Position numbers and translations under genes: made by a program | Notes under the pieces: model-generated | The model's input: the letters and a program-made list of their open reading frames with translations, nothing else | Told to the model about the DNA's origin: nothing | Database searches by the model: none | Part shown: positions 1 through 32,529 of the stretch, one piece after another | How the letters are laid out: every line of letters begins with the position of its first letter | How positions within the stretch are numbered: the first letter of the stretch is position 1 | NCBI GenBank assembly: GCA_009920665.1 | Contig: RFZL01000026.1 | Span: forward strand, 1 to 32,529 | DNA length: 32,529 nt | Reading direction: 5' to 3' | Source: Alphaproteobacteria bacterium | Lineage (GTDB): Bacteria; Pseudomonadota; Alphaproteobacteria; Puniceispirillales; Puniceispirillaceae

Positions 1-339
1 AGGGGCGTCACTGTCAGGTGACACCAGCACCACCTCACCGCTTGCGTTGGCAACGCCAAGCGTCAGCACCTCGGACATGAAGGGGCCAATCTGGCGAGGC
101 GGAAAATTCACCACCGCCATGACCTTTTTCCCGATCAGCATTTCAGGACTGTAGAGTTCGGTGATCTGTGCCGATGATTTCCGGGTACCAACATCAGCGC
201 CAAAATCAATCACCAGCTTGAACGCCGGCTTGCGCGCTTCCGGGAACGGGCTTGCCTCGACTATGGTGCCACATCGGATATCGATTTTCATGAAATCGTC
301 GAAACTTGCGCTCGGGCTTGCCTTGTTATCCTGGCTCAT
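1..339 (-). CDS. csaA: CsaA-type tRNA-binding domain protein (3' end outside window)
   Basis: My own translation of the minus strand from 339 gives 113 residues with no stop before the window edge. It matches CsaA, a small dimeric OB-fold protein that binds tRNA and has been described as chaperone-like. Family hallmarks seen: FDDFMKIDIRCGTI near residue 14, FPEARKPAFKLVIDFG, SSAQITELY and AVVNFPPRQIGPFMSEVL. CsaA proteins are about 110-120 residues, so only a few C-terminal residues are missing. The start is unusual: the sequence holding the ATG (325-340) is duplicated in tandem. The upstream copy at 355 opens a frame that stops after nine codons, whereas the ATG at 339 reads into CsaA and has AGGA, supplied by the other copy, a few bases upstream. 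It lies downstream of coq9 on the same strand. Confidence 0.9.
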   Translation of the reverse strand, partial: MSQDNKASPSASFDDFMKIDIRCGTIVEASPFPEARKPAFKLVIDFGADVGTRKSSAQITELYSPEMLIGKKVMAVVNFPPRQIGPFMSEVLTLGVANASGEVVLVSPDSDAP

Positions 340-356
340 GGTTATCCTGGCTCATG
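325..356. repeat. Exact 16-bp tandem duplication over the csaA start codon
   Basis: GTTATCCTGGCTCATG occurs at 325-340 and again at 341-356 without a mismatch. Each copy carries one ATG (minus strand) and one AGGA. Because 16 is not a multiple of three, the upstream ATG is out of frame with csaA and opens a nine-codon reading frame that ends inside the csaA start region. Confidence 0.97.
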
Positions 357-381
357 GGTTTCTGTAGGGTCTGCAGGGCGG

Positions 382-1065
382 CTACTGGTATCGCCCGCCC
401 GGGGCCTGATCCAGCGGCTCATCATCGCTGCCGGTATCGTCGTCACCGCCACTATCCTGCGAGGCACCGCCACCAAGAACACGCAGCGTGCGGCCCCATT
501 CCTCGGCCGTTGCGAGACGCCGGTCGATTTCCTTCATCGTCGTCGCCAGATCGGGCGTGTCATCATCCTGCCAGATCCGCGCCACCACCATGGCAACGCC
601 GGCGACACCGCGAACCCGCGCCTCTCCCTGCCAGCCCGCCAGATCATCACCGGCCATGCGGAGAAGCATGCGCATGGCCTGCACCAGCGAATCAATCAGC
701 CGCAACCCAAGTGCCGGATCACGACGTGCCGCCGTATCAAGCTGCGCCACCTGTCGCCGGTAGGGGGCGTAGATCTCGAAGCGATGCGTCAGCGCCTCGA
801 TGATCTTGTCACGCACCGACACATCGCCGGCATCCTCGATATCGGCCAGCGTTTCCAGAACCGCCTGCCGGTCAAGCCGCTGCAGCTTGTGGAGGATCAG
901 CGCGATGATGCTGCCCGCCACGGCGCGCGCCGCCGCCGGTGCGACGCCTGCCGCATCAGCTACATCGTCAATATGGATGGCGCGGGGAGGCTGGTCGGCC
1001 AGCATCGTCCAGGCGGCGTCGGACAGCCTGTCCATCATCATGGTTGGCGTTTCAGCTACAGCCAT
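382..1065 (-). CDS. coq9: COQ9 family protein (ubiquinone biosynthesis)
   Basis: A 227-residue protein of the COQ9 family, lipid-binding proteins with a TetR-like fold that support the late hydroxylation steps of ubiquinone synthesis. The N-terminal half looks like a degenerate helix-turn-helix region (IHIDDVADAAGVAPAAARAV). The C-terminal half has the COQ9 signature VVARIWQDDDTPDLATTM followed by DRRLATAEE. The last 30 residues are Asp/Gly-rich and probably disordered. GAGGGAG stands seven bases before the ATG. It follows proC by 87 bp on the same strand and precedes csaA. The nearby UbiK-type gene also belongs to quinone synthesis, which makes the location sensible. Assignment rests on the C-terminal motif. 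Confidence 0.85.
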   Translation of the reverse strand: MAVAETPTMMMDRLSDAAWTMLADQPPRAIHIDDVADAAGVAPAAARAVAGSIIALILHKLQRLDRQAVLETLADIEDAGDVSVRDKIIEALTHRFEIYAPYRRQVAQLDTAARRDPALGLRLIDSLVQAMRMLLRMAGDDLAGWQGEARVRGVAGVAMVVARIWQDDDTPDLATTMKEIDRRLATAEEWGRTLRVLGGGASQDSGGDDDTGSDDEPLDQAPGGRYQ

Positions 1066-1152
1066 ACGACCACTCCCTCAAACTCGGCTCACCACCCGAA
1101 GATGGTGCCGATCGGGAACCGGATCAAGCCGCAATCAGGCCTGTGGATGCTG

Positions 1153-1968
1153 TCATCCGCCAAGTTCGACCGACCGGTCCCGCGCGGCAAGGATGGCGCG
1201 GGTCATCAAAGCTTCCATGCCGTCCTCGGCCATCAGTACCGATAGCGCCGCCGCTGTCGTGCCACCCTTGCTGGTGACATTGATGCGCAGCTGAGATGGC
1301 GGGTCGTCCGCAGCCCCGATCAGGGCGCCGGCACCGGACACAGTCGCCTCGGCGAGCAGGCGCGCCAGCTCGGCAGGCAGGCCGGCCTTGATGCCGGCGG
1401 CGGTCATCGCCTCGGCAAGGAGAAATACGTAGGCGGGGCCCGAGCCCGACACAGCCGTGACAGCATCCATCAATGACTCGTCATCCAGCATCACTACCGA
1501 CCCGACAGCTGACAGCAATGTTCTCGCCAACGCCACGATGTCGGCCGGCGCATCGCCGGCGAACAGCGCCGTAACGCCCTTGCCAATGGCGGCAGGTGTG
1601 TTCGGCATCGAACGAAGCACCATCGCCCCGGCACCAAGGCGGGCACGGAACCAACCTGTCGGGATGCCGGCGGCGATCGACAGGAAGGCCGTGTCAGCGC
1701 CGACAAGCGCACCAAGGCCGTCAATGGCCTCATCCATCATTTGCGGCTTCACCGCGAGGACGATAATCCGCGCGGCGCGCTCGCTTGCGGCGGCATCACC
1801 GATGCTGGCATGGAGGCGGACATTGTCATGCTCGCCTGTCCAGGCAAGATGGTCCGCCATCGGCTCGACGATTGCGAACTCCGCATCAAGACCGGTATCG
1901 GCAAGCCACCCATGCAGCATCGCGCTGCCCATCTTGCCGCAGCCAACAAGCGTAATCAGTGGTTTCAT
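1153..1968 (-). CDS. proC: Pyrroline-5-carboxylate reductase
   Basis: A 271-residue enzyme for the last step of proline synthesis, reducing pyrroline-5-carboxylate with NAD(P)H in the cytoplasm. The Rossmann loop GCGKMGSAM is at residues 9-17, AVKP at 72-75 and MPNTP at 121-125. The C-terminal dimer and substrate domain carries AVSGSGPAYVF (173-182) and the signature VTSKGGTT (231-238). Length is normal for the family. It starts 27 bp after ybjN, an arrangement common in alphaproteobacteria, so the two are probably co-transcribed. Confidence 0.97.
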   Translation of the reverse strand: MKPLITLVGCGKMGSAMLHGWLADTGLDAEFAIVEPMADHLAWTGEHDNVRLHASIGDAAASERAARIIVLAVKPQMMDEAIDGLGALVGADTAFLSIAAGIPTGWFRARLGAGAMVLRSMPNTPAAIGKGVTALFAGDAPADIVALARTLLSAVGSVVMLDDESLMDAVTAVSGSGPAYVFLLAEAMTAAGIKAGLPAELARLLAEATVSGAGALIGAADDPPSQLRINVTSKGGTTAAALSVLMAEDGMEALMTRAILAARDRSVELGG

Positions 1969-1995
1969 ATGACGTCAGGACATTGCGCCGGCGCG

Positions 1996-2499
1996 CTATG
2001 CCTCCCCTTCGGTGACCATCATCACGGCCGTGGCGGCATCATCTGCAGACAACGCACCGCTGACCACCTGGTAAATGGCCGGATAGACCTGTTCGCACTC
2101 GCCAAGCATGATGTCGACAACATCTTCCACCTGCTCGGGCGTCGCCCCGCCAGCACCACGAAGCGCCAGCGTGTGCCGCAGCTCCAGCTCGCAGGTCGCC
2201 ATGTCAAGTGCCAGATGACCAATGAAAAGCTGCTGGTTCAGAAGCGCCGCCAGCAGCGCCAGCTCTCCCACCTGCTCACGGTCCGCCTTCACATCAATGC
2301 GGCAGATGACCTGCAGCGCCTCATCACTGTCCTGCCAGGAAACCGCCAGCTGATACTGGCTCCACTGCCCGGGAATTTCGGCCAGCAGCGCGTTATGCTC
2401 CTGCTGGCACAGCAACCAGTCATGGCGCGCGACAAACCGCGACACAAGATCAATCGGATGGGCCAGCGTCAGGTCGATAGAGGCTTGGGTCGGTGCCAT
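1996..2499 (-). CDS. YbjN domain-containing protein
   Basis: A 167-residue YbjN-family protein of uncertain function; E. coli YbjN is linked to motility and stress regulation, and the fold resembles a type III secretion chaperone. Recognisable parts are HPIDLVSRFVARHDWLL at the N-terminus, the LAVSWQDSDEALQVICRID strand region and LNQQLFIGHLALD. The frame stays open upstream to 2691, but the ATG at 2499 is preferred: GAGGA lies about 10 bases upstream and the family alignment begins here. The upstream extension has unlike composition and covers a probable promoter region with a DnaA-box-like site. proC follows 27 bp downstream. Confidence 0.85.
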   Translation of the reverse strand: MAPTQASIDLTLAHPIDLVSRFVARHDWLLCQQEHNALLAEIPGQWSQYQLAVSWQDSDEALQVICRIDVKADREQVGELALLAALLNQQLFIGHLALDMATCELELRHTLALRGAGGATPEQVEDVVDIMLGECEQVYPAIYQVVSGALSADDAATAVMMVTEGEA

Positions 2500-2603
2500 G
2501 GGGCGGGCATCCTCGGCAGAAGTTACAGCCTCAAAATGCCGTATCCCGCCGGGGCTTTCAACACAATATTTTGTGGTCTTCGCATGACCGAACCACATCT
2601 GCT

Positions 2604-2612
2604 TGTGGATAA
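2604..2612 (+). promoter_or_regulatory. Perfect 9-mer DnaA box upstream of ybjN
   Basis: TGTGGATAA (TTATCCACA on the minus strand) matches the DnaA consensus exactly. A weaker copy, GATGGATAA, follows at 2624-2632, two bases different and 20 bp on. It lies about 105 bp upstream of the chosen ybjN start in a non-coding gap. One perfect box can occur by chance in a window of this size, so function is only inferred. Confidence 0.35.
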
Positions 2613-2718
2613 ATCTGGGAAATGATGGATAAACAACAGCTTCACGGTCAATGTTCGCCAGACACGCAAAGCCGGAAAAAACGACGATCATGGATGGCGC
2701 AGATCGCCGCGGTCCGTT

Positions 2719-3036
2719 TCAGGATTTTTTCGCTGCACTGGCGCGCGTGCCGGCCGATTTTGTGGCCTTCTTCGCGACTTTTCTTGCTGCCTTTTTCGGG
2801 CTTGAAGCCTGTTCAGCAAGACGCGATTCGAGAGCGGCGAGACGGGCTGCCACGGCATCATGGCGAGTGCGCAACGCGTCAAATTCCTCGCGCGTGACAA
2901 GACCGCGCGCGTTCAGGCTGCGCTCGGTGCGCTGTTTCACGATATTGTCGATCTCCTCGCGAAGCCCGCCAAGGGCGGACGCGGCACCATTCGCCATCTG
3001 CGCCATGTCGGAGATGAATCGTGATCGGCCTCGCAT
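2719..3036 (-). CDS. UbiK / BMFP-type accessory factor
   Basis: A 105-residue coiled-coil protein of the UbiK/YqiC (BMFP) family. E. coli UbiK helps assemble the ubiquinone biosynthesis complex; the Brucella homologue was described as membrane fusogenic. The core runs ISDMAQMANGAASALGG, then a charged segment with SLNARGLVTREEFDALR and a heptad-like helix ending AALESRLAEQ. The tail is rich in Lys, Ala and Ser, as is usual for alphaproteobacterial members. The frame is open to 3171, but the ATG at 3036 follows GGGAGAG at good spacing and the family begins here. It is divergent from lgt. Confidence 0.85.
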   Translation of the reverse strand: MRGRSRFISDMAQMANGAASALGGLREEIDNIVKQRTERSLNARGLVTREEFDALRTRHDAVAARLAALESRLAEQASSPKKAARKVAKKATKSAGTRASAAKKS

Positions 3037-3188
3037 GGGTCTCTCCCGCACAATTGCTGTCAAATCTGACCTTTGTTTCATACCAGATGTATGGTGTCCC
3101 GATGCGGTTTCCAATACCACGTCGGCGCCGAATGCGATATTGTGCCTTGCGCAATCCCGACCTGCAGACATTCTGTGAGGCCTGATCC
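3037..3188. promoter_or_regulatory. Divergent intergenic region, UbiK-type gene / lgt
   Basis: This 152-bp gap must carry promoters for both directions. It holds two inverted repeats: CATAC-5-GTATG at 3079-3093 and ATTGTGC-3-GCGCAAT at 3139-3155 (one G-T pair if read as RNA). Either could be an operator; no convincing -35/-10 pair was found. Confidence 0.35.
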
Positions 3189-3977
3189 ATGAATGGCGGC
3201 ATCATCCTTCCCCAATTCGATCCTTTCCTGATCAATTTTGGCGGGTTTGGAATCCGCTGGTACGCGCTTGCCTATATCGCCGGACTTCTTGGCGGTTACT
3301 GGATTCTGCGCCGTGAGGCGGGCCGGCAACCGCACGCGCCGATGCCTGTCGAGGCCGTTGATTCGCTGCTGAACCATGTTCTTCTCGGGGTCATTCTCGG
3401 GGGCCGGCTTGGCTATGTCATTTTCTACAGCCCGGCATTTTTTCTGGCCAACCCGCTGGACATCATCAAGGTCTGGCAGGGCGGCATGTCCTTCCATGGC
3501 GGACTGCTCGGCGTCACGGTCGCGATGTGGCTGTTCGCAACGCGGTGGGGTATTCCGGTGCTGGCGGTCAGCGACCGTGTTGCCATGGTGCTTCCCATTG
3601 GCCTGTTGCTGGGGCGGTTGTCGAATTTCATCAATGCCGAGCTTTACGGCCGGGTGACCGACCTGCCCTGGGGCATGGTCTTTCCGGGAAGCGATGGTCT
3701 GCCGCGCCATCCAAGCCAGCTTTACGAAGCCGGACTCGAGGGGCTTGCGCTTGGCATGATGATGCTTGTCGGCTGGCGACGGGGCTGGCTTCGCCGCACC
3801 GGCACCATGACAGCGACCCTTCTGGTCGGGTACGGGCTTGCCAGATTCCTTGTCGAATATGTCCGCGAACCCGACGCGCATCTCGGCCTCGTGCTTGGCA
3901 TTGCGACCATGGGCCAGATTCTGTGCCTGCCGATGCTGGCGGCCGGTGGCTGGATCCTGTGGCGGCGTGGCGCATGA
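3189..3977 (+). CDS. lgt: Phosphatidylglycerol-prolipoprotein diacylglyceryl transferase
   Basis: A 262-residue inner-membrane enzyme that transfers diacylglyceryl from phosphatidylglycerol to the lipobox cysteine of prolipoproteins, the first step of lipoprotein maturation. Seven hydrophobic segments are apparent. Diagnostic motifs: SFHGGLLGV with H103, the Lgt signature GRLSNFINAELYGR at 142-155, RHPSQLYEA at 173-181 and EYVREPD at 223-229. GAGG precedes the ATG. Its TGA overlaps the ATG of the next gene by four bases (ATGA), indicating translational coupling. Confidence 0.97.
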   Translation: MNGGIILPQFDPFLINFGGFGIRWYALAYIAGLLGGYWILRREAGRQPHAPMPVEAVDSLLNHVLLGVILGGRLGYVIFYSPAFFLANPLDIIKVWQGGMSFHGGLLGVTVAMWLFATRWGIPVLAVSDRVAMVLPIGLLLGRLSNFINAELYGRVTDLPWGMVFPGSDGLPRHPSQLYEAGLEGLALGMMMLVGWRRGWLRRTGTMTATLLVGYGLARFLVEYVREPDAHLGLVLGIATMGQILCLPMLAAGGWILWRRGA

Positions 3978-5110
3978 CAGAGCCGGCCCCCGCCACCATT
4001 GCCGAGACATTGCACCGTCGGATCCGCGAGAACGGGCCGATCGGCGTTGATGACTACATGGCCCTCTGCCTTGGTGACACGGCGCATGGATATTATCACA
4101 GCCGCGACCCGCTTGGCTGGCGCGGCGATTTTACCACTGCGCCAGAAATTTCCGGCCTGTTCGGCGAGATGTGCGGACTGTATCTGGCGCATATGTATGA
4201 GCTGGCCGGCATGCGGGATGACGCCAGCGTGATTGAATTCGGGCCGGGGCGCGGCACGCTGATGCGCGACATGCGGCATGTCTGGGCACGGCTGATGCCA
4301 AGCCTGAACACGGCACCGCTGCATCTCGTCGAGACCAGCCCGGCGCTGCGTCATGTTCAGCGGGAAACGCTCGGCGCCGCAACCGTCACGGAATGGCATG
4401 ATGATGTCGAAGCGGCGCTGGCCGCCGGTAACGGCCCGCTGTTCGGGGTCGCCAATGAATTCTTCGACGCCCTGCCCGCAGCGCAGGTGATTCATGAAAG
4501 CGGTACCTGGCACCACCGGCTCGTCGGATTGCGAGATGGCGAACTCGCCTTTGTAACCGGTGATGCGGTTGCAGATGTCGACCCGGCGATGCCGGATGAC
4601 CCGGCTGACGGCATGGTGGCCGAACTGTGTCCGCAGGCAAGACATATCGTGACCTTGCTGGGACAGGCGCTGGCGAGTCGTGGTGGTGCGATACTGATTG
4701 TGGATTACGGGCGCGACGGCAATCCCGGTGACAGCCTGCAGGCGGTGGCCGATCATCGCCCGGTCGATCTGTTCGCCGCGCCGGGCGACAGCGATATCTC
4801 GCACTGGGTTGATTTCGCCGCGCTGGGGCATGCGGCGGCGCGGGCCGGTGCCCGCCTTGTCGGACCGGTGTCACAAGGCAGGTTCCTGATGCGGATCGGA
4901 CTTTCCACACGCGCCGAACAGGCAGCGCAGCATGCCGCGCCAGAGGCACGACGCGCCCTGCTGGCAGCGATTGACAGGCTGACAAGCCCGGCCCAGATGG
5001 GCGAGGTGTTCAAGGTGGCGCTGCTGTTGCCGCCCGGCGCCGGAACACCGCCCGGCTTTGAGAATGAAGCCGGCCTTGGGAATGATGAAGCCTGGACTGA
5101 CGGAGGTTAG
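3974..5110 (+). CDS. MidA/NDUFAF7-type SAM-dependent methyltransferase
   Basis: A 378-residue class I methyltransferase of the DUF185 (COG1565) family. The eukaryotic homologue NDUFAF7/MidA methylates an arginine of a complex I subunit during assembly; the bacterial substrate is not established. Seen: GDFTTAPEIS (51-60), the SAM loop VIEFGPGRGTLM (86-97), ANEFFDALP and LIVDYG. The frame is open far upstream inside lgt, but the ATG at 3974 overlaps the lgt stop and gives the normal N-terminus (IAETLHRRIRENGPI). pgeF follows immediately, and lgt-MidA-pgeF is a familiar alphaproteobacterial order. Confidence 0.92.
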   Translation: MTEPAPATIAETLHRRIRENGPIGVDDYMALCLGDTAHGYYHSRDPLGWRGDFTTAPEISGLFGEMCGLYLAHMYELAGMRDDASVIEFGPGRGTLMRDMRHVWARLMPSLNTAPLHLVETSPALRHVQRETLGAATVTEWHDDVEAALAAGNGPLFGVANEFFDALPAAQVIHESGTWHHRLVGLRDGELAFVTGDAVADVDPAMPDDPADGMVAELCPQARHIVTLLGQALASRGGAILIVDYGRDGNPGDSLQAVADHRPVDLFAAPGDSDISHWVDFAALGHAAARAGARLVGPVSQGRFLMRIGLSTRAEQAAQHAAPEARRALLAAIDRLTSPAQMGEVFKVALLLPPGAGTPPGFENEAGLGNDEAWTDGG

Positions 5111-5111
5111 G

Positions 5112-5951
5112 ATGACCGGTTTCGAGATTGCCGGCACCACGCCGCCCTACCTCCATCACGCACCGACAAGCATCCGCGCAAGACACGGATTCTTCGGCAC
5201 TGCCGGCGGTGTCAGTTCCGGTCTGTATGACAGCCTCAATTGTGGATATGGCTCCAACGATGATCCGGCCCTTGTGGCGCAAAACCGTGGCCGCGCGGCG
5301 GCCGCGATGGGCCTGGCGGCAGACCGTCTGGCGGCCGTCTATCAGGTCCACGGCACGGATGTCGTGACAGCGCGGGAGGGCGCGCCAGAGGATCGCAACC
5401 AGCTGGTGCGGGCTGACGGGCTGGTGACCACCGGCCGTGGGCTTGGCCTGACAATCCTCACCGCCGACTGCCTGCCGCTGCTTCTGGTCGATGCCGGCGC
5501 CGCGGTCATCGGTGCCTGTCATGCCGGATGGCGCGGTGCCGCCGCGGGTATAGTCGACACCACCCTTGCCACGATGCGCAGCGCCGGCGCCGGCCCCGTC
5601 ACCGCGCTGATCGGCCCGACGATTCGCCAGCCAAACTATCAGGTCGGCTTGGAGATGCGCGATGAGGTTCTGGCGCAGACAGCGCCAAAGATTCGCGATG
5701 CCGCCAGGGCCTGTTTCATCGCCGACATACCGGGCAAGCTACGGTTCGATCTGGCCGTGCTTGTCGCCCTCTATCTCAGGCAGGCCGGTGTCGAGACGAT
5801 CCATGATTGCGGGCTCGACACCTATGCCGCCAGCGAGGCACCGGGCACCGATTCTCTCAATTTCTTTTCCCACAGGCGCGCCACGCACGCCAGCGATCCG
5901 GATTGCGGGCGCCAGATCGCGATGATTTCCCTGCCATCATCAGCCGGGTGA
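5112..5951 (+). CDS. pgeF: Peptidoglycan editing factor PgeF (YfiH/laccase-domain family)
   Basis: A 279-residue member of the YfiH family, formerly labelled polyphenol oxidase or laccase. E. coli PgeF removes peptidoglycan precursors carrying L-Ser instead of L-Ala, and related enzymes act on purine nucleosides. The metal-site residues are present: H80 in YQVHGTD, C120 in TADCLP and H137 in CHAGWRG. A perfect GGAGG (5102-5106) lies just before the ATG at 5112, one base after the stop of the methyltransferase gene, so this start is preferred over an upstream one at 5058. Probably the third gene of the lgt operon. Confidence 0.92.
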   Translation: MTGFEIAGTTPPYLHHAPTSIRARHGFFGTAGGVSSGLYDSLNCGYGSNDDPALVAQNRGRAAAAMGLAADRLAAVYQVHGTDVVTAREGAPEDRNQLVRADGLVTTGRGLGLTILTADCLPLLLVDAGAAVIGACHAGWRGAAAGIVDTTLATMRSAGAGPVTALIGPTIRQPNYQVGLEMRDEVLAQTAPKIRDAARACFIADIPGKLRFDLAVLVALYLRQAGVETIHDCGLDTYAASEAPGTDSLNFFSHRRATHASDPDCGRQIAMISLPSSAG

Positions 5952-5977
5952 CCGCACTCAGGAACGAGGCGAAGACA

Positions 5978-6046
5978 ATGCCACATCTCTATATTTTTCT
6001 TGGACTTCTGGTGGTTGGCATGTTTGCCAGCTGTTTCATGGTCTGA
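5978..6046 (+). CDS. 22-residue single-span membrane peptide
   Basis: A short frame, MPHLYIFLGLLVVGMFASC plus three residues, starts 27 bp after pgeF. GAGG lies nine bases before the ATG. Almost the whole peptide is one hydrophobic segment with a single Cys near the C-terminus, as in small membrane proteins that accompany transporters or respiratory complexes. I do not recognise a family. The spacing, Shine-Dalgarno match and position at the end of an operon support a real gene, but a frame this short can arise by chance. Confidence 0.45.
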   Translation: MPHLYIFLGLLVVGMFASCFMV

Positions 6047-6142
6047 CAGTTCCAACCCGTAAAAAGTTACAAAAGCATTACAAAAATCCCGTTATGATCT
6101 TGCCCGCATGCCGAGGCATTGGTATCTACAGGCGACGGTCTT

Positions 6143-6178
6143 GGGGGTGGCTGACGGCACCTCCGGAAGCCAATCCGG
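6143..6178 (+). promoter_or_regulatory. Two adjoining hairpins in the prs leader
   Basis: GGGGGTG (6143-6149) pairs with CACCTCC (6158-6164) around an 8-base loop, with one G-U pair. CCGGA (6163-6167) pairs with TCCGG (6174-6178) around a 6-base loop. The stems share bases 6163-6164, so they cannot both form fully, and the second ends about ten bases before the prs ATG. This is the layout of a translational switch, but no known class was recognised. A -10-like TATGAT lies at 6093-6098 without a good -35. Confidence 0.4.
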
Positions 6179-6188
6179 TAGGGCTTAG

Positions 6189-7118
6189 ATGAAAATCCTT
6201 TCCTGCAACAGCAATCGTCCTCTCGCTGAAGCGATCGCTGCATATCTTGATGTTCCCCTGACCAAAGCGGATGTCCGCCGCTTCGCCGATATGGAAGTTT
6301 TCGTCGAGATTGGCGAGAATGTTCGCGGAGAGGATGTCTTCGTCATCCAGTCGACCTGCTTTCCGGCCAACGACAATGTGATGGAACTGCTTGTCGCGCT
6401 CGACGCCCTGCGACGCGGGTCGGCGCGGCGTGTCACGGCGGTCCTTCCCTATTACGGCTATGCACGGCAGGACCGCAAGTCCGGACCGCGCACACCGATT
6501 TCGGCGAAGCTTCTTGCCAACCTGATCACCTCGGCCGGCGCTGACCGCGTCCTGACTATCGATCTTCATGCCGGCCAGATCCAGGGATTCTTCGATATCC
6601 CGACGGACAATCTGTTCGCGGCGCCGGTGTTCATTGAGGATATCCGCTCGCGCTATGACAATGGCCAGGTGATGATCGTGTCACCCGATGTTGGCGGCGT
6701 TGTGCGCGCACGGTCGATGGCCAGCCGCCTTGATGCCGACCTCGCCATTATCGACAAGCGCCGTCCGAAAGCCGGCGTGTCCGAGGTCATGAACATCATC
6801 GGTGATGTCAAGGACCGGCACTGCATCATGGTCGATGATATCGTCGATTCCGGCGGCACACTGTGCAACGCCGCCGCCGCGCTGATCGAATCGGGGGCGC
6901 TCAGCGTCGACGCCTATGTCACGCATGGCGTGCTGTCGGGTGGCGCTGTCAGCCGCGTTGCCGCCTCGCCGCTGAACTCGCTTGTGACGACGGATTCGAT
7001 CCCGGCCACCGAGGCCGTGCGGGTGGCCCGCAATGTGCGTCACCTGTCGGTGGCGCCGCTTCTTGGCGAGGCCATCCGGCGGATCAATGAAGAACGCTCG
7101 GTATCGACGCTGTTCTGA
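6189..7118 (+). CDS. prs: Ribose-phosphate pyrophosphokinase
   Basis: A 309-residue PRPP synthase making phosphoribosyl pyrophosphate from ribose 5-phosphate and ATP, feeding purine, pyrimidine, histidine, tryptophan and NAD synthesis. Family features: [20 protein letters not shown] near residue 32, [11 protein letters not shown] (88-97), the metal and ATP region [13 protein letters not shown] (123-135), and the PRPP loop [11 protein letters not shown] (215-225). Length is standard. The ribosome-binding site is weak (TAGGG) and lies beside the leader hairpins. It precedes rplY by 119 bp; the prs, rplY, pth, ychF order is widely conserved in bacteria. Confidence 0.98.
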
Positions 7119-7150
7119 TTGGGAATAGCCGCCAAACCCCTGCTTTTTGC

Positions 7151-7179
7151 TTGAGTTTTGGACCTCATGGGCCTATACC
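7151..7179 (+). promoter_or_regulatory. Sigma70-type promoter for rplY
   Basis: TTGAGT at 7151-7156 and TATACC at 7174-7179 are separated by exactly 17 bp. The site lies 58 bp upstream of the rplY ATG in the only sizeable gap of the prs-ychF block, so rplY-pth-ychF can probably be transcribed independently of prs. Confidence 0.6.
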
Positions 7180-7237
7180 ACGCGCTGCTGTGCACCCCTG
7201 GAGGCATGGCGCATTGTAAGAGCAAGGAGCAAGTACA

Positions 7238-7873
7238 ATGTCCGATATCACAACCATCAGCGCTTCCGAGCGCGAACGGGTCGGTAAGGGGTCCGCCCGT
7301 GCGGCACGCCGCGCAGGCCTCGTCCCTGCCGTCATCTATGGCGACAAGAAGGACCCTGTGGGAATCACAATGGAATCCCGCGAAGTTACCAAGATCGTAC
7401 ACCAGCCCGGCATTTTCGGCCGCCTGCTGGATATCGATGTCGCCGGAACGAAGTCGACCGTGCTGACGCGCGACATCCAGTTCCATCCGGTGTCCGACAA
7501 GATCATGCATATGGATTTCCTGCGCGTATCGCAGAGCGCCACCGTGGCGGTTGCGGTTGCCGTTGAATTCATCAATGAGGACAAATGCCCCGGCATCAAG
7601 GTTGGCGGTGTGCTGAACGTTGTCCGCTACGAGGTTGAGCTGAACTGTCCGGCGACCGCGATCCCCGAGAAGATCACCATCGACCTCGAGGGCGTGAAGA
7701 TCGGTGACTCGATCCATATCAGCGCCATTCCGCTTCCCGACGGTGTCACGCCGACAATTACCGATCGTGACTTCACCGTCGCCACGCTGGCATCGCCCGG
7801 CGGCGGCGTGAAGAACGAGGATGAAGAGACCGATGAGGGTGCGGAAGAGGCTGGCGATTCCGACGAGGAATAG
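7238..7873 (+). CDS. rplY: 50S ribosomal protein L25, general stress (CTC) form
   Basis: A 211-residue L25/TL5/CTC protein that binds 5S rRNA in the large subunit. The N-terminal L25 domain (about residues 6-95) has the typical opening RERVGKGSARAARRAGLVPA and VIYG. It is followed by the C-terminal CTC beta domain (about 100-185) with IPEKITIDLEGVKIGDSIH. The final 25 residues are almost all Asp, Glu and Gly. AAGGAG precedes the ATG. pth lies 72 bp downstream beyond a strong hairpin. Confidence 0.97.
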   Translation: MSDITTISASERERVGKGSARAARRAGLVPAVIYGDKKDPVGITMESREVTKIVHQPGIFGRLLDIDVAGTKSTVLTRDIQFHPVSDKIMHMDFLRVSQSATVAVAVAVEFINEDKCPGIKVGGVLNVVRYEVELNCPATAIPEKITIDLEGVKIGDSIHISAIPLPDGVTPTITDRDFTVATLASPGGGVKNEDEETDEGAEEAGDSDEE

Positions 7874-7896
7874 GCCGCCCGCGCCAGATCACAAAC

Positions 7897-7920
7897 GGAC
7901 CGGACGGCAACGTCCGGTCC
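7897..7920 (+). terminator. 10-bp perfect hairpin with GCAA tetraloop after rplY
   Basis: GGACCGGACG and CGTCCGGTCC form a perfect 10-bp stem closed by the GNRA loop GCAA. Only a short pyrimidine run (TCGCCTTTC) follows instead of a U-tract, so it may be an attenuating or mRNA-stabilising element between rplY and pth rather than a full terminator. Confidence 0.5.
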
Positions 7921-7945
7921 TCGCCTTTCAGCTATAGAGCACAAG

Positions 7946-8590
7946 ATGCTGCTGTTCGCAGGCCTAGGCAATCCCGGTTCGGACTATGCCGGCAACCGGC
8001 ATAATGTCGGTTTCATGGCGCTTGACGCCGTGGCCGAACGGCATGGATTTTCCGGATGGAAAACAAAGGGCGCAAGCCTGATCGCGGAAGGCCGGATCGG
8101 CACCGAAAAGGTGATCGCGGTGAAACCGCAATCCTTCATGAACAAGTCCGGCGGACCGGTGGCCGACATCGCCAGATTCTACAAGATTCCGCCGTCCGAT
8201 ATCTTTGTGTTTTATGACGAGATCGATCTTGCCGCCGGCCGGATCCGGGTCAAATCCGGTGGCGGGCATGGCGGGCATAACGGCATCCGCGATATTGACC
8301 GTCATCTTGGCACGGATTATTGGCGGGTACGAATTGGTGTTGGCAGGCCTGAACAGGTCATCCCGGGCTCACAGATCGATATCCGGAACTGGGTGCTGAC
8401 GGATTTCATGGCTGCCGAGCGCGATGGCTGGCTGGTCGCGCTGCTGGACGCCATCGCCGGCGAGGTAGACCGGCTGGCGGCGCATGACGAGGGCGGGTTC
8501 ATGAGCCGGGTTGCCCATCTGGCACCGGCCCGGAATCCGGCGCCAAAATCGGATACAGAAGATAAAGACGGCAAGGAGGAGACAGTCTGA
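7946..8590 (+). CDS. pth: Peptidyl-tRNA hydrolase
   Basis: A 214-residue enzyme that frees tRNA from peptidyl-tRNAs dropped by ribosomes. Motifs: FAGLGNPG (4-11), NRHNVGF with the catalytic His at residue 19, KPQSFMNKSGG, FYDEIDLAAG containing the catalytic Asp, and GGGHGGHNGIRDI. The C-terminal tail (PAPKSDTEDKDGKEE) is charged and extends past the usual end near 190 residues. Its TGA overlaps the ychF ATG by one base (TGATG), so the two are translationally coupled, a widespread pairing. Confidence 0.97.
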   Translation: MLLFAGLGNPGSDYAGNRHNVGFMALDAVAERHGFSGWKTKGASLIAEGRIGTEKVIAVKPQSFMNKSGGPVADIARFYKIPPSDIFVFYDEIDLAAGRIRVKSGGGHGGHNGIRDIDRHLGTDYWRVRIGVGRPEQVIPGSQIDIRNWVLTDFMAAERDGWLVALLDAIAGEVDRLAAHDEGGFMSRVAHLAPARNPAPKSDTEDKDGKEETV

Positions 8591-9690
8591 TGGGATTCAA
8601 TTGCGGGATTGTCGGTCTGCCGAATGTCGGCAAATCCACCCTGTTCAACGCGCTGACCGAAACCGCCGCGGCCGAGGCCGCGAATTATCCCTTCTGCACG
8701 ATCGAACCCAATACCGGCCGTGTCGCCGTGCCCGACCCGCGGCTGGACGAGCTGGCGCGGCTTGCCAGTTCGGCCTCCATCATCCCGACACAGCTGGAAT
8801 TCGTCGATATCGCCGGGCTGGTGCGCGGCGCCTCCAAGGGCGAGGGCCTTGGCAACCAGTTCCTGGCCAATATCCGCGAGGTTGATGCCATCGCGCATGT
8901 GCTGCGCTGTTTCGAGGATACCGACATCACGCATGTCGACGGCTCGGTTGACCCGCTTCGCGACGCCGACACGGTCGAGACCGAACTGATGCTGGCGGAT
9001 ATCGATTCGCTGGAGCGGCGAATGACGGCGCTGGTCAAAAAGACCCGTGGCGGCGATGCCGAGGCGAAGCGCGATCTCGCGCTGATGGAAAAATTGCTGC
9101 CGCAACTGGCCGATGGCGTGCCGGTCAGGAAAGCTGGCGGCCTGACGCAGGATGAAGAGAAACGCATGCCGCAGCTCCAGCTTCTGACTTCAAAGCCGGT
9201 TCTCTATGTCTGCAATGTCGCCGAGACCGAGGCGGCAAGCGGCAACGCGCACTCAGGCGCCGTCGCCGCCCATGCCGATTCCGAAGGTGCGGCGCATGTC
9301 GTTGTCTCGGCGGCGATTGAGGCCGAAATCACGCAGCTGGATGGTGATGACAAGGCGATGTTCCTGGAAGAATTGGGGCTGGAGGAAGCCGGGCTGGCGC
9401 GCCTGATCAGGGCCGGTTATGGCCTGCTGGACCTGCTGACATTCTTCACCGCCGGGCCGAAGGAGGCGCGCGCATGGACCGTTGCTGCCGGCGCAACCGC
9501 GCCAGAGGCGGCCGGCGTGATCCACACCGATTTCCAGCGCGGCTTTATCCGTGCCGAGACCATTTCCTTTGATGACTATGTCGCCTGTGGAGGCGAATCC
9601 GGTGCGCGCGACGCTGGCAAATTGCGCATCGAGGGCGCAGATTACAAAGTGAGTGATGGAGATGTTTTCCATTTCCGCTTCAATGTGTAA
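8590..9690 (+). CDS. ychF: Redox-regulated ATPase YchF (Obg family)
   Basis: A 366-residue OLA1/YchF P-loop protein that binds ribosomes and prefers ATP to GTP. The P-loop GLPNVGKS is at 9-16, followed by switch I NYPFCTIEPN and VDIAGLVRGASKGEGLGNQF. A coiled-coil insertion covers roughly residues 130-175. The C-terminal TGS-like domain has LLTFFTAGPKEARAW and VIHTDFQRGFIRAE. The ATG shares its A with the pth stop. Length is standard. Confidence 0.98.
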   Translation: MGFNCGIVGLPNVGKSTLFNALTETAAAEAANYPFCTIEPNTGRVAVPDPRLDELARLASSASIIPTQLEFVDIAGLVRGASKGEGLGNQFLANIREVDAIAHVLRCFEDTDITHVDGSVDPLRDADTVETELMLADIDSLERRMTALVKKTRGGDAEAKRDLALMEKLLPQLADGVPVRKAGGLTQDEEKRMPQLQLLTSKPVLYVCNVAETEAASGNAHSGAVAAHADSEGAAHVVVSAAIEAEITQLDGDDKAMFLEELGLEEAGLARLIRAGYGLLDLLTFFTAGPKEARAWTVAAGATAPEAAGVIHTDFQRGFIRAETISFDDYVACGGESGARDAGKLRIEGADYKVSDGDVFHFRFNV

Positions 9691-9720
9691 AAAGAAGAAA
9701 AAGCCCACAGAGGTGCCAGA

Positions 9721-10398
9721 ATGACACAGATGAGGAAACTGACCGCCGAGGACGGCCATACTCTTGATGCGGCCGTTGCCGGTGATGACGCCAAGGCACG
9801 TGGCGGTGTTGTCGTCCTGCAGGAAATCTTCGGTCTCAATGATCATATCCGCGACCTGCCGCGTCGATTTGCCGAGGCCGGATATTTCGCCGTTGCGCCA
9901 GCGCTGTTCGACCGCGCTGAACGTGGCGTTGAACTCCCCTACGATCCGGAAGGCCGGGATCACGGCCTGGCGCTGAAAGCCGCTGTCGATGATGACGCCA
10001 TTTTTGATGTATCGGCGGCGATCACCGCCGCCGCCGCGGCCGGGCCGGTGGCCGTTGTCGGCTTTTGCTGGGGCGGGTCGCTTGCCTGGCGCGCCGCCAC
10101 CAGCCTGACAGGGCTTGCCGGTGCCGTGTCCTATTACGGCGGCGAATTGCCATCCAAGGCCGGGCTGGTATCACATTGTCCGGTTCTGGCGCATTTCGGC
10201 ACCAGGGACAAAACCATCCCGATCGAGGGCGTCAACACCTTCATCAAGGCACAGGGTGATGCCAACCCCGCCGTGGTGACGCATATCTACGAGGCCGACC
10301 ACGGATTCAACTGTGATGCCCGTGGCCAGTTCGATGCGGAGGCCGCATCGCTGGCATGGACCCGCACGCTGGCCTTTCTTGACGAGATATGCGGCTAA
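9721..10398 (+). CDS. Dienelactone hydrolase family protein
   Basis: A 225-residue alpha/beta hydrolase of the DLH family. The catalytic triad is visible: C116 in GFCWGG (nucleophile elbow), D163 in GTRDKTIP and H194 in EADHGFNC. The N-terminal LQEIFGLNDHIRDLPRRFA is also typical. The cysteine nucleophile separates it from ordinary serine esterases. Classical members open dienelactones in chloroaromatic breakdown, but many family members have unknown substrates and nothing nearby supports aromatic catabolism. GAGGTG precedes the ATG. It follows ychF by 30 bp. Confidence 0.9.
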   Translation: MTQMRKLTAEDGHTLDAAVAGDDAKARGGVVVLQEIFGLNDHIRDLPRRFAEAGYFAVAPALFDRAERGVELPYDPEGRDHGLALKAAVDDDAIFDVSAAITAAAAAGPVAVVGFCWGGSLAWRAATSLTGLAGAVSYYGGELPSKAGLVSHCPVLAHFGTRDKTIPIEGVNTFIKAQGDANPAVVTHIYEADHGFNCDARGQFDAEAASLAWTRTLAFLDEICG

Positions 10399-10404
10399 AT
10401 TGCG

Positions 10405-10422
10405 ATTAGCCTTAAGGTTAAT
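10405..10422. promoter_or_regulatory. 18-bp near-perfect palindrome upstream of the EamA transporter
   Basis: ATTAGCCTTAAGGTTAAT is self-complementary except for one symmetric pair (positions 5 and 14). It lies 18 bp before the ATG at 10440, where a repressor could block translation start or promoter clearance. No regulator gene adjoins it. Confidence 0.4.
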
Positions 10423-10439
10423 GGAATCTATGGTTCGGC

Positions 10440-11372
10440 ATGAACCATCATTCCAAAGACGTCGCACGTCACCGGATCGGCATAATATATATGTCGGTTG
10501 CCGCCGTCCTCTTTCCGATCAAGGACAGTTTCCTGAAGGCACAGGATCCTGCCGTCCCAGCACTTCTTGCCATAAGCCTCTATTTCTTTGTGCAGATGTC
10601 GATCGGTTTCTGCGGCCTGCACATAACAAGACACCCGTCCCGTACAAATCCCTTTGCGGGCATGACAAGACTGCATTTTCTGCGGTCTGTGACGCTGACA
10701 TGCTCGCTTGCGACCTTCTTTTTCAGCCTGCGCTACGTTCCCCTGTCGACGGCGGTAACGCTGTTTACCCTGCAAAGTCTGTTCTGTATCGGATTTGCCA
10801 GATTTATCCTCAATGAACCGATCCATCGGCGGCATCTGGTCCTTGTGGCCTGCGCCACGGCCGGCGTCCTGCTGGTCGCCAAACCTGATGCGTCCGGGTC
10901 CGGATTTGGCGTCAATCTGCTGCCGCTCCTGTCCGGCGCCTTCGGCGGTCTCTATATCATCGTGACCCGCAAGCTTGGCGCGCAGGAATCACCGCTGCAA
11001 CTTGTCTGTCAGGACGGCGCCACAGCCAGCCTTTCAGTGCTTGCGCTCTATCTTGCCGGTATTTTCATTCGCGGCGATGCCATCCCGCCAGAGGTTCTGG
11101 AGCCGGTTACCTTTCTCTTGCCGCCACTGCTCGCCGCAGCCGTTGGCATGATTTCCTCCTTCGCCATGATCCGGGCCGCCCAGTTGGCGCCAGCAGCGAA
11201 GCTGGCGCCGGCAAGCTATCTTGAAATCGCCAGTGGAGCGCTGATCGGCATTTTTATCTTTGGCGAGCATCTGGACCTGCCAAAGATAACCGGAATCATC
11301 ATCATCGTTGCCGTCTGCCTGACCAACACTCTGATGAACGAAACCATGAGCGTGCAGACAGAATGCCGATGA
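10440..11372 (+). CDS. EamA-family (DMT superfamily) membrane transporter
   Basis: A 310-residue protein with about ten hydrophobic segments arranged as two EamA repeats. The first repeat includes LFPIKDSFLKAQDPAVPALL and FSLRYVPLSTAVTLF; the second includes LLPLLSGAFGGLYIIVTRKL and AAQLAPAAKLAPASYLEIASG. The helix ending and the Pro-containing motif in each half are typical of drug/metabolite exporters. The substrate cannot be read from sequence. A near-palindromic site lies just upstream and a strong terminator just downstream, so it is probably a single-gene unit, or follows the dienelactone hydrolase gene 41 bp away. A start at 10491 (MSVAAVLF) is possible. Confidence 0.88.
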   Translation: MNHHSKDVARHRIGIIYMSVAAVLFPIKDSFLKAQDPAVPALLAISLYFFVQMSIGFCGLHITRHPSRTNPFAGMTRLHFLRSVTLTCSLATFFFSLRYVPLSTAVTLFTLQSLFCIGFARFILNEPIHRRHLVLVACATAGVLLVAKPDASGSGFGVNLLPLLSGAFGGLYIIVTRKLGAQESPLQLVCQDGATASLSVLALYLAGIFIRGDAIPPEVLEPVTFLLPPLLAAAVGMISSFAMIRAAQLAPAAKLAPASYLEIASGALIGIFIFGEHLDLPKITGIIIIVAVCLTNTLMNETMSVQTECR

Positions 11373-11427
11373 TGCTACCCGCCGCCTGATGTCGGATGTC
11401 AGAAGACATGATCAAATACCAGACATG

Positions 11428-11463
11428 AAAAACCCCCGGCCAGCGACCGGGGGTTTCGCTTTT
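11428..11463. terminator. Bidirectional intrinsic terminator between the EamA gene and petC
   Basis: AAACCCCCGG (11430-11439) pairs with CCGGGGGTTT (11447-11456), a perfect 10-bp stem with a 7-base loop. Runs of A precede it and T-rich sequence (TTTCGCTTTT) follows, so it can stop transcription from both converging units. Confidence 0.9.
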
Positions 11464-11479
11464 CAGACTGTCCTTGCGT

Positions 11480-12250
11480 CTAGTGAAGTTCGGCCCAGAC
11501 GCGGCGCTTGGCCATATAGGACATGATCAGGAAGATCGAGAGGAAGAATACGGCGGCGACACCGATCCGCTTGCGCACCTCCATCTTCGGCTCGGCCGCC
11601 CACATCAGGAAATGGGTCACGTCCGCGGCAAGACTTTCAGGTGTGGTCGGCGTGCCGTCGGCATATTCGACATCATCACCATAGATCGGCTGCGGCATCG
11701 CGATCAGATGCCCCGAATAGGCGTTGTTGTAATACATGCCGTCCGGCACCTCGGTGCTTGCCGGTGCATCCTCATAGCCGAGAAGCAGGCTGTAGAGGTA
11801 ATCAGCGCCATTCGCACGCGCCTTGGTGATCAGCGACAGATCCGGCGGCAGCGCACCGTTATTGTTGGCACGGGCCTCGTTGTCGTTGCGATACGGGCTC
11901 GGGATCAGATCGGCCGGGCGCGCCGCGCGCATGAACATCTCGCCATCATCGTCGGGGCCGTCCATCACCTCGTATTCGGCGGCGATGGCCTTGATCTCGG
12001 CATCGTTATAGCCAAGGTCGGCAAGGTTGCGAAACGCCAGATACTCCACGCCATGACAGCCGGCGCAGACCTCGCGATAGACCTGGAAGCCACGCTGCAT
12101 GGCGCCCTTGTCGAAATACCCGAACGGGCCGGCAAAGCTCCACTCGCCGGAGACCAGCTTTACATCGCCGCCGCCGGCCGCCTGGGCCGGGCCGGCAACC
12201 CCGATCAGGGCCGCCAGCGCGGTTACGGAAGCAATCAGAAACTTGACCAT
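11480..12250 (-). CDS. petC: Cytochrome c1 of the bc1 complex
   Basis: A 256-residue membrane-anchored c-type cytochrome carrying electrons from the Rieske protein to soluble cytochrome c. A Sec signal peptide spans about 1-24 (ending GPAQA). The covalent haem motif CAGCH is at 62-66 and the axial Met is probably M185 in HLIAMPQPI. RAARPADLIPSPY (108-120) is typical of cytochrome c1. A single C-terminal anchor lies at about 229-247, followed by KRRVW. Its ATG shares one base with the petB stop. Last gene of petABC, ending before the bidirectional terminator. Confidence 0.97.
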   Translation of the reverse strand: MVKFLIASVTALAALIGVAGPAQAAGGGDVKLVSGEWSFAGPFGYFDKGAMQRGFQVYREVCAGCHGVEYLAFRNLADLGYNDAEIKAIAAEYEVMDGPDDDGEMFMRAARPADLIPSPYRNDNEARANNNGALPPDLSLITKARANGADYLYSLLLGYEDAPASTEVPDGMYYNNAYSGHLIAMPQPIYGDDVEYADGTPTTPESLAADVTHFLMWAAEPKMEVRKRIGVAAVFFLSIFLIMSYMAKRRVWAELH

Positions 12251-13476
12251 CAGGCGGCTCCTTTCGCTGTTGCCAGCACCGGTTCGGAGATCGATTTCGG
12301 CAACGGTTTCGTTGTCTCGAAGACGCTCAGCATCGGCAGGATTACAAGGAAGTGCAGGAAGTACCAGACGGTGGCAATCCGCGAGAGCACGACATAGACA
12401 CCTTCCGCCGGCTTGCCGCCAAGATAGCCCAGCGCAATGCAGTCGATGAACAGCAGCCAGAAGAAAATCCGGAAGACCGGCCGGAACCGCGCCGAGCGGA
12501 CCGGTGAACGGTCAAGCCACGGCAGGATGAACAGCACGAAGATGGCCGCGAACATCAGCAGCACGCCGCCAAGCTTGTCCGGAACCGCGCGCAGGATCGC
12601 GTAGAATGGCAGGAAATACCATTCGGGAACGATATGCGCCGGCGTCTGCATCGGGTTTGCCGGAATATAGTTGTCAGGATGCCCCATCGCGTTCGGGAAG
12701 AAGAATACCGCCACTGCAAGCAGCAACAGGAACATCGCAATCCCGACCATGTCCTTGATCGTGTAATAGGGATGGAAGGAAATCGTGTCCTGCGGCCCCT
12801 TGGCGTCGATGCCGATCGGGTTGTTGGACCCGAACCGGTGCAGCGCCACGATATGCAGCACAACCACGCCGGCGATCACGAACGGCATCAGATAATGCAG
12901 CGAGAAGAAGCGGTTCAGGGTCGGGTTGTCGACCGAGAAACCACCCCACAGGAAGGTCACGATGCTCTCGCCGACAATCGGGATGGCCGAGAACAGGTTG
13001 GTGATCACGGTGGCACCCCAGAAGCTCATCTGGCCCCAGGGAAGAACATAACCCATGAAGGCGGTCGCCATCATCAGCAGGAAGATCACCACGCCCAGCA
13101 TCCACAACAACTCGCGCGGCGCCTTGTAGGAGCCGTAATACAGTCCGCGGAAGATGTGGATATAGACGACAATGAAGAAGAAGCTTGCCGCATTCATGTG
13201 GATGTAGCGAATCAGCCAGCCGTGATTGACGTCGCGCATGATCCGCTCGACCGAGCTGAATGCGTGGTCGACATGCGCGGTATAGTTCATCGCCAACACG
13301 ATGCCGGTGACGATCATGATCACCAGCGCAAGGCCGGCCAGAACACCGAAATTCCAGAAATAGTTCAGGTTCTTCGGCACTGGATAGTCATATTTTTCAT
13401 GGTCCAGCATCGAGAAGACGGGAAGACGGTGATCGATCCACCTTACGACCGGATTTGAGAATTTTTCAGCAGACAT
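12250..13476 (-). CDS. petB: Cytochrome b of the bc1 complex
   Basis: A 408-residue integral membrane subunit with eight expected transmembrane helices, holding haems bL and bH and the quinol and quinone sites. Likely haem ligands are H93 and H107 ([20 protein letters not shown]) and H194 and H208 ([18 protein letters not shown]). The Qo-site PEWY motif is at 284-287. Length fits the full-length alphaproteobacterial/mitochondrial form rather than the split b6/subunit IV form. It sits between petA (31 bp upstream) and petC (one-base overlap). Confidence 0.98.
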
Positions 13477-13507
13477 GGAACCTATAGCCTCCAGCAGAAC
13501 AGATGGA

Positions 13508-14068
13508 TCAGCCGATCCGGATCACGGCGTCGGAAAGGAAGGTGTAGGGTGGCACCTCGAGATTGGTTGGTGCCGGCCCCTTGCGAATGCGTCCCGACGT
13601 ATCGTAGTGAGAGCCATGGCACGGGCAAAACCAGCCATCATACTCGCCCTTGACCTCGCCGGTCTTCTGGCCGAGCGGCACGCAGCCAAGATGCGTGCAG
13701 ACACCGACCAGCACAAGAAGTTCAGGCTTCTGGACACGCGCCTCATCTTCCTGCGGGTCACGCAACTCGGCGCTGTCGATGGCATTGGCGCGGGCGATCT
13801 CGTCCGCCGTACGGTGGCGGATGAAAACCGGCTTGCCACGCCAGGTCACGGTGATTGCCTGACCCTCGGCGATTTTCGAGACATCGACTTCAGTGCTGGC
13901 CAAGGCCAGTGTATCAGCCGCCGGATTCATCTGATTGATCAGCGGCCAGGCAACAGCCGCCGCTCCGACGGCCCCCATCGCATAGGTCGCAACGACAATG
14001 AAGTCACGACGGCCCACCTCGCGCGGATCGGTGGCCGATTTCGCGGGCTTCGAGTTCGTATTTGCCAT
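13508..14068 (-). CDS. petA: Rieske iron-sulfur subunit of the bc1 complex
   Basis: A 186-residue [2Fe-2S] protein moving electrons from quinol to cytochrome c1. GRRDFI at residues 19-24 followed by a hydrophobic segment (about 25-42) is a Tat-type signal anchor, as in other Rieske proteins exported folded. Cluster ligands are C124 and H126 in CTHLGC and C148 and H151 in CPCHGSH; C129 and C150 make the disulfide. [10 protein letters not shown] closes the cluster domain. AGAGGGA precedes the ATG. First gene of petABC, with a 268-bp upstream region holding two hairpins. Confidence 0.98.
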
Positions 14069-14336
14069 TCTTCCCTCTTTAATTTACAGCCCCACATATC
14101 CCCGTATGCGGTCCTCGCGGACCGATCCGGAAATCTCCCTCCAGGCTCCTGCCGGGTGGCAGCGGCGTGACATGTAAGGCACCTGTCGTCAGCCGCCGAC
14201 TTTCTAGCACGAGACGTCCCGGTTTTGCAGTCTATTTTGCCATGGAATCTGAAAAAATAACCGCGCCATCCGTCGCACCCACCGAAGCGGCCGGGCCGGC
14301 CGGGTCAGACGTTGCAAATGGCAGCCTTTCAGGTGA
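14069..14336 (-). promoter_or_regulatory. petABC upstream region with two hairpins
   Basis: This 268-bp gap separates hemF from petA and should hold the petABC promoter. On the minus strand CGGTCC-GCGA-GGACCG (14124-14109) forms a 6-bp hairpin with a GNRA loop. Further upstream CTGCC-ACCC-GGCAG (14162-14149) forms a 5-bp hairpin. I found no convincing -35/-10 pair. Short reading frames on the plus strand look incidental. Confidence 0.4.
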
Positions 14337-15203
14337 TCAGGGCCAGCGGACTTCCGGTGGCAGGCTCATCAGAATGGCTTCGATATTGCCGCCGGTCCTG
14401 AGCCCGAACAGCGTGCCACGATCATAGAGAAGATTGAATTCGACATAACGGCCGCGCCGTACCAGCTGGTGATGCCGGTCCGCATCGCTCCAGCCCTGAT
14501 TCATGCGGTCTCGGACGATGCCGGCATAGCCGTGATGAAACGCCTCTCCGACATCGCGGGTGAAGGCGAAATCGGCGTTCCAGTCACCGCTGTCGAGATT
14601 GTCGTAGAAAATTCCGCCAGCGCCGCGCGGCTCCTGCCGGTGCGGAAGATAGAAATATTCGTCGCACCACGCCTTGAACCGCGGATAATATTCCATGTCG
14701 TGAGAATCGCAGGCAGCCCGCATCGCGTCATGGAACGCCGCCCCGGCGGCGGCGTCGGGAAATATCGGCGTCAGGTCACCACCGCCACCGAACCAGGCCT
14801 TGCTGGTCACGATGAAGCGCGTGTTCATATGCGCCGCAGGCACATGCGGGTTTCGCGGATGCGCGACAAGCGATATGCCGGACGCCCAGAACCGGCCATC
14901 CTCGGCGGCGCCCGGGATGTTCTTTCTGAACTCCTCGGAAAATTCGCCATGCACGGTCGAGATATTCACCCCGACCTTTTCAAAGACGCGGCCATGCATG
15001 ACACTCATCTGGCCGCCGCCGCCGCCGTCACGGTCCCAGTTGCGCCGCACAAAACGTCCGCGGTCAAGACCGTCATGGCGGGACGAATCCAGATCCGCCT
15101 CGAGAGCCTCGAAGGTGGCGCAGATGGAGTCGCGTAGCTTGGCGAACCAGGACTCGGCCTGTTGCTGGCGCGACTGGGTTGTGTCTTGTGACTGGCTGCT
15201 CAT
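14337..15203 (-). CDS. hemF: Oxygen-dependent coproporphyrinogen III oxidase
   Basis: A 288-residue cytoplasmic enzyme converting coproporphyrinogen III to protoporphyrinogen IX with O2, late in haem synthesis. Signature stretches: [25 protein letters not shown], the strongly conserved [27 protein letters not shown] and [20 protein letters not shown] near the C-terminus. The frame stays open upstream to 15290, but those codons come from tandemly repeated DNA ([11 protein letters not shown]), so the ATG at 15203 is preferred. It implies an aerobic lifestyle, and its place just upstream of petABC links haem supply to cytochrome demand. Confidence 0.96.
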
Positions 15204-15206
15204 CGA

Positions 15207-15242
15207 TTGCCCTTGCCTGTTTTTGCCCTTGCCTGTTTTTGG
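15207..15242. repeat. 16-bp tandem duplication upstream of hemF
   Basis: The unit TTGCCCTTGCCTGTTT is repeated at a 16-bp step starting at 15207 and 15223. A decayed third copy (GGCCGGGCCCTGTTTTTTT) follows. It lies directly before the hemF ATG, so the hemF translation start region consists of repeated DNA. Confidence 0.9.
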
Positions 15243-15262
15243 CCGGGCCCTGTTTTTTTGCC

Positions 15263-15314
15263 ATGCCGGTGATCCGTGCCGGTGATCCACGCCGGAAATC
15301 TACGCCAGAAATCC
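15263..15314. repeat. Four 13-bp degenerate tandem units between hemF and cca
   Basis: Units start at 15263, 15276, 15289 and 15302: ATGCCGGTGATCC, GTGCCGGTGATCC, ACGCCGGAAATCT and ACGCCAGAAATCC. The first two differ at one base; the later two drift, as expected for an older array. A partial unit continues towards the cca stop. Confidence 0.9.
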
Positions 15315-15323
15315 ACTGCCGGC

Positions 15324-16604
15324 TCAGGCCGCCGGACCAAACCCGAGAAAAGCCAGAAGTTCGGCCCTTGTCGGTGCGAAATTCCGTTCCACCCAGTGCT
15401 GTTCAGCGGCGCGTAACATCTCTCCCAGCGGCGGCCCGCTGTCAACGCCTTGCGACAATAAATCAGCACCGGCCAGCGGAAATGCGGGTGGCTGCCAGGC
15501 GGCAAGCCGGTCAAGGCGCGCCATGTCAATCCTCCACCCGCCGCGTCCGCTTGCCACCACAAGAGTCGATGCCGGCGACATGCCGGCGCGATGCAACCAC
15601 CAGGCGGCCTGCTGCCAGCTGTCCGCCGTCAGTGCGCTGACATCCGCAGCCGGCGCGTCCCGGTCAAGCATCCCCAGCATATGGCTGTGCCGCCGCGACA
15701 GGCGCAGGCGCACCGCAATGCCGGCCGCATCGCCCGCCCGCGTGATCACCGCCAGCCTGACAAGCCATGCCGGATGGTCGGCGTCGGCGGCCATCTCGAC
15801 TGCCCCATCGATTTCGGGGGTCAGCGCTGCGGCATCCAACGCCACGCCAAGCGCGGCGGCGGCAAGGCCGGTTTCCTGCATGAGGGCGAGCGCCTGTCCC
15901 GCCCCCGGGACAGCCAGCATGCGTTCCAGTTCGGCGGCGATCCGCTCGCCTGACAGATTCACGGCAAGCCCGGCCTTGGCGGCGAGTGCCGCCAGCGCGT
16001 CATCATCCGTTCCGGCGCGGCCGAAATGCGGCAGAAACCGGCAATAGCGCAACATCCGCAGCGCATCCTCCTCGACACGCTGCATGGCATCACCGACAAA
16101 GCGCAGGATGCCGGCTTCAAGATCGGCCCGCCCGCCAAGCGGGTCTTCCAGCCTGCCGGCGGCATCGATATAGAGCGCGTTGATGGTGAAATCGCGCCGT
16201 GCGGCATCCGCAGCCCAGTCATCACTGAAGGCGACAACAGCCCGCCGACCGTCCGTTTCCAGATCGACGCGTGTCTGCGTCAGTTCAAGATGCTGGTCAC
16301 CCTCCACCACAGTAACCGTGCCATGGTCGAGACCGGTATCGATCACCTTCAGCCCGTGATCGCGAAGCAAGGCCGCCACCCTGTCAATCGGGGCGGCAAC
16401 GGCCATATCGATGTCGCCGATCTCGCGGCCGACAAGCCAGTCGCGCACCGCCCCGCCGACGATCCTCGTTTCATGGCCAGCCGCCATCGTGATGGCAAAA
16501 ATCCGGGCTACCGGCGGCGGCACTGGAAAGGACTCGTTTGCCCGGCCAGAAACCGCGGCAGAAAACGTGCCAGAAGACTTGCCAGAAGACCCTTCAGTTT
16601 CCAT
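15324..16604 (-). CDS. cca: CCA tRNA nucleotidyltransferase / poly(A) polymerase family
   Basis: A 426-residue class II nucleotidyltransferase that adds or repairs the CCA end of tRNAs. RIVGGAVRDWL (47-57) and GDIDMAV with catalytic D64 and D66 mark the palm; RRDFTINALYID and EDALRMLRYCRFLPHFG follow. The ATG at 16604 overlaps the DUF6111 gene by 11 bases and gives an N-terminus that includes PVARIFAI, needed by the family fold. Residues 5-20 are four copies of a four-residue unit (GSSG, KSSG, TFSA, AVSG) encoded by a 12-bp DNA repeat. A start at 16487 would omit the PVARIF helix. Confidence 0.92.
   Translation of the reverse strand: METEGSSGKSSGTFSAAVSGRANESFPVPPPVARIFAITMAAGHETRIVGGAVRDWLVGREIGDIDMAVAAPIDRVAALLRDHGLKVIDTGLDHGTVTVVEGDQHLELTQTRVDLETDGRRAVVAFSDDWAADAARRDFTINALYIDAAGRLEDPLGGRADLEAGILRFVGDAMQRVEEDALRMLRYCRFLPHFGRAGTDDDALAALAAKAGLAVNLSGERIAAELERMLAVPGAGQALALMQETGLAAAALGVALDAAALTPEIDGAVEMAADADHPAWLVRLAVITRAGDAAGIAVRLRLSRRHSHMLGMLDRDAPAADVSALTADSWQQAAWWLHRAGMSPASTLVVASGRGGWRIDMARLDRLAAWQPPAFPLAGADLLSQGVDSGPPLGEMLRAAEQHWVERNFAPTRAELLAFLGFGPAA
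16545..16592. repeat. Four phased 12-bp units inside the cca N-terminus
   Basis: On the plus strand the units begin at 16545, 16557, 16569 and 16581: GCCAGAAACCGC, GGCAGAAAACGT, GCCAGAAGACTT and GCCAGAAGACCC. The 12-bp step keeps the reading frame, adding Ser-rich tetrapeptides to the start of the CCA enzyme. Confidence 0.93.
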
Positions 16605-16890
16605 CGTCGGAGCTGCCATTGAAGCCACCGGCGGAAATCTTGCCATCCTTGATCTGCGCCGGCTGGTATGTCGTGCCGGGCTTCGACGCGCCGGTTTCCA
16701 GCAACACCGCGCCGACGAAGAACACCGCCAATCCGACAAGGGCGCCGATGACATGCGAGATTTCGATCCCCGCGCCCGGCGTCACCGTCTCACCGCGGGC
16801 CCTGGCACGGCGCGCCTGCCACCATTTGACAAGGCTCATCACCAGAATGGCGGCAAGAATGGCGATGGCGATGATGAGATAGCGACGCAT
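16594..16890 (-). CDS. DUF6111 family small membrane protein
   Basis: A 98-residue protein with two hydrophobic segments (about residues 3-19 and 47-66) separated by a basic loop (KWWQARRARARGE). The C-terminal YQPAQIKDGKISAGGF resembles the conserved tail of DUF6111 proteins, which in alphaproteobacteria lie between Nudix and cca genes as here. Function unknown. GAGGAG lies eight bases before the ATG at 16890; a longer upstream frame has no family similarity. It lies two bases after the Nudix gene and overlaps cca. Confidence 0.75.
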   Translation of the reverse strand: MRRYLIIAIAILAAILVMSLVKWWQARRARARGETVTPGAGIEISHVIGALVGLAVFFVGAVLLETGASKPGTTYQPAQIKDGKISAGGFNGSSDDGN

Positions 16891-16892
16891 GG

Positions 16893-17510
16893 TCAGGCTC
16901 CTCTTTGTGGTGAGGCCATTCGGGTGCCTGCCGTCTGTGGCGGCGGCCCGACGCGTGCCGCCAGATCGACGATGATCGCGGCCGACAGGCCCCATATATA
17001 ATGGTCAGGATGATCAATCACCCAGACATCGCGCCGGTGGCCCTCGCGGATATAGCTTTCACGGCGATGGCGTGGCGGGCTGATCAGATCGGCAAGCGGC
17101 AGGATCAGGATCCGCGCCACCTCATCCGGACAGGCCTGAAGGGCAACCTGCGGCGCGACGATGCCGACAACCGGCTGCACAATGAAACCGACCGGGCTTG
17201 ACACCGGGTCGAGCCCGCCAAGGATGTCCACCTTCGTTGCCGGCAGGGCGATTTCCTCATCCGCCTCGCGCAGTGCTGTCGCCACAAGCGTTGGGTCGGA
17301 TTCATCCACCTTGCCGCCCGGAAAGCTGATCTGTCCGGCGTGATGCGCCAGATGCGCCGCGCGCTCGGTCATGATGACCTGCCATCCGGACGCATCGGCC
17401 ATCAGCCCGACAAGCACCGCCGCCGGCCTGCCAGCCTCGCTGCGAAGTTGCCTCGGTATCGGGTTCAGCCTTGTCGCGGCGACAGGCGATATCGGCAGCG
17501 CCTGTCTCAT
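16893..17510 (-). CDS. Nudix hydrolase, CoA pyrophosphatase type
   Basis: A 205-residue Nudix protein of the NudL/UPF0035 group, which cleaves CoA and related dinucleotide compounds. The group signature LAHHAGQISFPGG is at 54-66 and the Nudix-box core READEEIAL at 81-89. The rest of the box is degenerate in the way common to this group. YIWGLSAAIIVDLA near the C-terminus is also characteristic. Its ATG overlaps the DUF1285 stop by four bases. Operon order DUF1285, Nudix, DUF6111, cca. Confidence 0.9.
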   Translation of the reverse strand: MRQALPISPVAATRLNPIPRQLRSEAGRPAAVLVGLMADASGWQVIMTERAAHLAHHAGQISFPGGKVDESDPTLVATALREADEEIALPATKVDILGGLDPVSSPVGFIVQPVVGIVAPQVALQACPDEVARILILPLADLISPPRHRRESYIREGHRRDVWVIDHPDHYIWGLSAAIIVDLAARVGPPPQTAGTRMASPQRGA

Positions 17511-18070
17511 GCGGGCGTGCCTTCCAGGCTGAAGAATGCACTGGCGCTCCAGACACCGCTCCGCCCTTCCGGCCCTTCAACAGCGCGCGCGGCAAGCTCA
17601 TAGAACACCGGACGCGCAAGCCGTGCCTCAAGACCCGGCCGCACCGTCACATAGGGGCGAAGATCATCGCCATCGGGTGACGGCCGCATGACAAGCGGAT
17701 GATCGGAGTCGAGAATGAACTCATCCTCGACATTGGTCCACAACCTGATCATCTGATCCCGGCCATCGCCCTCGCATTCGGCCGCAATGACAATGAACGG
17801 CACGTCATCCACATCAATCCGCCCGCGTTCAACCGGCGTGACAAGCCAGTAGCTGTCATCCGGCTCGCGGCGCAACACACTCGCAAACAGCTTCACCAGA
17901 GCCGGGCGGGCGATCAGCCCCCCTTCATGATACCAGCTTCCGTCGGCGGCGATCCGGATGTCGAATTCCTGCGGCGCCGGGCGTCGCACGTCTCGCAGCA
18001 TATCGGCGCCTTCACCATGCGGTGCGGCGGCCACGCCGGCGCCTGTCTGACTTTCGGTCTTTTGTTTCAT
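17507..18070 (-). CDS. DUF1285 domain-containing protein
   Basis: A 187-residue protein of unknown biochemical role. The DUF1285 core has DGSWYHEGGLIARPALVKLFASVLRRE split around residue 45, then YWLVTPVERGRIDVDDVPF. The last part ends VWSASAFFSLEG. The start is uncertain: ATG at 18070 and GTG at 18076 are in frame and neither has a clear Shine-Dalgarno sequence, so the message may be leaderless. First gene of the run that leads through Nudix and cca. Confidence 0.85.
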   Translation of the reverse strand: MKQKTESQTGAGVAAAPHGEGADMLRDVRRPAPQEFDIRIAADGSWYHEGGLIARPALVKLFASVLRREPDDSYWLVTPVERGRIDVDDVPFIVIAAECEGDGRDQMIRLWTNVEDEFILDSDHPLVMRPSPDGDDLRPYVTVRPGLEARLARPVFYELAARAVEGPEGRSGVWSASAFFSLEGTPA

Positions 18071-18303
18071 GCGCACAGTCTAGCGTGAAGCGCGGCAAAG
18101 CGACATTGCCGAAAGTGAATTTCCAACAGGCAGGCCGACAGATAGGTCGGCATTCCGGCCCCGATGAAACAAAAAGCCGCCCCTTTCGGCCTACGGGCCA
18201 TCATTTCAACCAAAATCATAACTTTCTTCCAGAAATTGACGGGTTGTTAACCAACCTCTGCCAGAATGATGCTGAACCGGTACTCATCTGGCGATCTGGA
18301 ACT

Positions 18304-18329
18304 GTGTTTTTAAAGCGTGTTTTTAAAGC
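18304..18329. repeat. Exact 13-bp tandem duplication
   Basis: GTGTTTTTAAAGC occurs at 18304-18316 and again at 18317-18329 with no mismatch, in the leader of the unknown gene at 18446. Confidence 0.95.
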
Positions 18330-18419
18330 TGATCCCGCAGTAAACACCCGAGCCACAAGACCCGAAACATGCGGTCCAACCCACGCCACCCAAACAACGG
18401 CATGGAACCGTACCACAGC

Positions 18420-18440
18420 ATCACAGGAAATATCACAGGA
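18420..18440 (+). repeat. Duplicated Shine-Dalgarno segment (12-bp period)
   Basis: ATCACAGGA lies at 18420-18428 and again at 18432-18440. The second copy puts AGGA five bases before the ATG at 18446, so the ribosome-binding site itself has been copied. Confidence 0.85.
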
Positions 18441-18445
18441 GCCCC

Positions 18446-19225
18446 ATGCGTTCGCAAATTGCCATCACCCGCGGCGGCATAACAAAGGCAAGCACCGGAA
18501 AGGTGCCTCCAGAAGGCGGCGTATTGGCACGCCGCGTCAATGGCAGCTTCACGGTCTCGCTACATCGCAAGGTCAGCGAAAAGGCGCTGGTTCAACTCCT
18601 GCGTTCTCTGCGCGCCCTCGACCCCGAATTCAGGATGACACTTGAAACAACGGATCGGCGGCATGAAGATATGACGCGGCGGCAGGCCTGCCATCGTATC
18701 GCACTTCAGGCGATCGGCATCATCGAACGGGCAAATGAAGCATTGTTCATGAGCAACATCGAACTGTTCAGTGACCTGCGCGCGCCATCCATGCTGCAGT
18801 CGGAAAACCTGCTGAAACTGGCTAGTCTCGAACTTGCCGATCATGATGCGCCATCGGCCCTGATGCAGGCCAGCGCGGCCGATATCGACAATCTTGTCTC
18901 GGTGGGCCAGAACCGGTCAATGCGGCTCTATTATCTGGCGATACCGCCCGAACATGTCTGGCCAAGCCCCGGACCCACGCCCGGCACACCGCTTGAAGAT
19001 ATTGCCGGCTCACCCCCCTGGCGATGGCTTTCGATCATCTATGAGACGGCGCTGGCCGTTCAGGCGCCGCTGTTCCAGCACGGCTTTCTAAGGCTTCATG
19101 GCGGCACAATGCGACCGTTCCAGCGATTTATCTACCCCATTACGCCGGCCGGTGAGCGGCCCAGCAATTACCGCGTTCTGACAACTGCCGAACTTTTGGA
19201 GAGCCCCGATCTGGTCATCATCTGA
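18446..19225 (+). CDS. Hypothetical protein, 259 residues
   Basis: I do not recognise a family with confidence. The protein is soluble, with no signal peptide or membrane segment. Residues 1-40 are basic; 41-135 are predicted helical (LVQLLRSLRALDPEFRMTLE, RIALQAIGIIERANEALFMS). The C-terminal part has PPWRWLSIIYETALAVQAP and RPFQRFIYPITPAGERPSNY, which faintly recalls PAS-like proteins of alphaproteobacteria, a weak resemblance only. A duplicated AGGA precedes the ATG. It stands alone between a divergent operon and an AT-rich gap. Confidence 0.75.
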   Translation: MRSQIAITRGGITKASTGKVPPEGGVLARRVNGSFTVSLHRKVSEKALVQLLRSLRALDPEFRMTLETTDRRHEDMTRRQACHRIALQAIGIIERANEALFMSNIELFSDLRAPSMLQSENLLKLASLELADHDAPSALMQASAADIDNLVSVGQNRSMRLYYLAIPPEHVWPSPGPTPGTPLEDIAGSPPWRWLSIIYETALAVQAPLFQHGFLRLHGGTMRPFQRFIYPITPAGERPSNYRVLTTAELLESPDLVII

Positions 19226-19662
19226 CCGCAGGCATGGGAAAGCGTCAGATAGTCATAAAGAACAATATGTCAGGCTGCGGGCCCGTTTTTACCCAAAAAT
19301 TTTATCAAAATTTTTACAAAGCAATACATTTTGTTTTTTTAATTTAACATTTTTATAACCATCAGCTGGTAATTTATGTCGATTATCACGGGGGCGACAT
19401 CACGGGGGATAGCAAAACCGCATGGCGATCATTCGGCCTGTCGATCATTCTGTCGATCATTCAGCCTGTCGATTTTTCATCACAAGCAGGCAGCCCCTGA
19501 ACTGTGCGCGCCGATCCTGTGCGCGCCGATATTAAGCGGGTCGGCACTATGCGGGTCGGCGGTTATCCCGGCGTGCAGTCTGATGCACCGGTCTGATGCC
19601 GCTATCCACCCGAAAGCCATCAAACCGGAAGGAGACATCAACCCGGAAGGAGACAGGGCTTA
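19226..19662 (+). promoter_or_regulatory. 437-bp arsR leader: AT-rich promoter zone then serial duplications
   Basis: The first part is strikingly AT-rich (about 19290-19360) within GC-rich DNA. It contains the inverted repeat AAAAATTTT-3-AAAATTTTT (19295-19315). A promoter-like pair follows, TTGTTT at 19331-19336 and TATAAC at 19354-19359 with a 17-bp spacer. From 19385 to 19655 the DNA is almost entirely consecutive short tandem duplications. A 95-codon frame (19376-19660) can be read here, but it only translates the repeats and is not called. Confidence 0.5.
19385..19655. repeat. Run of six different short tandem duplications upstream of arsR
   Basis: In order: ATCACGGGGG at 19385 and 19399; a TCGATCATTC motif at about 19425, 19441 and 19453 with a decayed fourth copy at 19469; CTGTGCGCGCCGAT at 19502 and 19517; GCGGGTCGGC at 19536 and 19551; GTCTGATGC at 19578 and 19591; CCGGAAGGAGACA at 19625 and 19643. 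Periods are about 12-18 bp. The last pair duplicates AAGGAG, and the second copy acts as the arsR Shine-Dalgarno sequence. Confidence 0.92.
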
Positions 19663-19992
19663 ATGGCGCGGCTTCCAGATCTAGAGGGTGAGCAGTCAAA
19701 ACTGACGACCATCCTGCGCGCAATGGGCAACGCAAAACGCATGCGCATTCTGAATGAACTTTCGGATGGGCGTGAACGGTCGGTATCCGAACTTGAGGGG
19801 GTGATGTCATCATTGAGCCAATCCGCCCTCTCACAGCATCTGGCCCGCCTTCGCCGCGCAAACATTGTCAAGACACGACGCGAGTCACAGACCATCTATT
19901 ACTCCATCAATGACGCCGATGTCCTGCGGATCCTCCGCCTTCTCGGGCATCTCTATGATGATGATCCGGTCATGAAACGCACCCGCCACTGA
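19663..19992 (+). CDS. ArsR-family transcriptional repressor (BigR/SqrR-like, no cysteine)
   Basis: A 109-residue winged helix-turn-helix protein. The recognition region is SVSELEGVMSSLSQSALSQHLARLRRA (split around residue 50) and the wing VKTRRESQTIYYSI (69-82). Overall it resembles the BigR/SqrR/YgaV group, which senses sulfide or persulfide through two cysteines, but the protein has no Cys. The expected sites appear to be N31 (RMRILN) and D99 (HLYD). It is upstream of the TSUP and TIGR02186 genes and may control them. The start follows a duplicated AAGGAG. Its stop codon lies inside an exact 16-bp duplication. Confidence 0.88.
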   Translation: MARLPDLEGEQSKLTTILRAMGNAKRMRILNELSDGRERSVSELEGVMSSLSQSALSQHLARLRRANIVKTRRESQTIYYSINDADVLRILRLLGHLYDDDPVMKRTRH

Positions 19993-20010
19993 ATGCACCC
20001 GCCACTGAAT
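19979..20010. repeat. Exact 16-bp tandem duplication over the arsR stop codon
   Basis: GCACCCGCCACTGAAT occurs at 19979-19994 and 19995-20010 without a mismatch. The first copy contains the arsR TGA (19990-19992), so the duplication began at the 3' end of the coding sequence and lengthened the spacer. Confidence 0.96.
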
Positions 20011-20068
20011 GCTCCCACGTACGCTTGGCCTGCCTTTCACCACCCGCCTTCGATGAACCGATCGCCCC

Positions 20069-20228
20069 AGTCCGGTAAAAAAGTCCGGTAGAAAGTTCCG
20101 GTGCGAGACATTCGGCGTCGTATTCACAGGCGACATAACCGCATCCGTCTGCTAGTAACACAAATATCCAATTCACGCTGGCGTCAGCCTTGCCTTTCCA
20201 GGCCATAGATCTTCCCAGGCCATAGATC
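20069..20228. repeat. Two further duplications in the TSUP leader
   Basis: AGTCCGGTA at 20069 and 20082, with a variant (AGTTCCGGTG) at 20094, forms a triplet of about 13-bp period. CCAGGCCATAGATC at 20198-20211 and 20215-20228 is an exact 14-bp repeat with a 17-bp period, ending one base before the TSUP ATG. The remaining 236-bp gap shows no gene. Confidence 0.88.
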
Positions 20229-21143
20229 ATGTATATTTATCTGCCAATCGCCGAAGTTTCGATGCATATCGGGATCATCATCGGACTTGGCGGCGGTGTC
20301 GGCTTTCTGTCCGGTCTGTTCGGGGTCGGTGGCGGATTCCTGATGACACCGCTGCTGATTTTCTTCGGCATTCCGCCGGCGGTGGCGGTTTCCACGGAAG
20401 CCAACCAGATTGTCGCCTCTTCAGTATCCGGTGTGCTGGCGCACATGCGCCGGGGCAATGTCGATTTCAAGATGGGGGCTATCCTGATGGCCGGCGGCAT
20501 GATCGGCTCGACACTCGGTGTCGCGCTGTTCTCGTTCCTGCGCGACATCGGTCAGATCGACCTTGTCATCCAGCTGTCCTATGTGGTGTTTCTCGGCATC
20601 ATCGGCGCGCTGATGCTGACCGAAAGCCTTCGCACCATCATTCGCTCGCGCACGCCCGGGGCGGCCCGTGGCAAGCTGCATCAGCATAACTGGCTTCACG
20701 GTCTGCCGCTGAAAATGCGCTTCCGGCGCTCGAAACTCTATATCAGCGCCCTTCTGCCACTTGCCATCGGGGCTTTTGTCGGCGTCCTCGCCGCGATTAT
20801 GGGCGTTGGCGGCGGTTTCATCATGGTGCCAGCCATGATCTATCTTCTCGGCATGCCGACCTCGGTTGTTGTTGGCACCTCGCTGTTCCAGATCATTTTC
20901 GTGACCGCCAACGTCACATTGCTGCAGTCAATCCAGACACAGACGGTTGATTTCCTGCTGGCCGGTCTGCTGCTGTTCGGCGCAGTAATCGGCGCGCAAT
21001 TCGGCAGCCGCGCCGGCGCCGTGCTTCGCGGTGAACAGCTTCGCGGCCTGCTGGCGCTGCTCGTCCTGGCAGTCTGCGTGAAGATTGGCTACGACCTTGT
21101 GGTCCGGCCTGAGGATCTGCTGTCGGTGGAGCTTATGCGATGA
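20229..21143 (+). CDS. TSUP (TauE/SafE) family membrane transporter
   Basis: A 304-residue inner-membrane protein of the family that moves sulfite, sulfoacetate and other sulfur or organic anions. The two-repeat design is clear: GFLSGLFGVGGGFLMTPLL (24-42) in the first half and LAAIMGVGGGFIMVPAMI in the second. A basic cytoplasmic loop (IIRSRTPGAARGKLHQHN) joins them. The opening MYIYLPIAEVS is the usual N-terminus of this alphaproteobacterial subgroup, so the ATG at 20229 is kept over 20262. Its TGA overlaps the next ATG by four bases. Confidence 0.93.
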   Translation: MYIYLPIAEVSMHIGIIIGLGGGVGFLSGLFGVGGGFLMTPLLIFFGIPPAVAVSTEANQIVASSVSGVLAHMRRGNVDFKMGAILMAGGMIGSTLGVALFSFLRDIGQIDLVIQLSYVVFLGIIGALMLTESLRTIIRSRTPGAARGKLHQHNWLHGLPLKMRFRRSKLYISALLPLAIGAFVGVLAAIMGVGGGFIMVPAMIYLLGMPTSVVVGTSLFQIIFVTANVTLLQSIQTQTVDFLLAGLLLFGAVIGAQFGSRAGAVLRGEQLRGLLALLVLAVCVKIGYDLVVRPEDLLSVELMR

Positions 21144-21961
21144 CGGGCTGGCTGGCAATGCAGCGGACACTGGCGCCCGCCCTGATCGGTCTGGCGATGC
21201 TTGTAGCGGGGCCGGTTATGGCCGCGCCCAAGCAGATCGTGGCGGACCTGTCGAACAGCCGCGTCGACATCACGAGCAGCTATCACGGCACCGAGCTTCT
21301 GCTGTTCGGCGCCTATGAGGGCATGCCCGGCGATGACATCATTCTGGTCGTACAGGGACCGGCGACCGACATCATCCAGCGTCGCAAGGCCAAGCGGGCC
21401 GGCATCTGGGTCAATGTCGAGACAAAGATCTGGCAACAGGCACCAAGTTTCTATCACGTTTTCGCCACCGACGATCTGTCGTCAATTACCGATGAACAGG
21501 GCCTTGGCAACGCCTCAGTCGGCCCGCTGTCGCGGGGGCTGAGTTTCACCAGCGGCACAGATGATTCCGGCAACGGCCATGGTGGCGGCACACCGCTCTC
21601 ATCTGGCGCGGCCATCGCGGGCAATCCAGAACAACAGGATAATTTGCGGCGCAACATGCAAGCAAACGGGCTGTGGCAGGTGCTGCCCTCCTCAATTTTC
21701 ACACAGCAGGATATGCTGTTCCGGGCCAGCCTTTCGTTGCCAAGCAACATCCCGCCCGGTGAGTACAGCGTGAGGGTGCTGCATTTCCGCGACGGCGTTG
21801 CATTGAGCGAACGGGCAACCGATATGAATGTGAGGAAAGCCGGTCTCAGCGCGCTGATCTATCGCTTCGCACATGACTATTCCGCGCTGTACGGTATCTT
21901 TGCGATTATTTTTGCGGTGGCCTCAGGCTGGCTTGCCGCGGCGGCGTTCCGCCGCAAGTAA
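21140..21961 (+). CDS. TIGR02186 family membrane protein
   Basis: A 273-residue alphaproteobacterial protein found beside TSUP transporters; function unknown. A signal peptide (about 1-29, ending PVMAA) leads into a periplasmic domain opening IVADLSNSRVDITSSYHGTE and including ELLLFGAYEG. A single C-terminal membrane anchor (about 248-270) ends FRRK. Residues about 130-165 form a Gly/Ser/Thr-rich stretch (GTDDSGNGHGGGTPLSSG) that looks like a flexible insertion. Translational coupling to the TSUP gene suggests an accessory subunit of the exporter. Confidence 0.88.
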   Translation: MTGWLAMQRTLAPALIGLAMLVAGPVMAAPKQIVADLSNSRVDITSSYHGTELLLFGAYEGMPGDDIILVVQGPATDIIQRRKAKRAGIWVNVETKIWQQAPSFYHVFATDDLSSITDEQGLGNASVGPLSRGLSFTSGTDDSGNGHGGGTPLSSGAAIAGNPEQQDNLRRNMQANGLWQVLPSSIFTQQDMLFRASLSLPSNIPPGEYSVRVLHFRDGVALSERATDMNVRKAGLSALIYRFAHDYSALYGIFAIIFAVASGWLAAAAFRRK

Positions 21962-22019
21962 TGTCGCGAACCGGGCAATAGCGCGAACAGCGTTGGCAAA
22001 CTAGCAGGAGAGTGGATCA

Positions 22020-22490
22020 ATGGCGAAGAAAGACCCCCTGTTCCTTGTCGTTGTCGATGAGTCCGAGGAGATGCATCACGCGTTGCGTTTTGCCTGCGGC
22101 CGGGCAAGCGCCATTGGCGGCAAGGTTGGCCTTATGTACTGCATTGCCCCGGCCGAATTCGAATATTGGGCCGGTGTCGGCGAGTTGATGCGCGCCGAGG
22201 CGCGTGAGGCGGCCGAGGCGAACATGGCCATTCACGCCACCTATGCCCAACAACTTACCGGCGAGATGCCGGTGCTTTATGTTCGGGAGGGCGATGTCCG
22301 CGAGGAACTTCTCGCCCTGATCGACGAGGAAACACAGATCAGCCTGCTTGTTCTGGGCGCCGATACCCAGTCCGAGACAGCCGGGCCTCTTATCACCTTC
22401 ATGATGGCGAGGGGCGCGGCAAATTGCCGGGTGCCGATCACTGTCGTGCCGGGCAACCTGTCCGACGAGCAGATCGACGCGCTGTTCTGA
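22020..22490 (+). CDS. Universal stress protein (UspA family)
   Basis: A 156-residue single-domain Usp. It opens with the beta strand LFLVVVDESEEMHHALRFA and contains LLVLGADTQSE. The typical ATP-binding G-2x-G-9x-G pattern is not clear. It ends with VPITVVPGNLSDEQIDAL. Such proteins adjust survival under stress; the partner here is unknown. It follows the TIGR02186 gene by 58 bp, with AGGAGAG upstream of the ATG. A Usp after a TSUP/TIGR02186 pair recurs in alphaproteobacteria, so it may belong to the same unit. Confidence 0.9.
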   Translation: MAKKDPLFLVVVDESEEMHHALRFACGRASAIGGKVGLMYCIAPAEFEYWAGVGELMRAEAREAAEANMAIHATYAQQLTGEMPVLYVREGDVREELLALIDEETQISLLVLGADTQSETAGPLITFMMARGAANCRVPITVVPGNLSDEQIDALF

Positions 22491-22535
22491 TCCTCATCTC
22501 TGTCAACCCTACCTAGCCTGTGTCGGGAACCTTAC

Positions 22536-23051
22536 ATGCGACATCTTTTTCTGACCTTACTTGGAGCCAGCTTTATCACCATGAGCACACCAGCCACATC
22601 GGACACCGGGACAACCCTGCTTCTTGAAACGACCAAGGGCCAGGTTGAAATCAAACTCCTGCCGGACCTTGCGCCGAACCATGTCGCGCGCATCACCGAA
22701 CTTGCCAATAACGGGTTTTATGACGGCATCATCTTCCACCGGGTCATCCCCGGTTTCATGGCGCAGACCGGCGATCCGCAAGGGACCGGTATGGGCGGTT
22801 CGGGGCAGAACCTGGACGCCGAATTCAGTGACTATGAATACAAGGTCGGCACCGTCGGGATGGCACGGGCGATGAATCCGAATTCGGCCGACAGCCAGTT
22901 CTTCATCTGTTTCGATGGATGTGGCCATCTGACCGGCCAGTACACCGTCTGGGGCCAGGTCGAGCGCGGCATGGAAAATGTCTACAACATCACGCCCGGC
23001 GAGCCACCGGCGTCACCGGACCAGATCGTCTCGGCCCGGGTGATCGACTAG
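22536..23051 (+). CDS. Peptidylprolyl isomerase, cyclophilin type, exported
   Basis: A 171-residue cyclophilin catalysing cis-trans isomerisation of prolyl bonds. An N-terminal signal-like segment (about 1-20, LFLTLLGASFITMSTPATS) suggests a periplasmic location. Core motifs: NGFYDGIIFHRVIPGFMAQTG (split near residue 65), GSGQNLDAEF, GMARAMNPNSADSQFFI and YTVWGQVERGM. Those are the usual active-site blocks of bacterial PpiA/PpiB. It converges with rarD, and the two stop codons share the tetranucleotide CTAG, leaving no room for a terminator. Confidence 0.93.
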   Translation: MRHLFLTLLGASFITMSTPATSDTGTTLLLETTKGQVEIKLLPDLAPNHVARITELANNGFYDGIIFHRVIPGFMAQTGDPQGTGMGGSGQNLDAEFSDYEYKVGTVGMARAMNPNSADSQFFICFDGCGHLTGQYTVWGQVERGMENVYNITPGEPPASPDQIVSARVID

Positions 23052-23944
23052 GCGGATAAACGGCGTTCCGATTGACGTTTTCTGGTTGAAAAATAGACAA
23101 CAAGTCCGGACCAGATCAGCCCGAAGACCGCCCATTCCCACAACGGAATAGACAGCCGGAAATATACCAGCCCGACTACCATATGGGTGGTCGGGTTTAC
23201 ATAATATAAAAGGCTGGATACGGTGATTGGCAGCACCCGATTGCCAGCATGATAAAGCACCAGCGGCACCACGGTGATCACACCGGCGAACATCGCCAAC
23301 ATGACATTCATCGCACCGCCACCAAAGAAAATGACCGTGCCGGTGCTGTGACGCCACCACAGATACAGGACCGACAGCGGGAGCAGCATGACGGTCTCGA
23401 TGAAAATACCGATCAGCGGGTCGATACCCATTCGTTTGCGGATAACGCCATAGAACCCGAACGAGCTCGCAAGCGCCAGCGCCACCCATGGCAGACCTCC
23501 GACATTCGCAGCCTTGAGCGCCACCCCGGCGACAACCACGCAGATGGCGACCCATGCCCAGCGGTCAAGCCGTTCACGAAGCAACACCACGCCCAGCATG
23601 ACGGTGAACAGCGGATAGATGAAATAGCCAAGCGCCGCCTCAAAAAGCTGCCGCGACTGAACGGCATAGACGAAAATTATCCAGTTGAATGTGACAAGGC
23701 CGCAGGTCAGGGCGAAACCAAGCCGCAGCCTTGATGTCGAAAGCGCCGCGCGCACCGCCTGCAATCCACCGGTCAGAGATGGCGCCACTGAAACAAGTAC
23801 CAGCAGAATCACCCCTGACCACAAAGCGCGATGAACGACGATTTCCAGCGGGTCGGCATCACCAAGCACACTGATGTAAATGGGCACAAAACCCCACAAC
23901 AGCGGTGCCAGAACAGCGCAAGCCAGACCGCGGGCATTCAACAT
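23048..23944 (-). CDS. rarD: RarD family EamA transporter
   Basis: A 298-residue inner-membrane protein with about ten hydrophobic helices, from the chloramphenicol-sensitive (RarD) branch of the DMT superfamily. Typical RarD stretches are LLWGFVPIYISVLGDADPLEIVVHRALWS (split near residue 25), TFNWIIFVYAV, EAALGYFIYPL and YYVNPTTHMVVG. Substrate unknown. The frame is open upstream to 24130, but the ATG at 23944 follows AGGAG and gives the standard N-terminus; the extra upstream residues are polar and unlike the family. Confidence 0.93.
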   Translation of the reverse strand: MLNARGLACAVLAPLLWGFVPIYISVLGDADPLEIVVHRALWSGVILLVLVSVAPSLTGGLQAVRAALSTSRLRLGFALTCGLVTFNWIIFVYAVQSRQLFEAALGYFIYPLFTVMLGVVLLRERLDRWAWVAICVVVAGVALKAANVGGLPWVALALASSFGFYGVIRKRMGIDPLIGIFIETVMLLPLSVLYLWWRHSTGTVIFFGGGAMNVMLAMFAGVITVVPLVLYHAGNRVLPITVSSLLYYVNPTTHMVVGLVYFRLSIPLWEWAVFGLIWSGLVVYFSTRKRQSERRLSA

Positions 23945-24202
23945 CTCCGCCAACTCCTGCAATTTCGTTCCGAACAGCGGCCTGTCGCGCCATGGTGACA
24001 ATACACCGGCATGGTCACCAGTTATACCGAAGGCTGTAACATAGCTGTCACAAGCTTGTGCATGCTGTGGCGAGGCGCACTTTTTGCCGCACGTTACTGG
24101 ATTGACAATATTTCCGTTAGCGTTCCTCATAGAGATCGCTGTCGAAGATGTGGGTTCTGATTACCGTGCGAGCAGTTGCCTCATATCAAAAGTGAAGATG
24201 TG

Positions 24203-24223
24203 ACGCCCGAGGCGGCGGGGCGT
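24203..24223 (+). promoter_or_regulatory. Hairpin in the cspA 5' leader
   Basis: ACGCCC (24203-24208) pairs with GGGCGT (24218-24223) around a 9-base loop, ending about 20 bases before the cspA ATG and next to the Shine-Dalgarno AAAGGGAG. Cold-shock genes often use leader structure for thermal control. A TTGACA at 24102-24107 could be a -35, without a good -10. Confidence 0.35.
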
Positions 24224-24243
24224 GACAAAGGGAGACTACTGGA

Positions 24244-24453
24244 ATGTCACAAGGCACTGTGAAATGGTTCAATACCCAGAAGGGGTATGGCTTTATCAAC
24301 CCCGATGATGAGGGCAATGATGTGTTCGTACATATCACCGCCGTCCAGAATTCGGGCCTGACCGGACTAAACGAAGGCCAGCGCGTATCCTACGAACTGG
24401 CTGAACAACGCAATGGCAGGTTCGCCGCCGTCGATCTGACGGTTATCGACTGA
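24244..24453 (+). CDS. cspA: Cold-shock protein
   Basis: A 69-residue single cold-shock domain that binds single-stranded RNA and DNA and melts RNA structure. RNP1 is KGYGFINP (13-20) and RNP2 is VFVHITAV (27-34); the usual opening GTVKWFNTQKG is intact. A strong AAAGGGAG lies just upstream. The paralogue within the Csp family cannot be assigned, so the symbol is generic. It sits alone between divergent rarD and the convergent DmdA-like gene. Confidence 0.96.
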   Translation: MSQGTVKWFNTQKGYGFINPDDEGNDVFVHITAVQNSGLTGLNEGQRVSYELAEQRNGRFAAVDLTVID

Positions 24454-24474
24454 CCATAAAGGGCGTCGTTCAGC

Positions 24475-25587
24475 CTAGATAATAGGCAATTCGACAACTC
24501 TAGCATCAAGGTCGCCGGCGTCGGTGTGAACTTTCACCGGCGCCGCGGCTGCTATGACCTCGCTGCGCACCATCGCCACCGCGATGTTGGATTCTGCACG
24601 CGGGGAATAGGCAGACGCGCTTGCGTAACCGGCATGGTCGCCACCACGCCAGGTCAGTCGCCAAGGCGATTCATTCGTGCCGGTGAACGGATCACCACCA
24701 ATCAGCAGCCCCATGAACCGGCGCGTCACACCGGCCTCACGCAGGGCATGCAACGCCTTCTTGCCGGCAAAATCATGCGCCTGGTCGATATCAATGAATT
24801 TGCCAAGACCGAGTTCGAACGGAGTCGAGGCATCGTCGGTATCGGCACCATAGGAGATCAGGCCGCTCTCGATCCGTTCGATATAGTTCGGCGTGCCGGG
24901 GCCGATGCCATAGGGCTTTCCGGCCTCGGCCACAAGCGCCCACAGCTCATCACCACGGCTGCCATCCTGAAGATAGAACTCGAACCCGCCCTGTTTTGAC
25001 CAACCCGACCGTGCGACGATCATCGGGATGCCGTTGATCTCATGCGACCTGAAGGCGAAATAGCGAAGATCGCGTACCCAGTCGCCACAAAGCGACGCGA
25101 CAACATCAACAGCTTTCGGCCCCTGGATGGCCAGCGGCGAGACATCCGGCTCGAACACGCTGACATCCATGCCGCGCGCACCGGCGATGCCGGCAGCCCA
25201 CAGCTTGATATCGCTGTCGGCGATGGACAGCCAGATTTCATCCTCGCTGACCTGAAGCAGCACCGGATCGTTGATCACGGCACCCTCGAAATTGCATAGC
25301 GGGGCATATTTCCCCTGGCCGACAACAAGCCCGTCAAGATTGCGGGGGGTCAGGTAGCGCGCCAGCGCCAGCGCGTCGGGTCCCTTCAGTGCCACCTGTC
25401 GCTCTACCGCGACATCCCACATCGCAACGCCATTGATCAACCGGTCATACTCGGCGGCGGGATCACCATAGCCTGTCGGCATATACATGTGGTTATAGAC
25501 GCTGGCGGCGGCGAGGCCGGCAGCGCGCGCCGATTCAAAATACGGGCTTTTGCGCACGCGGGGCCCGAGCGAGAGCGTGATCGACAT
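24475..25587 (-). CDS. DmdA-like aminomethyltransferase (possible DMSP demethylase)
   Basis: A 370-residue GcvT-fold protein. True DmdA moves a methyl group from dimethylsulfoniopropionate to tetrahydrofolate. DmdA-like features: R/K-rich opening GPRVRKSPYF, MWDVAVERQV (56-65), INDPVLL, WLSIADSDIKLW (119-130), EPDVSPLAIQGPK (146-158), ARSGWSKQGGFEF (192-204), PNYIERIESGLISYG (233-247) and a C-terminal ELPII. These resemble DmdA more than ordinary GcvT. However, DmdA-like paralogues that do not act on DMSP exist, so the substrate remains open and no symbol is given. AAGGAG precedes the ATG. It is last in a run with ltaE and a flavoprotein reductase. Confidence 0.8.
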   Translation of the reverse strand: MSITLSLGPRVRKSPYFESARAAGLAAASVYNHMYMPTGYGDPAAEYDRLINGVAMWDVAVERQVALKGPDALALARYLTPRNLDGLVVGQGKYAPLCNFEGAVINDPVLLQVSEDEIWLSIADSDIKLWAAGIAGARGMDVSVFEPDVSPLAIQGPKAVDVVASLCGDWVRDLRYFAFRSHEINGIPMIVARSGWSKQGGFEFYLQDGSRGDELWALVAEAGKPYGIGPGTPNYIERIESGLISYGADTDDASTPFELGLGKFIDIDQAHDFAGKKALHALREAGVTRRFMGLLIGGDPFTGTNESPWRLTWRGGDHAGYASASAYSPRAESNIAVAMVRSEVIAAAAPVKVHTDAGDLDARVVELPII

Positions 25588-25674
25588 GGCAACACTCCTT
25601 CAAAAAACTGCCGCCGGCAGTGTGCGCGTCCGGCGCCTCATTTATGTCCCTATTGCGTCGTTGTGTGACGCCGT

Positions 25675-26724
25675 TCAGGCAAAAAAGCCCTGCATTTCCT
25701 CCACAAACAGGTCGATTTCATCCGCACCGCAGTCGAGATGCGTGACAAGGCGGATCTGCGGCTCGCCACGATTGATCAGAATGCCACGGTCGCAAAGATG
25801 CGCCTGCAGCGGTGCAGCCGCGCCGTCGGGCAACCCGGCGAAGACCATGTTCGTCTCGACCTCGGCCGGATCCACCGTAATCTGCGGGATGTCCGCCAAC
25901 CTTTCGGCCAGCCGCAGGGCGTTGGCATGATCCTCGGCAAGCCGATCGATGTGATGATCAAGCGCATAGATTCCGGCCGCCGCCAGAATGCCCACCTGTC
26001 GCATGCCACCACCCACGAGCTTGCGCACCCGATGGGCGCGTCTGACCATCTCTCTTGAACCGGCCAATATGCTGCCAGCGGGTGTGCCAAGCCCCTTTGA
26101 CAGACAAAGCGAGACAGAATCCGCCCCGGCCAGCATCTCGGCCGGCGAGATGCCAAGCTTGACACAGGCATTCATCAGCCTGGCACCGTCAAAATGCACC
26201 AACAACCCATGATCCCGGGCACGGCTGGCAGCGGCATTGATCCTGGCCAGTGGCACGGCCTGTCCATGCCAGGTGTTTTCCAGCGTCAGCAAGCGGGAAA
26301 TGGCGCAATGTTCATCTTCGGGCTTGACCGTGCGGTCGATATCGGCCGGATCGATGCCGCCATCGGCGGCAACCGGCATCGGGGCAAACATGATGCCGCC
26401 AAGAACCGAGGCACCGCCGGCCTCATCGACAAAGACATGGTAGTCATTGCCGGTGAGAATTTCCTCACCGCGCTGACAATGCGCCATCATCGCGCAAAGA
26501 TTGCCCTGTGTGCCGCTCGACATCAACAGCGCGGCTTCCTTGCCAAGCAGTGCGGCGGCCTTGTCCTGCAACGCATTGACTGTCGGATCATCGCCATAGA
26601 CATCATCACCGACTTCCGCTGCCATCATCGCGGCACGCATGCCTTCGGTTGGCTTCGTCACCGTATCGCTGCGCATGTCGACACGCACAGGCTTGCTAGA
26701 GGTGGTTCGTCCGGCGTAATGCAT
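25675..26724 (-). CDS. ltaE: Low-specificity L-threonine aldolase
   Basis: A 349-residue fold-type I PLP enzyme splitting L-threonine or allo-threonine into glycine and acetaldehyde. Typical blocks: VDMRSDTVTKPTEGMRAAM near residue 15, EVGDDVYGDDPTVNALQ, MSSGTQGNLCAMMAH, LLTLENTWHG, HFDGARLMNA and the PLP lysine K210 in SLCLSKGLGTPAGS. The ATG at 26724 is used; one at residue 17 would still cover the fold. It yields glycine next to a folate-dependent methyltransferase, which hints at shared one-carbon metabolism but does not prove it. Confidence 0.93.
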   Translation of the reverse strand: MHYAGRTTSSKPVRVDMRSDTVTKPTEGMRAAMMAAEVGDDVYGDDPTVNALQDKAAALLGKEAALLMSSGTQGNLCAMMAHCQRGEEILTGNDYHVFVDEAGGASVLGGIMFAPMPVAADGGIDPADIDRTVKPEDEHCAISRLLTLENTWHGQAVPLARINAAASRARDHGLLVHFDGARLMNACVKLGISPAEMLAGADSVSLCLSKGLGTPAGSILAGSREMVRRAHRVRKLVGGGMRQVGILAAAGIYALDHHIDRLAEDHANALRLAERLADIPQITVDPAEVETNMVFAGLPDGAAAPLQAHLCDRGILINRGEPQIRLVTHLDCGADEIDLFVEEMQGFFA

Positions 26725-26778
26725 TATGCGGCGCTCCCGGGTTGGTCAGGGATTTGAATGTGCCTTCGAAAGACAATG

Positions 26779-28011
26779 TCAGGCAACCGATTTGTCCGCG
26801 ACAAAAGCCTTCAGATCAAAGCCGGCATCGGCAAGTTGACCCGGGTGCGGCGCCCGGCCATGCTCAAGACAGCTCTTGCCAAGCACATAGGCCGCCGGAT
26901 CGCCAATGGCCTCGACCGCGACAAGATCCTCGCCGGCAAAGGTCCACACGGAAAAGCGGCCTGCGCGACGTCCGGCACGTTGCACATGCCGCAAGTCCTG
27001 ACCATTGACCGGCAAAACCCCGACTGATTGCAGTTTCACATCATACTGGTCGGACCAGAACCAGGGCGCCTGCCGGCGCGGCGCATCATGGCCGGTGATC
27101 GCAGCGGCCGCCCGCTCGGCCTGCTCGCGCGCGTTGTGAACCGACTCGATCCGCAACCCATGGTCGCCACTCGCATCAAACGCGCCATCACCGATGGCAT
27201 AAATCTCGGGATGGCTGGTCCGCATGGTGCTGTCGGTGACGATGCCGTTCGCGAGTGTAAGGCCAGCCTGCGCGGCGAGATCTGTATTCGGCGCAACACC
27301 GATGCCGACCACCAGCATATCGGCATCGACATGGCGACCATCGCCAAGCGTGGCACCGACAAACCTGCCATCATGATGCCGGATCTCCTTTATCGATGCC
27401 CCGGTGACGATATCAACACCTTCATCGCTGTGGCGCGCCGCGAAGAACGCCGAAACAGGCGGGCTGGCGACACGCGCAAGAAGACGCGGTGCCGCCTCGA
27501 TCACGGTCACCCGCTTGCCGGCCTTCGTCAGGCTTGCGGCAACCTCCAGCCCGATATATCCGCCGCCGATGACCAGCACCGAGCACGCGGAATGTGCAGC
27601 TTCGCGCAGGCGGCGCGCATCATCAGGGTCACGCAGAACGAACACGCCGCCCAGTCCCGCCGCGCCGGGAAGCTGGCGCGGCGTCGCGCCGGTCGCCAGA
27701 ACCAGCCTGTCATAGGACAGGACCTTGCCATCATCGAGAATCAGTTCGCCCGCATCGACATCCATTCCCGTGATGGTCCGTCCGGTCAGGAGGGTGATCT
27801 GACTGTCCGCGAACCAGCCCGGCGCGCGAAGCGCGAAACCGTCTTCCTCGCCCTCTTCAGCAAGAAGGAAGGCCTTGGATAGTGGTGGACGCTCGAGGGG
27901 AAGACCGGCCAGCCGGTCAATCATCGTCAACTCGCCGGCAAAGCCGTTCCGGCGCATCGCATCAACAAAGGCGACGCCGGCATGGCCCGCCCCTATGACA
28001 ACCACTTTCAT
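26779..28011 (-). CDS. FAD-dependent ferredoxin/rubredoxin-type reductase
   Basis: A 410-residue flavoprotein of the putidaredoxin/rhodocoxin reductase type, passing electrons from NAD(P)H to a small iron-sulfur protein. The FAD fold VVVIGAGHAG opens the protein, followed by ERPPLSKAFL. The NAD(P) fold VLVIGGGYIGLEVA is in the middle and IYAIGDGAF precedes the C-terminal reductase domain, in which QSVGVLP is recognisable. The ATG at 28011 is preceded by GGGAGG at seven bases, better than a TTG two codons upstream. No ferredoxin or oxygenase partner lies in the window. It leads the ltaE/DmdA-like run. Confidence 0.88.
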   Translation of the reverse strand: MKVVVIGAGHAGVAFVDAMRRNGFAGELTMIDRLAGLPLERPPLSKAFLLAEEGEEDGFALRAPGWFADSQITLLTGRTITGMDVDAGELILDDGKVLSYDRLVLATGATPRQLPGAAGLGGVFVLRDPDDARRLREAAHSACSVLVIGGGYIGLEVAASLTKAGKRVTVIEAAPRLLARVASPPVSAFFAARHSDEGVDIVTGASIKEIRHHDGRFVGATLGDGRHVDADMLVVGIGVAPNTDLAAQAGLTLANGIVTDSTMRTSHPEIYAIGDGAFDASGDHGLRIESVHNAREQAERAAAAITGHDAPRRQAPWFWSDQYDVKLQSVGVLPVNGQDLRHVQRAGRRAGRFSVWTFAGEDLVAVEAIGDPAAYVLGKSCLEHGRAPHPGQLADAGFDLKAFVADKSVA

Positions 28012-28271
28012 TCTCAAACCTCCCGAAGGCGAGATACTCTACCAGTGCCAGGGAACAGCATCGTGGCTTTTTCTGACGACTGGCTCAAGGCCGACAGACC
28101 GATTTCAACAGAGACCGTTCAGAAAATTTTGAGCAGATCAAATCAACATCTTAACAAGATATCGCCGTGTGAATTTAACATGAAACACAAAGACACTTTT
28201 TGATCTAGGCATCATCGGCAAAATCCCTAACCTTTCAAAGGGGCGCGAAAGACCAAGTTCGGGAACTTGTC
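28012..28271. promoter_or_regulatory. Divergent 260-bp region between the reductase and a hypothetical gene
   Basis: It separates minus- and plus-strand transcription, so promoters for both are expected. The middle (28130-28210) is AT-rich relative to its surroundings. I see no convincing promoter pair, repeat or gene. Confidence 0.3.
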
Positions 28272-28673
28272 ATGCAGCTACTTGTCACATTTATAAATCA
28301 TATTGGCCCGAAACTGCGGGTTGCCATAATGACGAGAGTGATAGTTGTGAGCGCATTGGCCTATGGCGTCACCCCGGCAAATACGGCAGCCGCATCCGAG
28401 AATGCCTCCGGGATCGGGCTTGGCTTCATTGAAATGCAGAAGCTGTGGCAAGGCCTGACCGAAAAACCGCGAATGACCACCTGCAGGTTGGCCACCCGTC
28501 AGACCTACAAGAAAAAGCAGATCTGCGTTTATTCGGGCGCCAACCATACGCTTGTCGCGATCTACAACAGCGCGGGCGCCTTCTGTAACAACGAATTGCG
28601 CTGTAAGTACGACCCGGACACGTCAAAATCCGTATCTGGCTATGTACGGGCCTTCCGGGCGGCGCAGAAATAA
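28272..28673 (+). CDS. Small exported protein of unknown function
   Basis: A 133-residue frame. A hydrophobic N-terminal stretch ends in an Ala-rich cleavage-like site (TPANTAAA, near residue 41), so the mature part is about 90 residues and probably periplasmic. The start may be the internal ATG at residue 20, which gives a normal-length signal peptide. The mature domain has four cysteines (TTCRL, QICVYSG, FCNNELRC), able to make two disulfides, and ends KYDPDTSKSVSGYVRAFRAA. The cysteine-plus-YSGANHT pattern recalls small secreted proteins in other alphaproteobacteria, but I know no function. Confidence 0.7.
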   Translation: MQLLVTFINHIGPKLRVAIMTRVIVVSALAYGVTPANTAAASENASGIGLGFIEMQKLWQGLTEKPRMTTCRLATRQTYKKKQICVYSGANHTLVAIYNSAGAFCNNELRCKYDPDTSKSVSGYVRAFRAAQK

Positions 28674-28716
28674 CCTGACAAGCCGAATGCACAACAGTTG
28701 CAGATGCGACATAAAA

Positions 28717-28744
28717 AATCTTGAAGAATGCCGCCAAGATTCTT
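28717..28744. other. Nested inverted repeats between two hypothetical genes
   Basis: AATCTTG (28717-28723) pairs with CAAGATT (28735-28741) around 11 bases. AAGAAT (28724-28729) can instead pair with ATTCTT (28739-28744). The two stems compete for the same bases. It may end transcription of the upstream gene or act on the downstream leader. Confidence 0.4.
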
Positions 28745-28787
28745 ATCGTCATCGCGACGTTTAGATAATTGAAGTTGTGTTCCAGCC

Positions 28788-29477
28788 ATGGACGAAAAAA
28801 ACCTCAGCGACTTCTTGTATACCGATACAGCCGAGTTGCGCAGCTACAGCGACTCCTTTGAATCCCGGGCCAGGGACCGCTTCATTACCTTTGTGAAGGA
28901 ACTGAAGGAGCTTGGCTCGCATGATGAATACCGCACCATGCTGCATGCGGACCGGGTCATGCTGGAAAAGAAAAGCCGGCGCCTGCTCGATTATATCGAG
29001 GTATCCGCCTTCATGGACCGGATCGAAATCATCTCGCTGAACCAGGAAGTGACACAGCAGCTGATCGAAATTATCAAGAACGATAAAGGGTTCGAGACGG
29101 TGCATCACGACGCAGCCGCCAGCAAGGTCACGGTACCGCTGCCACCGCTGTCGATGAATGCGATGCTGGAGTTGAAATCAACCGCCATCGCCAAGCAACA
29201 GCAGTTTGAAAAGGCGCTGTTCGGGGTGAAGAGCCAGACCGGGCAGCAGATCCGGGCAGGCATTGAGCGGGAATATATTTTCCAGCCGGACGCCGCCAAG
29301 GTCTCCAGAGAGATCGACCAGATCATCGAGCATTACCTGACCTATTCAAAGATATTCTCGATCGCCAAGCAGGAAATGGTCATGGGAAACTTCAAGGCAA
29401 AGACGCCGGAAGATGAAGAGCTGTATCCGCGGATTGGCCCGGCCAAGGCACTTCTCGAGGCCACCTCTGAAGCCTGA
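28788..29477 (+). CDS. Hypothetical cytoplasmic protein, 229 residues
   Basis: I do not recognise the family. The protein is soluble, charged and largely helical, with heptad-like stretches (ITFVKELKELGSHDEYRTML, QLIEIIKNDKGFE, MLELKSTAIAKQQQFEKALF). It has no cysteine, signal peptide or membrane segment. A short Pro-rich turn (VPLPPLS, near residue 117) divides two helical halves. Codon use looks like that of the neighbours. The ATG has no strong Shine-Dalgarno sequence. It stands alone after the nested inverted repeats and before a 320-bp gap. Confidence 0.8.
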   Translation: MDEKNLSDFLYTDTAELRSYSDSFESRARDRFITFVKELKELGSHDEYRTMLHADRVMLEKKSRRLLDYIEVSAFMDRIEIISLNQEVTQQLIEIIKNDKGFETVHHDAAASKVTVPLPPLSMNAMLELKSTAIAKQQQFEKALFGVKSQTGQQIRAGIEREYIFQPDAAKVSREIDQIIEHYLTYSKIFSIAKQEMVMGNFKAKTPEDEELYPRIGPAKALLEATSEA

Positions 29478-29797
29478 CCACCAGCGTGGCGAAAATCCGC
29501 CCGGGCGCTTTTCAGCATCACCACATCTGCCTGTCCCGTTCCGCGATTGACCCGCTGCACAGGGTCGCGCCACGTTGCGGCCCGGTAAAGTGGCCAGCCC
29601 CACACATCACCGCAGGAACCGACCCATACAGACCTGGAATCAAGGTCATTGGCAGGTTACTGGCACATTTAAGTGAACGGCAGCTGGATTGATGGCGGTG
29701 GCGGCGGACGACAGCAGATCAACAATCCGGAACCCGCGCGCAACTGTGAAACCGGGCCCGGACAAGGAACATCACCTGCCGCACGAGGTGAGCCGGG
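29478..29797. other. 320-bp intergenic region without a supported gene
   Basis: A weak hairpin with A/T flanks (29491-29513, GAAAA and TTTTC enclosing CGC/GCG) may end the upstream gene. Short frames on both strands lack ribosome-binding sites and family features. No tRNA or known riboswitch pattern was recognised. Confidence 0.4.
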
Positions 29798-30104
29798 TCA
29801 CCCCTGATCGACACCGCCGAAGCGTGCCAGTTTCAGCGGCCGCACCGCCCCCATCCAGATGGCGTGGTCACGGTGGTCGCGCAGCTCTGACTCCGTATCC
29901 TCGCCAGTATTCGGATGGGTGAAGATGGTCAGTCCCCCGCGATTCAGCGCCAGGAAGGTCATCACCAAAGATAATTGCGCCGCCAATGGCGTCTTCCGCG
30001 CCGAAATGCGCCTGCATCGCAGTGATCAGCGCCGCCGCCGCCGCATAGCTGTCTTCATCGAAATAGACATGGCTGTGCCAGCTTGCCGGGATCAGGTCAG
30101 TCAT
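29798..30104 (-). pseudogene. Remnant of a DOPA 4,5-dioxygenase-family gene with internal deletion and frameshift
   Basis: The first frame, from the ATG at 30104, reads SWHSHVYFDEDSYAAAAALI and continues to about GAEDA, the N-terminal block of DOPA 4,5-dioxygenase-like proteins. It then runs into unrelated residues and stops at 29868. The family's C-terminal block (FLALNRGGLTIFTHPNTGED, then ELRDHRDHAIWMGAV) is in another frame and ends at 29798. Only about ten codons separate the two blocks. The middle block, normally with a GRxHxxPVGPHP-like sequence of roughly 20-25 residues, is absent. A single base error cannot explain this; an internal deletion not divisible by three can. It follows the aldehyde dehydrogenase gene on the same strand. 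Confidence 0.8.
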
Positions 30105-30162
30105 TGGCCAGCCATTGCTCAGTCATTGTTCAATCATCGTTCGACCGGCATTCAACCATCGA
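30097..30162. repeat. Six phased 11-bp tandem units between ALDH and dioxygenase remnant
   Basis: Units start every 11 bp from 30097: TCAGTCATTGG, CCAGCCATTGC, TCAGTCATTGT, TCAATCATCGT, TCGACCGGCAT and TCAACCATCGA. The array includes the dioxygenase start codon (30102-30104, minus) and the ALDH stop codon (30152-30154). Four units carry an ATG on the minus strand, so the start-codon context has been multiplied. Confidence 0.92.
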
Positions 30163-31666
30163 CGCCCTCTTCCGGCTGGCGGTCCGACAGGTCGACCCAG
30201 ATTGTCTTGATCTCGCAATATTGGTCATGCGCGTGAAGGCCATTGTCACGCCCGCCAAATCCGGACTGCCGGTAGCCACCAAAGGGTGTCGTGATATCCC
30301 CCTCGCCATAGCAATTGACGGTGACGGTGCCAGCGCGGATCGCCCGCGCCGCGCGCAGCGCCCGTCCGGCATTCGCCGTGAAAACCGAGGCGGCCAACCC
30401 GTAATCGCTGTCATTGGCGATGGCGATGGCCTCATCAAGGCTCCTCACCGTGATCACCGACAGGACCGGACCAAAAATCTCCTCGCTGGCCAGCTTGCTG
30501 TCCGGCGCGACGCCGTCAAGGATCGTCGGACTGACGAAATTGCCCTCGACCTCGCCGCCGACAAGTTTCGTCACGCCCTTTCCTGTGGACGCGAGATAGC
30601 CGCTGACCTTGGCGCAATGGTCATCATCGATCAGGCTGCCAAGATGGTTCGCCGGGTCCAGCGGGTCGCCCATCCGCCAGTCCCGAACCCGCGCCAGCAA
30701 TTTCGGCATCAACGCCTCACGCACATCCTCATGAACAATCAGCCGCGAGGTGGCGGAGCAGTTCTCGCCCATGTTCCAGAAGGCGCCATTCACCAGATGT
30801 TCGGCGACAAGGTCCAGATTCTCGGCATCATCCATGACGATGGCGGGGTTCTTGCCGCCGCATTCCAGCACCACCTTCTTCAGGTTGGAATCCGCCGCAT
30901 AGTGAAGGAAACGCCGCCCGGTTTCGGTCGAACCGGTGAAAGACACCATGTCGATACCGGGATGAAGGCCTATCGGCGCGCCGGCATCCGGGCCGCTGCC
31001 GGTGACGATATTCAGCACCCCGGCGGGCAGGCCAGCCTCCATTGCCAGTTCGGCGACACGCAACGCCGTCAGCGAGGTCTGTTCCGCCGGCTTGACGATC
31101 ATCGAACAGCCGGCTGCCAGTGCCGGCCCAATCTTCCAGGCCATCATCAGAAGCGGAAAATTCCATGGCAGCACCGCGCCGACCACGCCAATCGGTTCGC
31201 GAACCACAAGCGCCAGCGCGTCCTCGCCAACCGGCGCCGTCTGGTCATACAGCTTGTCGATCGCCTCGGCATGCCAGGTCAGCGTGGTGATGGTCTCGGG
31301 TAGGTCGATCTCGGCGCAGTCGCGGACAGGTTTGCCAGAATCAAGCGACTCCAGGACAGCCAGCTCATGCCGGTTGCGCCGCAGCAATTTCGCCAGACGG
31401 ACCAGCACCTGTTTGCGCTCGGCCGGATGAAGGCAGCGCCAGCGCCCGTCATCAAACGCCTCACGCGCCTTGCCAACAGCGAAATCAACATCCGTTTCAT
31501 CGCAGGCTGCCACCGACGCCAGAACCTCACCGGTCGCCGGGTTGACGCTGTCGAAGGTGGCACCGCTGTTGGCGCGCCGGAACGAACCGTCGATGAAGGC
31601 CGTCGTCGCCGGGGTCAGACCGGCCGCGATGGCGCGGTACTCATCATGGGTCAGCAGCTCGGACAT
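30152..31666 (-). CDS. Aldehyde dehydrogenase (PuuC-like)
   Basis: A 504-residue NAD(P)-dependent aldehyde dehydrogenase. Catalytic residues are N169 (PWNF), E268 (LECGGKN) and C303 (GENCSATSR); SFTGSTETGRRF (242-253) is the cofactor loop. The C-terminal NCYGEGDITTPFGGYRQSGF and HDQYCEIKTIWVDLS resemble the PuuC-type enzymes that oxidise gamma-glutamyl-gamma-aminobutyraldehyde and similar substrates. The ATG overlaps the stop of the DapA-family gene by one base, so the two work together. If the lyase yields an alpha-ketoglutarate semialdehyde-type product, this enzyme would oxidise it; that is inference. Confidence 0.92.
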   Translation of the reverse strand: MSELLTHDEYRAIAAGLTPATTAFIDGSFRRANSGATFDSVNPATGEVLASVAACDETDVDFAVGKAREAFDDGRWRCLHPAERKQVLVRLAKLLRRNRHELAVLESLDSGKPVRDCAEIDLPETITTLTWHAEAIDKLYDQTAPVGEDALALVVREPIGVVGAVLPWNFPLLMMAWKIGPALAAGCSMIVKPAEQTSLTALRVAELAMEAGLPAGVLNIVTGSGPDAGAPIGLHPGIDMVSFTGSTETGRRFLHYAADSNLKKVVLECGGKNPAIVMDDAENLDLVAEHLVNGAFWNMGENCSATSRLIVHEDVREALMPKLLARVRDWRMGDPLDPANHLGSLIDDDHCAKVSGYLASTGKGVTKLVGGEVEGNFVSPTILDGVAPDSKLASEEIFGPVLSVITVRSLDEAIAIANDSDYGLAASVFTANAGRALRAARAIRAGTVTVNCYGEGDITTPFGGYRQSGFGGRDNGLHAHDQYCEIKTIWVDLSDRQPEEGVDG

Positions 31667-32529
31667 CAGGTGCCTCCTCCGGCGCTGTGCGCCTCGTTCA
31701 TCAGCCCGTCGATGGTGCGGTTCATGACCGTAATCACCTGCGCCAGGCTGCGTTTTTCATCCTTGTTCAGATCACGGAGCGGGGCGCGCGGCGGGCCGGC
31801 AGGCAGGCCGCGGACAGCACAGCCATATTTGATGCATTGCAGGAATTTACCACCCTGTTCCAGGGTCCGCATCAGCGGCAGCATGGCCGACATGATGCGG
31901 CGTCCCAGCGCGAAATCACCATCAACGACGCATGTCTGCCACAGCGCCAGATGCGCCTCGGGCGCAAAGTTGGACCCGGCGCAGACCCAGGACTGCGCGC
32001 CCCAGGCAAAAAATTCCAGCGCCTGGTCATCCATGCCGCAACTCATCTGGATGTGCGGATAGTCGCGGGCCAGCATATGGACCCGGTTGATGTCACCCGA
32101 ACTTTCCTTGATGGCGCAGAAATTCGGGCTGCGCCCAACCCGGTCAAGATATTCCGCGCTCATCTCGGCGGCCATCCGGCCCGGATAGTTATACAGCATG
32201 ATCGGGTTCGCGGCGCGGTCGATGGCCAGCGCATGGAGCGCGTTCTCGCGCGGGGTCGGCTGCGCATAGGGCGGGGTGGTGACCAGCAACGCGTCATACC
32301 CCATATCGCGGATGGCCAGCGCCAGTTCCACCGACTCCTCGGTCCGAACCGCGCCGGTGCCACCGATCAGGGCGACGCGGCCGGCGACGATATCCCGTGC
32401 CCGCCGCAGCGATTCAAGCCGTTCTTCGGTTGAATGGGCGTAATATTCGCCAGTCGTGCCGCCAACCACGATGCCATGAACACCGGTTTCGACCAGATGC
32501 TCGAGGATGGCGGCAAAACCGTCCCAGTC
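31666..32529 (-). CDS. DapA-family (DHDPS/NAL) lyase, 5' end outside window
   Basis: About 287 residues of a class I aldolase-fold protein, missing roughly the first 15-25 residues at the window edge. Signature parts: VVGGTTGEYYAHSTEER, LLVTTPPYAQPT, LYNYPGR with the catalytic Tyr and FCAIKESSGD with the Schiff-base Lys. Several members of this family are not lysine enzymes but sugar-acid or hydroxyproline-pathway lyases. Here the gene is translationally coupled to an aldehyde dehydrogenase (one-base overlap), which favours a catabolic role such as pyrroline-4-hydroxy-2-carboxylate deaminase or 5-keto-4-deoxyglucarate dehydratase over true dapA. The substrate cannot be fixed from sequence. 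Confidence 0.88.
   Translation of the reverse strand, partial: DWDGFAAILEHLVETGVHGIVVGGTTGEYYAHSTEERLESLRRARDIVAGRVALIGGTGAVRTEESVELALAIRDMGYDALLVTTPPYAQPTPRENALHALAIDRAANPIMLYNYPGRMAAEMSAEYLDRVGRSPNFCAIKESSGDINRVHMLARDYPHIQMSCGMDDQALEFFAWGAQSWVCAGSNFAPEAHLALWQTCVVDGDFALGRRIMSAMLPLMRTLEQGGKFLQCIKYGCAVRGLPAGPPRAPLRDLNKDEKRSLAQVITVMNRTIDGLMNEAHSAGGGT

Follow-up and report, generated by a model that had tools for sequence, protein, structure and literature searches.

The closest described counterparts of the junction analysed here are termination-reinitiation overlaps (ATGA, TGATG), which its unexpanded form and the links of its expanded form resemble in their 4- or 8-nt overlaps; the difference is that here the overlap has been multiplied, with several links lying serially between two genes. 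Mycobacterial interspersed repetitive units (MIRUs; Supply 1997, as described in PMC12548453) are reported to insert at start codons, to carry a small frame coupled at -4 and thereby to have little effect on expression. The likeness lies in short DNA repeats located at a start codon, with a frame at -4 to the next gene; however, MIRUs are described as apparently mobile (PMC12548453), whereas the 11-bp unit described below appears to have been made in place from the junction itself. MIRUs are the nearest functional precedent of an expanded junction. TAACTGA heptamers form intergenic direct repeats ahead of the start codons of genes in Beggiatoaceae and in others (PMC4679880), but there one fixed heptamer is used genome-wide, whereas the units considered here differ from junction to junction, each derived from the local start and stop. 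In leader-peptide reinitiation a short upstream frame is likewise proposed to enhance translation of the gene that follows (PMC4833913); here, in contrast, there are several short frames, from tandem duplication of a junction. Among the open-licence papers listed in our literature searches, none dealt with tandem multiplication of a stop/start overlap.

The window under study, a stretch of 32,529 nt from a member of the Puniceispirillaceae, marine bacteria that are probably the SAR116 group (contig RFZL01000026.1), contains six 11-bp units on the minus strand at 30097-30162: TCGATGGTTGA (unit 1, 30162-30152), ATGCCGGTCGA (unit 2, 30151-30141), ACGATGATTGA (unit 3, 30140-30130), ACAATGACTGA (unit 4, 30129-30119), GCAATGGCTGG (unit 5, 30118-30108) and CCAATGACTGA (unit 6, 30107-30097). 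The six units follow one another in phase and without indels, as a preliminary description of this DNA had stated, and their lag-11 identity is 37/55, where base composition alone would give 25.9% (binomial tail 1.6e-10, uncorrected for the scan). Among the 66-bp periodicities of the window (lags 5-25), the array ranks second in strength. TRF at a score of 30 finds only 30097-30137 and 30119-30142, because unit 2 is a poor match to the consensus (5/11). With head-to-tail units above about 10 bp the array is, as DNA, a minisatellite-type array, and its period of 11 and consensus ACGATGACTGA set it apart from the period-7 TAACTGA repeats. A start codon closely followed by TGA had been described as recurring in several units; ATG is indeed found in all six, displaced by 3 bases in unit 2, while exact AATGACTGA occurs in two. 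The array had also been said to run exactly from the stop codon of an aldehyde dehydrogenase (ALDH) gene to the start codon of a dioxygenase gene. Instead, unit 1 holds the last two sense codons of ALDH together with its stop TGA (30154-30152), and unit 6 holds the dioxygenase ATG (30104-30102) and the next five bases. Since the gene ends lie inside units 1 and 6, the array replaces the junction and is not an intergenic insert; the spacer from ALDH stop to dioxygenase start is 47 nt.

All genes concerned are read from the minus strand. ALDH (PF00171, E 1.1e-166) is encoded at 30152..31666, its gene ending in GTC GAT GGT TGA; the dioxygenase begins with ATG ACT GAC. Upstream of ALDH, a gene of the dihydrodipicolinate-synthase family (PF00701, by domain match) occupies 31666..32529 and runs off the window, and its stop overlaps the ALDH start as TGATG (31668-31664). 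On account of this overlap the three genes look like a coupled operon. The dioxygenase is interrupted: its 5' part (29868..30104) has 47 homologous codons, then runs out of frame and stops after 78 codons, and its 3' part (29798..29974), in another frame past an 80-bp loss, comprises about 58 homologous codons and a stop. Its assignment to the DOPA-dioxygenase family (PF08883) comes from an intact protein in a second genome (G002) and from the 3' piece, the 5' piece being recognized by similarity to G002. A search of plasmid sequences returned 959 matching records, none covering more than 80% of the query and 4 at 80-90% identity; the matches listed were to ALDH, at about 70%. A wider contig scan gave at least 80 ALDH loci, one of which (L030) has the dioxygenase within its flank.

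Comparison across 12 genomes of the genus, one per species and including the window's own (G000), revealed shorter forms of the junction. The dioxygenase is present in 12/12, in two pieces in G000, and an orthologous ALDH (at least 86% identity) lies directly upstream of it in 8/12. In the other genomes (G003, G005, G006 and G011; L110-L113) a different gene precedes the dioxygenase, the pair being rearranged within the genus; an ALDH of 66-67% identity is encoded elsewhere in G006 and G011, and none was found in G003 or G005 at 1e-150. In five of the eight genomes with the pair, the stop-to-start spacing is -8 (G001, G004, G007 and G008 with ATGGCTGA, G010 with GTGACTGA); G009 has a spacing of +3, G002 of +36 and the window of +47. 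Measured from the ALDH stop to a conserved TGGCA(C/T)AGCCA, the distance is 16 nt in G001, 27 in G009, 60 in G002 and 71 in the window, that is, growth relative to G001 of 11 bp in G009, 44 bp in G002 (five units) and 55 bp in the window (six units). The junction has therefore expanded in 11-bp steps along this close lineage. The same distance is 10 in G004, G007 and G008 and 22 in G010; these are whole-codon differences, and each of the four genomes departs from G001 by 6 nt in this stretch, not 11. Copy number thus varies between species (1, 2, 5 or 6 units in the eight genomes), as in a VNTR. The proposal that an overlapping start/stop junction was expanded stepwise, for which an alignment with close relatives had been recommended, is supported by the -8 overlap in five of eight genomes and the further states at +11, +44 and +55 bp.

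In alignment, the arrays of G000 and G002 differ by one 11-bp gap and by substitutions. They have units 1 and 2 in common, the odd unit 2 included, which makes it very likely that the array is older than their split; most of its growth would then probably have preceded the split, with one gain or loss since. The two genomes differ by 9% at the nucleotide level in ALDH; dS between them is 0.30-0.37. In G009, the extra unit is diverged and the insert aligns poorly as a duplicate. An ALDH nucleotide tree places G009 nearest to G000 and G002 (support 75/74), but a tree of ALDH plus dioxygenase joins it to G001 (93/86), contradicting the former, and a protein tree left the order of G000, G002, G009 and G001 unresolved. 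The ALDH orthologue of G010 (L120, contig C37) has an in-frame stop at codon 57 and may be broken or misassembled.

We consider it probable (about 0.72) that neutral slippage expanded a coupled overlap in 11-bp steps, that the expansion was tolerated and not selected, and that the dioxygenase was lost later and separately. The ancestral state would have been the 8-nt overlap ATGGCTGA, with the dioxygenase ATG and the ALDH TGA in one octamer and a Shine-Dalgarno-like stretch just 5' of it; as a junction, the array thus appears to descend from an ordinary coupled-type overlap. In the G000 lineage, slipped copying, which we infer as the mechanism, would have duplicated the octamer plus 3 bp head to tail, reaching five units in G002 and six in the window. 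Such slippage may be part of a general tendency of the genus to form short tandem arrays between genes.

A survey of gaps between genes (25-600 nt; array periods 8-25), based on a simple home-made gene caller and on sampled stretches, shows how common such arrays are. Counting the array-rich window, which is part of the sample, G000 has 45 arrays, located in 38 of 257 sampled gaps (46,678 bases), or 96 per 100 kb, against a mean of 2.7 after Markov shuffling. G002 has 9 in 42 gaps (108 per 100 kb; first-order Markov shuffle 0.2) and G001 has 18 in 110 (95 per 100 kb; 0.4), followed by 11 in 108 for G016 of the same family (57 per 100 kb; 0.4) and 2 in 42 for G037 of the same order (25 per 100 kb; 0.7). 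Taken as a whole, the window has an array density (period 8-25) of 49 per 100 kb; other sampled stretches of G000 have 20. Clusters are seen at 15200-15330, 16545-16590 and 19290-20230 of the window, mostly with periods of 11-18. At co-directional junctions, arrays lie over the downstream start in 5/398 cases in G000, 3/191 in G002, 0/127 in G001, 4/136 in G016 and 0/38 in G037; the ALDH-dioxygenase array is not among the five of G000 because the gene caller passed over the broken dioxygenase. It is one of many; what makes it notable is that related genomes preserve its shorter forms.

Growth of the same kind is seen at a second junction. At the start of a FAD oxidoreductase gene (PF01266), 16-bp units like GATGCCGGGTGATTGG, each carrying ATG and a stop, are present in three copies in G000 (L203, contig C14, about 21180-21225), five in G002 (L204, contig C132) and none in G009, and the oxidoreductase is uninterrupted in all three, the only genomes of the 12 with a match at 1e-80. 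Another array, of 14 bp x 4.6, precedes a class-III aminotransferase (G000, contig C1, 113912-113975; 13912-13975 of L174). Most of its units carry ATGA and an AGGA-containing stretch, repeating both the start and a possible ribosome-binding site, and it is absent before the eight other aminotransferase orthologues with a readable start. At 325-357 of the window, a small gene that continues beyond the window edge has its start-codon region (ATGAGCCAGGATAACC) doubled by a perfect 16-bp duplication.

An ATG comes with every copy of the 11-bp unit, and in most cases a TGA as well, so that a series of micro-frames results in which each stop overlaps an ATG further on. On the minus strand of the window, MVECRSNDD* (30130..30159) begins at the original start position and its stop overlaps the unit 3 ATG by 8 nt, while MPVER* (30134..30151) begins right after the ALDH stop and ends on the same ATG as ATGA. 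Either path continues through MIEQ* (30123..30137), which overlaps the unit 4 ATG as ATGA, and then through MTEQWLAND* (30097..30126), overlapping the dioxygenase ATG by 8 nt, or MAGQ* (30101..30115), overlapping it as ATGA. In G002, MPADQ*, MTRQ* and MTGR* follow serially, and the original start opens 15 codons to the same ATGA. In G009, MGDR* leads into the dioxygenase ATG, and a GTG at the MGDR* site begins a frame of 66 codons that extends beyond the dioxygenase start. Counting ATG starts only (GTG and TTG were left out), the upstream ATGs chained to the dioxygenase ATG are 5/5 in the window and 4/4 in G002 (links -10 to +5, or -8 to -1); when links are restricted to -4 to -1, the chain of G002 holds and that of the window fails. 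The corresponding counts are 2/2 and 6/6 at the second junction (links -11 to +5), 2/3 at the 14-bp array and 0/1 at the duplicated start at 325-357. By position, all links in G002 lie at the -4 of the MIRU internal frame, and the window has one such link into the dioxygenase (MAGQ*) besides links of -8. Dispersal, the other MIRU property, is absent, the strict pattern ATGRNTGANNNATGRNTGA occurring at one place in the 12 genomes.

In the two most expanded genomes, stop and start do not lie within a few nucleotides directly (+36 and +47), and a near-overlap is reached only through the micro-frames. Duplex energies were calculated with what we take to be the anti-Shine-Dalgarno sequence. The Shine-Dalgarno-like stretch GGAAGAGGG in the coding end of ALDH (30165..30173, minus strand; -6.3 at ATG 30159) is situated just 5' of the dioxygenase start in unexpanded relatives and 5' of the first ATG of the array in the window. 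At the dioxygenase start itself, the four unexpanded relatives that use ATG have energies of -8.6 to -10.4 and the one that uses GTG has -6.4; G009 has -7.5, the window -2.7 and G002 -0.9. Ribosomes that terminate at the end of ALDH, or that come from the old Shine-Dalgarno site, could probably step through the micro-frames to the displaced dioxygenase start, and the insertion would on that account be tolerated rather than selected. Such a translational effect of the micro-frames, deduced from frame positions, offers a reasonable explanation of how the G002 dioxygenase would stay expressed. In one study, coupling fell by 80-90% for two E. coli gene pairs and vanished for a third at +38 nt (PMC10666635), so that +36 or +47 would be costly without stepping stones. 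However, some studies cited in PMC12548453 find coupling at spacings to +25 or far beyond, and the relay may therefore not be needed. The broader reading, that a start codon can shift tens of bases away from its ribosome-binding site with expression kept and that copy number is a tunable setting, is a tentative suggestion that we regard as unlikely.

A stronger version holds that the ladder is a selected translational device in which copy number sets the number of reinitiation hops and thereby tunes the ALDH:dioxygenase ratio. In its favour, the ATG chain is complete in both species here and at the second junction, copy number differs between the species at both, and the dioxygenase start has lost its Shine-Dalgarno energy while the gene of G002 is intact. 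Nevertheless, the frequency of complete chains is close to that of a mutated-repeat null. Mutated repeats gave the chain in 25-36% of simulations for six units as in the window and 32-45% for five as in G002, against 8-12% and 19-30%, respectively, in random spacers; at a divergence of 0.256 from consensus, with completeness scored for all ATGs, the values were 25% and 32% against 8% and 19%. For the second junction the null gave 54% (three units) and 38% (five units). To a large extent, the chain thus arises mechanically once a unit that holds an ATG and a TGA is repeated. Between G000 and G002, 8/50 array columns have changed (P 0.07 against a synonymous-like rate of about 0.26). Moreover, the ladder of the window runs into a broken gene.

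Under a relay, ATGA ladders should also be enriched at periods equal to 2 mod 3, and periods of 11, 13, 14 and 15 were searched in 61 genomes of the family. Three-ATGA ladders numbered 30 at period 11 (reversed control 6), 90 at period 14 (16) and 62 at period 13 (19), corresponding by hand count to 21, 62 and 51 separate loci for periods 11, 14 and 13. Those of period 15 were far more numerous, but many were in codon phase and confounded by coding sequence. Among the matches listed was a run of fifteen ATGA at 15-bp spacing in another genus of the family (G018, contig C56, 23401-23614). Between genes, ATGA is sevenfold more frequent than AGTA (66.3 vs 9.1 per 10 kb), making the reversed control unfair, and the apparent excess of ladders was dropped for this reason. 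Measured against tetramer frequency, 9 local ladders were found where 5.0 were expected (rank 15 of 256). The local sample gave no clear excess at periods equal to 2 mod 3 (4/276 vs 3/298 and 2/188), and the period counts of ATGA ladders in the 61 genomes followed the general distribution of array periods, with no preference for the perfect-ATGA class. With the period-class test negative, frame-dependent selection of ladders was dropped as a candidate. Neither the simulations nor the genome-wide counts point to selection for a relay; the ladder is unproven as a biological device, and we judge the selected-device explanation distinctly improbable.

The preliminary description had further suggested that expansion and gene decay may be linked. 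That the dioxygenase is broken is confirmed, by an 80-bp internal loss with a change of frame, and no second PF08883 match was found anywhere in the G000 genome. In favour of an expansion that uncoupled the genes and so led to decay of the dioxygenase, the longest array stands ahead of the one dioxygenase that is broken in the 12 genomes; but this is a single case, and an intact 128-aa dioxygenase stands behind the five units of G002, so unit counts do not back a link between array and decay. In addition, alignment with G002 places the 80-bp loss away from the array. The dN/dS of the G000-G002 pair is 0.196, within the range spanned by 21 pairs of intact genes (0.091-0.245), although codons 1-45 alone give 0.65, from few sites, and codons 71-128 give 0.112. 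The decay therefore looks recent, and the break is best seen as a later loss, separate from the array. Loss of coupling through the expansion is itself uncertain, since the expanded arrays chain overlapping micro-frames to the dioxygenase start. Together, these observations render a causal role of the expansion in the decay quite unlikely.

That the array is an artefact of assembly may be suspected, as G000 is a fragmented draft of 214 contigs; however, G002 carries a homologous five-unit array, and the units differ from each other and are thus not copied k-mers, leaving very little probability for this explanation. Such a second-genome witness exists for the array and not for the 80-bp loss in the dioxygenase. 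We can give almost no credence to the units as binding sites or an RNA structural element (iterons, a helically phased operator or an attenuator): their regular period is near a helical turn, as had been remarked at the outset, but 11 is not a favoured period (of the 45 gap arrays, 33 have periods of 12-16 and two a period of 11), five of the eight genomes with the gene pair have no array, the strict two-unit pattern occurs at one place in 12 genomes, no Rfam family matched 29500-31000 at the gathering threshold, and folding resembles that of shuffled sequences (z -0.97 and -1.42; 30 and 20 of 200 fold as well).

The junctions form an ordered series, which starts at a simple 8-nt overlap and passes through two and five to six units, and which illustrates how a coupled junction can lengthen. 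It also suggests why such insertions are tolerated: a copied start/stop overlap would bring with it the signals that a terminating ribosome needs. Were start codons indeed able to move away from their ribosome-binding sites with expression kept, the same architecture at the second junction, with its 16-bp units in three versus five copies, would point to a route taken more than once and not to an isolated accident. The system allows a cheap test of several reinitiation hops in a row.
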